Shown here piece by piece: positions 1 to 64,000 of a stretch of DNA of 64,000 nt. Where the stretch lies: the NCBI RefSeq assembly GCF_002021815.1, contig NZ_CP019952.1, forward strand, positions 2,821,001 to 2,885,000, in the 5' to 3' direction. The notes beneath the pieces were generated by a model. The model did not search any database and was not told where the DNA came from. It saw only the letters and a list, made by a program, of their open reading frames with translations. The DNA comes from Pseudomonas parafulva. GTDB lineage: Bacteria; Pseudomonadota; Gammaproteobacteria; Pseudomonadales; Pseudomonadaceae. The position numbers and the translations under genes are program-made. Position 1 is the stretch's first letter; each line of letters starts with the position of its first letter.

Positions 1-351
1 CGGTTCAGCGGTCGCCAGTCTCTGTCATAAGGCCGGATCTCGTAGGAGCCTTGCCCCATCCTCCCCTGAAGCGGCAATGTATTCACCGAACCAGAACAGC
101 TCGCCATACTGATGACCATCCTTGGTATAGTCCTCTGGCGCCAGTCGCAGTGGCCCTTGCCCCTCAGGCTCGGCCCGCCAGTAGTTGTACCAATGATCGT
201 TGTGGATACTTGCTACGTCGACGTGAAGCCACATTGGGGCGAGCTTGTCCTGGCAGTCCCACCATCGATCCGGGTGAATCAGCTCTTCGGTCAACTGCCA
301 TCAGCAGCGGGCAAGAAACGAGAGTTCAGGGTGATGAATGTAGTCGGTCAT
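1..351 (-). pseudogene. Broken paralogue of the neighbouring 205-residue gene (partial at window edge)
   Basis: Read on the minus strand from an ATG at 351, this encodes a relative of the protein at 487-1104. Shared blocks in order are ARC-WQ, LAP-W, EPEG, LFWFG/VLWFG and SYEIRP. Codon 17 (301-303) is TGA where the intact paralogue has TGG for Trp. A second lesion lies in the run of four C at 54-57: the reading frame that carries SYEIRP is reached only if one base is removed there. The gene then runs off the left edge. Two independent lesions make a pseudogene much likelier than a sequencing error. I do not recognise the family. Tandem duplicates of this size occur among toxin-immunity genes, but nothing here proves that. 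Confidence 0.8.
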
Positions 352-486
352 GCTGGCTCACTCTTGAGTCGGAATGTGAGCCTAACGCTAAGCAACGCCG
401 GCCGCGCATTGCAGAAGGAAGCGCTCTACATCAAGCCGGTCGAATCGATCAACACGTGTTGACCTAACTCGCCCTGACCGTAGTGG

Positions 487-1104
487 TTATTCCAACGGCC
501 TGGGATGAGGAGGCACAGGGCGACCGACCACCTCCAGACTGAGTGCACCTCGTCGCCCCTGGTGGGTGGCGAGGTAAGAGCGACCAAACTGCTTGTAACG
601 CCTGACTGCTGCCCCGGCAGGGTCAAACAACAGTAGATTGCTTTTACGCTGCCCAACCTTCAGATGCCGGGGATCAAGGCCATCAATGCCCCAGAGCGGC
701 GCGTTCTCCGTTCCTGCCGCCTGGGGACTACCGGACATACCTATAAAGCCGAAGTCTTTGGCCATGACATACTCAAGCCTGGGCCACAGATCAACGGTGG
801 ACTCGAAATAGGCCGGCCTGATCTCGTAACTGTACAGATCGCGAACATGGTACACCCCAAACCACAGGACAGGGCACAAGATGCCAACGCCCCTGAAAGG
901 CGGGCTGGGAGACGGTTCCAATGCGCCTTCAGGCTCTGTCCGCATCCAGCCATCATCACCGTCACCACTTTCGAAACCCACCCACAGCGGGGCCAGATGC
1001 TGCACGGCCGCGTGCCAAGCACCCTCTGCAATGCGGGCCCCGTCTATCTGCCACCAGCAACGTGCGTGAAAGCACAGATCGGGTTTGAAGGTATAGCTGT
1101 CCAT
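487..1104 (-). CDS. Uncharacterised 205-residue protein, intact paralogue of the pseudogene downstream
   Basis: The protein is soluble, Trp-rich and has no signal peptide or membrane segment. The start ATG is preceded by a GGAG ribosome-binding site. Notable stretches are ARCWWQ near residue 14, LAPLWVGF near 37, LWFGVY near 80 and SYEIRP near 92. The last 25 residues are Pro/Arg-rich and low in complexity, so the C-terminal end could itself be altered. A decayed copy of the gene follows about 135 bp downstream on the same strand, so this locus has undergone tandem duplication. I cannot assign a function. An immunity protein orphaned from a polymorphic toxin locus is one possibility, but no toxin gene is visible inside the window. 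Confidence 0.6.
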   Translation of the reverse strand: MDSYTFKPDLCFHARCWWQIDGARIAEGAWHAAVQHLAPLWVGFESGDGDDGWMRTEPEGALEPSPSPPFRGVGILCPVLWFGVYHVRDLYSYEIRPAYFESTVDLWPRLEYVMAKDFGFIGMSGSPQAAGTENAPLWGIDGLDPRHLKVGQRKSNLLLFDPAGAAVRRYKQFGRSYLATHQGRRGALSLEVVGRPVPPHPRPLE

Positions 1105-1177
1105 CGAGATGCTCCATTAGATCGTCGGAAGCACCACGCTAGAGGCCAGCCAAGCAGCGAAATAGAGGGAAAGGTGA

Positions 1178-1681
1178 CTACTCCAACGCGCTGTTGAGAA
1201 ACGATGGCGCGATGTAGCGCTGGTAATGCGCCTCTGACAACAGAAAGAACTCACGATCAATTGCATCGCGCAGTTGTGGCAGTTCCCAGTCGCGGAACTC
1301 GGGCAGCAATGCCATGCCGTAGGCCTCCAGGTCCCGAATCATGCGCGCGCCCCTGGCGATGAGCTGGTAGGCCCAGCAGTACTCGGACTGCTGCTCGACA
1401 TACCGTATGGCACGTTGTTCAAGTTGCTGGCGCAACAAGCCTTTGTCGAACACCTCGAGCTTGGCCATCATCACCTGAACCAGCAGTTGCTCCAGGCGTA
1501 ACCAGACCGCGCGTTTTTGCGCATCGTCATAGCCATTCCAGTGGATGACCTCATGGTGGAAGCGCTTGCACCCTCGGCATACCGTGTCTCCGTAAACCGT
1601 GGAACACAGGCCGACGCAGGGCGTTTTGATGGACTTGTTGGACATGAAATACAACGGCTTGAAGGTGGAGTACGCGGCCAT
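1178..1681 (-). CDS. DUF1289 domain-containing protein
   Basis: The N-terminal part carries the DUF1289 pattern: TPCVGLC, then a CxGC (CRGC) and a short segment ending around HWNGY. The cysteine arrangement suggests a small metal-binding module, although this is inferred from family appearance only. The remaining 110 residues are helical and charged and do not resemble anything I know. The ATG at 1681 was chosen because AAAGGG lies about 8 bases before it; an open frame continues a little upstream and another ATG lies at 1645. The protein would be 167 residues, longer than minimal DUF1289 proteins of about 60-80. It is divergent from acnB. Confidence 0.7.
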   Translation of the reverse strand: MAAYSTFKPLYFMSNKSIKTPCVGLCSTVYGDTVCRGCKRFHHEVIHWNGYDDAQKRAVWLRLEQLLVQVMMAKLEVFDKGLLRQQLEQRAIRYVEQQSEYCWAYQLIARGARMIRDLEAYGMALLPEFRDWELPQLRDAIDREFFLLSEAHYQRYIAPSFLNSALE

Positions 1682-2049
1682 GTTAGCCCTTTGTCTAACC
1701 AGGGTCACCCGTTAAAGTCATCATCGCCGCCTTACCTTCCAGCGTTTTTTACCGTAGAATCATCCGGCCTTTTCGAAGGCAACAATGTCCGTTGGAAGCT
1801 GTTTTCAAAGCGTCACGAGCACAGTTGATCCGGCAGAACGACGTTGGTCCGGGCCTGCATCCCCGCAGGCCCTAGCCAGCCCTCATCAGATGCTCGTTCT
1901 GCAGGCGTAAAACTTTGAAAGCAGCTTCCGCAAGGATTCCTTGCGACCCTGGCCAGGCGGCCCAAGAAGCTATGACGGCGCATGGGTGCAAGGAATGCTG
2001 GATGAGCGTCCCGGACCCCTTAAAGGGGCCACTGATGAGGGAAATAACT
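1682..2049. other. Intergenic region between the DUF1289 gene and acnB
   Basis: These 368 bases separate divergent genes and should hold both promoters. An open frame continuous with acnB extends back to about 1915, but it lacks aconitase similarity and better signals favour the GTG at 2050. I see no strong inverted repeat or convincing -35/-10 pair. Nothing else is identifiable. Confidence 0.4.
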
Positions 2050-4659
2050 GTGCTTGAAGCCTACCGCAAACACATCGAAGAGCGCGCCGCTCTGGGTATC
2101 GTGCCCCAGCCGCTGAACGCCGAACAAACTGCAGGCCTGGTCGAGTTGCTGAAAAACCCGCCGGCCGGCGAAGAAGCCTTCCTCGTAGACCTGCTCACCA
2201 ACCGCGTACCGCCTGGAGTCGATGAGGCCGCCTATGTCAAGGCAGCCTTCCTTTCGGCCGTCGCCAAGGGCGAAGCCACCTCGCCGCTGATCGATCGCAA
2301 GCACGCCACCGAACTGCTGGGCACCATGCAGGGCGGCTACAACATCGAGACGCTGGTCGCGCTGCTGGATGACGCCGAGCTGGGCGCCGTCGCGGCCGAG
2401 CAGCTCAAGCACACCCTGCTGATGTTCGATGCCTTCCACGACGTGGCTGAAAAAGCCAAGGCCGGCAATGCTCATGCCAAGGCCGTGCTGGAATCCTGGG
2501 CTGCCGGCGAGTGGTTCACCTCGCGCCCGGCCATCGCCGACAAATACACCCTGACCGTGTTCAAGGTGCCTGGCGAAACCAACACCGATGACCTGTCCCC
2601 TGCCCCGGATGCCTGGTCGCGCCCTGACATCCCGCTGCACGCCCTGGCCATGCTGAAAATGGCCCGCGACGGTATCGAGCCGCAGCAGCCGGGCTCAGTA
2701 GGCCCGCTGGCTCAGATCGAAGCGGTCAGGGCCAAGGGCTTCCCGGTCGCCTACGTGGGTGACGTGGTGGGTACCGGTTCTTCGCGCAAATCCGCCACCA
2801 ACTCGGTGCTGTGGTTCTTCGGCGACGATATCCCGTACGTGCCCAACAAGCGTGCCGGCGGTTTTTGCTTCGGCACCAAGATCGCCCCGATCTTCTACAA
2901 CACCATGGAAGACGCCGGCGCCCTGCCGATCGAGTTCGATTGCACCGACCTGGCCATGGGCGACGTGATCGACGTCTACCCGTTCAAAGGTGAAGTACGC
3001 CGTCACGAAAGCAATGAGCTGGTCACCACATTCGCGCTCAAGACCGAAGTGCTGCTCGACGAAGTGCGTGCTGGTGGCCGTATCCCACTGATCGTCGGCC
3101 GTGGCCTGACCGAAAAAGCCCGTGCCGAGCTTGGCCAGGGCCCATCGGACCTGTTCAAGAAGCCAGAGCAGCCTGCCGACACCGGCAAAGGGTTCACCCT
3201 GGCGCAGAAGATGGTCGGCCGCGCGTGTGGCCTGCCGGAAGGCCAAGGCGTACGTCCAGGCGCCTATTGCGAGCCGAAGATGACCACCGTGGGTTCCCAG
3301 GACACCACTGGCCCCATGACCCGTGACGAGCTCAAGGACCTGGCCTGCCTGGGCTTCTCCGCTGACCTCGTGATGCAGTCGTTCTGCCACACTGCGGCCT
3401 ATCCGAAGCCCATCGACGTTACCACCCACCACACCCTGCCAGACTTCATCCGCACCCGTGGCGGCGTGTCGTTGCGCCCAGGGGACGGCATCATCCACAG
3501 CTGGCTGAACCGCATGCTGATGCCCGATACCGTGGGTACCGGTGGCGACTCGCACACCCGCTTCCCGATCGGCATTTCCTTCCCTGCAGGCTCCGGCCTG
3601 GTAGCCTTCGCGGCCGCCACCGGCGTGATGCCACTGGACATGCCAGAGTCGATCCTGGTGCGCTTCAAAGGCAAGCTGCAACCTGGTATCACCCTGCGTG
3701 ACCTGGTGCATGCCATCCCTTACTACGCCATCCAGCAGGGCCTGCTGACCGTCGAGAAGAAGGGCAAGAAAAACGCCTTCTCCGGTCGCATCCTTGAAAT
3801 CGAAGGCCTGGACGAGCTGACCGTCGAGCAGGCCTTCGAGCTCTCGGACGCTTCGGCTGAACGCTCCGCCGCCGGTTGCACCATCAAGCTGCCGGAAAAA
3901 GCCATTGCCGAGTACCTCAAGTCCAACATCACCCTGCTGCGTTGGATGATCGGCGAGGGCTACGGTGATGCACGCACCCTGGAGCGTCGCGCCCAGGCCA
4001 TGGAAGCCTGGCTGGCCAACCCAGAACTGCTGTCGGCCGACGCCGATGCCGAATACGCCGAAATCATCGAAATCGACCTGGCCGACGTCAAGGAGCCTGT
4101 GCTCTGCGCCCCGAACGACCCGGACGATGCTCGCCTGCTGTCCTCGGTACAGGGTGAGAAGATCGACGAAGTGTTCATCGGTTCGTGCATGACCAACATT
4201 GGTCACTTCCGCGCCGCTGGCAAGCTGCTGGAAAAGGTCAAGGGTGGTATTCCGACCCGTCTGTGGCTGGCTCCGCCGACCAAGATGGATGCTCATCAGC
4301 TGACCGAAGAAGGCTACTACGGCATCTACGGCAAAGCCGGTGCGCGGATGGAAATGCCAGGCTGCTCCCTGTGCATGGGTAACCAGGCGCGGGTGCAGAC
4401 CGGTTCGACCGTGGTGTCGACCTCGACCCGTAACTTCCCGAACCGCCTGGGCGACGCCACCAACGTGTACCTGGCATCGGCCGAGCTGGCTGCGGTGGCT
4501 TCGATCATCGGCAAGTTGCCGACCGTCGAAGAGTACATGCAGTACGCCAAGGACATCGACAGCATGTCTGCCGACGTCTACCGCTACCTGAGCTTCGACC
4601 AGATTGCCGAGTTCCGCGAAGCGGCCGCTAACGCCAAGATTCCAGTGGTCCAGGCGTAA
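2050..4659 (+). CDS. acnB: Aconitate hydratase B (bifunctional aconitase / 2-methylisocitrate dehydratase)
   Basis: AcnB isomerises citrate to isocitrate in the TCA cycle, and in many bacteria also hydrates 2-methylaconitate to 2-methylisocitrate. The N-terminus [15 protein letters not shown] is that of AcnB. The N-terminal helical HEAT-like region covers roughly residues 1-160, followed by the swivel domain and the catalytic domains. The cluster ligands are the Cys of GSCMTNIGH and the two of CSLCMGN, matching the three [4Fe-4S] cysteines of the family. I chose GTG at 2050, with GAGGGA upstream; this gives 869 residues, the usual length. The gene is convergent with the methylcitrate operon, so both parts of propionate oxidation sit together. 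A strong bidirectional terminator follows. Confidence 0.97.
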
Positions 4660-4686
4660 GCCAGACAGCCATCCACTGGCTCCATG

Positions 4687-4722
4687 AAAAAAGCCCCGGC
4701 AGTGATGCCGGGGCTTTTTTTT
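4687..4722. terminator. Bidirectional rho-independent terminator between acnB and prpF
   Basis: A perfect 9-bp stem (GCCCCGGCA / TGCCGGGGC, 4693-4701 with 4706-4714) has a GTGA loop. It is flanked by six A on the left and eight T on the right, so it should stop transcription from both convergent genes. Confidence 0.93.
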
Positions 4723-4804
4723 CATTCAGAACAGTCAGGCACCGACTAAATCACGCCCAGACGCCTTCTTGAACGTGACGGGCCGGCGATGGCGAGCACG
4801 CCTG

Positions 4805-5995
4805 TCAGAAACTATCGCCAGGAACGCGTACCCAGCCCTCCATCAACACACGCGCGCTGCGACTCATGATCGCCTTGGTCACCGACCACTGCCCATCGAT
4901 CAGGCACGCCTGCGCACCTACCCGCAAGGTGCCCGATGGATGCCCGAAGCGTACAGCGCTGCGCTCACCGCCGCCTGCAGCAAGGTTCACCAGTGTCCCC
5001 GGGATGGCCGCAGCCGTACCGATCGCGACGGCGGCAGTGCCCATCATCGCGTGATGCAGCTTGCCCATGGACAAGGCACGCACCAGCAAGTCGATATCTT
5101 CTGCCCCCACCTGCTTGCCACTTGAAGCGAGATAAGCCTGTGCCGGCGCCACGAATGCCACCTTGGGGGTATGCTGGCGTGCGGCAGCCTGCCCTACATG
5201 TTCGATCAGCCCCATGCGCAGCGCACCATGGGCCCGTATCGCCTCGAACCGCTCAAGGGCAGCCGGATCCCCATTGATGGCATCCTGCAACTCCATGCCG
5301 CTGTAACCAAGATCGGCTGCATTGAGAAACACCGTTGGGATACCGGCATTGATCAACGTCGCCTTGAAGGTGCCAACCCCCGGCACTGCAAGCTCGTCGA
5401 TCAGGTTGCCGGTAGGGAACATCGTCCCACCTTCCCCATCATCGTCGGCTGCCGGATCAAGAAACTCCAGCTGCACTTCGGCGGCAGGGAACGTGACGCC
5501 ATCGAGCTCAAAGTCGCCGGTCTCCTGCACCTGACCGTCGCTCATCGGCACATGCGCTACGATGGTCTTGCCGATGTTGGCCTGCCAGATACGCACCGTG
5601 GCGACACCGGTGGCGGGTACCTGCGTGGGTTCTATCAGGCCACTGCCGATGGCGAACGCACCCACTGCTGCGGAAAGGTTGCCGCAGTTGCCGCTCCAGT
5701 CTACGAAAGGCTTGTCGATACTGACCTGGCCGAACAGGTAGTCCACATCATGATCAGGGCGCTTGCTGGCGGACAGGATCACGACCTTGCTGGTGCTGGA
5801 CGTCGCCCCGCCCATGCCGTCGATCTGCTTGCCATAGGGGTCGGGGCTGCCGATTACCCGCAGCAGCAAGGCATCGCGTGCCGGGCCGGGCGTTTGCGCC
5901 TGCGCCGGGAGGTCCTGCAAGCGGAAGAACACGCCTTTGCTGGTGCCGCCACGCATGTAAGTAGCCGGAATCTTGATTTGAGGTGCATGTGCCAT
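4805..5995 (-). CDS. prpF: 2-methylaconitate cis-trans isomerase PrpF
   Basis: PrpF isomerises the 2-methylaconitate isomer released by AcnD so that aconitase can hydrate it, completing the PrpD-independent route of the methylcitrate cycle. The sequence begins MAHAPQIKIPATYMRGGTSKG, the characteristic N-terminal motif of the family, and continues through SGNCGNLSAAVG, which contains the active-site Cys region of the diaminopimelate-epimerase-like fold. The ATG at 5995 is preceded by AGAGGC and gives 396 residues, the normal length. An upstream in-frame extension without homology was discarded. It is the last gene of the operon, 76 bp after acnD. Confidence 0.95.
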   Translation of the reverse strand: MAHAPQIKIPATYMRGGTSKGVFFRLQDLPAQAQTPGPARDALLLRVIGSPDPYGKQIDGMGGATSSTSKVVILSASKRPDHDVDYLFGQVSIDKPFVDWSGNCGNLSAAVGAFAIGSGLIEPTQVPATGVATVRIWQANIGKTIVAHVPMSDGQVQETGDFELDGVTFPAAEVQLEFLDPAADDDGEGGTMFPTGNLIDELAVPGVGTFKATLINAGIPTVFLNAADLGYSGMELQDAINGDPAALERFEAIRAHGALRMGLIEHVGQAAARQHTPKVAFVAPAQAYLASSGKQVGAEDIDLLVRALSMGKLHHAMMGTAAVAIGTAAAIPGTLVNLAAGGGERSAVRFGHPSGTLRVGAQACLIDGQWSVTKAIMSRSARVLMEGWVRVPGDSF

Positions 5996-6071
5996 GGATT
6001 GAAGCCTCTTGGATGGCCCGGTGGTCCGAGCCAGTGCGGGCGACTGGGGGCCGCAAGGCGGCCACGTTGCG

Positions 6072-8663
6072 TTAAACGGTCGCTTCGAGGAAGTCCTGGG
6101 CAAAGCGTTGCAACACCCCGCCCGCTTCGTAGATCGACACCTCTTCGGCTGTATCCAGACGACAGGTCACCGGCACGTCAAAACGCTCTCCTGTGCGACG
6201 GGTCACCGCCAGGGTCAGGGTAGCGCGGGGAGTACGGATGCCTATCACGTCATAGGTTTCGCTGCCGTCCAGGCCCAGTACCTTACGGTCGGTACCCGGC
6301 ATGAATTCGAGGGGCAAGACGCCCATGCCCACCAGGTTCGTGCGGTGGATGCGCTCGAACCCCTCGGCGACGATGGCCTCCACGCCCGCCAGACGCACCC
6401 CTTTGGCAGCCCAGTCGCGTGAAGAGCCCTGACCGTAATCGGCACCGGCCACGATGATCAGCGGCTGCTTGCGCTGCATGTAGGTTTCGATCGCTTCCCA
6501 CATGCGCATGACCCGGCCTTCGGGTTCAAGGCGTGCCAGCGAACCCTGCCTTACGCTGCCATCTTCATTGCGCACCATCTCGTTGAACAGCTTGGGGTTG
6601 GCGAAAGTGGCGCGCTGAGCCGTGAGGTGATCCCCACGGTGGGTGGCATAGGAGTTGAAGTCTTCTTCAGGCAAGCCCATTTTGGCCAGGTACTCCCCCG
6701 CCGCGCTGTCTAGCATGATGGCATTGGAGGGCGACAGGTGATCGGTGGTGATGTTGTCCGGCAGCAACGCCAGCGGGCGCATGCCACGCAAGGTGCGTTC
6801 TCCCGCCAGGGCGCCTTCCCAGTAGGGCGGGCGACGGATGTAGGTGCTCATGGGGCGCCAGTCGTACAGCGGCGCTACCTTGGGCCCACGGTCTTGCTCG
6901 ACGGCGAACATGGGGATGTAGACCTTTCGGAACTGTTCGGGCTTGACCGCAGCGCGGACCATCGCATCGATTTCTTCATCGCTGGGCCAGATGTCCTTGA
7001 GGCGAATTTCACGGCCATCCGATGCCACGCCCAGCACATCTTTCTCGATATCGAAACGGATCGTACCCGCGATGGCATAGGCCACAACCAAAGGCGGGGA
7101 CGCCAGAAATGCCTGTTTGGCATACGGGTGAATACGGCCATCGAAGTTTCGGTTACCCGACAACACCGCGGTGGTATACAGGTCCCGATCGATGATTTCC
7201 TGCTGGATGGCCGGATCGAGGGCGCCGGACATGCCGTTGCAGGTGGTGCAGGCGAAGGCGACGATGCCGAAGCCCAACGCTTGGAGCTCCGCCTCCAGGC
7301 CTGCCTCTTCCAGGTACAGCTGCACTGCCCTGGATCCAGGGGCGAGGGATGACTTGACCCAAGGCTTGCGCGTCAGCCCCAGCCTATTGGCATTGCGCGC
7401 CAGCAACCCGGCAGCGATCACGTTGCGCGGGTTGCTGGTGTTGGTGCAACTGGTGATGGCTGCAATGATCACCGCCCCGTCCGGCATCTGACCGGGTACC
7501 TGCTCCCAGGCACCTGCGATCCCCATGGCGGCCAGCTCGCTGGTGGCCACCCGGGCATGGGGGTTTGAGGGGCCCGCCATGGTGCGCACCACGCTGGCCA
7601 GATCGAAGTCCAGCGTGCGCTCGTAGACCACCTCGGTAAAGCTGTCAGCCCACAGACCCGCGGTCTTGGCGTAGGTCTCTACCAGTGCGACCTGCTGTTC
7701 CTCGCGGCCTGTCAGGCGCAGGTAGTCGATGGTTTGTTGATCGATGGCGAACATGGCCGCGGTGGCGCCATATTCAGGGGCCATGTTGGAGATGGTGGCG
7801 CGGTCGCCGAGCGTCAGGGCACGGGCGCCTTCCCCATGGAATTCCAGGTAGGCGCCGACCACCTTCTGCTTGCGCAAAAATTCGGTCAGGGCCAATACCA
7901 GGTCGGTTGCCGTCAGGTTGGGCGCCAGTTTACCAGTGAGCTGGACGCCGACGATTTCCGGCAGGCGCATCCAGGAGGCGCGCCCGAGCATGACGTTCTC
8001 GGCCTCAAGCCCGCCCACGCCGATGGCGATGACGCCCAAGGCGTCCACATGCGGGGTGTGGCTGTCGGTGCCGACACAGGTGTCCGGGTAGGCCACGCCG
8101 TCCTCACTGTGTATCACGGGCGACATCTTCTCCAGGTTGATCTGGTGCATGATGCCGTTGCCAGGCGGGATGACATCGACGTTCTTGAACGCTTTCTTGG
8201 TCCAGTTGATGAAATGGAAACGGTCTTCGTTGCGGCGATCCTCGATGGCCCTGTTGCGTTCGAACGCCTGGGGGTCATAGCCGCCACACTCGACGGCCAG
8301 TGAGTGATCGACGATTAGCTGCACTGGCACCACCGGGTTGACCTGGGCAGGGTCACCGCCCTTGTCGGCGATGGCATCGCGCAAGCCGGCCAGGTCGACC
8401 AGCGCGGTCTGACCCAGGATGTCATGGCAGACGACCCGGGCCGGATACCAGGGGAAATCGAGGTCGCGCTTGCGCTCTATCAGCTGGGCCAACGACGCCT
8501 GGAGCGTGCCAGGGCTGCAGCGGCGCACCAGGTTCTCGGCCAGCACACGCGAGGTGTAGGGCAAGCCCTGGTAGGCGCCGGGCTTGATGGCCTCGACGGC
8601 AGCACGGGCGTCGAAGTAATCCAGGTCAGTGCCTGGCAAGGCTTTGCGGTAGGCAGTATTCAT
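6072..8663 (-). CDS. acnD: Fe/S-dependent 2-methylisocitrate dehydratase AcnD
   Basis: AcnD is an aconitase-A-like enzyme that dehydrates 2-methylcitrate and works with PrpF in place of PrpD. Aconitase motifs are plain: CHDILGQTALVDLA near residue 85, DSHTPHVD near 205, the cluster cysteines in ITSCTNTSNP and ACTTCNGMSG, and the C-terminal swivel motif GADYGQGSSRDWAAKG. The start MNTAYRKALPG at 8663 gives 863 residues, the usual AcnD size; a GTG seven codons upstream is less likely. The gene lies between prpC and prpF, the standard arrangement in pseudomonads. No prpD accompanies it in this locus. Confidence 0.95.
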   Translation of the reverse strand: MNTAYRKALPGTDLDYFDARAAVEAIKPGAYQGLPYTSRVLAENLVRRCSPGTLQASLAQLIERKRDLDFPWYPARVVCHDILGQTALVDLAGLRDAIADKGGDPAQVNPVVPVQLIVDHSLAVECGGYDPQAFERNRAIEDRRNEDRFHFINWTKKAFKNVDVIPPGNGIMHQINLEKMSPVIHSEDGVAYPDTCVGTDSHTPHVDALGVIAIGVGGLEAENVMLGRASWMRLPEIVGVQLTGKLAPNLTATDLVLALTEFLRKQKVVGAYLEFHGEGARALTLGDRATISNMAPEYGATAAMFAIDQQTIDYLRLTGREEQQVALVETYAKTAGLWADSFTEVVYERTLDFDLASVVRTMAGPSNPHARVATSELAAMGIAGAWEQVPGQMPDGAVIIAAITSCTNTSNPRNVIAAGLLARNANRLGLTRKPWVKSSLAPGSRAVQLYLEEAGLEAELQALGFGIVAFACTTCNGMSGALDPAIQQEIIDRDLYTTAVLSGNRNFDGRIHPYAKQAFLASPPLVVAYAIAGTIRFDIEKDVLGVASDGREIRLKDIWPSDEEIDAMVRAAVKPEQFRKVYIPMFAVEQDRGPKVAPLYDWRPMSTYIRRPPYWEGALAGERTLRGMRPLALLPDNITTDHLSPSNAIMLDSAAGEYLAKMGLPEEDFNSYATHRGDHLTAQRATFANPKLFNEMVRNEDGSVRQGSLARLEPEGRVMRMWEAIETYMQRKQPLIIVAGADYGQGSSRDWAAKGVRLAGVEAIVAEGFERIHRTNLVGMGVLPLEFMPGTDRKVLGLDGSETYDVIGIRTPRATLTLAVTRRTGERFDVPVTCRLDTAEEVSIYEAGGVLQRFAQDFLEATV

Positions 8664-8768
8664 ATCGTTATCAGGCTCGGTCACGGATGGCGTTCAAGGG
8701 TGCGCGTGCGGGCAGACATGCTGGGCCACCCCGCGAGGCCAACAAAGTCTGCGCGGGGTGGGCGACCA

Positions 8769-9896
8769 TCAGCGCTGCTCGATCGGTACGAACTGACGCT
8801 GTTCGACGCCGATGTATTCGGCACTCGGACGGATGATGCGATTGTTCTCACGCTGCTCGAACACGTGCGCTGCCCAGCCGGTAAGCCGCGAGCAGACGAA
8901 GATCGGGGTGAACAGCTTGGTCGGTATGCCCATGAAGTGATACGCCGAGGCATGGTAGAAATCGGCGTTGGGGAATAAGCGCTTTTGCTCCCACATGGTC
9001 TTGTCGATGGCTTCGGACACCGGGTACAGCACCGTGTCGCCCACCTCATCGGCAAGGCGCTTGGACCACCCTTTGATCACCTCGTTACGCGGGTCGGACT
9101 CTTTGTAGATGGCATGGCCAAAGCCCATGATCTTGTCTTTGCGCTCGAGCATGTGCAGCAACTCGGTCGTCGCTTGTTGCGGGCTCTGGAAGCGCTCGAT
9201 CAGCTCCATGGCCGCCTCGTTGGCGCCGCCGTGCAGCGGGCCGCGCAGCGAACCGATGGCGGCGGTGACGCAGGAGTACAGGTCGGACAAGGTCGAGGCG
9301 CACACGCGGGCGGTGAAGGTGGAGGCGTTGAACTCGTGCTCGGCATAGAGAATGAGCGATACGTTCATCACCTTCACATGCAGCTCACTGGGCTGCTTGC
9401 CATGGAGTAACTGCAGGTAGTGGCCGCCCAAGGTGTCCTGGTCACTGACACAGTCGATGCGCACGCCGTGATGGCTGAAGCGGTACCAGTAACACATGAT
9501 CGCTGGGAAGACGGCCAGGAGCCGGTCGGTCTTGTCGCGCTGGGCATCGAAGGTGAGCTCGGGCTCCAGGGTTCCGAGCACGGAGCAGCCCGTGCGCATC
9601 ACGTCCATCGGGTGAGCGTCGCGCGGGATGCGCTCCAGTACTTCTTTCAACGCCTGGGGCAGGTCGCGCAGGCCCTTGAGCTTGTGCTTGTAGTCGGCAA
9701 GCTCGGCCTGGCAGGGCAGCTCGCCATACAACAACAGGTAAGCCACCTCCTCGAATTCGGCGTGGGCAGCCAGGTCGCGGACGTCATACCCGCGATAGGT
9801 CAGCCCTGCGCCGGCCTGACCTACCGTCGACAGGGCCGTCTGACCGGCAACCTGACCGCGTAGGCCTGCGCCGCTGAGTACTTTTGCTTCGGCCAT
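8769..9896 (-). CDS. prpC: 2-methylcitrate synthase
   Basis: PrpC condenses propionyl-CoA with oxaloacetate to give 2-methylcitrate, the first step of propionate removal in the cytoplasm. The sequence is a short-type citrate synthase of 375 residues with the typical GLTYRGYDVRDLA, HPMDVMRTG, LHGGANEAAM and MGFGHAIYK blocks; the latter two hold catalytic histidines of the family. The start ATG has GGAG at 6-9 bases. The leader just before it reads AACAAG then AAGAAAGGAG on the coding strand, which loosely resembles the A-rich Hfq/Crc catabolite-repression motif; this is only a weak hint. It is third in the operon, after the regulator and prpB. Confidence 0.96.
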   Translation of the reverse strand: MAEAKVLSGAGLRGQVAGQTALSTVGQAGAGLTYRGYDVRDLAAHAEFEEVAYLLLYGELPCQAELADYKHKLKGLRDLPQALKEVLERIPRDAHPMDVMRTGCSVLGTLEPELTFDAQRDKTDRLLAVFPAIMCYWYRFSHHGVRIDCVSDQDTLGGHYLQLLHGKQPSELHVKVMNVSLILYAEHEFNASTFTARVCASTLSDLYSCVTAAIGSLRGPLHGGANEAAMELIERFQSPQQATTELLHMLERKDKIMGFGHAIYKESDPRNEVIKGWSKRLADEVGDTVLYPVSEAIDKTMWEQKRLFPNADFYHASAYHFMGIPTKLFTPIFVCSRLTGWAAHVFEQRENNRIIRPSAEYIGVEQRQFVPIEQR

Positions 9897-9991
9897 GGTG
9901 CTTCTCCTTTCTTGAACTTGTTATGGAATGCAGGCTGGCTAACCCTTATCTACCCCTGAACCAGGGCGCTGCAGCGCGCGCAGTGGGCAGG

Positions 9992-10882
9992 TCAGCCTTT
10001 TTTCTGGGCAAACAATGCATCGAGACTTTGCTCGAAAGCGTGATAGCCAATGGCGTCGTAAAGCTCCATGCGTGTCTGCATGGTATCGATCACGTTCTTC
10101 TGCGTGCCATCACGGCGCAGGGCGGCGTAGACGTTCTCGGCAGCCTTGTTCATGGCGCGGAACGCCGACAGTGGATACAGCACCAGCGACACATCGACCG
10201 AGCCCAGCTCTTCGGTGGTGTACAAAGGCGTGGCACCGAACTCGGTGATGTTAGCCAGGATGGGGGCCTTGACCCGGTCGGCGAACGTCTTGTACATCGC
10301 AAGTTCGGTGATGGCTTCGGGGAAGATCATGTCCGCGCCGGCCTCGACACAGGCGGCCGCCCGATCCAGCGCCGCATTGAGCCCCTCGACCGCCAGCGCA
10401 TCGGTACGGGCCATGATCACGAAGCTGTCATCAAGGCGGGCATCGACCGCCGCCTTGATGCGATCGACCATCTCCTGCTGGGTGACGATTTCCTTGTTCG
10501 GACGGTGGCCACAACGCTTGGCGCCCACCTGATCCTCGATATGAATGGCCGCGGCGCCGAACTTGCTCATGGCGCGCACGGTGCGGGCAACGTTGAAGGC
10601 CGAGGCACCGAACCCGGTGTCCACGTCCACCAGCAGTGGCAGGTCGCACACATCAGTGATGCGCCTGACATCGGTCAGCACGTCGTCCAGGCCACTGATG
10701 CCCAGGTCAGGTAAACCCAGGGAGCCTGCTGCCACACCGCCGCCGGACAGGTAGATGGCCTTGAAACCGGCACGCTTGGCCAGCAAGGCGTGGTTGGCAT
10801 TGATGGTGCCGACCACTTGCAGCGGGCGCTCGGCGGCCACTGCGTCGCGAAAACGTTGGCCTGGGGTACTCTGGACGGTCAT
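9992..10882 (-). CDS. prpB: 2-methylisocitrate lyase
   Basis: PrpB cleaves 2-methylisocitrate to pyruvate and succinate, the last step of the methylcitrate cycle. The isocitrate-lyase superfamily signature KRCGHRP sits near residue 121, preceded by DVDTGFG and IHIEDQ, which provide Mg-binding acidic residues. Length (296 residues) is normal. The ATG overlaps the stop codon of the upstream GntR gene by four bases, which implies translational coupling and a single transcript. The 95-base gap before prpC shows no terminator. Confidence 0.97.
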
Positions 10883-11595
10883 TGTTCACCTCGTGTGCTG
10901 TGGGTGTGGTCGCCTTGGTAATGGCGCTCGATGTTGCGTTTGGACGCAGCGATGTGACGACGCATCAACAGCTCGGCCAACTCGCCGTCACCCTCGGCGA
11001 TGGCGTCCAGGATGCGGTGGTGCTCGGCGAAGGCCTGACGCGGCCGATTGGGTGTGGCCGAGAACTGGATACGGTACATGCGCACCAGTTGGTACAGCTC
11101 TCCACAGAGCATCTTGACCAAGGTCTGGTTGCCGCTGCCCTGGATGATGCGATAGTGAAAATCGTAGTCACCTTCCTGCTGGTAGTAGCCCACGCCCGCC
11201 TGGAAGGCAGCATCGCGCTCATGGGTTTCCAGCACCTGGCGCAGCTCGTCGATGTCGGCTCGGCCCATGCGCTGGGCCGCCAGGCGGCAGGCCATGCCTT
11301 CGAGCGACTCGCGGATTTCATAGAGCTCGATGAGTTCGGCGTGACTCAGTGAAACCACCCGTGCGCCCACATGGGGCACACGAACCAGCAGGCGCTGGCC
11401 CTCGAGGCGGTGAATGGCTTCACGCAGCGGGCCTCGGCTGATGCCATAGGTGCGGGCAAGCTCCGGCTCGGAAATCTTGCTCCCCGGGGCTATGTCCCCC
11501 CGTACAATGGCCGCCTGAATCCGCCTGAAGACATGCTCGGACAGGGTTTCCGATTCCTCGTTGCCAGTCGGGTTACCCGTTGAGAGCGCCTGCAT
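10879..11595 (-). CDS. GntR/FadR-type regulator of the methylcitrate operon
   Basis: The protein has an N-terminal winged helix-turn-helix (about residues 18-85, with [16 protein letters not shown]) and a C-terminal FCD effector domain with the histidines typical of that fold. It is the first gene of the prp operon and overlaps prpB, so it probably controls its own operon in response to a methylcitrate-cycle intermediate. The family relationship is visible; the effector is inferred. The ATG at 11595 has AAAAGG about ten bases before it. Candidate operators flank the promoter directly upstream. Confidence 0.92.
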
Positions 11596-11596
11596 A

Positions 11597-11680
11597 TTGT
11601 TGACACCTTTTACAAAACTTGGCGTTAAATCTAACGCCAGGTCTCGTAATAGTCAAAGCCCTAGACAACATTGTCAACAA
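11597..11680 (-). promoter_or_regulatory. prp operon promoter with candidate GntR operators
   Basis: On the minus strand TTGACT (11651-11656) and TAGATT (11628-11633) are separated by 17 bases, giving a plausible sigma-70 promoter and a leader of about 26 bases. The -10 lies within a perfect inverted repeat, TGGCGTTA-N4-TAACGCCA (11620-11639). Two further sites of the GntR form TTGT-N2-ACAM occur at 11597-11606 and 11671-11680, 74 bp apart and on either side of the promoter. The second overlaps another palindrome (GACAA-N2-TTGTC, 11664-11675). Confidence 0.6.
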
Positions 11681-11889
11681 TGCACTCAACAAGAAACTAC
11701 CCTCTGATCCAACTGTCAGATCGCGCACCGCTGGCGTCAATACGTCGGCGTGATAGAATGCCGCGCCTTCGATGGAGTATGGATAGCCCGTCTGCCCCGC
11801 CCGCATGGTGCCGGCAGATCAACGAGGAAGCTTGTGCAGCCGTTGCCAGTCGCCTTACCCCGAACTTTGCACAATACCGCGCCAGGACT

Positions 11890-12426
11890 ATGAAACTGAC
11901 ACCCTTTGCTTTGCTGATTAGCCTCCTCCTGTTGCCGGCCCTGAGCCAGGCAGCCGGCAAGACCGTGTACGGTCTGAACGAATATGCTCGCCTGGGCGAC
12001 CTCGACCTCGAAGTGGCGGCCAAGCTCGACACCGGGGCCAAGACAGCCTCGCTCAGCGCCCGCGACATCAAGCGTTTCAAGCGCAATGGCGAAAGCTGGG
12101 TGCGCTTCTACCTGGCCATCGATGCTGCCCATTCCCACCCCATCGAACGCCCGCTGGCGCGCGTGAGCAAGATCAAGCGCAGGGCGGGCGACTACGACGC
12201 CGAATCGGGCAAGGCCTACACCGCACGCCCCGTCATCGAGCTGGACATCTGCATGGGCCAGGCCAGGCGCACCATCGAAGTCAACCTCACCGATCGCAGC
12301 GCTTTCCAGTTCCCACTGTTGATCGGCTCGGAGGCTTTGAAGCATTTCGACGCCCTGGTCGACCCAAGCCTTAAATATGCGGCCGGCAAACCTGCCTGTG
12401 CCACCGACGCTCCCAAAGCAGAGTAA
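11890..12426 (+). CDS. Exported retropepsin-like aspartic protease (RimB/DUF785-type)
   Basis: A signal peptide covers residues 1-21 and ends at a typical Ala-rich site, so the enzyme should act in the periplasm. The following domain carries KLDTGAKTASLSA, with the DTGA aspartic-protease motif at residues 47-50, as in retropepsin-like proteases found beside RimK-type ligases; databases often mislabel these as ATP-dependent zinc proteases. The protein has 178 residues, a normal size for a one-domain dimeric aspartic protease. An AGGA site precedes the ATG. The gene is five bases upstream of the membrane-protein gene, so the three genes 11890-14947 form one operon. Substrate unknown. Confidence 0.85.
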   Translation: MKLTPFALLISLLLLPALSQAAGKTVYGLNEYARLGDLDLEVAAKLDTGAKTASLSARDIKRFKRNGESWVRFYLAIDAAHSHPIERPLARVSKIKRRAGDYDAESGKAYTARPVIELDICMGQARRTIEVNLTDRSAFQFPLLIGSEALKHFDALVDPSLKYAAGKPACATDAPKAE

Positions 12427-12431
12427 TTCCG

Positions 12432-13967
12432 ATGCGCTCTCTTACCCTCCATCTGAAAGTCCTGATCACCGTCCTGGTGTTGCTGGGCGTAGCGGTCACG
12501 GCTTATCAGATCTTCGTACTCGGCATCCCGGTGACCGAGGATGAAACGGACGATCTGTGGAACATCGATGCCAAGATCGAATTTGTGGCCAGCACCAAGG
12601 ACCCGGTAAAGGTCCAGATGTTCGTGCCGCCCCTGAATCGGGATTACGTGAGCCTCAACGAAAGCTTCATTTCCAACAACTATGGTGTGAGCGTCAACCG
12701 CGCCGACGGCAACCGCAAGGTCACCTGGTCCGCGCGGCGCGCCAGCGGCAACCAGACCCTTTACTACCGGCTGGTGCTGACCAAGCGCTATAGCACCGAG
12801 AAAGCCAAGGTCAAGGGCCCGACCTTCCGCGACAGCCTCGCAGTAGAAGGCCCCGAGAAGATCGCCGCCGAAGCCTTGATGGCACCGATTCGTCAGCATT
12901 CGGCCGATGTCGAGACGTTCGTCAGCGAAACCATCAAGCGCGTCAACAACCTCAACGACGACAACGTCAAGCTGCTGCTGGCAGGCGATACCTCACCGAT
13001 GAAGAAGGCGCAGGTCATTGACCTGCTGCTGTCCATTGCCCACGTGCCGATGGAGAAGGTGCACACGATCCGCCTGGTGGCCGACACCCCGCAAACCCCG
13101 GAACTGTGGCTGCGCAGCTTCAACGGCAACGACTGGCTGTATTTCAACCCCGAGACCGGTGAGCAAGGCCTGCCCAACGATCGGCTATTGTGGTGGACCG
13201 GGGATGACAACCTGATCACGGTCGATGGCGGCAAGCGGGCCAACGTCACCTTCAGCATGAACAACAGCGAGATGAACGCCATCCGCCTGGCCAAGCTGAC
13301 AGACGAGAACACCGACGCCGACTTCCTCGAATACTCCCTGTATGGGCTGCCGCTGCAGACCCAGCAGACCTTCATGATCATGGTCATGATTCCCATCGGC
13401 GTGCTGGTGATTCTGGTGCTGCGCAACCTGATCGGCATCCAGACCCTGGGTACCTTCACACCGGTCCTGATCGCCCTGGCCTTCCGCGAAACACAGCTGG
13501 GCTTCGGGATCGTGCTGTTCACCGTCATCACCGCGCTGGGGCTATCGCTGCGCTCCTACCTCGAGCACCTGAAGCTGCAGATGCTGCCCCGCCTTTCGGT
13601 GGTGCTGACATTCGTCGTGGTATTGATTGCCGCCATCAGCCTGTTCAGCCACAAACTGGGCCTTGAGCGCGGCTTGTCGGTCGCGCTGTTCCCGATGGTG
13701 ATCCTGACCATGACCATCGAACGCCTGTCGATCACCTGGGAAGAACGCGGCGGCGGTCATGCCATGAAAGTGGCCATCGGCACCTTGTTCGCCGCCTCTC
13801 TCGCGCACCTGCTGATGATGGTACCGGAGCTGGTCTACTTCGTGTTCACCTTCCCGGCCGTGCTGTTGATTCTGGTGGGCTTCATGCTGGCAATGGGTCG
13901 CTATCGCGGCTACCGCCTGACCGAGCTGGTCCGCTTCAAGGCATTCCTGAAGAAGGCGGACGCCTGA
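12432..13967 (+). CDS. Membrane protein with inactive transglutaminase-like domain and seven C-terminal TM helices
   Basis: The chain has a first membrane helix at about residues 9-30, a periplasmic region at about 35-305, and a hydrophobic C-terminal half from about residue 313 that can form seven helices. The periplasmic part resembles the transglutaminase-like fold described for proteins linked to ATP-grasp amide ligases, but I see no Cys-His-Asp triad, so it is likely a binding rather than a catalytic domain. Length (511 residues) and neighbours agree with that family. The stop overlaps the ligase start by one base (TGATG). A role in moving or presenting a peptide product across the membrane is inference. 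Confidence 0.82.
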   Translation: MRSLTLHLKVLITVLVLLGVAVTAYQIFVLGIPVTEDETDDLWNIDAKIEFVASTKDPVKVQMFVPPLNRDYVSLNESFISNNYGVSVNRADGNRKVTWSARRASGNQTLYYRLVLTKRYSTEKAKVKGPTFRDSLAVEGPEKIAAEALMAPIRQHSADVETFVSETIKRVNNLNDDNVKLLLAGDTSPMKKAQVIDLLLSIAHVPMEKVHTIRLVADTPQTPELWLRSFNGNDWLYFNPETGEQGLPNDRLLWWTGDDNLITVDGGKRANVTFSMNNSEMNAIRLAKLTDENTDADFLEYSLYGLPLQTQQTFMIMVMIPIGVLVILVLRNLIGIQTLGTFTPVLIALAFRETQLGFGIVLFTVITALGLSLRSYLEHLKLQMLPRLSVVLTFVVVLIAAISLFSHKLGLERGLSVALFPMVILTMTIERLSITWEERGGGHAMKVAIGTLFAASLAHLLMMVPELVYFVFTFPAVLLILVGFMLAMGRYRGYRLTELVRFKAFLKKADA

Positions 13968-14947
13968 TGTTCGGCCTGATCAAGACGTGGAAAGCCCTGG
14001 AGGCCCGGGGCATCATGGGTATCAATCGGCGCAATGCAGACTATGTACTCAAGTACAACAAGCGCCACCTGTACCCGATCGTCGACGACAAGATCATCAC
14101 CAAGGAGCGCGCCCTGGCAGCCGGCATCCATGTGCCGGAAATGTACGGCGTCATCGAGACGGAAAAGCAGATCGAGAAGCTTGACGAGATCATCGGCGGG
14201 CGCAGCGACTTCGTGATCAAGCCGGCTCAGGGCGCCGGGGGTGATGGCATCATGGTCATCGCCGACCGTTTCGAAGACCGTTACCGGACGGTGTCCGGCA
14301 AGATCATCAGCCATGAGGAAATCGAGCACCAGATTTCCAGCATCCTCACCGGGCTGTACTCGCTCGGCGGCCATCGCGACCGCGCCCTGATCGAGTACCG
14401 CGTCACCCCGGACCAGATCTTCAAGAGCATCAGTTATGAAGGCGTACCGGACATCCGCATCATCGTCCTGATGGGCTACCCGGTCATGGCCATGCTGCGC
14501 CTGCCCACCCGCCAGTCCGGCGGCAAGGCCAACCTACACCAAGGCGCCATCGGTGTGGGCGTGGATTTGGCCACAGGCGTGACGCTGCGTGGCACTTGGC
14601 TGAACAACATCATCAGCAAGCATCCCGATACCACCAACGCAGTGGACGGCGTGCAGCTGCCGACCTGGGACGGGTTCATGAAGCTGGCCGCCGGCTGCTA
14701 TGAGCTGTGCGGCCTGGGCTACATTGGCGTGGACATGGTGCTGGACCAGGAAAAAGGCCCACTGATCCTCGAGCTCAACGCTCGCCCAGGGCTGAATATC
14801 CAGATCGCCAACGATTGCGGCCTGACGCAACGCACCCATGCGATCGAGGCGCATCTTGAGGCACTGGCCAAAGAGGGTGTGACCGAAGATGCCGAGCAAC
14901 GCGTGCGCGTTGCCCAAGGCCTGTTCGGCCACAGGCCCGGTCACTAA
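13967..14947 (+). CDS. Alpha-L-glutamate ligase-like ATP-grasp protein
   Basis: This cytosolic ATP-grasp enzyme of 326 residues is related to RimK. The nucleotide-binding lysine and glycine loop are in DFVIKPAQGAGGDGI near residue 85, and the Mg-binding acid and Asn are in LELNARPGL near residue 269. The N-terminal block (GINRRNADYVLKYNKR) is characteristic of this subgroup rather than of ribosomal-protein-modifying RimK. It should form an amide bond between an amino acid, perhaps glutamate, and an unknown acceptor. It is co-transcribed with the protease and the membrane protein; the conserved trio suggests ligation inside, handling at the membrane and trimming outside. Confidence 0.85.
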   Translation: MFGLIKTWKALEARGIMGINRRNADYVLKYNKRHLYPIVDDKIITKERALAAGIHVPEMYGVIETEKQIEKLDEIIGGRSDFVIKPAQGAGGDGIMVIADRFEDRYRTVSGKIISHEEIEHQISSILTGLYSLGGHRDRALIEYRVTPDQIFKSISYEGVPDIRIIVLMGYPVMAMLRLPTRQSGGKANLHQGAIGVGVDLATGVTLRGTWLNNIISKHPDTTNAVDGVQLPTWDGFMKLAAGCYELCGLGYIGVDMVLDQEKGPLILELNARPGLNIQIANDCGLTQRTHAIEAHLEALAKEGVTEDAEQRVRVAQGLFGHRPGH

Positions 14948-15067
14948 GGAGCGAGGTTGGCCACCAGCCCCGGCCAGATGAAGATGGCGAATGTCGCCCT
15001 GACGCTAGGCGCAATGCCTGCACCGGACTACAATCGCCGTCCTCGCTTTTAATCGCCGTCCCTACTG

Positions 15068-16411
15068 ATGCCGACCTGCACGTTGTACGCCCTGCCCTAC
15101 CAGCCTGACCCGGCTACCTACTTTTCCTGCTTGCGTGATGCTCCAGGCGCCATTTTGCTCGACAGCGCTCGCCCCGGCGCTGAACGCGGCCGCTTCGACC
15201 TGCTGAGCGCGTGGCCAGTACAGCAGTTGCAGGTGCTGGCGGACGAAACAGGGCGCGCCTTCCTGCAGCGGTTGCGCGCTGCGCTGGCTCGCTTGGGCGC
15301 TGCACATCTACCGCCAGAGAGCGAGCTGCCGTTTGCCGGTGGGTTGATCGGTTACCTGAGCTACGATTTTGGTCGTCGGCTGGAACACTTGCCGACCCAG
15401 GCGGTGGACGACCTCGGCCTGCCGGATGCCCAACTGGGCGTGTACGCATGGGCGTTGGTTACCGACCACGCCACCCGTACCAGCCAACTGGTGTTTCACC
15501 CAAGCCTGGGCCGTGAAGAGCGTGAGCGACTGGTGCGCCTGTTCGAGGGGTGTGAACCTCGGGCCAGCGGGGCTTTCAAGCTGCTCGCCCCAATGGCTGG
15601 TGACCTTGCGCCCAAGCAGTACCATGCAGCCTTCGAGCAGGTTCAACGCTACATCCAGGCAGGTGACTGCTACCAGATCAACCTGACCCAACGGTTTCGC
15701 GCTGCTTGCCAGGGCGATCCCTGGCGAGCTTATCAAGCCCTTCGCCAGGCATGCCCAACGCCCTTCTCCGGGTTCCAGCAATTGGCAGACGGCAGCGCCT
15801 TGTTGAGCTTCTCGCCCGAGCGGTTCATTCGGGTCAGCAAGGGTCATGTGGAAACCCGTCCGATCAAGGGCACCCGTGCGCGGGGTCACGATGCGGCCGA
15901 GGATGCGCGCAATGCCGAGCAACTGCAGCAAAGCCCCAAGGACCGGTCGGAAAACCTGATGATCGTGGACTTGTTGCGCAATGACTTGGGCCGCACGTGC
16001 GAGATTGGCTCCGTCAAAGTGCCTGAGCTGTTCAGCCTGGAAACCTACCCCAACGTGCACCATCTGGTCAGCAGCGTGACAGGCACGCTGGCGGCTGGCA
16101 GGGACGCACTGGATCTGATCGGCGACAGCTTTCCTGGCGGCTCGATCACCGGCGCGCCCAAGATCCGCGCGATGCAGATCATCGATGAGCTTGAACCCAC
16201 TCGCCGAGCGCTTTACTGCGGATCGCTGCTGTATGTCGATGTACGCGGCGAGATGGACAGTTCCATCGCCATCCGCAGCCTGTTGATCAAGGACGGCCAG
16301 GTCAGTTGCTGGGGCGGTGGCGCCGTGGTGGCCGACTCCGAATGGCAGGCCGAGTACGAGGAGTCAATTGCCAAAGTGCGGGTGCTGATGCAGACCTTGC
16401 AGGGGCTTTGA
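15068..16411 (+). CDS. pabB: Aminodeoxychorismate synthase component I
   Basis: PabB aminates chorismate to 4-amino-4-deoxychorismate for folate synthesis, using ammonia from a separate glutamine amidotransferase (PabA), which is not in this window. Family motifs are YQINLTQRF near residue 200, PIKGTRARG near 265, DLLRNDLGR near 302 and [12 protein letters not shown] near 358; the PIKGT form is typical of PabB, while anthranilate synthase usually has PIAGT. Length (447 residues) is normal. The gene is 120 bp from the ligase gene and appears to have its own transcription unit. Confidence 0.95.
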
Positions 16412-16532
16412 AAGCTGGCTTACCCGTGAACCGCTGAACGCAGCTTGGCGTGCCCCGCAACCAGGATGGGTTTTTTGTTACCATTGCCTCACTACGAGCG
16501 CCCAGCGCCACAGCCAAGATGGAAACCGCCTG

Positions 16533-17267
16533 ATGAGCCAACCTTTCGACGTCGCTGCCCTGGCAGCGGCTTACGCGGACAAATCCCCACAGGACATTCT
16601 CAAGCTTGCCTTCGAGCACTTCGGCGACGATCTGTGGATCTCCTTCAGCGGTGCCGAAGATGTGGTACTGGTGGACATGGCCTGGAAGCTTAACAAACAG
16701 GTCAAAGTATTCAGCCTCGACACCGGGCGCTTGCATCCGGAGACCTATCGCTTCATCGATCAGGTGCGCGAGCAGTACAACCTGCCCATCGAAATCCTCA
16801 GCCCCGATCGCAGCAAGCTCGACCCGTTCGTCAAAGACAAAGGCCTGTTCAGCTTCTACCGTGACGGCCACGGCGAGTGCTGCGGCATCCGCAAGATCGA
16901 GCCCCTGCGCCGCAAGCTTGCGACCGTCAGTGCCTGGGCCACGGGGCAGCGCCGCGACCAGAGCCCCGGCACGCGTAGCCAGGTCGCAGCCCTGGAGATC
17001 GACACCGGCTTCTCCACCCCGGAGCGCACGCTCTACAAGTTCAACCCTCTGGCTCAGATGAGCAGCGAAGAAGTCTGGGGCTACATCCGCATGCTCGAGC
17101 TGCCCTACAACAGCCTGCATGAGCGCGGTTTCATCAGCATCGGTTGCGAGCCCTGCACGCGCCCTGTGCTACCTAATCAGCACGAGCGCGAAGGCCGCTG
17201 GTGGTGGGAAGAGTCGACCCAGAAGGAATGCGGCCTGCACGCCGGCAACCTGATCACCAAGGCCTGA
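16533..17267 (+). CDS. cysH: Adenylyl-sulfate (APS) reductase, assimilatory
   Basis: CysH reduces activated sulfate to sulfite in cysteine synthesis. The N-terminal adenine-nucleotide alpha-hydrolase fold begins with [14 protein letters not shown] near residue 36. Two cysteine pairs, ECCGIRK near residue 113 and GCEPCTRP near 207, bind the [4Fe-4S] cluster and mark the APS-reducing type common in pseudomonads rather than the PAPS type of E. coli. The C-terminal ECGLH carries the catalytic cysteine. Length is 244 residues. The gene is convergent with cysB, the activator of sulfur assimilation. Confidence 0.96.
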
Positions 17268-17288
17268 AACGCGGGCGATACCTTTGAA

Positions 17289-17309
17289 AAGGGCCGCGTG
17301 GCGGCCCTT
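17289..17309. terminator. Hairpin between convergent cysH and cysB
   Basis: A perfect 9-bp stem (AAGGGCCGC / GCGGCCCTT) with a GTG loop lies just beyond both stop codons. A short T run follows on the minus strand only, so it is stronger for cysB; for cysH it may act mainly as a 3' stabiliser. Confidence 0.65.
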
Positions 17310-17320
17310 GCGTCCGAGGA

Positions 17321-18304
<984 letters not shown>

Positions 18305-18428
18305 TCAGTTCAGCGTGGGTCAGCGGCAGCGGGCAGCGGGCAGCGACGATATATAACTATATTAGTGGTAATCGTAATAAATCTAGAACTATTTTGTTAC
18401 ACCGCCCGGAATATTCCCACAGCGTGAT

Positions 18429-18926
18429 TCAGCCTTTCCTACGACCTAGATGCTGTGCCAAGGGGACCATATAGACCGGTACAGGCGAGAGCTGGAGCAA
18501 TCTGACCGCCGTCCTACCCAAGGGCACGTCCACGCCCGCCCCGGCGCTGTGACTGCCGAAGACAAGCAGGTCGACGCTCAGGCGCTGGGCCTGATCCAGG
18601 ATGACTTGCGCAGGGTCGCCCTGGCGCACGCGCACCGCCTTGAGCACCGCCAGATCGGCTTGCTCCCCCAGCTCCTCACGAAAATTTTCCAGTACACGCT
18701 GCTCGATGTTGGCCATTACCGTACCCACACCCTGGCTGTGCAGCTGGTCCAGGGTGTGTTCGTCCAGGTAACTTTGCAGGAGGGATTCGGCAAACTGGCC
18801 CATCGGTTCGACCGCATGAATGACGTACAACTCGGCACCGAATGTGCGCGCCAACGCAAGCGCATGCTGCATCACGAATGGCGCATAGACGCCGAGGTCT
18901 GTGGCGTACAGCAGAGAGCGGATCAT
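18429..18926 (-). CDS. Universal stress protein (UspA family)
   Basis: A single Usp domain of 165 residues starts with MIRSLLYATDLG, placing the conserved Asp at residue 10, and ends in a segment resembling the ATP-binding loop (GSHSAGAGV, then LGRTAVRLL, then VPVYMVP). Members help cells survive starvation and other stresses; the precise job is not predictable. The ATG at 18926 has a strong GAGGAGG site; a longer in-frame extension is unsupported. It lies between cysB and a PanE-like gene on the same strand. Confidence 0.88.
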   Translation of the reverse strand: MIRSLLYATDLGVYAPFVMQHALALARTFGAELYVIHAVEPMGQFAESLLQSYLDEHTLDQLHSQGVGTVMANIEQRVLENFREELGEQADLAVLKAVRVRQGDPAQVILDQAQRLSVDLLVFGSHSAGAGVDVPLGRTAVRLLQLSPVPVYMVPLAQHLGRRKG

Positions 18927-19016
18927 TCGACCTCCTCGACTGCCATGGCGGCAGGGCAAACTTGAGCTTAGCAGCGCATCGGCGCCTCGCTTGCCCAGCC
19001 CGGCGCATGACTGCGC

Positions 19017-19970
19017 CTAGAGCATGGCCCCTTCACTGTTTTTACCGAGGAACCTCAGCGACTGGTACAACATCTCCATGCGGGGCAAATGGCAACCCGC
19101 GGACTGGGCGCGGGCCAGAGGCGCTGCATAGATGGCCTCTGTCTCTAGAGGTCGATGATGAACGTGGTCGTGGTACATGCTGGGCCAGTAATCAGGCATG
19201 CGCTCGGTCATGCTCAGCAGTTGCTGAGCATAGCCTGCGGGCATGGCATGACCACAAGCGACAGCGCCCACCATCACCTCCTCCATCAAGGCTTGCACCA
19301 GCGTGCGGGCATGGCTGTCGCCCAGCAGCTGGGCAGTGCTGGCGCCGAGCAACACTGACAGGCCGTTAAAAGGCACGTTCCACACCAACTTTTGCCACCG
19401 GGCGCCAGCCAGATCAGGCATGCCCACAGAACTCACCCCCGCAGCCTGGAACAATGAAACCCCCTGCTCCACCAGGCGGCGCCCGCCATCGTCACCAGGA
19501 CCACTGTGATAACCCACGTTCACGGTACCCAACGCCTGATGGCGAATCACTCCGGGTGTCTGGCGGTCGGCGCAGACGAAGCACAACCCGCCAAGCAGGT
19601 GCATATCAGCCCGCAGTAACGGGCGCAGTTGCGCTTCGACATCCAGTCCGTTCTGCAGTAGCACCACTTTCGCATCCGGTGCACCGGCCTGCACGATCAA
19701 TGGCGCCAGTTGCGGGTTGCCGGTGGCTTTGGCGCCTATCAATAGCCAATCGCAGGGTGGCATTTGCGCGGCGTCGGCGTAGCAATTTACTTTGGCGTGC
19801 AGCCGACCATGGACAGCGCTCTGGACGGTCAGCCCGTGATGACTGACCGCTTCATACTCGCTTCTGAGCAAAAAGTGCACATCGAAGCCGGCCTTTGCCA
19901 GCAGCAGCCCGTAAAAGCCGCCTATGGCACCGCTGCCGATGATGCCAATCCGGGGGTTGCGCGCGTGCAT
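19017..19970 (-). CDS. Putative 2-dehydropantoate 2-reductase (PanE/ApbA family)
   Basis: The N-terminal Rossmann motif is GIIGSGAIGGFYG at about residues 8-20, which binds NADP(H), and the C-terminal ApbA-type helical domain includes KLVWNVPFNGLSVL near residue 189. In the family the enzyme reduces ketopantoate to pantoate for coenzyme A, but pseudomonads carry several paralogues and this one (317 residues) may act on another 2-oxoacid. An AAGGAG site precedes the ATG. Its position gives no pathway clue. Confidence 0.85.
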   Translation of the reverse strand: MHARNPRIGIIGSGAIGGFYGLLLAKAGFDVHFLLRSEYEAVSHHGLTVQSAVHGRLHAKVNCYADAAQMPPCDWLLIGAKATGNPQLAPLIVQAGAPDAKVVLLQNGLDVEAQLRPLLRADMHLLGGLCFVCADRQTPGVIRHQALGTVNVGYHSGPGDDGGRRLVEQGVSLFQAAGVSSVGMPDLAGARWQKLVWNVPFNGLSVLLGASTAQLLGDSHARTLVQALMEEVMVGAVACGHAMPAGYAQQLLSMTERMPDYWPSMYHDHVHHRPLETEAIYAAPLARAQSAGCHLPRMEMLYQSLRFLGKNSEGAML

Positions 19971-20202
19971 GCGGTTCTCCTTCTCATGTCAGCCTGCTTA
20001 TTACACCGGTTGGGCACCTTCGCGCAGATCGATGCTCGCCGTCGACCCCTGCTACCGGGAAAAACCCCGCCTGCACGGGGCAATGCCCATTGTGGCGCAA
20101 ACGCTAACGCGCTAAGGTTCGGCTCCCCGCTGCGATTATTCTTGCTGCTGGGCCGCACGGGGATAGCTGGCGGCCGGCACCCGTGACCTGACGAGTAACA
20201 CG

Positions 20203-21279
20203 ATGGCTGATTTACCGATCGATGACTTGAACGTTGCATCCAACGAGACGCTGATCACCCCCGACCAGCTCAAGAAGGAAATCCCCCTTAGCGCCCAGGC
20301 CCTGCAGACCGTGACTGCTGGCCGAGACGTGGTGCGCAATATTCTCGATGGCAAGGATCACCGCCTGTTCGTCGTGGTCGGCCCCTGCTCCATCCACGAC
20401 ATCAAGGCCGCGCATGAATACGCAGCGCGCCTGAAGGCCCTGGCCGAAGAAGTGTCCGACACGCTGTACCTGGTCATGCGGGTATATTTTGAAAAACCGC
20501 GTACCACCGTGGGCTGGAAGGGCCTGATCAACGACCCATATCTGGACGACTCCTTCAAGATCCAGGATGGTTTGCATATCGGTCGCAAGCTGCTGCTGGA
20601 CCTCGCCGAAATGGGCTTGCCCACGGCCACTGAGGCACTGGATCCGATTTCCCCGCAATACCTGCAGGATCTGATCAGCTGGTCAGCCATCGGTGCCCGT
20701 ACCACCGAGTCGCAGACCCACCGCGAAATGGCCTCTGGCCTGTCGTCGGCCGTCGGCTTCAAGAACGGTACCGACGGCGGCTTGACCGTCGCTATCAACG
20801 CCCTGCAGTCGGTGTCCAAGCCGCACCGGTTCCTGGGGATCAACCAGGAAGGTGGCGTCTCCATCGTGACCACCAAGGGTAACCCCTACGGGCATGTCGT
20901 GCTTCGCGGCGGTAATGGCAAACCCAACTACGACTCGGTCAGCGTCGCCCTGTGCGAACAAGACCTGGCCAAGGCCAAGATCAAGGCCAACATCATGGTC
21001 GATTGCAGCCATGCCAACTCCAACAAGGACCCGGCCTTGCAACCGCTGGTGATGGAAAACGTGGCGAACCAGATTCTGGAGGGCAACCAATCGATTATCG
21101 GGTTGATGGTCGAGAGCCACCTGAACTGGGGCTGCCAATCCATTCCCAAGGACTTGTCCCAGCTGCAGTATGGCGTTTCGGTGACGGACGCCTGCATCGA
21201 CTGGTCGGCGACCGAGAAGACGCTGCGCAGCATGCGCGCGAAGTTGAAGGACGTCCTCCCTCAGCGCAATCGCGCCTGA
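20203..21279 (+). CDS. aroF: 3-deoxy-7-phosphoheptulonate (DAHP) synthase, class I
   Basis: This enzyme condenses phosphoenolpyruvate and erythrose 4-phosphate, the entry step of aromatic amino-acid synthesis. Class I motifs are present: VVGPCSIHD near residue 62, FEKPRTTVGWKG near residue 96, IGARTTESQTHR near 165 and MVDCSHANSNKD near 265, which supply metal and substrate ligands. Length (358 residues) matches AroF/AroG/AroH. Which aromatic amino acid inhibits it cannot be told with confidence from sequence here. I see no leader peptide or attenuator before it, and the start has only a weak GAG-type ribosome site. Confidence 0.95.
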   Translation: MADLPIDDLNVASNETLITPDQLKKEIPLSAQALQTVTAGRDVVRNILDGKDHRLFVVVGPCSIHDIKAAHEYAARLKALAEEVSDTLYLVMRVYFEKPRTTVGWKGLINDPYLDDSFKIQDGLHIGRKLLLDLAEMGLPTATEALDPISPQYLQDLISWSAIGARTTESQTHREMASGLSSAVGFKNGTDGGLTVAINALQSVSKPHRFLGINQEGGVSIVTTKGNPYGHVVLRGGNGKPNYDSVSVALCEQDLAKAKIKANIMVDCSHANSNKDPALQPLVMENVANQILEGNQSIIGLMVESHLNWGCQSIPKDLSQLQYGVSVTDACIDWSATEKTLRSMRAKLKDVLPQRNRA

Positions 21280-21321
21280 GACCTTTGGGGGCCGTTCAGG
21301 CCCTAATGTTCAAAGCAGCGA

Positions 21322-21603
21322 TCACACCTTGCTGGCGTGACGCTGCTGACGCTCCATGTAACGCTCCACGTACGAGCAGGACGGTATCACCGTGTAGCCC
21401 ATCTGCTCGGCATATTGCAGCGCGCGCTCGGTAAGGGCAGCTGCGATCCCACGCCCGCGCAAGGCGTTGGGTACGAAGGTGCGGTAGATGTCCAGCGTCT
21501 GCTTACCCAAGTCCATGTAGGTCAGATAGGCACGATGACCGTCCACATTGGTCTCGAACTGATGACCCGCCTGGTCATGGTGGATGGTCAGCGCTTCGCT
21601 CAT
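21322..21603 (-). CDS. Small GNAT-type N-acetyltransferase (YjdJ-like)
   Basis: A minimal acetyltransferase of 93 residues. The acetyl-CoA loop is PNALRGRGIAAALT near residue 46, followed by the C-terminal helix and IPSCSYV, as in the COG2388 group of very short GNAT proteins. The substrate is unknown. The ATG at 21603 has GAGGAG six bases upstream, better than the GTG one codon earlier. It is convergent with the DAHP synthase gene. Confidence 0.85.
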   Translation of the reverse strand: MSEALTIHHDQAGHQFETNVDGHRAYLTYMDLGKQTLDIYRTFVPNALRGRGIAAALTERALQYAEQMGYTVIPSCSYVERYMERQQRHASKV

Positions 21604-22103
21604 CACTACTCCTCGCGGGCCTTTTTGGCAGACCCATAGCCTAACCGATGGTCAATACCCGGCACACTTGGCACATGCATCGTCTATTGCGCGTTGGACC
21701 GCTGGACGTCTGCGTTCGTTCGGGTTTTCTGTAGACCCACATACTAGGCGCTTACCGAAGGATTACTCAAGTAAAGCGCTCGGATGAAAGCCAGCCATTA
21801 ACGGCTTACGCTGTTAAGTGTGACATTGACAGTGCCGGCAAATCATGTAGGACTAAGACGCGCAAAGACAGTAGAAGTCACCCTTAGTTCAACATGAAAG
21901 TTGCCGTTAGTGCAGAGTTACCCTGCTGGCTCGGGGCGATGAGCCGCGCCCCTCGGCTGGCGCAGAAACTGCGCACTGTTTTTTTTTGCAGTTCTTGCGT
22001 TCAGTCAGTTTACTTACTACAAGTAATGGGTACTATGTACGCCGGCCAGTTTCTCTTTTCTGAGAGATGGCTCATTAATAGAAAGTCCTTGAAGGGGAAC
22101 ACG
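21604..22103. other. 500-bp non-coding stretch before oprI
   Basis: I see no credible gene here. The right part is AT-rich, with a tract of nine T at about 21979, and holds the likely oprI promoter. The left part must carry the promoter of the divergent GNAT gene. A small imperfect palindrome CTTA-N6-TAAG lies near 21804. A small RNA cannot be excluded but no terminator-like hairpin supports one. Confidence 0.4.
21995..22023 (+). promoter_or_regulatory. Candidate sigma-70 promoter of oprI
   Basis: TTGCGT (21995-22000) and TACAAG (22018-22023) are separated by 17 bases, about 80 bases before the oprI start, just after a long T tract that could serve as curved or UP-type DNA. The match is moderate. 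Confidence 0.4.
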
Positions 22104-22355
22104 ATGAACAACGTTCTGAAATTCTCTGCTCTGGCTCTGGCCGCAGTTCTGGCTACCGGTTGCAGCAGCGTCTCCAAAGAAACCGAAGCTCGCCTGACTG
22201 CAACTGAAGACGCAGCAGCCCGCGCACAAGCTCGTGCCGATGAAGCCTACCGCAAGGCTGACGACGCACTGGCAGCCGCTCAGAAAGCTCAGCAGACCGC
22301 TGACGAAGCCAATGAGCGCGCACTGCGCATGCTGGACAAAGCCAGCCGCAAATAA
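22104..22355 (+). CDS. oprI: Outer-membrane (murein) lipoprotein OprI
   Basis: OprI is the abundant Lpp-like lipoprotein of pseudomonads that links outer membrane and peptidoglycan. The signal peptide ends in the lipobox LATGC with the lipidated Cys at residue 19. The mature chain is an Ala-rich coiled coil of heptads with no proline and ends in RMLDKASRK, whose terminal Lys can be joined to peptidoglycan. Length (83 residues) is exact for OprI. A strong GAAGGGGA site precedes the ATG and a strong terminator follows, in keeping with very high expression. The next gene encodes an L,D-transpeptidase, a family that can carry out such attachments. Confidence 0.97.
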
Positions 22356-22377
22356 TAGTCCCTTGGGGCTGTTATGA

Positions 22378-22407
22378 AGCCGACCCCTTTGGGGTCGGCT
22401 TTTTTTT
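22378..22407 (+). terminator. Rho-independent terminator of oprI
   Basis: A perfect 10-bp stem (AGCCGACCCC / GGGGTCGGCT, loop TTT) is followed by an uninterrupted T run to 22407. Confidence 0.95.
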
Positions 22408-22472
22408 GCGATTTTTTGACACCGAGGCGCGATTGCGCACTACGTTGCCGTCAACGCAGTTCGCAGAGAGGG

Positions 22473-23450
22473 TTACTGTATCTCCTCGGGAAGCGTCGAG
22501 ACCATGGGCGTAGCGCTCTGATTGTCGACGGGCACGGCAATCTCCACCGGCATGCCATCTTCGGCAGCCACGACGTCGCGGACCATGTCCCAGTTCATGC
22601 GCAGGTTATTGGCCAGGTCTTCACGCTTGAGCAACGCGTTGATGACCGCCGTATGCTTGTCGACCACCGACGGATTGCCCTGATCATCCAGCGGCGTGTG
22701 GGCTTCGAGGTATACCTTGCCCCCGCTCAACCCGAACTTGTACGGTTCGTTGATGATGCGAACAGGAGTGCCCACCGGCACCATGCCCGACAGTTCCAGT
22801 ACGTTGTTGTTGAGCATGCGGAAGCAGCCATGGCTGGTACGCATGCCGATCCCGAATTTCTTGTTTGAGCCATGGATCAAGTAACCCGGTACACCCAGGG
22901 TGAACTTGAAGGGCCCAAGCGGGTTGTCCGGGCCTGCTGGAACCACGGCAGGCAAGATGTCGCCATCGGCTGCATGCTCGGCCCGGATCGACGCCGGCGG
23001 CGTCCAGGTAGGGTTTGGCGTCTTGGCGATGATCTTGGTATTGGCAATCGGCGAGCCCCAGCCTTCGCGACCGATCCCCAACGGGAAGGTGTGCACCACA
23101 TTCTCGCCTTTGGGGTAGTAATACAAGCGGTACTCGGCAAGGTTGATGACGATACCTTCACGAGGACCCGGTGGCAGGATGTAGCGCGTGGGCAAGATGA
23201 TTTCGGTGCCTGCGCCAGGCAGCCAGGGATCGACACCCGGGTTGGCGGCGATCATCTCCAGATAGCCCAGGTCATTGGCCGTACCGATATCGGCGAATGT
23301 ATCTTCGTACTTGGCCTTGATCACATGCACCTGACCGACGATGTCGTCCCCAGGTGGCGGCAGTGGCAACTCCAGTGCGACAGCGGGCCCCGCTACCAGC
23401 AAGGCGGCCAGGGACAGGCTACGAGTGACGGCGGGAAAGCGCGGCGACAT
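22473..23450 (-). CDS. L,D-transpeptidase (YkuD domain, ErfK/YbiS/YcfS-like)
   Basis: The protein has a signal peptide (residues 1-25), a LysM-like segment at about 37-85 (including WLPGAGTEIILP), and a YkuD catalytic domain with IHGSNKKFGIG and SHGCFRM, where the Cys of SHGC is the nucleophile. It should act in the periplasm, either cross-linking peptidoglycan or attaching an Lpp-type lipoprotein. The convergent oprI gene makes OprI a natural candidate partner, but this is inferred from position. The ATG at 23450 has AAGGAT upstream; length 325 residues is typical. Confidence 0.92.
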   Translation of the reverse strand: MSPRFPAVTRSLSLAALLVAGPAVALELPLPPPGDDIVGQVHVIKAKYEDTFADIGTANDLGYLEMIAANPGVDPWLPGAGTEIILPTRYILPPGPREGIVINLAEYRLYYYPKGENVVHTFPLGIGREGWGSPIANTKIIAKTPNPTWTPPASIRAEHAADGDILPAVVPAGPDNPLGPFKFTLGVPGYLIHGSNKKFGIGMRTSHGCFRMLNNNVLELSGMVPVGTPVRIINEPYKFGLSGGKVYLEAHTPLDDQGNPSVVDKHTAVINALLKREDLANNLRMNWDMVRDVVAAEDGMPVEIAVPVDNQSATPMVSTLPEEIQ

Positions 23451-23561
23451 CCGGTAAATCCTTTGGGAGGTGGGACGAAAGGCATGATTGTACACCCCCA
23501 CCCCAGACAGCGGGAGGCATCCTGAGCCGGACGCGGTTACAGATGATGAAAGGTGCGCGCC

Positions 23562-23882
23562 TCAGACCGCCTGCAATTGTGGCCAGACCGGTCGCATGCC
23601 TCGCCGCTGCGCATCGAGAATGGCGCGGCACAGCTCGCACAGCCGGGTATCGCGATAGATGGTGCGTGGCACGCCGGACCAGCGAGGGTGCGCAGGCAAC
23701 AGCCCCCCGCACAATGTTCTGTCCACCGGCACGCCGAGTTCGAGCTGCCGCGCGACCAGGTGAACGCGACTTTCCTGGCAGGCGAACAGGTCAAGCTGTT
23801 CGTCGGGCTCGATCAATTGGTAGGCGAAAAGGGACCAGGCAGGGCGCGGCATCGGGGGTACTCGGAACGGGGGGCGCAACAT
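23562..23882 (-). CDS. Small conserved-looking protein of unknown function
   Basis: A 106-residue soluble protein, Arg- and Pro-rich, with a CELC pair near its C-terminus and another Cys in LFACQ. It contains ARQLELGVPVDR, where the chain looks like an ordinary folded segment. The start may be the ATG at 23882 or that at 23852; neither has a strong ribosome site. It sits between tesA and the L,D-transpeptidase gene on the same strand, with 28 bp to tesA. I do not recognise it. The two-cysteine motif might bind a metal, but only two such residues are close. Confidence 0.55.
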   Translation of the reverse strand: MLRPPFRVPPMPRPAWSLFAYQLIEPDEQLDLFACQESRVHLVARQLELGVPVDRTLCGGLLPAHPRWSGVPRTIYRDTRLCELCRAILDAQRRGMRPVWPQLQAV

Positions 23883-23910
23883 TAGCCCAAACCCGCCCTC
23901 GTTTAAAGCG

Positions 23911-24516
23911 TCAGAGCAAGGGTTTGAGCGCCGGCCAGGCGTTTTCCAGCAGCCGCTGCTGGGCGCCCTGGGCAGGATGGATGCCGTCTGCCTGCATCAA
24001 CTCAGGAACGCCGCCAACCCCTTCCAGGAAAAACGGCACCAGTGCTACCTGCTTGTCCTTGGCCAACCCCTTGTACACCTCGGCGAAAGCAGTGGTATAG
24101 CGGACGCCATAGTTGGGAGGCAACTGCATGCCCAGCAGCAAGACCTTGGCACCTGCCTGGCGCGACTGATCGATCATCGCGGCAAGGTTCTGTCGCAGTT
24201 GCGCTGGCGGCTGGCCGCGCAACCCATCGTTGCCCCCCAACTCCAGCACCACCACCTCGGGCGTGTGCGCCGCCAGCAACGCTGGCAGCCGCGCTTGCCC
24301 GCCGGCACTGGTGTCGCCACTGATCGAGGCGTTGACCACCTTGTCGTCGAAACCTTCCTGACGCAGGCGGGTCTGCAACAAGGATGCCCAACCTTCGCGG
24401 GTATCCAGGCCAAAACCTGCGCTGATACTATCACCGACAATCAGCACCGTTCCCGCAGTCGCGCTCTGGGCCAGGCAATACAGGGCCAGACCGGCACTCA
24501 TCAACCACATTCGCAT
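23911..24516 (-). CDS. tesA: Multifunctional acyl-CoA thioesterase I / protease I / lysophospholipase L1
   Basis: TesA is a periplasmic SGNH hydrolase acting on thioesters, aryl esters and lysophospholipids. After a signal peptide (about residues 1-21) the four SGNH blocks are visible: GDSISAGFG with the catalytic Ser, SISGDTSAGG with the Gly, LGGNDGLRG with the Asn, and DGIHP with the Asp-His. Length is 201 residues. The ATG at 24516 has GGAGAA upstream. It diverges from the ABC-transporter genes with only 10 bp between starts, an arrangement seen with ybbA/ybbP in many bacteria. Confidence 0.94.
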   Translation of the reverse strand: MRMWLMSAGLALYCLAQSATAGTVLIVGDSISAGFGLDTREGWASLLQTRLRQEGFDDKVVNASISGDTSAGGQARLPALLAAHTPEVVVLELGGNDGLRGQPPAQLRQNLAAMIDQSRQAGAKVLLLGMQLPPNYGVRYTTAFAEVYKGLAKDKQVALVPFFLEGVGGVPELMQADGIHPAQGAQQRLLENAWPALKPLL

Positions 24517-24526
24517 CGGATTCTCC

Positions 24527-25213
24527 ATGGGCCCCAGCATGCTCGTTGCGCAGCACCTTAGCAAAGTGGTCACCAGCGCGGAAGGTGAACTTACCATCCT
24601 GCACCCCATGTCGCTGGCGCTGGCCGAAGGGGACAGCCTTGCCATCGTCGGCGCCTCAGGTTCAGGCAAATCGACCCTGCTTGGGCTGCTGGCCGGGCTC
24701 GATCAGCCCAGCCAAGGTTCGGTGACGCTCGCCGGGCACGACCTAGGCGTGCTCGATGAGGACCAGCGGGCCCGCATCCGGGCCGAGCACGTGGGCTTTG
24801 TGTTCCAGTCGTTTCAGTTGCTCGACAGCCTCAATGCGCTGGAAAACGTGATGTTGCCGTTGGAACTGCATGGTCGCGCAGACGCGCGCGATCACGCGCG
24901 CACCTTGCTCGAACGCGTAGGGTTAGGGCAACGGCTTACCCATACGCCGCGGCAGCTGTCGGGCGGTGAGCAACAGCGGGTGGCTCTTGCCCGTGCTTTT
25001 GCTGCTCAGCCCGCCGTACTGTTTGCCGACGAACCGACGGGCAACCTCGACAGCCATACGGGCGAGCGCATCAGCGACCTGCTGTTCGAACTCAATCAGG
25101 AGCGCGGCACTACCTTGATCCTTGTGACCCATGACGAGCGGCTGGCTCGCCGTTGCCACCGCCATATCCGCCTGGATGCGGGCCAGTTGGTCAGCCCCTT
25201 GGAGGCCGGATGA
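24527..25213 (+). CDS. ABC exporter ATP-binding subunit (YbbA/LolD-like)
   Basis: A 228-residue ATPase with Walker [10 protein letters not shown] near residue 42, Q-loop [12 protein letters not shown], signature [14 protein letters not shown] near residue 144 and Walker [13 protein letters not shown]. The combination resembles MacB/LolD-type ATPases that drive mechanotransmission rather than classical transport. It overlaps the start of the permease gene by four bases. The start used is the ATG at 24527, although one at 24539 is also possible. Substrate unknown; the tesA neighbour hints at lipid or envelope ester metabolism. Confidence 0.9.
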
Positions 25214-27717
25214 AGGGCATGCCGGCGGCGCGCCTGCTGGGGCTGGCCTGGCGACAGCTGCTGCGCGATCTTCGGGCCAGCGAAGTGCGGGTATTGTTCT
25301 TTTCGCTCCTGGTCGCCGTGGCGGCCAGTACCGCCATCGGGTATTTCGGCGCCCGGCTCAATGCCGCCATGCAATTGCGTGCCAGTGAGTTCCTGGGCGC
25401 TGACCTGGTACTGCAGGGCAGCGCCCCGGCCGCGGCGCCACAGATTGCAATCGGCGAGGCTTTGGGGCTGCATCACGCGCAGGTGGTCGAGTTCACCAGC
25501 GTGGTGGGCGCAGATAACGGTATCCAACTCGCGGGGGTCAAGGCCGCCGATAACGCCTACCCATTGCGCGGCCAGGTGCGCAGCGCCGCCGAGCCTTATG
25601 CCGAGGAAAAACCAGGCGGCGGGCCGGCAGCCGGCGAGGTGTGGGTAGAACCACGGCTGCTGGCGGCATTGGGCATGAACATCGGCGACAGCATCGATGT
25701 GGGCATGAAGGCCCTGCGCATGAGCCGCGTGCTGACCTATGAACCGGACCGGGCAAACAACTTCTATAGCTTGACCCCACGGGTGATGATGAACCTGGCG
25801 GACCTGCCAGCGACCGGCGTGGTGCAACCCGGCAGCCGCGTGACATACCGTGACCTGTGGAGCGGCCCTGCCGAGGCATTGGCGCAATACCGCGCCAGCG
25901 TCGAGAACACGCTTTCGGCCAGCCAGCGGTTGCGCGACACCCGCGATGGCAACCAGCAGATCGGCGGCGCATTGGGCAAAGCCGAGCGTTACCTGAACCT
26001 GGCCAGCCTCGTTGCAGTATTGCTGGCCGGTGTCGCCGTGGCGCTGTCTGCCAGTCGCTATGCCGCCAGGCGCCTGGACGCCAGCGCCCTGCTGCGTTGC
26101 CTGGGCCTGTCGCGGCGCCAGGCGCTGCTTCTGTACAGCCTGCAGCTGGCCATGCTCGGGCTTGCAGCTGCGATCGTGGGCGCCGCAGTGGGCTGGCTTG
26201 CGCAGCTGGGTTTGTTCAAGCTGCTGCACGGATTACTGCCCAGCGACGTACCGCCAGGGAGCCTGTGGCCGGCCTTGGCTGGCGTCGCCACGGGGCTGGT
26301 CGCGCTGGCAGGCTTTGCTCTGCCGCCGATTGCAGCCTTGGGTAAAGTGCCCCCGTTGCGGGTGCTGCGTCGTGACCTGCTCCCTGTACCTCCCAGTAGC
26401 TGGCTGGTCTACGGTGCAGCCCTGTTCGCCCTGGGGCTTATCATGTGGCGATTGAGCCTTGACCTGCTGCTCACCTTCGCACTCCTGGCAGGCGGCCTGG
26501 CGGCAGCCCTGGTGCTGGGCGGGTTGCTGTGGCTGGGTTTGCGCAGCCTGCGTCGACTCCTGTCAGGGGCGCCGCTGGCCTGGCGCCTGGGGCTGGGGCA
26601 GTTGCTTCGCCACCCCACGGCCGCCGCCGGGCAGGCCTTGGCTTTCGGGCTGATCCTGCTCGCCATGGGCCTGGTCGCGCTGCTGCGTGCGGAGCTGCTC
26701 GACACTTGGCAGGCACAGCTGCCTGAAGATGCCCCGAATCATTTCGCACTCAATATTCTGCCTGACGACCAGGACCGCTTCGCCCAACAGCTCAAACAGA
26801 TCAACGCCGCTGCGGCTCCCCTGTACCCGGTCACACCTGGGCGGCTGATCGAGATCAACCAGCAGCCGGTCCAACAGATCGTCACGAAGGACTCTGCAGG
26901 CGAACGCGCCGTACAACGGGACCTGAGCCTGACATGGGCGGCGCAGTTGCCTGACGGCAATCAATTGACCGGTGGTCATTGGTGGCAAGGATCACCAAGC
27001 GATGACGATGTGCCTGGCGTATCGGTGGAGGCCCAGCTCGCCGAAAGCCTTCAGCTGAAACTGGGGGACAGGCTCACGTTCGATATTGGGGGCCAGCAGC
27101 GCCAGGCCAAGGTGACCAGTCTGCGCAGCGTTCACTGGGACAGCTTTCAGCCCAATTTCTACATGATCTTCCAACCCGGTACGTTGCAAGGGCTGCCTAC
27201 CACCTATCTGACGAGTTTTTACCTCGCATCCGGGCATGATCAGGAAATCGTCGCCCTGTCACGCGCATTTCCTGCGGTGACCATCCTTCAGGTCGATGCA
27301 TTGCTCGCCCAGCTACGCAGCATACTTGCTCAGGTCACGCTGGCTGTAGAGTACGTGCTGCTGTTCGTACTGGCCGCAGGAATGGCCGTTTTGTTCGCAG
27401 GCCTTCAAGCCACCTTGGATGAGCGCATTCGTCAAGGTGCACTGTTGCGTGCCCTGGGGGCCCAACGCCAATTGCTGACCAAGACACGGCGCATCGAATT
27501 CGGCTTGCTGGGAGCACTGAGCGGTTTGCTGGCGGCGCTGGGGTGCGAACTGATCACCTTCGTCTTGTATCACTACGCTTTCGCACTGCCGTGGAGCCTG
27601 CACCCGTGGTTGCTGCTGATGCCCGTTGCAGGCGCGCTGCTGGTCGGCTGCGCGGGTGTGCTCGGCACTCGCCGCGCACTAAACGCCTCACCGCTGGCGG
27701 TCCTGCGTGAAGGGTGA
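25210..27717 (+). CDS. ABC exporter permease of the YbbP/FtsX family
   Basis: The 835-residue protein has an N-terminal membrane helix near residues 28-48, a large periplasmic domain, and FtsX-type membrane bundles in the middle (several helices from about 260 to 510) and at the C-terminus (about 705-825), ending in NASPLAVLREG, a typical FtsX-family tail. This two-FtsX layout matches YbbP. The ATG at 25210 lies in the ATGA overlap with the ATPase gene and has GGAGG upstream. The reported frame extends farther left inside the ATPase gene without meaning. Confidence 0.9.
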   Translation: MKGMPAARLLGLAWRQLLRDLRASEVRVLFFSLLVAVAASTAIGYFGARLNAAMQLRASEFLGADLVLQGSAPAAAPQIAIGEALGLHHAQVVEFTSVVGADNGIQLAGVKAADNAYPLRGQVRSAAEPYAEEKPGGGPAAGEVWVEPRLLAALGMNIGDSIDVGMKALRMSRVLTYEPDRANNFYSLTPRVMMNLADLPATGVVQPGSRVTYRDLWSGPAEALAQYRASVENTLSASQRLRDTRDGNQQIGGALGKAERYLNLASLVAVLLAGVAVALSASRYAARRLDASALLRCLGLSRRQALLLYSLQLAMLGLAAAIVGAAVGWLAQLGLFKLLHGLLPSDVPPGSLWPALAGVATGLVALAGFALPPIAALGKVPPLRVLRRDLLPVPPSSWLVYGAALFALGLIMWRLSLDLLLTFALLAGGLAAALVLGGLLWLGLRSLRRLLSGAPLAWRLGLGQLLRHPTAAAGQALAFGLILLAMGLVALLRAELLDTWQAQLPEDAPNHFALNILPDDQDRFAQQLKQINAAAAPLYPVTPGRLIEINQQPVQQIVTKDSAGERAVQRDLSLTWAAQLPDGNQLTGGHWWQGSPSDDDVPGVSVEAQLAESLQLKLGDRLTFDIGGQQRQAKVTSLRSVHWDSFQPNFYMIFQPGTLQGLPTTYLTSFYLASGHDQEIVALSRAFPAVTILQVDALLAQLRSILAQVTLAVEYVLLFVLAAGMAVLFAGLQATLDERIRQGALLRALGAQRQLLTKTRRIEFGLLGALSGLLAALGCELITFVLYHYAFALPWSLHPWLLLMPVAGALLVGCAGVLGTRRALNASPLAVLREG

Positions 27718-27723
27718 AGCCAG

Positions 27724-27750
27724 GACGGTTCTGCGTGACGCAGGACCGTC
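27724..27750. terminator. Hairpin between the ABC permease gene and msrA
   Basis: GACGGT-T-CTGCG pairs with CGCAG-G-ACCGTC around a TGA loop, a 12-bp stem with one wobble pair. It sits between convergent genes and lacks a good T run on either side, so termination would be weak or factor-assisted. Confidence 0.55.
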
Positions 27751-27767
27751 TTGGCGACATGCCAGGC

Positions 27768-28235
27768 TTACAGCGAGCAGCTGCCCAGGCCGTGCTTCTC
27801 CAAATACCGCTGCTGGTCCTGGTCAGCCAACTGAAAGTCACCCAATGGCAAGATGACGGTCGCCACTGGCTTGCTCACTTTCCCTGAGGCTTCCAAGTAT
27901 TGCTTGGCGGCTTGTGCCAGTTCAGCCTGAGCAGGGTTACTCACGAAGAGCGCAGAGCGATATTTGACGCCAATATCCGTGCCCTGACGGTCGACCGACG
28001 TAGGATCATGCAGCCCCCAGAAATGCCCAACCAGTTGGCTGTACGACGTCAGGCCTGGATCGAAGTCGACCTGGACCACCTCGATCATGTCAGCCTCCCC
28101 TTGGGCCGATCGCGCAAAGCCCACTCGGCTGTCTACTACACCCGGCAAAGCCCGGAAGGCCGCTTCGGCGCCCCAGAAGCAGCCCGCACCAAAAGTCGCC
28201 TGCTCCACACGTTGCTGTGGTTGTCTGTCCGTCAT
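27768..28235 (-). CDS. msrA: Atypical peptide methionine sulfoxide reductase A
   Basis: The catalytic GCFWG motif places the active Cys at residue 19, and the Glu (IEVV), Asp and Tyr (TDIGVKYRS) expected in the MsrA pocket are kept. However, the usual segment of about 20 residues between the GY-GG motif and TGHAE is absent: the chain runs RVGFARSAQGEADMIEVV. At 155 residues it is shorter than typical MsrA. It may therefore act on free methionine sulfoxide or another small sulfoxide. The start overlaps the methyltransferase stop by four bases, making it the last gene of the betaine-type transporter operon. Confidence 0.82.
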   Translation of the reverse strand: MTDRQPQQRVEQATFGAGCFWGAEAAFRALPGVVDSRVGFARSAQGEADMIEVVQVDFDPGLTSYSQLVGHFWGLHDPTSVDRQGTDIGVKYRSALFVSNPAQAELAQAAKQYLEASGKVSKPVATVILPLGDFQLADQDQQRYLEKHGLGSCSL

Positions 28236-29152
28236 GGTGTGATGCCCTCTGGCTCAATCGCGAAGTGTGTATGAAGTTGTTCGATATGTTCAGGGCCGAT
28301 ACCACAGCACCCGCCTATGATCGTGGCGCCTGCGGCGACCCAGTTTCTGGCCCAGTCCAGGTAGGGCTCAGGCCCGAGGTCTGCACGGATGTCCAGTAAC
28401 GTAGTGTTGGCCTCGGCCTCTTGCGACACAGGCGGGAAAGCGTTGGCATAAACCCCCAGCTCCACACGCTGCTCAATACCGCCAAGGACGGCCTGAGCCT
28501 GCTCCAACGCAGCCCCCATGACCTCAGGCTGACTGCAATTGAACAGCACTGACTTGGCTCCGACCGAGAGGGCGCAGCGCACGCCATCAGCCACCGACTC
28601 CCCTGAACGCAAACGTGGCGCGTGATCGGCATCATCGATCAGCGTATAGGACACCCACAGCGGCTTGGAACGCTCACCCAGCGCCTGGGCAGCGGCCTGC
28701 ACTTCGGCCGTTGAGCTTTGCGTTTCAGCCAGCCATACGTCTACATGCTCTTGCAGCCCTGCAATCAGCTCCTGATGGATGGCCACAGAAGCCTGATGGT
28801 CGAACAGGTCGGGTCGATAAGACCCGAGCGCCGGCGGCAGCGAGCCGGCGACGCGTACAGGGACAGCGCTTTGCGAAGCCGCTTGGCGAGCAAGCCGCCC
28901 TGCGCGATCGGCAAGCGCTCGCCCCTGCTCGGCGAAGCGCGTCTGGCCTAGGTGAAAAGGCACCACAGCATAACTGTTGGTCGTCACGACCCGCGCGCCG
29001 GCCCTTATGAACGCCTCGTGCGCCTGGAGCACGTGCTCTGGGGACTCGATCAGCGCGAGCGCTGACCATTCCGGTTGCCTGAAAGGCGCTCCGCTGCGCT
29101 TGAGTTCCCGCCCCATTCCGCCGTCAAGCAGGTGAATCGGACTCTGGCTCAT
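28232..29152 (-). CDS. Homocysteine S-methyltransferase family protein (MmuM-like)
   Basis: Enzymes of this family transfer a methyl group from S-methylmethionine, S-adenosylmethionine or betaine-like donors to homocysteine, giving methionine. The zinc-binding cysteines are visible in FNCSQPE and in GGCCGIGP near the C-terminus, and the N-terminal LLDGGMGRELKR is characteristic. Length is 306 residues, similar to MmuM. The start at 29152 overlaps the stop of the binding-protein gene (ATGA), and the stop overlaps msrA, so it is tightly coupled to an importer. The imported compound is probably its methyl donor; this is inference. Confidence 0.88.
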   Translation of the reverse strand: MSQSPIHLLDGGMGRELKRSGAPFRQPEWSALALIESPEHVLQAHEAFIRAGARVVTTNSYAVVPFHLGQTRFAEQGRALADRAGRLARQAASQSAVPVRVAGSLPPALGSYRPDLFDHQASVAIHQELIAGLQEHVDVWLAETQSSTAEVQAAAQALGERSKPLWVSYTLIDDADHAPRLRSGESVADGVRCALSVGAKSVLFNCSQPEVMGAALEQAQAVLGGIEQRVELGVYANAFPPVSQEAEANTTLLDIRADLGPEPYLDWARNWVAAGATIIGGCCGIGPEHIEQLHTHFAIEPEGITP

Positions 29153-30195
29153 TGGGCTTGGCCCTGTGCGGGAGCTGCGGCCAGCCATTGATCGACGGTG
29201 GCCTGATGATCCTGGATCCAAGCCTTGGCTGCGACATCAGCAGGTACCTGTTCCTTTTCGATCTTCAGTATCAACGCATTGAGATCGCTGGGGTCAATGG
29301 CGAAATTGTGCAGGAACGCTGCGACCTTCGGCGCGCGTTTTTGCAGCCCAGCGGATGCAAGCACATAGACCTTGGCATCGGGGAACGCGCAGGTGATCTT
29401 GCTCTTGTTCAGCCAATCGGCGTCTACTGTAGGGCTTATGAACTTCCAGCATCCATCGGCCTTGTAAAGCGGATCACCCTTCTTGTTGTCCTGGGCATAG
29501 CCGTCAAACGCCGGCTCTTCCAGGCGCCGCAGGTCGAATGCCGAAAACACCCAATCGGGCGTGTAGGCGTAGAACACCACACCGCGCTGCGCTTTGTAGG
29601 CTGACGCCAGCTTGGCGTACGTCACCGAGGCCTCGGTCGAGATCGCTTCGAACTTGTCGGCAAAGCCGTAATCCTTGGCCTTGATCTGGCCAATGTAGGT
29701 GGACTCCCAACCCGCAGGGCCCACCAGCAATTGCGCCTGGCCACCGCCCAACGGCTCGAACAGCTTGGCCACTTCAGGCTTGTTGAGATCGTAGATGGAC
29801 TTGACGCCGTATTTGTCCTGCAGGTAACCCGGGATGTAGAAGCCCTGAACACCGCTGTAGGGATGGGCATTGGGTACCAAGGACTTGGTCCCACCGCTGA
29901 CGTACTTGGCCCAGGCCGCCGACTGGTTCGGCAGCCAGATGTCGGTCAGCACGTCAACCGAGCCATCCCCTTTTGCCGCAGCGCTCAATAGCACAGGCAC
30001 ATCGCCTGCCAGGTAAGAAACTTCGCCATCCAGACGGCTCTGAATGACTTCGCCCAGGATGTGTTGAATGGCAATCGCGCCGGTCCAGTTCTGCTCACCG
30101 ATGACGATCGATTCCTTCGCCGATGCTGCTGCAGGCAAGATAAGGGAAACCAGCAGTGCGGCGGTCCCCAGTTTGCTGGGCAGGTGTCTGTTCAT
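29149..30195 (-). CDS. Periplasmic substrate-binding protein of a betaine/quaternary-compound ABC importer (ProX/OpuAC)
   Basis: A signal peptide (about residues 1-26, cleaving after ASA) precedes an OpuAC-type domain. Motifs include GEQNWTGAIAIQHILGEVI near residue 32 and DVLTDIWLPNQ near residue 83; aromatic residues of this type form the cage for trimethylammonium or dimethylsulfonium groups in the family. Length is 348 residues. The ATG at 30195 has GAGAAC upstream. The gene lies 17 bp after the transporter gene and overlaps the methyltransferase gene. Confidence 0.9.
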   Translation of the reverse strand: MNRHLPSKLGTAALLVSLILPAAASAKESIVIGEQNWTGAIAIQHILGEVIQSRLDGEVSYLAGDVPVLLSAAAKGDGSVDVLTDIWLPNQSAAWAKYVSGGTKSLVPNAHPYSGVQGFYIPGYLQDKYGVKSIYDLNKPEVAKLFEPLGGGQAQLLVGPAGWESTYIGQIKAKDYGFADKFEAISTEASVTYAKLASAYKAQRGVVFYAYTPDWVFSAFDLRRLEEPAFDGYAQDNKKGDPLYKADGCWKFISPTVDADWLNKSKITCAFPDAKVYVLASAGLQKRAPKVAAFLHNFAIDPSDLNALILKIEKEQVPADVAAKAWIQDHQATVDQWLAAAPAQGQAQ

Positions 30196-30212
30196 GTGGG
30201 TTCTCGCTGTGT

Positions 30213-32297
30213 TCAGGTACGAAGAGGGTCTTGCTGGCGCAAGCTCGATTGAATGATCCGGTCGGGTATGAGCGCGCACAGCACTATCGCCACGCCTGCC
30301 AGCACGCCCTCCCCGCCTTTGATGTTGCGCAGCGCAGTCATGACGTCGTAGCCCAGCCCACCAGCGCCGATCAGCGCGGCGACCACGACCATCGACAGGC
30401 TCATGACGATGGTCTGATTGATACCCAGCAACAGTGACCGGCGTGCCAACGGCAACTCCACCTTGAGCAGCGCTTGCCAAGGGCTTGCGCCATGGGCGAG
30501 CGCTGCCTCGACGGTTTCCTTGGGTACTTCCTGGATGCCCAGCGATGTCAGACGGATCATCGGCGCCAGGGCGAAAACCACCGTGGCGATCACGGCCGGG
30601 GTCTTGCCTACCGAGAAAAAGGCCACTGCAGGGATCAGATAAACGAACGTTGGCAGCGTTTGCATCACATCCAGTAGCGGTGTGACCAGCCGTCGCACCC
30701 GCGCGCGCTTGGCCAGCAGGATCCCGGTCGGAACGCCGATGAGCAATGCAATCAATACCGAAGAGCCGACCAGCGCCAAGGTGGAGACAGTGCGCTCCCA
30801 GAAGCCGAACAGACCGATGTACAAGACTGCCGCAGTGCTGGTCAGCGCAAGCGTCGTTCCAGCCGAGCGCCAAGCCAGAAGTACCAGCGCCAAGGCAGGA
30901 ACGGGCCAAGGCAGCCAGCCCAGCCCACTCTCGATACCGTCGATGACGCCGCGTACGATGTAGATGACCCCGATGAAAGCACGCTCGAAGTTCACCTGCG
31001 ACCATGCGATGAACTGGTCAATGCTCTGGGCCACCTGCAACATCAGCTGGCGGTCAGCCGGAAACTGCTGCAAAACGTGACCTGTCTCGGGTGCAAACAC
31101 ACGCCAGATCACCAGCACCTGACTCACCATCAGTACTGCAAGCGGCACCGCCCAGCCTGACTCGGAGAGCGACACCGGTTGGCGACTCAACGAGGCCGCT
31201 ATGATTCGGTTCGTCACGAATACGGCCAGGGCCGCCAGGGCTGCCAACGTCGATGAACCGACGATGCTCTGGGCCAATACCGCAAGCGCTGCGAGTTCAG
31301 TGGCCAAGCAGAGCCAGAAGGCGCCGCCTCTGCCGGCGGCGGCCAGCGCCGCAGGCCCCATCAACAGGGCTTGCCAGCGGCCAACGACGGTGCGGCCAGG
31401 CATTGCTCGGGGGTTTTCTTTCGGAGCCGCAGGGGCGACGGAACGTGCGCGCGGCATGACCTTGGTGTGGTCCTGAAAGAAGTCGGCCACTTCGCTGTCG
31501 GCCGGTGCTTCCAGCAATTGCGCTGGGGTACCGACCTGAACGAGGCGACCTTGGCGCATGATCGCGATCCTATCACCCAGGCGCAGGGCCTCTGCGGGGT
31601 CATGCGTAACCAACAAGGTGGTAATACCGCGCTCACGGACTAACGCCATGAAGTGATTTTGCAGGTCTCGTCGAATGGTAGGATCGAGCGCGCTGAAGGG
31701 CTCGTCCATCAGCAGGATGTCCGGTTCGCTCACCAAAGCCCGCGCCAGGCCGACCCGCTGCTGCATGCCGCCGGACAGCTGGTGGGGATAATGCTCGGCC
31801 CAGCCCTCCAGCCCGACTGCGCGTAGCTGCACCTTGGCCGCTGCATGACGAACCGCCTCTGGGGTACCCCGCAATTCCAATGGCAATGCGATATTGTCCA
31901 GGACGGTGCGGTGGGGTAACAGCCCGAAGTGCTGGAAGACCATGCCGATACGCCGGGACCGCAACGCTCGCAGCGCCCTTGCGTCCAGGTTGCCGATGGC
32001 CTGACCATCGACCAGGACTTCGCCACTGGAGGGCTTTATCAGGCGGTTGATGTGCCGAAGTAACGTGGACTTTCCGCTGCCGGATGTGCCCATCAAGCAC
32101 AGCACCTCTCCCCGCCGCACTTCCAAATTGACCTGATCGACAGCGGGCAACACGGATGCGCCGCCAGGATAAGCCTTGGTAACGCCCCTGAACTCAAGGG
32201 CAGCATCGACGCCACGCCCTCTGTCGTTGTCAGGACGAGCGATAACGTGGCGAGACGGAAGGGGCTTCTCGGCCAAGGCACTCTGATTGATTGTCAC
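30213..32297 (-). CDS. Fused ATP-binding and permease protein of a betaine-type ABC importer (ProV-ProW fusion)
   Basis: Residues about 30-280 form an ATPase: Walker A GTSGSGKST, Q-loop MVFQHFGLLPHR, signature LSGGMQQRVGLARA and Walker B ILLMDEPFSALD. There is no clear C-terminal CBS pair. After a linker, residues about 315-685 form a multi-helix permease with the ProW-type EAA region (EALAHGASPWQALLKVELP-like). Separate genes are the usual arrangement, so the fusion is notable; the frame is continuous. The GTG at 32297 has GGAG seven bases before it and was preferred over an earlier GTG. It heads the operon with the binding protein, methyltransferase and MsrA. Confidence 0.88.
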   Translation of the reverse strand: MTINQSALAEKPLPSRHVIARPDNDRGRGVDAALEFRGVTKAYPGGASVLPAVDQVNLEVRRGEVLCLMGTSGSGKSTLLRHINRLIKPSSGEVLVDGQAIGNLDARALRALRSRRIGMVFQHFGLLPHRTVLDNIALPLELRGTPEAVRHAAAKVQLRAVGLEGWAEHYPHQLSGGMQQRVGLARALVSEPDILLMDEPFSALDPTIRRDLQNHFMALVRERGITTLLVTHDPAEALRLGDRIAIMRQGRLVQVGTPAQLLEAPADSEVADFFQDHTKVMPRARSVAPAAPKENPRAMPGRTVVGRWQALLMGPAALAAAGRGGAFWLCLATELAALAVLAQSIVGSSTLAALAALAVFVTNRIIAASLSRQPVSLSESGWAVPLAVLMVSQVLVIWRVFAPETGHVLQQFPADRQLMLQVAQSIDQFIAWSQVNFERAFIGVIYIVRGVIDGIESGLGWLPWPVPALALVLLAWRSAGTTLALTSTAAVLYIGLFGFWERTVSTLALVGSSVLIALLIGVPTGILLAKRARVRRLVTPLLDVMQTLPTFVYLIPAVAFFSVGKTPAVIATVVFALAPMIRLTSLGIQEVPKETVEAALAHGASPWQALLKVELPLARRSLLLGINQTIVMSLSMVVVAALIGAGGLGYDVMTALRNIKGGEGVLAGVAIVLCALIPDRIIQSSLRQQDPLRT

Positions 32298-32677
32298 GGG
32301 GGACTCCGAGCATGAAACCACTGTTGCAAGCAGGCGCTGGCTTCAGGGGGTGAGATGGATTAAGCCGCAAGCCTGCGACCTGAATGATCGAGCGGCTGCA
32401 AGCTGATCGGCGAACGCAGCGAATCGCGCCGATCGAGTTAAATCTAATCGATCTTAAAAATCTTTTATAAATATCTTTTTGGAATTAGCTTAGGCGCAGG
32501 CCCAGGCTTGCGCCAAGCCTATTTGCGTTGGTTGCAAGCGCACCCAATGGGAAGGTCGCCAAGCGTGACGTGCCTGGCGCTTGAAGGGTCGAGAAGCCTC
32601 GCAGATCACCAGGCTTTCGAATCAAGACCGCGCATTGTTCAACGGCGGTAAACGGCTACCTGAAGAGGCATTGAAGA
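32298..32677. other. 380-bp intergenic region, partly AT-rich
   Basis: It contains no gene that I can support. The segment 32430-32490 is strongly AT-rich compared with its surroundings (many AAAT and CTTTT words) and is the likely promoter region of the importer operon on the minus strand. The remainder is the 3' end of the IclR unit, without a clear terminator. Confidence 0.4.
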
Positions 32678-33370
32678 CTAGGCGGCCTTGCAACCGAGGC
32701 TGCGCATCAGATCGCGGGTTGCGTCGAGAAAGACGTCGTTGATCGCCTCGACACACTCTGGCGTCAAGCGGCTTGAAGGGCCTGACAGCACCAATGCACC
32801 GACCAATTCATCACCTGCCCCGTAGACGGGAAAGGCTACCGAAGCCGCATGCGGGTCCGTGGCCCCCATCGAGAAGAACGGCTGCTGCATGGTGATGCCG
32901 CTGGCAAACGGTGTGCGCAATGCCTGGGCGCCGGCAGCATCGTCCATCGGACGCATATCGCCAGGTTGAACGTGCATGCGTAGACGATGGGGGGAATTCA
33001 CCCGGTACTGACACATGCGGTAGGCCCCGTGGCGCACGTAGAACGACGCCGTTTCACCCGTACGCTCGGCCAGAAGGTGCAGCCTGGGCATCACGTGCCG
33101 CTCCAGATCGATACCCTCTTCGTACACGGCGTTAAGTCGCATCACTTCACTGGCCAGTTGATAGCGACCGTCGGCCATGCGGTTGACATAGCCGTGATTC
33201 TCAAGCGAAACCATCAGGCGCATGATGGTACTTTTGATCAGCCCGGTGCGCTCGACAAGCTCGACAAGCGTCAGCGCCGTGTCACCCACCTGAAACGCAG
33301 AAAGCACCGTCAGCACGCGGTCGGCCGAAGCCACTCCATTAACCGCTGGACGCGGCCGGACATTTACCAT
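32678..33370 (-). CDS. IclR-family transcriptional regulator
   Basis: An N-terminal winged helix (about residues 12-75, VASADRVLTVLSAFQ, then TGLIKSTIMRLMVSLENHG) is followed by an IclR effector domain ending in FLDATRDLMRSLG. Length is 230 residues, slightly short for the family. A GAGGAA site precedes the ATG. It lies 192 bp downstream of the amidohydrolase/ABC genes on the same strand, so it probably controls that catabolic locus, perhaps through the palindromes between the SBP and SMP-30 genes. The effector is unknown. Confidence 0.9.
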   Translation of the reverse strand: MVNVRPRPAVNGVASADRVLTVLSAFQVGDTALTLVELVERTGLIKSTIMRLMVSLENHGYVNRMADGRYQLASEVMRLNAVYEEGIDLERHVMPRLHLLAERTGETASFYVRHGAYRMCQYRVNSPHRLRMHVQPGDMRPMDDAAGAQALRTPFASGITMQQPFFSMGATDPHAASVAFPVYGAGDELVGALVLSGPSSRLTPECVEAINDVFLDATRDLMRSLGCKAA

Positions 33371-33562
33371 CGAAAGTTCCTCACCTGTGAATGATGCAAG
33401 TCATTGGCGGCATTGAAAGCGTCCATTATCTGGCAATGCCCCGACGACCGCCATCACAGCTGACCACGTCGGTTGCAATGTTGCGAATTCTGCATCGAAG
33501 GAACGCCGGCTGAACGAGCCCATCTGGTTGGGAGCTGGCCTGCAATCAGGTGAATCAACCGC

Positions 33563-34585
33563 TCAGCTCATGAGCTGATAGGTCTCACGGGCAGTCCCGC
33601 TGAACAGCCGATTCTTTTCAGGTTCGGTAAAGTCTGTCACTACACGCTTGAACGCGTTCCACAACACGTCGTAGCCGAACATGCCCTTGTCCACCGGGAA
33701 GTTGCTTTCGAACATGCAACGCTCCACGCCGAAGCAATCTATGGCATGCAACAGATAGGGTCGCCATTGCTCCGCCAGGATGACCGAGCTTGGCGGTTTT
33801 AGGGCAAGGTGGTAGTCGAACCCCGCGACTTTCATACCCAACCCCCCTAGCTTCAGTCGCACATTCGGACATTGCGCCAACCGGCAAAGACCTGCCGACC
33901 ACTGCATGAACACCGCATCGCGTTGACCGACGTATGGGCCAGCCCCCAGCGGCCCGCCGAGGTGATCAACGACGATCAGCAGGTCGGGAAAGGCTCGGGC
34001 GACCTCAAGCACTTCATCGAGCTGGGTGTGGTAAGCCCAGACATCCAGTACCAGCCCACGCTGTTGAAGCTGAGCAACGCCTCGGTGAAACGCAGGTTCC
34101 AGAAGCACGCCGGGAGGTGGCGGCTTGGGGTTGGAAATCAGCCTCGGATCGGCATGCCAGGCAGTGGTGTTGCGAATACCGCGCAGGCGCGTCCCAGCAC
34201 GGGCCAGCATCTCGTCGAGCACCGGCGCTACCGCATCGCCAAGCGACAGATTGGCGCCTGCCACAATGGCCGCACATAGCCGCAAGTCCTGCAGCAGGCC
34301 GCTGGCACTGTAGGCAGCGACACCGTTGACGTATTCCACCTCACCTACCGGCTGGAAGGCCTCTGGACGATCGACAGCCAGCATCGAGCGGCACTGCACG
34401 TAAATGGAACCCACCACCCGATGACCACACGCCAGGTCGGCCAGGTAGTCTTCGGCAAGGTAGCGCTGGCCGGGGCGGTCCCACAGGTGGTGGTGAGCGT
34501 CGATGATGACGCGCTCAGGCTCCAGGGCGGCTTCGCGCCACTGCGCAAGCCACTGCGGCCGCACGGGGGCGTGGGGTGTTTGCAT
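33563..34585 (-). CDS. Amidohydrolase family 2 enzyme, probably lactonase-like
   Basis: A TIM-barrel metal hydrolase of 340 residues. The first metal motif is IDAHHHLWD near residue 28, and other family blocks are LRGIRNTTAWH near residue 134, VVDHLGGP near residue 210 and MFESNFPVDK near residue 297. Close relatives act as lactonases on sugar lactones, 2-pyrone-4,6-dicarboxylate or sulfomuconolactone. The ATG at 34585 has AGGAGA. It follows the permease gene by 83 bp and likely opens the compound brought in by that importer. The true substrate cannot be read from sequence. Confidence 0.85.
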   Translation of the reverse strand: MQTPHAPVRPQWLAQWREAALEPERVIIDAHHHLWDRPGQRYLAEDYLADLACGHRVVGSIYVQCRSMLAVDRPEAFQPVGEVEYVNGVAAYSASGLLQDLRLCAAIVAGANLSLGDAVAPVLDEMLARAGTRLRGIRNTTAWHADPRLISNPKPPPPGVLLEPAFHRGVAQLQQRGLVLDVWAYHTQLDEVLEVARAFPDLLIVVDHLGGPLGAGPYVGQRDAVFMQWSAGLCRLAQCPNVRLKLGGLGMKVAGFDYHLALKPPSSVILAEQWRPYLLHAIDCFGVERCMFESNFPVDKGMFGYDVLWNAFKRVVTDFTEPEKNRLFSGTARETYQLMS

Positions 34586-34668
34586 GTTTATCTCCTGTTC
34601 GCCGCACCGATATCCCTCCATGCCATCCGCTGGGGCTGGCATGAAGGGGCATCGATGCGGTGAAGCAC

Positions 34669-35541
34669 TTAGCCCTGCATGCCCCAGCGGCGCACGGTGA
34701 CAAGTTCGATGCTGCGAAATACCAGTCCTTCGACCACCAATCCGATGACGATGACCATCAGCAAACCGGCAAAGACGTTAGGCGTTTCCAACGCGTTGCG
34801 GTGCTGGAAGACATACCAGCCCAGGCCTCCGGAATTACCGGACACCCCGAATACCAGCTCGGCGGCGATCAGGGTGCGCCAGGCAAACGCCCAGCCGATT
34901 TTCAGTCCCGCCAGAATGGACGGTACAGCAGCGGGGATGAGAATACGCGTGACCAGGCGCAAGCCGCGCAAGCCATAGTTACGCCCTGCCATGCGTTGGG
35001 TCTGGCTGACAGATTGAAAACCGGAATAGGTATTGAGCGAGACGGCCCACAGTACCGAATGCACAATCACCAGCATGAGGCTCTGTATGCCCAAACCGAA
35101 CCACAGCATGGCCAGGGGCAGGATCGCAATGGCTGGCAGCGGGTTGAACATCGCAGTGAGTGTCGCCAGTACGTCCGTGCCCAAGCGGGTCGACACGGCC
35201 AGTGAGGTCAGGATCGCTGCCAAACCGATGGCCACGGCATAGCTCATCAAAAGTACCTTGAGTGAGCTGAACACGGCCTGGGGCAATACACCATTGAGCA
35301 GGTCCCCAACCATCGCCACTACGGTCTCGCTGAAGGCTGGGAACATCAGCGGGTTGTCCAGATAACGGGCATAGAGTTCCCATATCAGGGCCAACATCAC
35401 CAGCACCAACGCCCGGCGTATCCCGGTATGAGCGAGAACACGTTCTACCAGACCCAGTTGCCGAGCGACGTCCCCTACCTGTCCCGGTGGCACCGGTGCA
35501 TACTCCACATCGGCTCGGGGCTGGATCGAAGGCTTATCCAT
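34669..35541 (-). CDS. ABC importer permease (SsuC/TauC/NrtB-type)
   Basis: A 290-residue permease with about six membrane helices. The EAA-loop region, RNYGLRGLRLVTRILIPAAVPSI in part, lies near residue 184. This type imports sulfonates, taurine, nitrate, pyrimidine precursors or other small anions. The ATG at 35541, with GGAGACA upstream, overlaps the ATPase gene by eight bases; the longer frame reaching 35640 runs inside that gene and is not supported. Confidence 0.9.
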   Translation of the reverse strand: MDKPSIQPRADVEYAPVPPGQVGDVARQLGLVERVLAHTGIRRALVLVMLALIWELYARYLDNPLMFPAFSETVVAMVGDLLNGVLPQAVFSSLKVLLMSYAVAIGLAAILTSLAVSTRLGTDVLATLTAMFNPLPAIAILPLAMLWFGLGIQSLMLVIVHSVLWAVSLNTYSGFQSVSQTQRMAGRNYGLRGLRLVTRILIPAAVPSILAGLKIGWAFAWRTLIAAELVFGVSGNSGGLGWYVFQHRNALETPNVFAGLLMVIVIGLVVEGLVFRSIELVTVRRWGMQG

Positions 35542-36349
35542 GGGCTGTCTCCGTGTGGCCGAAAAGCATATGGCTGATACGCTGGTGCAGTTGAGCGAAC
35601 AGCTCGCTGCCCTGGTCGGCGAAGCCGAATGCGCTGGCATCGAGTTCTGCGCGTACCTGCCCCGGGTGTGGCGTCAGGACCAGGATTCTTGTACCCAGAA
35701 CAATGGCCTCGTCGATCGAATGGGTCACGAACATCAGGGTGAACGGTGCTTGCTCCCACAGTTCCAGCAGCTCTTGCTGCATGCGGCGTCGGGTCAACGC
35801 ATCAAGCGCGGCGAAGGGTTCATCCATCAACAGCATCGCAGGCTCCATTGCCAGGGCTCGGGCGATGGCAACCCGCTGCTTCATCCCGCCTGACAACTGG
35901 TGCGGATAGGCATCCTTGAATTTTTCAAGCCCCACCTTGGCGGCGGCACGCGCCGCGCGTTCGGTAATTTCGGTGCGTGGAAATCGCCTTGTCATCTGCA
36001 TCGGGAACATGATGTTGGCCATTACCGTCTTCCATGGCATCAACTGATCGAACTCCTGGAAAACCATCATGCGATCAGGGCCAGGCTCCCGGATTACCTG
36101 TCCATCCAGGCAGATCTGGCCTGCCACGGGTTCGATAAATCCTGCGACGCTCTTGAGCAGACTCGATTTGCCGCAGCCTGATGGCCCCAGCAGGACAAAG
36201 CGGTCATTGCGCTGTACGTCAAAAGATACCTGGTGAGTCGCGGTGATCAATTGGTCACGGGTCTTGTACTGCAACGTCACGTTATCCACGCAAAGCACCG
36301 CACGGGTCTTTGCCTGTGAGGGGGCGGCGATGGGAGATAACAGACTCAT
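35534..36349 (-). CDS. ABC importer ATP-binding subunit (SsuB/TauB/NrtD-type)
   Basis: A 271-residue ATPase with Walker A GPSGCGKSS near residue 55, Q-loop VFQEFDQLMPW, signature LSGGMKQRVAIARA near residue 153 and Walker B MLLMDEPFAALD, then the THSIDEA switch. The FQEFDQLMPWKTV form is typical of the nitrate/sulfonate/taurine group. The start overlaps the binding-protein stop by one base (TGATG). Confidence 0.92.
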   Translation of the reverse strand: MSLLSPIAAPSQAKTRAVLCVDNVTLQYKTRDQLITATHQVSFDVQRNDRFVLLGPSGCGKSSLLKSVAGFIEPVAGQICLDGQVIREPGPDRMMVFQEFDQLMPWKTVMANIMFPMQMTRRFPRTEITERAARAAAKVGLEKFKDAYPHQLSGGMKQRVAIARALAMEPAMLLMDEPFAALDALTRRRMQQELLELWEQAPFTLMFVTHSIDEAIVLGTRILVLTPHPGQVRAELDASAFGFADQGSELFAQLHQRISHMLFGHTETAHG

Positions 36350-37380
36350 CAGCTCCCCTCCCCATCAGCGACCGGTGCGAAGAAAACCGACTGCCAGTTG
36401 TCCGGGGCTTTTTTCAAGGCCCCCGAACGCACCATGAACTCGGCCAAGGCCATGACGCCGCTCGGCTGCACGGACCACTCACCGCTGACCTGGCGCAGCA
36501 TGTCTTCGACCTGATCGAGCGACAGACTGGACGGCTCGCTGGCCAGGAACAGCTCTGCGGCTTTGCGTGGTTCCTTGCGGATATACGCATTGGCTTCGTT
36601 GATCGCCGCTACTACCGCGGCACTCAGTTGGGGGTTGTTCTTGACGAAGCGCCCTGTGCTGGTCAGGACACCGCTGGTCATACGCTTGTCGAGCTCGCTC
36701 GAGAAGTCGAACAACTTGCTTACTCGAGGGTCCTGGGCCAGTTGATAGCTGTACGGATTGGGCCCGATATAGCCTTTGATCCCAGCCTTGTTGAGCAGGC
36801 TGGACATTGCATCGGGGTGAGGCAAGCTCACCATCAGGTGATCGAGCTTGTGTATTTGATCAGGGCCAAACTGTCGCTGCGCAGCCATCTGCAGCAACAA
36901 TGCCTGCTGGCCACTGGGAGAGCTGACGGCGATCTTGTCATCGGCTTTGAAATCGGCGAGTGACTTGATCGCAGGGTCATTCACGAACAGCGCGTTGTCC
37001 CCTGCCACCAGTGCGCACAACGCTCGCACATCCAACGATCGACGCGTCTTTTCCCAGGCGATCAGCGTGCCTGACAAACCATAACCACCGATATCGACGT
37101 TGCCACTGATCAGCGCGTCATTGATCGCTGGCGCACCACTGATGCGCTTGATCTCGAAAGAGGCTTGCGGCTGACCATGGGCCTGGGCTTGCTGACGGAA
37201 CAGGCCCAGTTTGTCAGCAACGGTGACTGGCAAGTAGGCGTAGCCGTACTGGATCGCCAGGGTTACGCGGTCTTGCTCGGCCAGTGCGGGGCTGCCGAGC
37301 GCGCCTAGGGCCAAGACCCATGAAAAGGCCTTCAAGGGCCGCGTCAGGCGACGACTCAAACGCAATGAGCGCTTCTGCAT
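36349..37380 (-). CDS. Periplasmic substrate-binding protein of an NrtA/SsuA-type ABC importer
   Basis: The signal peptide, with an Arg-rich start and cleavage near residue 34 (SPALA), precedes an SsuA-like fold: VTLAIQYGYAYLPVTVADKLGLF is the usual first strand and helix, split here, and ISGNVDIGGYG is the second typical block. Length is 343 residues. It is the first gene of the leftward operon SBP-ATPase-permease-amidohydrolase. An A-rich Hfq/Crc-type element lies immediately before its ribosome site, so the operon may be under catabolite repression. The ligand is probably a small organic anion. Confidence 0.88.
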   Translation of the reverse strand: MQKRSLRLSRRLTRPLKAFSWVLALGALGSPALAEQDRVTLAIQYGYAYLPVTVADKLGLFRQQAQAHGQPQASFEIKRISGAPAINDALISGNVDIGGYGLSGTLIAWEKTRRSLDVRALCALVAGDNALFVNDPAIKSLADFKADDKIAVSSPSGQQALLLQMAAQRQFGPDQIHKLDHLMVSLPHPDAMSSLLNKAGIKGYIGPNPYSYQLAQDPRVSKLFDFSSELDKRMTSGVLTSTGRFVKNNPQLSAAVVAAINEANAYIRKEPRKAAELFLASEPSSLSLDQVEDMLRQVSGEWSVQPSGVMALAEFMVRSGALKKAPDNWQSVFFAPVADGEGS

Positions 37381-37385
37381 AGCAA

Positions 37386-37403
37386 TCTCCAGTTGTTTTT
37401 ATT
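37386..37403 (-). promoter_or_regulatory. Candidate Hfq/Crc catabolite-repression motif overlapping the SBP ribosome site
   Basis: On the coding strand the leader reads AATAAAAACAAC (four AAN triplets, 37403 to 37392) directly followed by TGGAGA, the ribosome-binding site. AAN repeats next to the start are the known target of Hfq/Crc in pseudomonads. The match is exact in form; function is inferred. Confidence 0.55.
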
Positions 37404-37550
37404 TTGGAACGCCATTTCCTTTAGAGAAACTCATAAACGGTACAACCATGTCAAGCGTGAAAATCACGGATCAAGCCTCTCGCATTTTTTCAAATCATGA
37501 TTTATTTTGAAATGACGTTGCATTAAAAACATAAAACCCAACGATCCTGT
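37400..37550. promoter_or_regulatory. Shared divergent control region with palindromes (candidate IclR operators)
   Basis: Between the divergent SBP and SMP-30 genes lie several symmetric elements: a perfect 12-bp palindrome AAATCATGATTT (37492-37503), an inverted repeat TTTCAAA-N11-TTTGAAA that surrounds it (37488-37494 with 37506-37512), and GGAA-N6-TTCC near 37406-37419. IclR proteins bind palindromes of about this size. The region is much richer in AT than its surroundings. Confidence 0.5.
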
Positions 37551-37583
37551 CCTTTTGTGCCCTCAGCGGCCAGGAGCCTGAGC

Positions 37584-38504
37584 ATGAGCTTTTTCGCTGC
37601 CCCACCGACTGTCGAGACCACCGTTTTCACGCGCCTGCCCGATCATTTCCGAAGCCCACGGCCTACCGCCTGGGCCAACGCCAATCGCCAGGGTCGGGCC
37701 ATCGATTCGTTCCTTGAAGGCCCTTCGTTTGATCGATCAGGTCGGCTTTACGTGACGGACATACCCAACGGCCGAATTTTCCGCATCTCACCTCAAGGCG
37801 AGTGGGAATTGGTGTGCCAGTACGACGGCTGGCCCAATGGCCTGAAAATCCATCAGGACGGACGAATCTTCATCACGGACTACAAGCGCGGGCTCATGGT
37901 GCTCGACCCGCACTCCGGGACCATCGAACCGCTGCTCGATTCGGCCGGTTCTGAAGGGTTCAAGGGCGTCAACGACCTCGTGTTTGCGCCCAACGGCGAC
38001 CTGTACTTTACCGACCAAGGCCAGACTGGCTTACAGGACCCTACCGGACGGGTCTACAAACTCGATGCCCAAGGCAATTTGAGCTGCCTGCTCAACACCA
38101 TTCCCAGCCCCAATGGCATCGTTTATGACCCCAGTCTGAACCACCTGTTGATAGCGGTCACCCGCGCTCAGCAAATCTGGCGCATCCCGCTGGGCAACGG
38201 TTCGATGATCGGCAAGGTTGGCGTCTTCGCGCAGCTCCACGGTGGGCTCGGGGGCCCGGACGGTCTGGCCCTGGACGCCCAGAGCAATTTGTACATCGCC
38301 CATACCGGGTTCGGCTCGGTGTGGAAGCTGTCCAGGGTCGCCGAGCCCCTGCAACGCATCGTCTCCTGCGCAGGTATCAGCAACACCAACCTGGCATTTG
38401 GTGGCGACGATGGGCAGACGCTGTTCATCACCGAATCCGAGACCGGCAGCATCCTGCAGGTCCGTACCCACACACCAGGATTGCCGATGTTCTCCCACAG
38501 CTGA
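37584..38504 (+). CDS. SMP-30/gluconolactonase/LRE-like hydrolase
   Basis: A six-bladed beta-propeller of 306 residues. Family blocks are FLEGPSFDRSGRLYVTD near residue 44 (containing the metal-binding Glu), GVNDLVFAPNGDLYFTDQG near 130, PNGIVYDP near 176 and GGPDGLALDAQSNLYIAH near 226. These supply Glu, Asn and Asp ligands to a divalent metal. The family opens lactones of sugar acids. The ATG at 37584 has AGGAG upstream. It is divergent from the ABC operon and forms a unit with the MFS gene 44 bp downstream; with the amidohydrolase it gives two lactonase-like enzymes in one locus. Confidence 0.88.
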   Translation: MSFFAAPPTVETTVFTRLPDHFRSPRPTAWANANRQGRAIDSFLEGPSFDRSGRLYVTDIPNGRIFRISPQGEWELVCQYDGWPNGLKIHQDGRIFITDYKRGLMVLDPHSGTIEPLLDSAGSEGFKGVNDLVFAPNGDLYFTDQGQTGLQDPTGRVYKLDAQGNLSCLLNTIPSPNGIVYDPSLNHLLIAVTRAQQIWRIPLGNGSMIGKVGVFAQLHGGLGGPDGLALDAQSNLYIAHTGFGSVWKLSRVAEPLQRIVSCAGISNTNLAFGGDDGQTLFITESETGSILQVRTHTPGLPMFSHS

Positions 38505-38548
38505 ACGCGCCTGTCAGCGCACACCACAACTACAAAAAGAGTGACGAC

Positions 38549-39883
38549 ATGACTTACGAAAACCCTAGCGCACAAGCGCCGCTCAGTGACGCCGAGGGTG
38601 AACGCCTGATGCGCCGGATCCTCTGGCGCCTGGTGCCATTCATCTTCATCTGCTACGTGATCAGCTACCTCGACCGCACGAACGTGGGGTTCGCCGCCAT
38701 CAGCATGAATCAGGACCTGGGCCTGACAGCGACGATGTTCGGTTGGGCGGCGGGCCTGTTCTTCTTCGGCTATTTCATGTTTGAAATCCCCAGCAACCTA
38801 CTGATGCAGCGCTTTGGCGCGCGGGTATGGATCGCACGGATCATGATCACCTGGGGTCTGATCTCGATGGCCACCGCATTCGCCACCGGGCCCATCAGCT
38901 TCAGCATCGCACGGTTCCTTCTGGGGCTGGCCGAAGCAGGCTTCACCCCTGGGGTCTACCTGTATTTCACCTACTGGTTCCCAGGCAAGTGGCGGGCCAA
39001 GGCCACGGCGGCGTTCCTGCTGGGCATCCCTGTGGCCAACATTGTCGGCTCACCGTTGTCGGGTTGGCTGATGGAGCAGCACGGTGTCTGGGGGCTCAAG
39101 AACTGGCAGCTGCTGCTGGTGACCGAGTCAATGCCGGCAGTGCTGCTGGGCATTGCCTGCCTGTTCGTGTTGGTCGACACCCCGGCCAAGGCCAAGTGGC
39201 TCAAGCCCCGGGAGAAAGCCTGGCTCACTCAGCGCCTGGCTCAGGAGCAACAAGCGATAGGTGCATCCCACGGCACGACCCTGCGCGCTGCACTGACCAA
39301 TCCGAAGGTGTTTACGCTGGCTGCGATCAATTTCTGCTGCATCGTGGGCTCCATTGGCATCGGCCTGTGGCTTCCACAAATCATCAAGAGCCTGGGTATT
39401 TCCAGCGGGACCGTAGGTTTCGTGGTAGCACTGCCTTACCTGCTGGGTGCAGCGGCCATGACCCTATGGGCACGCCTGGCCAACCGCAGTGAGCACCGTC
39501 TTCCGTACGTCGCCAGCGCGCTCGCTTTCGCGGCCTTGGCATTGGTGGGCGCAGCGTTGATCGAGCAGCCGGTGATGAAGATCGCCTGCCTGTGCATGGC
39601 TGTCTCCGGGATTTTGTCTTTCCAGGCGACTTTCTGGGCCATCCCATCGACCATTCTGACCGGCCGTGCGGCCGCTGGCGGCCTGGCCATGATCGTCTCG
39701 ATCGGCAATCTCGGCGGGTTCACCGGCCCATTCCTGATTGGCCTGATCAAAGATGCCACGCAAAGCTTCACGCTGCCTTTCTTCGCGGTTGCATCGATTC
39801 TTTTGATCGGTACCTGCCTGATGCTGTGGCTGGGTGATCCTGCCAAGCGCCAGACGCCACAAGGCCACGGCCAAACGGCCTGA
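38549..39883 (+). CDS. MFS transporter, anion:cation symporter (ACS) family
   Basis: A 444-residue major facilitator with about 12 helices. The first helix contains ICYVISYLDRTNVGFA near residue 36, the classic ACS-family signature shared by transporters of phthalate, hexuronates, tartrate and galactarate. FGWAAGLFFFGYF and LGLAEAGFTPGVYLY follow as expected. Its place beside lactonase-type enzymes suggests uptake of a sugar acid or aromatic acid. The ATG at 38549 lies behind GAGTGA; the longer frame to the left is inside the preceding gene. Confidence 0.92.
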   Translation: MTYENPSAQAPLSDAEGERLMRRILWRLVPFIFICYVISYLDRTNVGFAAISMNQDLGLTATMFGWAAGLFFFGYFMFEIPSNLLMQRFGARVWIARIMITWGLISMATAFATGPISFSIARFLLGLAEAGFTPGVYLYFTYWFPGKWRAKATAAFLLGIPVANIVGSPLSGWLMEQHGVWGLKNWQLLLVTESMPAVLLGIACLFVLVDTPAKAKWLKPREKAWLTQRLAQEQQAIGASHGTTLRAALTNPKVFTLAAINFCCIVGSIGIGLWLPQIIKSLGISSGTVGFVVALPYLLGAAAMTLWARLANRSEHRLPYVASALAFAALALVGAALIEQPVMKIACLCMAVSGILSFQATFWAIPSTILTGRAAAGGLAMIVSIGNLGGFTGPFLIGLIKDATQSFTLPFFAVASILLIGTCLMLWLGDPAKRQTPQGHGQTA

Positions 39884-39910
39884 TGCCCAGGAGCTGCGCC
39901 CTGACCGCCC

Positions 39911-39931
39911 CCGTCCGCAGTAAGCGGACGG
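39911..39931 (+). terminator. Hairpin after the MFS gene
   Basis: CCGTCCGC pairs perfectly with GCGGACGG around AGTAA. No T run follows, so it may be a weak terminator or 3' stabiliser. The rest of the 215-bp gap before greB shows nothing else. Confidence 0.45.
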
Positions 39932-40098
39932 AGGCTCTGCCGGCCCAAGCCATCGCCCCTTCTTCCAACCACAGTACCCAGTGCTTGTACATGGCGCTGC
40001 TGGGCGGTTAACGTCTGTAGCCTCCCGGCTACCCTGCGCCGCCTCCCCGTGCGCGCAGCGACCCTGTCGGCCAGGTTCGAATACGGAAAAAGGCACAC

Positions 40099-40602
40099 AT
40101 GGCGACTGACCTCATCACCGAAGCAGGCTACCAAGCCCTTAAAGATGAACTGGACTGGCTTTGGCGCGATGAGCGACCGGAGATCACGCGCAAAGTGACC
40201 TGGGCAGCGTCCCTGGGGGATCGAAGTGAAAATGCGGACTACCAGTACAACAAGAAACGGTTGAGGGAAATCGACCGGCGTGTGCGCTACCTTAGAAAGC
40301 GCATCGAGAACCTGCGCGTGGTGCCCTACTCGCCCGCGCAGGAAGGAAAAGTGTTCTTTGGGGCGTGGGTAACCATCGCCAACGAGGAGGACGAAAGCAA
40401 GCGGTTCCGAATCGTCGGCGCGGATGAAATCTACGACCGCAAGGACTTCATTTCCATCGATTCACCGATGGCCCGGGCCTGCATAGGCAAATGCGTCGGG
40501 GACGAGATCACGGTGCGCACGCCAACGGGGGAAGCCTACTGGGACGTCACCGACATTCAATACGACGCACACGAAACCGCGCCCCGGTTCGTCAAACCCT
40601 GA
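40099..40602 (+). CDS. greB: Transcription elongation factor GreB
   Basis: GreB enters the secondary channel of stalled RNA polymerase and stimulates transcript cleavage. The N-terminal coiled coil holds the acidic tip LGDRSENADYQYNKKRLREIDRR near residue 39 (shown in part), and the C-terminal FKBP-like domain ends with VTDIQYD. The ENADYQYNKKRLREID form distinguishes GreB from GreA, which reads ENAEYHAAKE. Length is 167 residues. The ATG is preceded by AAAAAGG. Confidence 0.95.
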   Translation: MATDLITEAGYQALKDELDWLWRDERPEITRKVTWAASLGDRSENADYQYNKKRLREIDRRVRYLRKRIENLRVVPYSPAQEGKVFFGAWVTIANEEDESKRFRIVGADEIYDRKDFISIDSPMARACIGKCVGDEITVRTPTGEAYWDVTDIQYDAHETAPRFVKP

Positions 40603-40634
40603 TTCTTTTGCACCGCCGCGGGACGGCAGGCTTT

Positions 40635-40943
40635 TCAGCGTGCCGTGATCAGGCCTTGGCGTGCGATACGGACCAGGTGGCCGATCACTTCGGCCGAGGC
40701 CTCGGGCGCGGGTGCTTGAATTACGGCAAGGTCGAACCGGTCATCGGCATACTGGGCGAAATGCTCGCCGGTCTCGGCGAACTGAATCAGGAATGCGCGG
40801 GCCTGGCCCCTTCGACGGGACAAACCTTCGAGGTGGCGCAAAAGTGTGGGCTGGTGCGGCCCCCCAAGCAGGATGCGCGGGGTACGCGATGCCTGACTGA
40901 CAGGCAGAGGGCTTAGACAGACGCTGGTACGTGGGCAACTCAT
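40635..40943 (-). CDS. Hypothetical protein of 102 residues
   Basis: A small soluble protein starting MSCPRTSVCLSPLPVSQ, with a GGAG site before the ATG at 40943. The middle is basic (RHLEGLSRRRGQARAF) and the rest reads like an ordinary alpha/beta fold (RFDLAVIQAPAPEASAEVIGHLVRIARQG), faintly like the end of a methyltransferase-type sheet, but far too short to be one. It is convergent with greB. No family is recognised. Confidence 0.6.
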   Translation of the reverse strand: MSCPRTSVCLSPLPVSQASRTPRILLGGPHQPTLLRHLEGLSRRRGQARAFLIQFAETGEHFAQYADDRFDLAVIQAPAPEASAEVIGHLVRIARQGLITAR

Positions 40944-41150
40944 GGTGCATTCTCCGCCTCGCCAATCTCGCTGGGCAGCGGTGGGAGGCGTCACCGAACC
41001 AGCGCTTTAGCGGTATTTCGGGACACCCCTGGGGCGTCTCTGCGCCCCGCAAGTAGCTGTTTAAATCGGCGCAGGCGTCATGCTAGAGCGATTGAACCGA
41101 ACATGCAAGCGCCCGATTCTGGCCAATTGCCTGCTCCGGTGCGGCCCTGC

Positions 41151-42563
41151 TCAGTGCTTGCCCTTGGGCTCCAGCACCCGCCGTTCCCGATTGAACGCCA
41201 GGAAGTACTTGTTCACGCTGTTGACGAAGTTGACCGGCCCCATGCCCACCTGCTCCATGGCGATGCGTTCGGTCTGGAAGAACCATTGGTTACCGTTGAG
41301 CCCACGCTTGCGCGCTTCGGCGCGCATGGCTTGCACGCGTTCGGGGCCCAGGTTGTAGGCGGCCAATACGAACGCCATGCGCTCACGCTCATTGATGCGG
41401 GGGCTGGAGAAGAACTTGCGCCGGATCAAGGCCAGGTAACGCGCGCTGGCCTGGACATTGCCGTCCACCGTCTTGATGTTGCTGACCCCGACCCGCTGGG
41501 CAGCTGCCGGCGTGATCTGCATCAACCCGTGTGCGCCCCCTGCCCCGCGCGCGGCCGGGTTGAGGGTCGACTCCTTGAATGCCAAGGCGGCAAGGTTGAG
41601 CCAGTCGATCTGCTGCGCTTGGCCATGCTTTTTCAACACGGCACTGACCGAGGCCAATCGCTGGCGGTCCTGACGGGCGAGCGGGTTGTGTACCCGGTAC
41701 TGACGCCGATAGATGCGCTCGAACGCTGCATCCTCGTTGTCAGGGGCACGATAGTTTTTTAGGAAGCGGTCGACCGATGCCTGCAACTGCGGCGAGTTAC
41801 GCCCAACGTACCAGCGCATGGCTTGTGGGGCCCCCAAGTGCACGCGTGGGTTGACACGCAGCTTCGGCATGACCTTTGACCAGCGGCGGGCGATTGGCTG
41901 CTCGACCACGGTCAAGTGATAGATCCCGGCCTGGACCATCTCCAGCACATCCTCGATGGCCAGGGTCGGATCCACCCACTCGACCTTGACCGCAGGGCGC
42001 TTGCGCAAGGCCAGGCGCTGGTTCAGTTGCTCGATCACCGGGCCCGCGGCACTTGCGCTGGTCAGCGCGATGGTGCGGCCTGACAACTGTTCTGCCTGGC
42101 TGAAGGTGCGCTCCCCCTTGCGTCCGACCAACACCAGCGCCACCTGATCACGTACTGGGGCAGTCGCCACGACATTACGCACCGTGGCAGGATCGAGCAG
42201 TTCGCCTGGGGCGGCCAAATCGCCCTCCCCGCGCCCCAGTGCGCCCAGGAGTTGCTCCTTGGCGCGGGGGATCAGTTTGAGTTCGATGCGCTGGCTGTCC
42301 TGTGCCCGGGCATTGAGGAAGTGCTCGAGCGCGCGCAGGCGGTAGTATTCGACGCCCACCGGCTCGCCCTTCACTTCGCCGGAGCTGTTGCGGCTTTGAT
42401 TGACCAGCACGCGCAAGACCTTGCTGCTGCGAATGTGCTGGAGATCGCGGGCATTGGCCGGCGGGATGTGGTGCTGCGGGCCCGGGGGACGTACCTGCGT
42501 CTGCGCCTGGCTGGCCAGGGGCAGCCCTAACAGCAGCATGAACATGAGCCAGTAGCGTGGCAT
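41151..42563 (-). CDS. Membrane-bound/periplasmic lytic transglycosylase (MltF-like)
   Basis: The protein cuts peptidoglycan glycan strands. After a signal peptide (residues 1-20), an SBP_bac_3-like regulatory domain covers about residues 45-275 (SKVLRVLVNQSRNS at its start), and an SLT domain covers about 300-460. Catalytic-domain motifs are ALAFKESTLNPAARG, with the catalytic Glu, GAHGLMQITPAAA, and AAYNLGPERV. The domain order is that of MltF, but identity with the E. coli enzyme is not certain. Length is 470 residues. The start has a poor ribosome site. It is divergent from tatD. Confidence 0.9.
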   Translation of the reverse strand: MPRYWLMFMLLLGLPLASQAQTQVRPPGPQHHIPPANARDLQHIRSSKVLRVLVNQSRNSSGEVKGEPVGVEYYRLRALEHFLNARAQDSQRIELKLIPRAKEQLLGALGRGEGDLAAPGELLDPATVRNVVATAPVRDQVALVLVGRKGERTFSQAEQLSGRTIALTSASAAGPVIEQLNQRLALRKRPAVKVEWVDPTLAIEDVLEMVQAGIYHLTVVEQPIARRWSKVMPKLRVNPRVHLGAPQAMRWYVGRNSPQLQASVDRFLKNYRAPDNEDAAFERIYRRQYRVHNPLARQDRQRLASVSAVLKKHGQAQQIDWLNLAALAFKESTLNPAARGAGGAHGLMQITPAAAQRVGVSNIKTVDGNVQASARYLALIRRKFFSSPRINERERMAFVLAAYNLGPERVQAMRAEARKRGLNGNQWFFQTERIAMEQVGMGPVNFVNSVNKYFLAFNRERRVLEPKGKH

Positions 42564-42715
42564 TCAAGGTATCCGTCGTGAGTGGGTAGCCAAATGACGT
42601 TCGCCACGTTTAGGCTTGAGGTCAAAAAGACCATGCCCTGGACTCGAAGTTCTTGGACAGCCAGTTCGGCACGGGCTTTTGCTATGCTGGCGTCCCTGCG
42701 GCACGAGGTAGCACC

Positions 42716-43513
42716 ATGCAATTGATTGATATTGGCGTCAACCTGACCAACAGTAGTTTCCATGACCGCCAAGCGGAAGTGGTCAACCGCGCCTTGGAAG
42801 CGGGTGTCGCGCAAATGGTTCTGACAGGCACTAGCCTGCCTGTGAGTGAACAGGCAATTGACCTTTGCCAGCAACTGGACAGCGCGCAAACTCACCTGTT
42901 CGCGACGGCCGGGGTTCACCCGCACGATGCAAACAGCTGGAACAGCCAGAGCGAAGCGCACATGCGCCAACTGCTCGCCGAGCCGCGGGTGCGCGCTGTG
43001 GGCGAATGCGGCCTGGACTTCAATCGTGACTTCTCTCCACGCCCTGCTCAGGAAAAGGCCTTGCATGCCCAGCTGGCATTGGCCGTGGAATGCCAGCTAC
43101 CGGTGTTTCTCCATGAGCGCGACGCCAGCGAGCGCCTGCTGGCCATCCTGAAAGAGTATCGCGACCAGTTGAAAGCAGCCGTGGTCCATTGCTTTACCGG
43201 GGAACGTGCTGCCCTGTTCAGCTACCTAGACCTGGACCTGCACATCGGCATCACCGGTTGGATCTGTGACGAACGACGTGGGATGCACCTGCATGGACTG
43301 GTGGGCAGTATCCCAACCGGCCGCTTGATGCTGGAGAGCGATGCGCCATATTTACTGCCGCGCAGCCTGCGCCCTAAGCCCAAGAACGGGCGTAACGAGC
43401 CGGCGTACCTGCCTGAAGTGCTGCGAGAAGTGGCGCTGCACCGCAAGGAAACCCTGCAAGAAACCGCCGCGCACACCACTGCCACGGCCAAGGCATTCTT
43501 CAAATTACCGTAG
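42716..43513 (+). CDS. tatD: TatD family metal-dependent hydrolase/DNase
   Basis: The opening [15 protein letters not shown] is that of genuine TatD rather than YcfH or YjjV. The metal ligands are Glu in GECGLDF, His in LHERDA, His in HCFTGE and Asp in ESDAPYL, typical of the TatD barrel nuclease. Length is 265 residues. GAGG precedes the ATG at 42716. It stands alone between a transglycosylase gene and a chemoreceptor gene, away from tatABC. Confidence 0.94.
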
Positions 43514-43619
43514 CTACCCTGATATCTCTTGATACATATCAACACCCTCCGAGTCGCTCTGGGCACAATGATGGCACCTTGCCAATATTGTTTTCGCTCA
43601 ACTCAGAGAAGACCTGCCC

Positions 43620-45098
43620 ATGGGTGCCTGGCTTAGCAATGTTTCACTGAAATACAAGTTCTGGGCGGTCAACGCCGTAGCCTTCGTGACCACGTTGCTA
43701 TTGGTGCTGTACGCGGTTCACCTGGAGCAACGCGCCCGTGCTGAAGGGGCTGTACACCAAGCCACCGCCCAGGCAAGCCTCCTGGCGGCGTGGCCCGAAA
43801 GCCAGCCTTTGCCTCTTTCGCCAAGCATCATCACCTGGCGTGCTGGGCAGACGCCCTCCTTCGCCGGCGAGCCCCTGGAGGCCCTGCGCGGCGCACAGGG
43901 CTGGGTAGCACTGCCCTCGAGCCAACTGTTGGGACAAGACCCATTACAGGGTGCTCATGTGCTGCAAAGCGGTGATCATTACGTCGCAGTACTTGCCCAG
44001 TCACCCAGCCTGCGCCAGGTCTTCATCGATCGATTCTCGCATTATGCGGTGTGCGTGCTGATTCTGATGCTGGCCATGCTCGCCGCTTCGCAACTGCTGA
44101 TCCGCTTTCTACTCAGCCAGCTCAACACGCTCAAGGACGTGATGCTGCATGTGGAAAAAACCGGCGATCTGGCCGCTCGCGTACCCCTGGCCGGCGGTGA
44201 CGAAGTCGGTCAGATGGCGGGCGCCTTCAATGCCATGCAGGGTACCTACCACCGTATCGTCAGCACCGTTGCCACCACTGCAGCACAGCTCGACTCAGGT
44301 GCTGCGCGTCTTGCGGCCAGCATGAACGACGTGCGCCACGGCATGCTGGGGCAGCAGAGCGAAACCGACCAAGCCGCGACAGCCATCAATGAAATGTCCG
44401 CCACCGTCTACCATATCGCCCAGCATGCAGGGGCGACTCGCGATCTCTCCCAGACTGCCGACACGCTCGCCGGCAGTGGAAAAGACGTGGTCACTCGTGT
44501 GCAGACGTCCATTGCCGGGCTTTCCAGCGGCGTCCAGCAGACCGCCGAAATGATCCGTCAACTGGCCGAAGACAGCCAGAAGATCAATGGCGTGGTGAGC
44601 GTCATTCACAGCATTGCCGAGCAGACCAACCTGCTGGCACTGAACGCGGCCATAGAAGCGGCCCGTGCCGGTGACCTGGGCCGCGGGTTCGCCGTGGTGG
44701 CCGATGAGGTGCGCAACCTAGCCAAACGCGTTCAGTCATCAACCGACGAGATCACCACCATGGTGTCTGCCCTGCAGTCAGGCACCCGGGATGCGGTGGA
44801 GTTCATGCAGGAAAGCTCCTACAAAGCCGACGATTGTGTAAAACAGGCCCAGGAAGCAGGTGCGGCATTGGCCGAGATCACCGGCGCAGTGGCGCAGATG
44901 CGTGAAAGCAACACCCAGATCGCCGTGGCTGCCGAACAACAGAGCCAGGTGGCAGAGGAAATGAACCGCGCCGTGGTCAGCATCCGTGATGTCACCGAGC
45001 AAACCGTGCAGCAGACCGTAGGTTCGGCCACCACCAGTTCGGAACTCGCGACACTGGCCGGCGCGCTTAACAAGGCCATAGGTCAACTGAAGCTATAA
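43620..45098 (+). CDS. Methyl-accepting chemotaxis protein
   Basis: A transmembrane chemoreceptor of 492 residues. TM1 lies near residues 12-30 and TM2 near 141-165, leaving a periplasmic sensor of only about 110 residues, which contains a [15 protein letters not shown] segment. HAMP follows at about 165-218, then a methyl-accepting coiled coil with the highly conserved hairpin tip [20 protein letters not shown] near residue 340 (given in part). It should signal through CheW/CheA. The ligand is unknown. The small sensor does not look like a standard dCache domain. No chemotaxis genes adjoin it. Confidence 0.93.
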
Positions 45099-45173
45099 GG
45101 TTCATAGCCAGCGCCGATTGGCTCTGCGCGCGCCTGCACACTAAGCTTTGGGCATGATCGAGAGGAAGTGCCC

Positions 45174-45542
45174 ATGAACAAACGCCTACCCAATCTGCTC
45201 GCCTGGCAATGGCGCGGCTACCCGCAGAGCCATCGTCACCCTGCAAACCTGGTGCTGCATTTGATAGCGGTTCCGCTCTTCATTCTAGGTGCGTTGTTGA
45301 TCGTGTCTGGCTTGTTAGGGCTGGACATCGTGCAGCTGGCCGTCGGTCTGCTCGCCCTGGTCGCGGCCATTGGGCTTCAACGTCACGGCCACCGCCTGGA
45401 GGCGGACATTCAAGAGCCCTTCATCGACCGTACTGACCGGGTTCAACGCGTGCTCAGCGAACAGTTCATCACATTCCCGCGTTTCGTCCTGAGTGGCGCG
45501 TGGTGGCAGGCCTGGCGCGACCGTCATAAGCCTCGAAGGTGA
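45174..45542 (+). CDS. DUF962/Mpo1-like small membrane protein
   Basis: The 122-residue protein carries SHRHPANLVLHLIAVPLFILG near residues 19-39 (in part), which fits the His-rich first motif of the DUF962 family; its eukaryotic member Mpo1 is a 2-hydroxy fatty acid dioxygenase. Two membrane helices, about residues 27-48 and 51-68, are followed by a charged tail with RFVLSGAWWQAWR. Whether it has dioxygenase activity is unknown. I chose the ATG at 45174, with AGGAAG upstream, over a GTG six bases earlier. Confidence 0.72.
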   Translation: MNKRLPNLLAWQWRGYPQSHRHPANLVLHLIAVPLFILGALLIVSGLLGLDIVQLAVGLLALVAAIGLQRHGHRLEADIQEPFIDRTDRVQRVLSEQFITFPRFVLSGAWWQAWRDRHKPRR

Positions 45543-45548
45543 TGGCCT

Positions 45549-46346
45549 TTAGGCAAATACCGTTACCGTTTGCCTGCTCAAGGCCAACAACGCGCCATCG
45601 TCACTCCATAATGCGGCGGCGGCATGGCCATAGCCCTCGTGTGCGTATTCGGTCTCCACGCGGTACTGGCACCAATCGCCAGCGTTCAGTGAACGTACAG
45701 GCTGCACGAACTCGATGGTCCAGGTAAGCGTACTGCCGGCCGCTGGCTGTTTCAGCATGGGCAGTACGCTAGGTGGCCATGCGTCTACCAATGCCAGCAG
45801 GTGCGCCTCGCTCATTACCCCGCCCTGCATGTCACGCAAGCGCACCCAGCCCCCCATGACGCGCGAGTCATTGCCGCTGAACGGCAGCCCACCGATTGCC
45901 CAGCGCAACTCCAGGTTCTTCATGAATTCCGGGGTCACTCCCGGGATGTGAGGCAAGGCTGCCGCGCTTTCCTCAAGGGCTGGCATCTGCGGCGCAGGTA
46001 GGGGCAGTACGGACACCGCAGAGCTTCGTGCGGCGCCGAAACTGCCCTGTACCAGCGTCACCACCTGCCCCTGCTGCACGGCGCGGCCCAGCAGCGTGCT
46101 GACACCCGTGCCCTGGCGCAATACTTCGACCTCCAGACAAATCGGAGTATCTGCCGAAGCAGGGGCGACAAAGGTAATGGCCAGCGAACGCACCGGGCGG
46201 TCATGGCCTAACCGGGCACGCATCGCCTCGAACACCATGGCAGCCATCAGGCCGCCAAAGATCGCTCGTCCCTGACCCCACCCTGCTGGCACGCGTACGC
46301 TGTCGGGGTGAGCTCTGGCAGCCTCAAGCACTTGTTCAAACGTCAT
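45549..46346 (-). CDS. Thioesterase family protein (TesB-like double hotdog)
   Basis: Two hotdog-like halves are visible: AGWGQGRAIFGGLMAAMVFEAM near residue 21 (partial quote), with the GG helix entry, and in the second half DAWPPSVLPML followed by TWTIEFVQPV. This is the layout of TesB-type acyl-CoA thioesterases. Length is 265 residues. AGGAG precedes the ATG. It is convergent with the DUF962 gene, only six bases apart; substrate chain length is not predictable. Confidence 0.82.
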   Translation of the reverse strand: MTFEQVLEAARAHPDSVRVPAGWGQGRAIFGGLMAAMVFEAMRARLGHDRPVRSLAITFVAPASADTPICLEVEVLRQGTGVSTLLGRAVQQGQVVTLVQGSFGAARSSAVSVLPLPAPQMPALEESAAALPHIPGVTPEFMKNLELRWAIGGLPFSGNDSRVMGGWVRLRDMQGGVMSEAHLLALVDAWPPSVLPMLKQPAAGSTLTWTIEFVQPVRSLNAGDWCQYRVETEYAHEGYGHAAAALWSDDGALLALSRQTVTVFA

Positions 46347-46417
46347 GGGCAGCTCCTGGACGGGTAACGGATGTCCATCCTAGCCTGCTCTAGCCCCCGC
46401 AGCAGCCTTCATATCGG

Positions 46418-47197
46418 TCATTGTCCGGGCTTGTGGTGGGCCAACGCCTCACCCAAGGCGTCCAGCGTGCTGTCCGACCGACGCTCGGCCGCTTCCAGTT
46501 CGTGTGCCCATCCGCTCATGCAGCCAGCCAGATCGGCATGCTGTTGCGCTTGCAGCAGCCATTGCAGACGGTCATGCCAATCCCCCAGATCGCCCTGCGC
46601 GCGTTTCAGTGTGCGCTGAAGCTTCTTCGGGGCGTGGCCGAACTGGGGGTAGGCTTCGTCTGCGTACCGCGCCCGTTTGATCAGCAACCGCAACCGGTGG
46701 CGATCGTGCTCGGGATCTTGCAAGGCCGCGGCCAGTTTGCGCCACTGTTTGCGCAGGCGTTTCTCGATATGCTTGTCCAACCCCTTAATCAGGCCATCGC
46801 GCTCTGCGCCACGCACAAACGCGGGAAACGCATCAACCGTCGCCAGCAGCCGGGTCAGCTGCGGGCTGTGTGCGACGCTGGCATAAGATGGTCCTCGCCC
46901 TTGCAGACGCCTGCGGCCAGCTTGCTCGGCCCCCTGGGCAATGAGGGCGGCGCCCAGCACCTCGCCATCGCGCAGCGGCGTGGTGAGCGTTCCAAGAGCC
47001 TTGGCAGCACTTTCGAGTGGCTCCACACCCGGCAGCCCGCGTAGCGGTCGCACCAGGCTGCGCAGGCGGCGCACGCTGGTGCGCAGATCGTGCAAGGCTT
47101 CACTGTCGGTGTCGACCGCCAGGCGTTCGCGGCACGCCAGGAGCCGGACGTGCAAGGTGATGATCTGAGCGATGAGGTGATCAATCATGTCAGACAC
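46418..47197 (-). CDS. CHAD domain-containing protein
   Basis: CHAD domains are all-helical folds rich in conserved His and basic residues that bind polyphosphate. Here they include DSEALHDLRTSVRRLRSLVRPLR near residue 30 (partly quoted), then RLRKQWRKL and HRLRLLIKRARYADEAYP near 165. No CYTH domain is attached. Length is 259 residues from the GTG at 47197, chosen for a GAGGG site; an ATG three codons later is an alternative. It follows the lipoprotein gene by 14 bases and probably shares its transcript. Confidence 0.85.
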   Translation of the reverse strand: MSDMIDHLIAQIITLHVRLLACRERLAVDTDSEALHDLRTSVRRLRSLVRPLRGLPGVEPLESAAKALGTLTTPLRDGEVLGAALIAQGAEQAGRRRLQGRGPSYASVAHSPQLTRLLATVDAFPAFVRGAERDGLIKGLDKHIEKRLRKQWRKLAAALQDPEHDRHRLRLLIKRARYADEAYPQFGHAPKKLQRTLKRAQGDLGDWHDRLQWLLQAQQHADLAGCMSGWAHELEAAERRSDSTLDALGEALAHHKPGQ

Positions 47198-47211
47198 ATG
47201 GCAACCCTCGA

Positions 47212-47490
47212 TCAACGGCCGGCACGGGACTCACGGATGTAGAAGCGTGCTTTTTCAGCCTTGCGCGTGCAGCTCTCGTAACCCTCGAATTGCTGTTGCG
47301 TCTTGGCGCCAGTGAGCAGCGACAGCGCCTTGGAGTAACTCACGGCCCCGGCGAAGCCTTCAGCCTTGGCCAGATCGAGCTCCTTCCAGGCGGCGTCCAG
47401 TTGTGTGGCACAGCTGTCACGGTACGCCGTCTTGCCAGCGCAACCGGCAAGGGTCAGGGCAATCAACGGCAGGCAGATCCAGGCTTTCAT
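47212..47490 (-). CDS. Small lipoprotein of unknown function
   Basis: The signal peptide ends in the lipobox LAGC with Cys at residue 17. The mature part of about 76 residues is helical, contains two further cysteines (SCATQLD and YESCTRK) that could form a disulfide, and lacks Asp at position +2, which suggests outer-membrane sorting. AGAGGT precedes the ATG. It is co-directional with the CHAD gene. I do not recognise a named family. Confidence 0.82.
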   Translation of the reverse strand: MKAWICLPLIALTLAGCAGKTAYRDSCATQLDAAWKELDLAKAEGFAGAVSYSKALSLLTGAKTQQQFEGYESCTRKAEKARFYIRESRAGR

Positions 47491-47653
47491 CGGTTAAACC
47501 TCTGAGGGAAAGAAACAATGCACGTTCGACGCCAACCCGTTGCAAAAGTGCCCGCTTGGCTTCGCAAGCCACATGCTCGACAGGTTGCGCATTGATGCCG
47601 AGGGTGCGATGCGTGCATTGTAGTGTTTAAGTCGCGAATGCTGAGGGAAGTTG

Positions 47654-48694
47654 ATGAACAAACGCGTGGCATTGGTGCTCGGATCAGGCGGGGCCAGAGG
47701 GTATGCGCACATCGGCGTGATCGAGGAACTCGAACGTCGCGGATACGAAATCGCCTGCATCGCCGGGTGCTCCATGGGAGCGGTGGTTGGCGGCATCTAC
47801 GCTGCAGGCAAGCTTGAGCAATACAAGCGCTGGATCGAGAGCCTGGACTATCTGGATGTCCTGCGCCTGGTGGATGTGAGCTTCAGTCTGGGCGCCATCC
47901 GAGGCGACAAGGTCTTCGGCCAGATCCGCAAGATAGTAGGCGACATCGACATCGAGCAATTGCGCATTCCCTATACCGCCGTTGCCGCTGACCTGACCAA
48001 CCAGCAGGAGATCTGGTTTCAGGAAGGCTGCCTGCATCAGGCCATGCGTGCCTCGGCTGCCATACCCAGTCTGTTCACGCCTGTCGTTCAGGGTAACCGC
48101 ATGCTGGTCGACGGCGGCATCCTCAACCCGTTACCCATCGTGCCCGTGGTATCGAGCCATTGCGACCTGATTATTGCGGTCAACCTCAACGCGACCAACC
48201 AGAAGCACTATCAACTTCCGGTGATAGAGCGGCCTGCAGCCTTCAAGATGCGATTCGATGCACTGATCAACTCGCTTGGCTCGCACCTGCCATTTCGCCG
48301 CAAGCCCGCCGAAGAGTTGGTCCGTATCGAAAAAGGCATGACGCGCGACCGTTTTCCGCCCGTGAACCCTTGGCTGGCCGAGTCGGCAGATCCACAGGCG
48401 CAGCAGCCCACGGCTGCACCCGAAAGCGAAGGCGCGCCCAAGTCTGCCACCGGCTCGTTCATCATCGACAACGTAGGGCCCGCCTCGCTGCTGGACTTGA
48501 TCAACCAGAGCTTCGAAGTCATGCAGACTTCACTGGCGCAGTACAAGATCGCCGGCTATCCGCCTGACGTACTGATCAACGTGCCCAAACGTGTGTGCCG
48601 CTTCTTCGAGTTTTACAAGGCGCCCGAGCTGATCGCGCTGGGGCGCGAGATTGCACGCGACACATTGGACAATCATGAGGGCGTCAAACGCTAA
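47654..48694 (+). CDS. Patatin-like phospholipase (RssA-type)
   Basis: The Ser-Asp dyad hydrolase fold is clear: GSGGARGYAHIGV (oxyanion loop) near residue 10, GCSMG with the nucleophile Ser near residue 40, and VDGGILNP with the catalytic Asp near residue 155. After residue 240 there is a Pro/Ala-rich linker and a C-terminal helical part (LLDLINQSFEVMQ) common in this Pseudomonas subgroup. Length is 346 residues. I chose the ATG at 47654, behind GAGGGA, instead of the TTG one codon earlier. It is divergent from the lipoprotein gene. Confidence 0.9.
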   Translation: MNKRVALVLGSGGARGYAHIGVIEELERRGYEIACIAGCSMGAVVGGIYAAGKLEQYKRWIESLDYLDVLRLVDVSFSLGAIRGDKVFGQIRKIVGDIDIEQLRIPYTAVAADLTNQQEIWFQEGCLHQAMRASAAIPSLFTPVVQGNRMLVDGGILNPLPIVPVVSSHCDLIIAVNLNATNQKHYQLPVIERPAAFKMRFDALINSLGSHLPFRRKPAEELVRIEKGMTRDRFPPVNPWLAESADPQAQQPTAAPESEGAPKSATGSFIIDNVGPASLLDLINQSFEVMQTSLAQYKIAGYPPDVLINVPKRVCRFFEFYKAPELIALGREIARDTLDNHEGVKR

Positions 48695-48718
48695 CGCTAG
48701 CGGCGTCTTCGCTCAGGT

Positions 48719-48747
48719 AAAAAAACAGGCCGCTTGCGGCGGCCTGT
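48719..48747 (-). terminator. Rho-independent terminator of ppiD
   Basis: On the minus strand ACAGGCCGC and GCGGCCTGT form a 9-bp stem with a 5-base loop, followed by seven T. It lies 20 bases beyond the ppiD stop and 24 beyond the convergent patatin stop. Confidence 0.9.
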
Positions 48748-48766
48748 CGGGTGTCTCCAAACGGAT

Positions 48767-50638
48767 TTAGTAACGCGTGATGTCCGCGTTGGCCTCCAGC
48801 TGTTTGCGGTAGGCGGCGAAGTCCTGCTGGCCAGCACGAGACGCCAGGTAGCGGCGGATCTGCTGCTTCTCTTCATCCGTGGCCGCAGCACCGTCATTGA
48901 CGCCCTTGAGTTGCAGCACGACCAGGCTGCCATCACGCAGCACAACGCTGCCATACACGGGTTTGTCCTTGGCTTGTGGCTTGCCGAGACGGAACAATGC
49001 CTGTAGCTCGACAGGGTCGATACCGTCCTGACCACGCGAGACAGCTTCATAGGGCTTCCAGCCCTGGCCTTCCTGAACGCTCGCAGGGGCGATGGAACCA
49101 TCACGCAGACCCGCGATCAGCTTGTCCGCCTTGGCCTTGAGGGCAGCGGTGGCTTTCTCCTTGGCCAGGTGCTCGCGAATGTTCTTGGCAACCGTTTCGA
49201 GTGGCAGCTGCGCAGGCTTGCGGTGTTCCTTGACGCGCAGTACCACCGTCGTCTCAGGATCAAGCTCGATCGCGGTGCTGTTGGCACCCTCTTCCAGCAC
49301 TTCCTCCGAGAACGCTGCCTGCACCACAGAGCGGTTGGCAGTGATGCCGTCGCCGCCTTCGCGGCCGAACGGAGCGGACGTTTGGACCTTGAGGTTCAAG
49401 TCCTGGGCCGGCTGTACCAGGTCGGAGGCCTCGTAGGCGGCGTCCTGCAACTGCTTGCTGGCGTCCACGTAGCGCTGCTCGACCAGTGGCGTCTTGAGGT
49501 CGCGGGTCAGTTTGTCTTTCAGGCTAGCGAAGCTCGGCACCTCGGGCGCCTCGACGCCAAGCAGCTTGATGATGTGATAGCCGTATTCGGTACGAACCGG
49601 AGCTGAGACCTGGCCGTCGTGCAGCTGATACAGCGCCTGTTCGAACGCCGGATCGTACACACCAGGACCGGCAAAGCCGAGGTCACCGCCGTTATTGGCC
49701 GAACCTGGATCCTGGGAAAATTCCTTCGCCAACGCGGCAAAATCTTCACCCTTGGCCAGGCGCTGTTCGATTTCGTCAGCACGCGCTTTGGCCTGGGCAT
49801 CGGTCGTCTTGTCGTTGACCTCGATGAGGATATGCGCCGCGCGGCGCTGTTCGGCAAGGTTGGCGATCTCCTTCTCGTACTGAGCCTTGAGCGCCTCGTC
49901 AGTGACTTTGGCTTGGTCGAAGAAGGACGACTTCTTGAGCTCTACGTAGTCGATGACGACTTGGTCAGGCGACATGAACTCCTTGGCATGGGCGTCATAG
50001 TGCTGCTTGACCTCTTCGTCGCTGACCTTGATCGCGGCCAGATCGGCCTTGAAAGTCAAGGACGCGAAATCGCGGGTCTGCTTTTCAAGGCGTGCGAAAG
50101 CGTCGACTTGCTGATCGGTTACGAAGCTACTGCCGGCGATCCCGGCACGTAACTGCCCGATGAGCATTTCCTCACCGAGCATCTCGCGAAACTGCATACG
50201 CCCATAGCCCATTTGACGGATGACCTGATCGAAACGGTCGCTGTTGAACTTGCCGTCAACCTGGAATTCCGGCGTTTGCAGCATGACCTGATCTAGCGCA
50301 GCGTCGGAAAACGCGAACTTGGCGTCTTTGGCACCCTCGAGCAACAGCTTGCGACTGATCAGCCCCTTGAGGGCCTCTTCGCGCAGCAGCTTGTCGTCAA
50401 GCAGCGCAGGATCGAAGTCCTTACCCAACTGTTGCACCAACTGGCGGCGCTGCATGTCGGCCGCCTGGCTCAACTCGTTCTGGCTGATCGTTTCGCCGTT
50501 TACCTTGGCAGCATCCTGACTGTGGCTGGCGGCTTGGAAAATGGCTTCGAACCCGGTCAATGCCATCAGCACGACAATGAGACCGATGATGGTTTTGGCA
50601 ATCCAACCTTGTGAATTGTCCCTGATATTTTGCAGCAT
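48767..50638 (-). CDS. ppiD: Periplasmic folding chaperone PpiD (SurA-like, parvulin domain)
   Basis: PpiD is an inner-membrane-anchored periplasmic chaperone next to the Sec translocon. The start MLQNIRDNSQGWIAKTIIG leads into a single membrane helix (about residues 14-33). SurA-N-like segments cover about 35-230; the parvulin domain begins near residue 265 with AAHILIEV and contains FSQDPGSANNGGDLGF. Length is 623 residues, as usual. The ATG at 50638 has GGGGGA upstream; an in-frame extension is rejected. It follows hupB, as in most gammaproteobacteria. Confidence 0.96.
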   Translation of the reverse strand: MLQNIRDNSQGWIAKTIIGLIVVLMALTGFEAIFQAASHSQDAAKVNGETISQNELSQAADMQRRQLVQQLGKDFDPALLDDKLLREEALKGLISRKLLLEGAKDAKFAFSDAALDQVMLQTPEFQVDGKFNSDRFDQVIRQMGYGRMQFREMLGEEMLIGQLRAGIAGSSFVTDQQVDAFARLEKQTRDFASLTFKADLAAIKVSDEEVKQHYDAHAKEFMSPDQVVIDYVELKKSSFFDQAKVTDEALKAQYEKEIANLAEQRRAAHILIEVNDKTTDAQAKARADEIEQRLAKGEDFAALAKEFSQDPGSANNGGDLGFAGPGVYDPAFEQALYQLHDGQVSAPVRTEYGYHIIKLLGVEAPEVPSFASLKDKLTRDLKTPLVEQRYVDASKQLQDAAYEASDLVQPAQDLNLKVQTSAPFGREGGDGITANRSVVQAAFSEEVLEEGANSTAIELDPETTVVLRVKEHRKPAQLPLETVAKNIREHLAKEKATAALKAKADKLIAGLRDGSIAPASVQEGQGWKPYEAVSRGQDGIDPVELQALFRLGKPQAKDKPVYGSVVLRDGSLVVLQLKGVNDGAAATDEEKQQIRRYLASRAGQQDFAAYRKQLEANADITRY

Positions 50639-50706
50639 GCGTCCCCCAGAGACGGCTGTACCACTGCGTCGACAACCGCGGAGCGTGGGTAGAGTCCTGA
50701 TAAAAG

Positions 50707-50732
50707 AAAGGCGCATCCGAGGATGCGCCTTT
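50707..50732 (-). terminator. Terminator between hupB and ppiD
   Basis: GGCGCATCC / GGATGCGCC with a 2-base loop and flanking AAA/TTT forms a stable hairpin; on the minus strand it is followed by a T-rich stretch. It ends hupB transcripts before ppiD. Confidence 0.85.
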
Positions 50733-50821
50733 TCTTAGCATACGAATCAGGCGGTAACGTTTGCGTCCCGCCTTCAGCGTGCTCGGACCTGGCCAGGCCG
50801 GGTCCGGCTGAAAGAGACGAC

Positions 50822-51094
50822 TTAGTTGACGGCGTCTTTCAGGCCTTTACCTGCCTTGAAACCTGGCACCTTGGCGGCAGCGATCTTGATCGCCTTACCG
50901 GTCTGCGGGTTGCGGCCGGTACGCTCAGCACGATCCTTGACAGTGAAGGTACCGAAGCCGACCAGAACGACATCGTCGCCTTGCTTCAGGGCGCCGGTGA
51001 CGGATTCGATCACTGCGTCCAGCGCTTTGCCAGCGGTGGCTTTCGAAATGTCAGCTTGTGCGGCGATAGCGTCAATCAGTTCCGACTTGTTCAC
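50822..51094 (-). CDS. hupB: DNA-binding protein HU-beta
   Basis: HU bends and compacts DNA as a dimer. The 90-residue sequence shows [18 protein letters not shown] at the N-terminus, the [18 protein letters not shown] arm region with the DNA-intercalating Pro, and [14 protein letters not shown] at the end. Translation starts at a GTG (51094) with GGGGAC nearby. It follows lon and has its own promoter region of 150 bp and its own terminator. Confidence 0.97.
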
Positions 51095-51244
51095 TCGTAA
51101 GTCCCCTTGTGCTCTATTGAGTATGTTTCTAAGTATGTAAAGAAAGCGTGTGAAAACGGTGCTGGGTGGCCTGATGACAATAACGTGCCGCTTTATAGCA
51201 AGGCGCCGAAAATACTGTCAAGAAAGCCCCCCAGACTAAAACTG

Positions 51245-53641
51245 CTAGTGCGTGCTAATTCTTTCCTTTGCCTCAGTGTCGCGCTTATCGTCCTTCGCGA
51301 CAATGTCGGAAGCCACATCTGGCAAGGGCTCCGGGGCGTATTGCAGCGCAATTTGCAGGACTTCGTCAATCCATTTGACCGGTTTGATCTGCAGATCCTG
51401 TTTAATATTTTCTGGAATTTCCTTGAGGTCGCGCACGTTCTCCTCAGGAATGATCACCGTCTTGATGCCGCCCCGGTGAGCGGCCAGCAGTTTTTCCTTG
51501 AGCCCGCCAATGGCCAGAACCTGGCCACGCAACGTGATTTCGCCTGTCATCGCCACATCCGCACGTACGGGTATTTGAGTCAGGGCCGACACCAGCGCGG
51601 TGCACATACCGATACCTGCACTTGGGCCATCCTTGGGGGTGGCGCCTTCGGGCATATGAATGTGAACGTCGTGCTTTTCATGGAAGTCGGCTGCGATCCC
51701 CAGGCTGCGGGCGCGGCTACGCACCACTGTCTGCGCAGCCGTAATCGACTCGACCATGACGTCACCGAGCGAGCCGGTTTTGATCAACTGACCTTTGCCA
51801 GGAATGACCACGGACTCGATGGTGAGCAACTCGCCCCCCACTTGCGTCCACGCCAGACCCGTCACCTGGCCGATCTGGTCCTGCTGCTCGGCAAGGCCGT
51901 AGCGGAACTTGCGCACGCCCAGCAGGTGTTCGAGCTGCTCGCCGGCGACCTTGACCTTGACCTGCTTCTGCCCTGCGTGCTCCTTGACGACCTTGCGGCA
52001 GACCTTGGCAATCTGACGTTCAAGACCGCGCACACCCGCCTCGCGCGTGTAGTAACGAATGATGTCGCGGATGGCCGAGACATCGATCTCCAGCTCTTCT
52101 TTTTTCAGGCCGTTTGCCTTGACCTGCTTGGGCACCAAGTATTTGACTGCGATGTTGATTTTTTCATCTTCGGTGTAACCCGGAAGACGAATGATCTCCA
52201 TCCGGTCCAGCAATGCTGGCGGGATATTCATCGAGTTGGAGGTGCACAGGAACATCACGTCCGACAGGTCGTAATCGACCTCCAGGTAGTGATCGTTGAA
52301 GTTGTGGTTCTGCTCGGGGTCCAGCACCTCCAGCAGTGCCGAGGCCGGGTCGCCGCGCATGTCGCTGCCCATTTTGTCGATTTCATCGAGCAGGAACAGC
52401 GGGTTACGCACGCCCACTTTGGTCATCTTCTGAATCAGCCGCCCGGGCATGGATCCGATGTAGGTCCGGCGATGGCCACGGATTTCAGCTTCATCTCGTA
52501 CCCCGCCCAAGGCCATGCGCACGAATTTGCGGTTGGTCGCAGCGGCGATGGATTCGGCCAGGGACGTCTTGCCCACGCCAGGTGGACCAACCAGGCACAG
52601 CACCGGACCACGGATTTTCTTGACGCGCTTTTGCACGGCAAGGTACTCGAGAATACGGTCCTTGACCTCTTCCAGACCGTAGTGGTCTGCATCGAGAATG
52701 TCTTCGGCCTTGGCAAGGTCCAGGCGCACTTTGCTCTGGGCTTTCCAAGGCACCTGAACCAGCCAGTCCAGGTAGGACCGCACCACGGTGGCCTCAGCCG
52801 ACATCGGCGACATCTGCTTGAGCTTGTTCAGCTCGGCCTGGGCCTTGGTCATGGCGTCCTTGGGCAGGCCAGCGGCTTCGATACGCTTTTTCAGCTCCTC
52901 GAGCTCGTTGTGACCCTCATCACCATCGCCAAGCTCTTTCTGAATGGCCTTCATCTGCTCATTCAGGTAGTACTCGCGCTGGCTGCGCTCCATTTGCTTT
53001 TTCACCCGGCCGCGGATGCGCTTTTCGACCTGCAGCAGGTCGATCTCGGCATCGAGCAATGCCAAGACATGCTCGACCCGCGTTGGCAGGTCGACAATTT
53101 CCAGAATTTCCTGTTTCTGCTCGATCTTCAGGGCCATGTGGGCAGCCATGGTGTCGACCAGGCGCCCGGGCTCATCGATGCTATTGAGCGAGGACATCAC
53201 TTCGGCTGGCACTTTCTTGCCCAGTTGCACGTACTGCTCGAACTGCGAAAGCAGTGTGCGCACGAAAACTTCCGATTCGCGCTCGACAGCCTCGGTCTCG
53301 TCGATCAGCGACACTTCAGCGCGCACATGGCCGTCGACTTCACTGAAGCGCTCGACAGTACCCCGCTGCTCGCCTTCGACCAGCACTTTAACGGTACCGT
53401 CAGGCAGTTTCAGCAGCTGGAGCACGGTAGCTACGGTACCAACGCGGTATAGCGCGTCTTCGCCCGGATCATCATCAGCCGGGTTTTTCTGGGCGAGCAG
53501 GAGAATCTGCTTTTCGCCCGTCATCGCGGCTTCGAGGGCCTCGATGGATTTCTCACGCCCCACAAACAGCGGGATGACCATGTGCGGGTAAACAACGACG
53601 TCGCGCAATGGCAAAAGAGGCAAGTCGAGGGTGGTCTTCAT
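51245..53641 (-). CDS. lon: ATP-dependent protease Lon
   Basis: Lon degrades misfolded and some regulatory proteins. The N-terminal substrate domain (residues 1-200) is followed by the AAA+ module with Walker [13 protein letters not shown] near residue 356, and the protease domain has its catalytic Ser at residue 674 (DGPSAGIG) and Lys at residue 717 ([10 protein letters not shown]), 43 residues apart as in E. coli Lon. Length is 798 residues. GAGGCGAA precedes the ATG. A heat-shock-type promoter lies just upstream. The order clpX-lon-hupB is standard. Confidence 0.98.
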
Positions 53642-53698
53642 GATTTCGCCTCTACAGCGGCCTTAGTGGCCGGAAACCGTGGAATTGATGTTTGGACC

Positions 53699-53729
53699 TA
53701 ATGTGGGGGTACACCCGCGAAATTACAAG
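53699..53729 (-). promoter_or_regulatory. Candidate sigma-32 (heat-shock) promoter of lon
   Basis: On the minus strand CTTGTAA (53729 to 53723) and CCCCCACATTA (53709 to 53699) are 13 bases apart, close to the sigma-32 pattern CTTGAAA-N13/14-CCCCAT. It lies about 60 bases before the lon start. Part of the segment also resembles a degenerate Pseudomonas REP element, which is an alternative explanation. Confidence 0.55.
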
Positions 53730-53747
53730 CGCTGGCGCAGGAAAAGC

Positions 53748-53770
53748 AAAAAGGGGGCCCTAGGCCCCCT
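53748..53770 (-). terminator. Rho-independent terminator of clpX
   Basis: An 8-bp stem AGGGGGCC / GGCCCCCT with a 3-base loop is followed on the minus strand by five T and then a T-rich stretch, between the clpX stop and the lon promoter. Confidence 0.88.
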
Positions 53771-53802
53771 CTGTGCTACGCGGTCAGGCGACCTGCCCTG
53801 AA

Positions 53803-55086
53803 TCAGGCGTCAGGCGCTGCCTTGGCTTGCGGCTCGCTGTTCTCGTAGATCATCAGCGGCTGCGAGGTACCCTCGATGACGCTTTCATCGATCACCACCT
53901 TGCTGACTTCCTTCGCAGAGGGAATCTCGTACATGGTGTCGAGCAGCACCCCTTCCAAGATGGAACGCAAGCCACGGGCGCCAGTCTTGCGCTCCAGAGC
54001 TTTGCGAGCAACGGCCTTGAGCGCATCGCTGCGGAACTCGAGGTCGACGCTTTCCATCTCGAACAGCTTGGCATACTGCTTGGTCAGCGCGTTCTTGGGC
54101 TCGGTCAAAATCTGGATAAGCGCTGCTTCGTCCAGCTCATCAAGCGTTGCCAACACGGGCAAGCGCCCCACGAACTCGGGGATCAGGCCAAACTTGACCA
54201 AGTCGTCAGGCTCGACCTCACGCAGAGATTCGCCGACTTTCTTGCCCTCCTCCTTGCTGCGCACTTCAGCACCAAAGCCCATACCACCTTTGGTGGAGCG
54301 GTTCTGAATGACCTTTTCGAGGCCAGAGAACGCGCCACCGCAGATGAACAGGATATTACGGGTATCAACCTGCAAAAATTCCTGTTGCGGGTGCTTGCGA
54401 CCGCCCTGTGGAGGTACGGAGGCAACGGTGCCCTCGATGAGCTTGAGCAAGGCTTGCTGCACACCTTCACCCGAAACATCACGGGTGATGGACGGGTTAT
54501 CCGACTTGCGCGAAATCTTGTCGATTTCGTCGATGTAGACGATACCCATCTGGGCCTTTTCCACATCGTAGTCGCACTTCTGCAGCAGTTTCTGAATGAT
54601 GTTCTCAACGTCCTCACCCACATAACCAGCTTCGGTCAGGGTGGTGGCGTCCGCGATTGTGAACGGTACGTTCAACAAGCGCGCGAGGGTTTCGGCGAGC
54701 AAGGTCTTACCCGAGCCCGTCGGGCCGATGAGCAGGATATTGCTCTTGCCCAGCTCGACATCGTCACCCTTCTTGTCACGCTGGTTCAAGCGCTTGTAGT
54801 GGTTGTAAACCGCCACGGCAAGCACCTTTTTCGCGCGTTCCTGACCAATGACGTACTGGTCGAGGATACCGCTGATTTCTTTCGGCGAAGGCAATTTGTG
54901 CGCGCTGCTTTCGGCCTGAGCTTCCTGCACCTCCTCGCGGATGATGTCATTGCACAGGTCGACGCACTCGTCGCAGATAAATACCGAGGGCCCGGCAATC
55001 AGTTTGCGCACTTCGTGCTGGCTTTTGCCGCAGAAGGAGCAATAAAGCAATTTGCCGCTGTCCTCGCCGTTACGGGTGTCAGTCAT
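53803..55086 (-). CDS. clpX: ClpXP protease ATPase subunit ClpX
   Basis: ClpX unfolds substrates and feeds them to ClpP. The N-terminal zinc-binding domain has CSFC near residue 16 and CDECVDLC near residue 36. The AAA+ module carries Walker A GPTGSGKT near residue 120, Walker [10 protein letters not shown] near 183 and the IGF-type ClpP loop region in [12 protein letters not shown] following it. Length is 427 residues from the ATG at 55086. It is 108 bp downstream of clpP and probably co-transcribed. Confidence 0.98.
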
Positions 55087-55194
55087 TCGATCGATCCAAT
55101 CCGGTAGGCTTGTAACACAAGATGAAGGCAATTGCGGGCTTTTTCAAGTCCGCAGGCAGGCGCATCATGCGCCTACCTGCCCTGGCCTCCCGCT

Positions 55195-55836
55195 TCAGGA
55201 AGCCAGTTGCCGCTTGTCGTATACCGAGTCGATCAGGCCGTACTCGGCTGCGCGCGAGGCGCTCATGAAGTTGTCGCGCTCGGTGTCGCGCTTGATGGTC
55301 TCCAGATCCTGACCGGTGTGGTAGGCCAGAAGCTCGTTCAGGCGCGCCTTGATGTTCAGGATTTCCTGGGCATGGATTTCGATATCGGTAGCCTGGCCCT
55401 GGAACCCGCCCAAGGGCTGGTGAATCATCACACGCGAGTTCGGCAGGCAGTGACGCTTGCCCTTGGCACCGGCAGCGAGCAGGAACGCACCCATGCTGCA
55501 GGCCTGGCCGATGCAGATGGTCGATACGTCCGGCTTGATGAACTGCATGGTGTCGTAGATCGACATGCCGGCGGTTACGGACCCACCCGGCGAGTTGATG
55601 TACAGATGGATATCCTTGTCCGGGTTTTCCGCCTCAAGGAACAGCATCTGTGCGACGACGAGATTGGCCATGTAGTCTTCGACCGGGCCAACCAGGAAGA
55701 TCACGCGCTCCTTCAGGAGGCGCGAGTAGATGTCGTAGGCGCGTTCGCCACGGGCGGACTGCTCGATAACCATAGGGACCAGGCCGCCTGCAGCCTGGAT
55801 GTCAGAGCTCTGCTGAATAAAAGAATTGCGGGACAT
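55195..55836 (-). CDS. clpP: ATP-dependent Clp protease proteolytic subunit ClpP
   Basis: The serine-protease triad is Ser114 (GQACSMGAF), His139 (VMIHQPLGG) and Asp188 (RDTERDNF); each is three residues beyond its E. coli precursor counterpart. The first 17 residues look like the self-cleaved propeptide. Length is 213 residues. GCAGGAC precedes the ATG. It lies between tig and clpX, the widespread order. Confidence 0.98.
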
Positions 55837-55875
55837 GTCCTGCGCTCACTCCCAAATAGTCATGGCTTGAATACA

Positions 55876-55903
55876 CACAAGCCAGCGCGAAGGCTGGCTT
55901 GTG
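55876..55903 (-). terminator. Hairpin between tig and clpP
   Basis: A perfect 11-bp stem CACAAGCCAGC / GCTGGCTTGTG with a 6-base loop lies in the 90-bp gap. Only a weak TGTGTGT tract follows on the minus strand, so it may attenuate or process a tig-clpP transcript rather than end it. Confidence 0.6.
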
Positions 55904-55926
55904 GGGGCTTCCTGCGAAAAGACCGC

Positions 55927-57240
55927 TTACTCGGCTTCGTCAGGTGCCTGGGCTGGCTTGACGGCCTCTTCATACGAGACCGACTTGTCAGTCACAGTCG
56001 CTTTCTGCAGAACAGTATCCACAACTTGTTCTTCAAGCACAACCGAACGCACTTCGTTCATCTGCTGGTCGTTCTTGTAGTACCAGGCGATGACTTGCTC
56101 AGGCTCCTGGTAGGCCGAAGCCATCTCCTCGATCATCTCGCGAACCTTGGCATCGTCTGGCTTGAGGTCGTATTGCTTGACCACTTCTGCCACGATCAGG
56201 CCCAGCGCAACACGGCGCTTGGCTTGCTCTTCGAACAGCTCGGCCGGCAATTGCTCAGGCTTGATGTTGCCACCGAACTGCTGAACCGCCTGCACGCGCA
56301 GACGATTGACTTCGTTTTCCAGCAAAGCCTTTGGCGCTTCGATCGGATTGGCAGCCAGCAGACCGTCCATGACCTGGTTCTTGACCTTGGTCTTGATGGC
56401 TTGGCGCAGCTCACGCTCCATGTTCTTACGAACTTCGGCGCGGAAGCCTTCCAGGGTCGATTCCTTGATACCGAACTGGGCGAAGAACGCTTCGTTCAGC
56501 TCAGGCAGCACAGGGGCCGACACGCTGTTGACGGTAATGGTGAACTCGGCGGCCTTGCCGGCCAGGTCCAAGTTCTGGTAGTCCTCTGGGAAGGTCACGT
56601 TGACGACGCGCTCTTCGCCAGCCTTGGCGCCGACCAGGCCGTCTTCGAAGCCTGGGATCATGCGGCCGGAGCCCAGCACCAACTGGGTACCTTTGGCCGA
56701 GCCACCGGCGAACGTTTCACCGTCAACCTTGCCAACGAAGTCGATGTTGAGCTGATCATCGGTTTGCGCGGCGCGCTCGACGGCTTCGAAGCGCGTGTTC
56801 TGCTTGCGCAGCACTTCCAGCATCTTGTCCAGGTCAGAATCGGCGACTTCGGCGCTCAGGCGCTCGACGGTGATCGACTCGAGGCCGGCAACGGTGAACT
56901 CCGGGAATACTTCGAAGATCGCGACGAACTCCAGGTCCTTGCCTTTTTCGAACGACTTCGGTTCCACGGACGGCGCGCCGGCAGGGTTCAGTTTCTGCTC
57001 GACAATGGCTTCGTAGAAGGAAGCCTGAACCAGATCACCGAAGGCTTCCTGGCGGGCATCGGCCTCGAAGCGCTGACGGATCACGCTCATGGGCACCTTG
57101 CCGGGGCGGAAGCCGGCAACCTTGGCGCGCTTGGCAGTCTGCTGCAGACGCTTGTTGACTTCGTTCTCGACGCGCTCAGCCGGAACGGCGATGGTCATGC
57201 GGCGCTCGAGAGCGGAAGTGTTTTCAACAGAAACTTGCAT
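55927..57240 (-). CDS. tig: Trigger factor
   Basis: The ribosome-bound chaperone and prolyl isomerase. The N-terminal ribosome-binding motif is in [10 protein letters not shown] near residue 43, the FKBP-type isomerase domain spans about residues 150-245 ([14 protein letters not shown], then [15 protein letters not shown]), and the C-terminal helical chaperone arms follow. Length is 437 residues from the ATG at 57240 with GAGGAA before it; a start six codons upstream is not needed. It is followed by clpP, clpX and lon. Confidence 0.98.
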
Positions 57241-57380
57241 GGATATTCCTCGTTGCACAGACGTTAGCCGGCGTTAGCCCGACTCCAGAATCAAGGGCAA
57301 GCATTCTAGTGAGTCGCGCAGCAGAAGTCACCCCACTCGGGACGACCTGAAACAACGCCGGTCGATTAACTTTCAAGGGC

Positions 57381-57398
57381 CGCGCGGCGAACCGCGCG
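57381..57398 (-). terminator. GC-rich UUCG-type hairpin between the 57487-57786 gene and tig
   Basis: CGCGCGG and CCGCGCG pair perfectly around CGAA (TTCG on the minus strand, a stable tetraloop). No T run follows, so it is at best an intrinsic terminator of low strength. Confidence 0.45.
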
Positions 57399-57486
57399 AC
57401 CTGTTTCCAAGAAGCCTGGCCAGACATTGCAACGATCACTTGCCGCAACATCTTGCTCAACAAATACACCTTGAACTGCACGCCCC

Positions 57487-57786
57487 TTATTCGGGCTCTA
57501 TCTCGTTGAACTCGCAGTACTCCTCCCAGGACAACCCCAGCGCATCGGCCACCTCCCGGTGGGTCTCAAGGCGCATGACCCGCAATTGTTCCGGGGTTTC
57601 GGCGATCAGCTCAAGTGCGAGCTCCCAGGGCTGGATACCTTGCTCTTCAGCGGCATCCTCGAACGCCCATTGAATTTGCTGCGCCTGCTCACGCGCATCC
57701 AGCGCGCGGATCTCTTCGAGCAAGTGGGGGTTCGCTTCGGCGAAACGCTGCAGCGCGGCAGCCTGGCGGGCTTCTTTTGCGATCAT
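57487..57786 (-). CDS. Small acidic helical protein (DUF6388-like)
   Basis: A 99-residue acidic protein, helical throughout, containing EEIRALDAREQAQQIQWAFE, IQPWELALELIAETPEQL and a final ALGLSWEEYCEFNEIEPE. The segment PWELALELIA followed by HREVADALGLSWEEYC fits what I recall of the Pseudomonas DUF6388 family; I am only moderately sure. No catalytic residues are evident. CAGGAC precedes the ATG. It may be its own unit upstream of tig. Confidence 0.7.
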   Translation of the reverse strand: MIAKEARQAAALQRFAEANPHLLEEIRALDAREQAQQIQWAFEDAAEEQGIQPWELALELIAETPEQLRVMRLETHREVADALGLSWEEYCEFNEIEPE

Positions 57787-58040
57787 TGGCTATGTCCTGG
57801 TACTTCCCGCTTCATCGGGTTTCAACCGGCTGAAATCTATCAGCTTTTATTGGGACGAAACCAGCGGATTGCAAGGGCGGCCTGCAATAAATACTGACGC
57901 CACGGCCCGAGGCAGCGCTGCCGAGCCATTAGGCAAGCCGGGTGCCTGGGAGCGAGCCAGTCCAGCGCGTTGACCGACCTGATCATCACAGGATCGACCG
58001 GGTCGAACACCCACACAGGATCCGGGCGCACCAAAAAACA

Positions 58041-58073
58041 AAAGGCGCCCGATCTCGCGATCAAGGCGCCTTT
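58041..58073 (-). terminator. Terminator of the tRNA gene cluster
   Basis: On the minus strand AAAGGCGCC and GGCGCCTTT enclose an inner GATC/GATC helix, followed by TGTTTTTT. It lies 12 bases beyond the last tRNA of the leftward cluster. Confidence 0.88.
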
Positions 58074-58084
58074 CGTATTAAAGA

Positions 58085-58160
58085 TGGGGTGGACGATGGG
58101 AATCGAACCCACGACAACTGGAATCACAATCCAGCGCTCTACCAACTGAGCTACGCCCAC
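58085..58160 (-). tRNA. tRNA-His (GUG)
   Basis: The cloverleaf is complete: acceptor GTGGGCG/CGTCCAC, anticodon stem CTGGA/TCCAG with loop TTGTGAT (anticodon GTG), T-arm with GGTTCGAATCC, discriminator C and encoded CCA. A G precedes position 1 (58161), as required for the G-1:C73 pair of histidine tRNA. Confidence 0.97.
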
Positions 58161-58196
58161 CATATTGCGGTGTAACGGTACTGCCTTACTGAAGCA

Positions 58197-58281
58197 TGGT
58201 GCGGACGAAGAGACTCGAACTCTTACAGCTTGCGCCGCTGGAACCTAAATCCAGTGTGTCTACCAATTTCACCACGTCCGC
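58197..58281 (-). tRNA. tRNA-Leu (UAG)
   Basis: An 85-base class II tRNA with acceptor GCGGACG/CGTCCGC, anticodon loop TTTAGGT (anticodon TAG), a long variable arm (GCGGCGCAAGCTGT) and encoded CCA. Confidence 0.97.
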
Positions 58282-58332
58282 GTAACGCTTAAAACAAAGG
58301 CGCCAGTTACCGCGCGGCGCCTTCGAAGAATA

Positions 58333-58408
58333 TGGGGTGGACGATGGGAATCGAACCCACGACAACTGGAATCACAATCCAGCGCTCTACCAACTGAGCT
58401 ACGCCCAC
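58333..58408 (-). tRNA. tRNA-His (GUG), second identical copy
   Basis: Identical over the full length to the tRNA-His at 58085-58160, including the CCA end and G-1 (58409). The repeat flanks the Leu tRNA gene on both sides. Confidence 0.97.
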
Positions 58409-58449
58409 CATAACGCGTTCAAACACCTTGCTTGCCAAAGCTGCCTAAG

Positions 58450-58526
58450 TGGCGCACCCGGCAGGACTCGAACCTGCGACCATCCGCTTAGAAGGCGGAT
58501 GCTCTATCCAGCTGAGCTACGGGCGC
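58450..58526 (-). tRNA. tRNA-Arg (UCU)
   Basis: A 77-base tRNA with acceptor GCGCCCG/CGGGTGC, anticodon stem TCCGC/GCGGA and loop CTTCTAA (anticodon TCT), and encoded CCA. It is the first gene of the leftward tRNA operon. Confidence 0.97.
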
Positions 58527-58633
58527 TTAAGCTTGAAGCCTAACCGAACAAGACACTGACAGCTCACTGCCAAACGACTCATTCTGCCCGACTTCGCCAA
58601 CCAGTGCTAGGCTGTGCCCGACAAGTGCGGCGA

Positions 58634-58662
58634 ATCTTATAGCCGACCCCTGGGGTCGTCAA
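58634..58662 (-). promoter_or_regulatory. Promoter of the tRNA operon
   Basis: On the minus strand TTGACG (58662 to 58657) and TAAGAT (58639 to 58634) are 17 bases apart, followed by the GC-rich discriminator TTCGCCGC typical of stringently controlled stable-RNA promoters. Just behind the -35 is an AT-rich tract (58665-58690) that could act as an UP element. The spacer holds a GACCCC-GGGGTC palindrome. Confidence 0.75.
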
Positions 58663-58796
58663 CAACTTTCTAAAAAAAATTTAAATTATTGAAGGGGTTA
58701 GGGCATTTGCCCGACCGCCCGCCTTTGCCCTCCAGCCATGTCGTGCGAGAATACGCGTTCTTTATTGTTCCCCTTCCGATGGTTAATCACGCGTCT

Positions 58797-59654
58797 ATGA
58801 CTGCACAACTAATCGATGGCAAGGCGATTGCCGCCAAGCTGCGCCAGCAAATCGCTCAACGTGTCGCGCAGCGGCGCCAGGAGGGCCTGCGCACGCCGGG
58901 CCTGGCAGTGATTCTGGTCGGCACCGACCCTGCCTCCCAGGTCTACGTCTCGCACAAGCGCAAGGATTGCGAAGAAGTAGGCTTCCTGTCGCAGGCCTTC
59001 GACCTGCCTAGCCACACCACGCAAGAAGCGCTTACTGAACTGATCGATCGCCTCAATGACGACCCGTCCATTGACGGCATCCTGCTCCAACTGCCGCTGC
59101 CCGCGCACCTCGACGCGTCGTTGCTGCTCGAGCGCATCCGCCCGGACAAGGATGTGGACGGCTTCCACCCCTATAACGTCGGTCGCCTCGCACAGCGCAT
59201 CCCGCTGCTGCGCCCCTGCACACCCAAGGGCATCATGACCCTGCTCCAGAGCACCGGGCAGGACCTGTACGGCATGAATGCCGTGATCGTCGGGGCCTCG
59301 AACATAGTTGGACGGCCAATGGCGCTGGAGTTGTTGCTCAGCGGCTGTACGATCACCGTGTGCCATCGCTTCACCCAGGACCTGGCAGGGCATGTCGGGC
59401 GCGCGGACCTGGTGGTCGTTGCCGCCGGCAAGCCTGGGTTGGTCAAGGGTGAATGGATCAAGGAAGGTGCCATCGTCATCGACGTCGGTATCAACCGTCA
59501 GGAGGATGGCAAGCTGGTGGGCGATGTCGTCTACGAAACCGCCCTTCCCCGTGCTGGCTGGATCACTCCGGTGCCAGGCGGCGTAGGGCCGATGACCCGC
59601 GCCTGCCTGTTGGAAAACACCTTGTATGCGGCCGAAACGCTTCACGGCGATTGA
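58797..59654 (+). CDS. folD: Bifunctional methylenetetrahydrofolate dehydrogenase / cyclohydrolase
   Basis: FolD interconverts 5,10-methylene- and 10-formyl-tetrahydrofolate with NADP. The catalytic Lys is in [14 protein letters not shown] near residue 56, the [12 protein letters not shown] motif follows, and the NADP loop is [16 protein letters not shown] ([12 protein letters not shown]) near residue 163, with [11 protein letters not shown] near the end. Length is 285 residues from the ATG at 58797; an upstream extension is not homologous. FolD genes adjoin the tRNA/tig region in other pseudomonads. Confidence 0.97.
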
Positions 59655-60264
59655 GGCAAGCGAGCATGGCGGCCCTGCCGTCATTGCTTGAGCGACGGGC
59701 GGTTATCTACCGCCCCATCCTCATCCAGGCGAATTCGATTATTGGCCAGCCTGCCCGCCCTGCCGCTGCGTTTAGTCACCGCTAATCGCGCACCTCTGAT
59801 ATCGAACGCCAGACTCCTCTCGGCTCCACCTGCCAGCGCGTGACAATTGGCACTACATGGGTCAGCTAACAATCCATTGCCCCATTGGGTTTCCAATAAA
59901 CACAGATGCCCTAAACCCGCGGGCCTGCGCAAGCCTCATCACATCCCCTTGGGGTCTGTATCTAAAACGCTTTCGCGTTGAATGCCGCCCTCCATGGCAA
60001 GCTTATTGCTGCCTGTAGCATGTTGCCTAAGCTCTAGGCCCTCTGATGGGTGAGCTGACACTTACTGCACTCCAACAGAGCATTGAGCGTTTACATGCAC
60101 CATGACTGGTCAGACCGGTAAGGCCAAAAAAGCTTGCACTGCGCCGAAAATAGGCGTTTTATGGCCAAGCGCTGAACAAACCGGTAAGACCACAATAATT
60201 AAGTCCTGCGCTCATTCGCCCCGTGCGGCCAACGAAGCAAGGACACCGACCTGAGATCACTCCC
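59655..60264 (+). promoter_or_regulatory. 610-bp non-coding region with a promoter flanked by two GntR-type operators
   Basis: No gene is visible. At the right end TTGCAC (60134-60139) and TTTTAT (60157-60162) are 17 bases apart and form a likely promoter of the DctA-type gene. Two operator-like sequences flank it: ACTGGT-CAG-ACCGGT (60105-60119) and ACCGGT-AAG-ACCACA (60180-60194). Both contain GGTNAGACC, resembling sites of PdhR/LldR-type GntR proteins, and their centres are 75 bp apart. The region 59655-60090 shows nothing recognisable. Confidence 0.6.
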
Positions 60265-61575
<1,311 letters not shown>

Positions 61576-61582
61576 AAGAAAA

Positions 61583-61604
61583 GGGCCGGCTCGCATGCCG
61601 GCCC
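61583..61604 (+). other. Hairpin between transporter and first GntR gene
   Basis: GGGCCGGC pairs perfectly with GCCGGCCC around TCGCAT. No T run follows and the next gene starts 15 bases later, so it may stabilise the upstream mRNA or lower expression of the regulator. Confidence 0.6.
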
Positions 61605-61619
61605 CTGAAGGAGCGAAAC

Positions 61620-62324
61620 GTGATCAGCTCATCAACCGTCGTCAACGCTGTGGTGGAAAAGCTGCGTCAAGCCCTCGCCCGTGGCCAATGGCGCAGTGGC
61701 GACATGCTCCCTGGCCAGCGAGAATTGGCCGAACAATTGGGCATCAGCCGCCCGAGCCTGCGTGAGGCCGTCATCGTGCTCGAGACCCTTGGGCTGGTGC
61801 GCGCTTTGCCAGGCAAAGGTGTGCTGGTGCTGGATGCCGATACAGCTACCTCCGCTTCGGCGCCCACTGCCAGTGCACAGGCCAGCCTCGCCGATGTGCT
61901 TGAACTGCGCTATACCCTCGAACCCTTCATCGTCGGACTGGTGGCCCAGTCGGCCAACAGCCAGGACATCGGCCAGTTACGGTTGACCTTGATGGACATG
62001 CGTGAAGCCCTTGAGGCCGATGACAGCGAAGCGGGCATGAACGCCTACATTGCATTCCACCAGGCGCTGTTTGCCCTGACCACCAACCCCATTTTCCAGA
62101 GCGTCGTACAGCAAACGGGCATTGCCCTGAAGCAAAGCGCGGACATGCTGCGCAATTCACCCGAGCACCTGGCTGCCCGTCTCAAGGAAAACGAAGCCGT
62201 GGTGCGGGCGATTCGTGAGCGCAATAGCACCCAGGCCAGCACCCAGATGCGGCAACACATTCTCGCCGAGGGTTTGCGCATGGGCATTGCGCTCAATGTG
62301 CCGGACGAACATCGGCACCCATAA
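61620..62324 (+). CDS. FadR-type GntR regulator
   Basis: An N-terminal winged helix (residues 5-72, PGQRELAEQLGISRPSLREAVIVLE in part) is joined to an FCD domain containing AFHQALFALT, consistent with a metal-dependent effector pocket. Length is 234 residues from a GTG start with AAGGAG seven bases upstream. It directly follows the transporter gene and probably binds the GGTNAGACC sites upstream of it. A carboxylate effector is likely but not proven. Confidence 0.9.
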   Translation: MISSSTVVNAVVEKLRQALARGQWRSGDMLPGQRELAEQLGISRPSLREAVIVLETLGLVRALPGKGVLVLDADTATSASAPTASAQASLADVLELRYTLEPFIVGLVAQSANSQDIGQLRLTLMDMREALEADDSEAGMNAYIAFHQALFALTTNPIFQSVVQQTGIALKQSADMLRNSPEHLAARLKENEAVVRAIRERNSTQASTQMRQHILAEGLRMGIALNVPDEHRHP

Positions 62325-62339
62325 TCCAGGAGAGCAATC

Positions 62340-63008
62340 ATGAAGGGTGCACATCACCTGCCCGACCTGCTTGCAGCCGGTGAGACCCGGCTTTGCGCCG
62401 AACAGATCTACCCACGGTTGTTCGATGCCATTCTGGAGCAACGCCTGCCGCCTGGCACTTTGCTGCCAGAGCAAGCGCTGGGCCAGGCATTTGGCGTGAG
62501 CCGTACGGTCATCCGCCGAGTGCTAGGCCGCTTGAGCGACCAGCAGGTAGTGGTACAACGCCCAAGCCATACGGCTCATCTGGTTGCGCCCGATCCGCAT
62601 CAGGCACGCCAGGTACTGAGCGCGCGCCGGCTTGCCGAAACCACGCTGATAACCCTGGCCGTCGAACGCGCCCGCCCCGAGCAACTCAAGCAGCTGCGCC
62701 AATTGGTCGAGCGTGAACGCGTGCATCATGAAAAGGGCGAACGCTGCGCCGCTATACGACTGGGTGGTGAGTTTCACCTGAAACTGGCCCAGGTGGCGGA
62801 CAATGCTCCGTTGTCGCGCTTTCTCAATGGGTTGGTGCCCATGACGTCCCTTATCATCGCGCGATACGAGTCACCGTGCTGTGACCATTGCGCCTGGCAA
62901 GAACATGCAGCGCTGATTGAGGCGCTCGAGCGAGGCGATGCACAGTCCGCCCTCGCCCTGATGAACGAGCACCTTGACCGGCTTGAAGCCAAGCTTCGAC
63001 TGGACTGA
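62340..63008 (+). CDS. Second GntR-family regulator
   Basis: A GntR protein of 222 residues with a winged helix (residues 20-80, FGVSRTVIRRVLGRL) and FCD domain (GGEFHLKLAQVADN, then a final HAALIEALERGD). Unlike its neighbour it carries SPCCDHC in the effector domain, three cysteines that could bind metal or sense redox state. AGGAG precedes the ATG, 15 bases after the first GntR gene. Whether the pair acts together or on different targets is unknown. Confidence 0.87.
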   Translation: MKGAHHLPDLLAAGETRLCAEQIYPRLFDAILEQRLPPGTLLPEQALGQAFGVSRTVIRRVLGRLSDQQVVVQRPSHTAHLVAPDPHQARQVLSARRLAETTLITLAVERARPEQLKQLRQLVERERVHHEKGERCAAIRLGGEFHLKLAQVADNAPLSRFLNGLVPMTSLIIARYESPCCDHCAWQEHAALIEALERGDAQSALALMNEHLDRLEAKLRLD

Positions 63009-63045
63009 GCCAGGTGATTTCAGCGAACCTGCTGACAGCAGCGCC

Positions 63046-63474
63046 TCAAGTTGCTGCCATTGCCGAACTGGGCAGGCCGAACATTTTGTCGAAAGCCCAG
63101 TTGTAGGCAAAGGTATAGCAAGGCACCAGCACGATGAATGCCATGTCCACCAGCAGCGCATCGAGCAGGCTCATGTCCAACCACCACGCGATCAGCGGAA
63201 TCAGGTAGATCACGAGGGTCAGCTGAAACCCTACTGCGTGCACTACGCGCCGAGCCACGCTGCGCCCTCGTGTGGCTTGCCGGCTTTCCCAATATTCAAA
63301 CAGCGTGTTGTAGACCAGGTTCCAGATCATGGCGATGGTGGTGATCATCACCGCGAGCGGCCCCGTGTGAGAAGCCTGGGTGTCGGACAGGTAGGCAAGA
63401 CCCAAGGTGGACATGCACAGGCCGATCAACTCGTAAAACGTCACATAAACCAGTTTGCGCTTCAAACCCTGCAC
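63046..63474 (-). CDS. PACE-family multidrug/biocide efflux protein
   Basis: PACE transporters (AceI-like) export chlorhexidine, acriflavine or polyamines using protons. The 142-residue chain has four helices in two repeats (bacterial transmembrane pair domains). The first includes YVTFYELIGLC with Glu at residue 15, the position of the essential Glu in AceI; the second includes VVHAVGFQLTLV and later LVPCYTFAYNWAFDK. The start is a GTG at 63474. It is divergent from a LysR gene, the arrangement known for aceI/aceR. Confidence 0.92.
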   Translation of the reverse strand: MQGLKRKLVYVTFYELIGLCMSTLGLAYLSDTQASHTGPLAVMITTIAMIWNLVYNTLFEYWESRQATRGRSVARRVVHAVGFQLTLVIYLIPLIAWWLDMSLLDALLVDMAFIVLVPCYTFAYNWAFDKMFGLPSSAMAAT

Positions 63475-63525
63475 TGCATCGACCTCATCTAAATAGCTTG
63501 GGCCGGGTATAGTGCGTCATTACAT

Positions 63526-63542
63526 CTGACAACAAAAGTCAG
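63526..63542. promoter_or_regulatory. Inverted repeat in the PACE-LysR intergenic region
   Basis: CTGAC-N7-GTCAG is a symmetric element, 31 bases before the LysR start and 51 before the PACE start. LysR proteins bind interrupted palindromes of about this size between divergent genes, although the strict T-N11-A form is not met. Confidence 0.45.
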
Positions 63543-63573
63543 CAGCTTTCAGCCTGACTGACAGGAGAAGCGT

Positions 63574-64000
63574 GTGTCATTTACCAGTGAAACTATCCAG
63601 GTTTTTCTCACCGTGCTGGACAAAGGCTCATTCTCTGCCGCCGCGCGCAGCCTGCAGCGCGTGCCCTCGGCGGTCAGCATGGCAATCGGCAACCTGGAGG
63701 CCGAGCTGGGCTACAGCCTGTTCCAGCGCGGAGCTCGCGATGTTCGACCCACAGTCCAAGCCCTTGCGCTTGAGCCCCATGCGCGGCTGATTGCCGAGCA
63801 GCTGGGTTTGCTGCAAGTGCATGCCGTAGAGCTCTCCGAGGGCCTGGAAAGCAACCTGACCCTGGCGGTGGTGCCGGACGTCGATCAGCAGCTGCTAATA
63901 GCGGCCATTGCCGAGCTCGGCCAACGTTATCCATTGCTCGAAGTCGCGATACTGAGTGCGCCGCAAGAACAAGCGCTGGATTTGCTGGACAGCGGTCGGG
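63574..64000 (+). CDS. LysR-type regulator, partial at right edge
   Basis: Translation from GTG at 63574 (AGGAG upstream) gives MSFTSETIQVFLTVLDKGSF, then AAARSLQRVPSAVSMAIGNLE, a standard LysR helix-turn-helix, and the beginning of the effector-binding domain with NLTLAVVPDVD. The frame is open to the window end (142 residues seen of about 300). It is divergent from the PACE gene and probably controls it. It reads without interruption. Confidence 0.92.
   Translation, partial: MSFTSETIQVFLTVLDKGSFSAAARSLQRVPSAVSMAIGNLEAELGYSLFQRGARDVRPTVQALALEPHARLIAEQLGLLQVHAVELSEGLESNLTLAVVPDVDQQLLIAAIAELGQRYPLLEVAILSAPQEQALDLLDSGR

Follow-up and report, generated by a model that had tools for sequence, protein, structure and literature searches.

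The operon rloABC of Pseudomonas aeruginosa (PA1768-PA1767-PA1766) was characterized in mBio in 2025 (PMC12239564). P. aeruginosa lacking RloA, RloA2, and RloA3 requires salt for growth, and cells of this triple mutant are short and wide, form biofilm poorly, and are affected more strongly by some beta-lactams (PMC12239564). Deletion of rloB or rloC in the triple mutant fully restores salt-free growth and partly corrects the other defects (PMC12239564), indicating that RloB and RloC make or enable something that turns harmful without RloA. The two proteins are not merely the source of a poison, since single rloB and rloC mutants are themselves misshapen and somewhat sensitive to ampicillin (PMC12239564). 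The operon matters because it influences how P. aeruginosa survives low osmolarity, its cell shape, its biofilm formation, and its tolerance of beta-lactams. An exopolysaccharide study also lists insertions in PA1766, PA1767, and PA1768 among its suppressors, in a table (PMC7314104).

RloA proteins are retropepsin-like dimers, and in vitro the P. aeruginosa enzyme cleaves glutamate stretches 8 or 10 residues long and leaves those of 6 or fewer intact (PMC12239564). A D48A variant fails to complement, demonstrating that the catalytic aspartate is required in vivo, and mutants in R114 and R137, which contact glutamate, are non-functional in vivo (PMC12239564). Periplasmic polyglutamate proteins were sought in P. 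aeruginosa and none was found, and no in vivo substrate is identified in the available text (PMC12239564).

Two other systems invite comparison. Bacillus PgsBCA, the poly-gamma-glutamate synthase, combines a ligase with membrane partners and has a separate extracellular hydrolase; its protein families are other than those of rloABC and its polymer is gamma-linked, so the likeness would be one of analogy. The family trio found in rloABC is also said to have been noted in a 2009 survey of amidoligases. RimBK shares with rloABC a retropepsin-like protease of PF05618 and an ATP-grasp glutamate ligase but is cytosolic, has no membrane protein, and acts on RpsF (PMC12239564).

The window contains an rloABC operon

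The window, a stretch of 64,000 nucleotides from the Pseudomonas parafulva genome (Gammaproteobacteria; assembly GCF_002021815.1, one contig of 4,690,783 bases), carries three co-directional genes at 11890-14947 (Table 1). A preliminary description of this DNA had read them as one tight cluster with a 5-bp gap and a 1-base overlap. Both were confirmed on the sequence, the ATG of the third gene having one base in common with the stop of the second. The NCBIfam models for RloA and RloB and the RloC model TIGR02291 all passed their cut-offs, and therefore the trio is rloABC, the operon already published from P. aeruginosa; the novelty lies elsewhere. The interpretation given in the preliminary description is partly supported; it missed the named operon, its published mutants, and the RloA crystal structures. 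That the genes act as one functional unit is supported by the rescue of the triple rloA mutant upon rloB or rloC deletion (PMC12239564) and by the conserved gene order. The nearest RloB relatives, with identities up to 97%, are from Pseudomonas, several of them named P. putida.

Table 1. Features of the rloABC operon in the window
Feature	Position	Strand	Basis
rloA (secreted retropepsin-like aspartic peptidase, 178 aa)	11890..12426	+	PF05618, E 2.9e-45; NF052262, 342.8 bits (cut-off 280)
rloA hydrophobic leader, about residues 1-22	11890..11955	+	judged by eye on the sequence; cleavage site approximate
rloA codon of catalytic Asp47 (DTGA motif), equivalent to D48 of P. aeruginosa RloA	12028..12030	+	Asp in 28/28 aligned rows
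rloA-rloB intergenic gap, 5 bp	12427..12431	+	ORF list and sequence
rloB (inactive transglutaminase domain and about seven membrane helices, 511 aa)	12432..13967	+	PF14400, PF14402; NF052267, 1076.6 bits (cut-off 900)
rloB transglutaminase-like domain, about residues 40-277, catalytic columns P-E-N	12549..13262	+	
rloB membrane domain, about residues 308-510	13353..13961	+	helices in predicted model; hydrophobic segments; PF14402 at residues 260-505
rloC (cytosolic ATP-grasp, alpha-L-glutamate ligase-like protein, 326 aa)	13967..14947	+	PF14397, E 9.4e-98; TIGR02291, 563.4 bits (cut-off 314.2)
rloC Glu269 and Asn271 codons (E-x-N, near-invariant)	14771..14779	+	alignment

The window trio and the P. 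aeruginosa operon have the same three families, gene order, compartments, and polyglutamate-contact residues in RloA. They differ in the paralogues found elsewhere in the genome. Three PF05618 genes were found in this P. parafulva genome, namely, rloA, one adjoining RimK, and a third that scores above the cut-off for RloA2 (293.9 bits; cut-off 250), and since no fourth was found, no gene is left for RloA3. If the logic of P. aeruginosa holds, two RloA-type deletions rather than three should reveal the phenotype in this genome. The PF14401 profile gave no match in this genome and was equally silent in control genomes, so that result is uninformative.

A scan for promoter and terminator patterns gave no signals above those of shuffled sequence. 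The next gene after rloC, 120 bp further on, is of the pabB type and would encode aminodeoxychorismate synthase component I (15068-16411, plus strand); a terminator-like site looked for on the plus strand of the interval between them was not found. The divergent upstream neighbors (6072-11595, minus strand) include a GntR/FCD regulator by profile matches, along with open reading frames that we take to be a 2-methylcitrate-like set (lyase, synthase, and aconitase-like protein).

RloA has the features of a secreted polyglutamate protease

The window RloA passes NF052262 and carries a leader (by eye), the DTGA motif, and, by alignment, counterparts of the residues published as contacting polyglutamate. 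The catalytic Asp47 lies where the preliminary description had placed it. The protein matches the crystal structure of P. fluorescens RloA, 9g58, with an E value of 1.6e-87; that entry is titled zinc protease, and we presume from its sequence that it belongs to the rloABC paper. The proposal that the product is trimmed outside the cell draws support from the cleavage of glutamate runs in vitro and from the failure of D48A to complement (PMC12239564).

RloA and RimB both belong to PF05618, and RloA cleaves RpsF bearing eight glutamates in vitro (PMC12239564), as might be expected if RloC and RloA were a second RimK-RimB pair acting on the ribosomal target of RimK. We find this barely credible, given that RloA has a leader (by eye), that rimB deletion showed no interaction with rloA mutants in the available text (PMC12239564), and that this genome has a separate RimK gene (471.5 bits; cut-off 331) whose adjoining PF05618 protease is rimB by position. 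Moreover, RloC reached 19.2 bits against the RimK cut-off of 331 and RloA reached 80.5 bits against the RimB cut-off of 200. On these scores and the separate RimK with its PF05618 neighbor, identification of the trio as RimBK was rejected.

RloB of types I and II lies next to RloC across the class

Profile searches of 274 genomes drawn over the class gave matches to PF14402 in 57 genomes, to PF05618 in 129, and to TIGR02291 in 85 (46 of them above the cut-off). The 58 RloB places comprise 48 that we assigned to type I, 5 to type II, and 5 to type III (including one marginal hit below the family cut-off, G077). At type I places, the immediate upstream neighbor of RloB, on its own strand, was RloA in 46/48, a count that includes six neighbors absent from the profile listing and added by reading the loci. 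RloC lay immediately downstream in 46/48, and in both exceptions (G114 and G241) the contig carrying RloB breaks off. Type II RloB adjoined RloC in 5/5 places and RloA in 0/5, and type III RloB had neither protein in the expected neighboring place (5/5). The expectation of an exported RloA wherever rloBC occurs does not hold for G120 and G167 (L120 and L122), the two type I exceptions for RloA, where rloB-rloC is present and the single PF05618 gene adjoins RimK.

In the window RloB, the Cys-His-Asp columns of the transglutaminase site read P-E-N in the alignment, and Pfam gave no match to PF01841, the active-type Transglut_core, at an E value of 0.001. The predicted model matches 3isr and combines a transglutaminase fold lacking the triad with membrane helices. 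Type I rows had Cys in 0/24, His in 1/24, and Asp in 11/24, and type III rows had Cys in 0/4, His in 2/4, and Asp in 4/4. NCBIfam names RloB an osmotic stress tolerance membrane protein. In Shewanella, more vesicles are released when an inactive transglutaminase gene is lost, according to the available part of that study (PMC12096838); the inactive transglutaminase-like protein in the available text of PMC10318531 is a different one.

RloC directly follows RloB, with a TIGR02291 score above the cut-off, and keeps the near-invariant ATP-grasp positions across 28 aligned rows. The E-x-N residues Glu269 and Asn271 are presumably the metal ligands of ATP-grasp enzymes. In a fold comparison, the ligase part of a fused RloC relative resembled RimK, ArgX, and LysX; D-Ala-D-Ala ligases scored nearly as high, and D-cycloserine synthetase also scored close to RimK. 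On the basis of sequence alone, RloC matched solved RimK chains over about 31 residues (E 0.0066). Of the preliminary claim that glutamate or another amino acid is ligated inside the cell, the ligase part would agree with the ATP-grasp positions and the RimK-like fold of the relative, but glutamate would be no more than a candidate substrate because D-Ala-D-Ala ligases and D-cycloserine synthetase score near RimK. The available text on the P. aeruginosa operon describes no activity of RloC (PMC12239564).

The membrane part of RloB showed a weak resemblance, within chance, to RnfA/NqrD-like Na+-pump subunits in fold comparison. Such a resemblance might suggest that RloB serves chiefly in transport or sensing, with RloC regulating it, RloA cleaving it, and the ligase either modifying RloB itself or having no catalytic role. 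The type III RloB proteins, which have no adjoining RloC (0/5, one being the marginal hit) and which in G132 and G196 are adjoined by RloA relatives, are consistent with this reading. However, hhalign comparison of the membrane part with PF02508 gave probabilities of 0.13-0.55%, against 0.28-0.40% for reversed and 0.07-0.15% for shuffled controls. The profiles gave no support for kinship with Rnf/Nqr subunits, the scores being no better than those of the reversed controls, and the transporter resemblance is left without sequence support. The retention of the ATP-grasp positions in RloC and its adjacency to RloB at the type I and type II places also argue against this reading, which we judge quite improbable.

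The RloA relatives in G132 and G196 lie on the strand opposite to RloB. Among the type III RloB proteins, those of L029, L030, L031, and L033 have no Cys and no RloC neighbor, and opposite-strand RloA relatives lie near L030 and L033.

A possible mechanism for RloABC

We think it somewhat probable that RloC builds glutamate chains at RloB, that RloB exposes them, and that RloA trims them, the uncut product being harmful. RloC would sit next to RloB on the inner side of the membrane and add glutamates with ATP, probably as an alpha-linked chain that is free or on an acceptor. RloB would pass or present the product to the periplasmic side, where dimeric, secreted RloA would cut the chains and limit their length. 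If RloA and its paralogues were lost, uncut product would build up and do harm above all at low osmolarity, possibly because a periplasmic polyanion adds an osmotic load that is worst without salt. We infer the active ligation of glutamate by RloC, transport by RloB, the identity of the product, and the osmotic reason. The preliminary idea of making inside, moving, and trimming outside is compatible with the data as a putative scheme, and its statement that no substrate is established still holds, since the search for periplasmic polyglutamate proteins came up empty in the available text (PMC12239564). The mechanism is weakened by G120 and G167, which keep rloB-rloC with just a RimB by RimK.

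Alternatively, RloB and RloC could attach a single amino acid, or a small number, to an acceptor of the wall or envelope (a peptidoglycan stem peptide, envelope protein, or glycan), which RloA would edit, polyglutamate then being a surrogate substrate. The published effects on cell shape and beta-lactam sensitivity (PMC12239564) would suit this explanation, as would the name of the RloC Pfam family (sugar-transfer associated) and the D-Ala-D-Ala ligases, which in the fold comparison have about the same Z score as RimK. It is difficult to reconcile, however, with the requirement of RloA for at least 8 consecutive glutamates in vitro and the failure of the R114 and R137 mutants in vivo (PMC12239564), and we consider it unlikely. 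Glutamate-chain trimming by RloA remains our preferred reading.

A sister family has an intact transglutaminase site

Type II RloB and RloC are homologous to the membrane protein and ligase of the known operon and, as there, adjoin each other or, in some loci, are fused. Type II loci differ in that the transglutaminase Cys is present, RloA is absent from the locus, a TPR protein lies downstream, and a barrel-like protein often follows. PF01841 matched both type II RloB proteins scanned (E 2.2e-17 and 4.7e-17). The complete Cys-His-Asp triad was present in 5/5 class-sample type II rows, which came from PF14402 and four of which are identical to rows from named genomes. In named genomes, many of them MAGs, 91 type II loci were confirmed; the analysis covered the best 80 of 91, and 78 of these gave readable rows. 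Cys was found in 78/78, His in 78/78, and Asp in 67/78 of these rows; the search used peptide patterns containing His and the residues around Asp, so only the Cys count is unbiased. The rows without Asp, again among the best 80 of 91 loci, had Gly (7) or Cys (4).

Among the best 80 of 91 loci, the RloC relative starts no more than 226 bases from the end of RloB in 79/80, the lone miss being at a contig edge. Open reading frames in 78 of these best 80 of 91 place it in one chain with RloB in 24 loci and in a gene of its own in 41; among the 13 others, tblastn alone detected it in 12. The TPR protein begins within 1.4 kb past RloB in 72/80 (best 80 of 91), and the eight misses have less than 1 kb of sequence left. 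RloA, searched for at an E value of 1e-4 within the same best 80 of 91 loci, was found in 0/80. A barrel-like protein lies 2.6 to 3.1 kb past RloB in 38 of the best 80 of 91 loci. In the other 42 of this best 80 of 91 it was not found, 16 having less than 3 kb after RloB and the others at least 6.7 kb; there, it is either absent or too diverged. The barrel assignment is a reading of the leader and sequence. Pfam gave no family for the four barrel-like proteins scanned, and NCBIfam gave weak matches only, including one to an exopolysaccharide outer-membrane protein.

Type II records bear the phylum labels Pseudomonadota, Nitrospirota, Myxococcota, Bacteroidota, Spirochaetota, and Campylobacterota, and the strain-named records among the best 80 of 91 loci are two Kangiella, two Aliikangiella, and one Anaeromyxobacter. 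No literature on type II loci was found in a search that left most subscription journals outside. This sister system, and not the known operon, is the lead worth following. The type II clusters are L024, L025, L026, L027, L028, and L040-L119.

RloA may stand in for the transglutaminase site

A genome-wide search for PF05618 in 49 type II genomes found none in 30 and at least one in 19, and in 15 of these 19 a PF05618 protein adjoins or is fused to RimK. The PF05618 proteins of G280 and G298 have no visible leader, that of G303, adjoining RimK, has a hydrophobic stretch that is ambiguous as a leader, and those of G314, G317, and G320 have a leader visible by eye. The G317 protein lies directly upstream, on the same strand, of a second RloB with a type I score (343 bits). 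No leader-bearing PF05618 protein was found in the five strain-named type II genomes. On the basis of this search, the active type is seldom accompanied by a leader-bearing RloA, and of the three occurrences one is part of a type I pair.

RloA may thus do in trans what the type II transglutaminase site does in cis. The distribution agrees with such a functional replacement but could be explained by shared ancestry alone, since each RloB type is one side of a tree branch; the tree was made by a quick method with no outgroup, the long branches of types I and III meet in it, and it would be compatible with either the active or the inactive type being the older. As a tentative and somewhat doubtful extension, a broader envelope system would be built around RloB-RloC; in its type II form the transglutaminase would be active in the periplasm and, with the TPR protein and often an outer-membrane barrel, would attach, cut, or export the ligase product. 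In the Pseudomonas branch the site would have died and secreted RloA would have taken over the processing step. If this is true, glutamate-chain chemistry would take place at the cell envelope in several phyla. Where type II RloB carries the ligase in the same chain, the product might be trapped on one polypeptide, and the sister family gives a clear prediction of the role of RloA.

Two long RloA relatives, L124:747-1745 (332 aa) and L039:5947-6735 (262 aa), have N termini that by eye resemble lipoprotein leaders.
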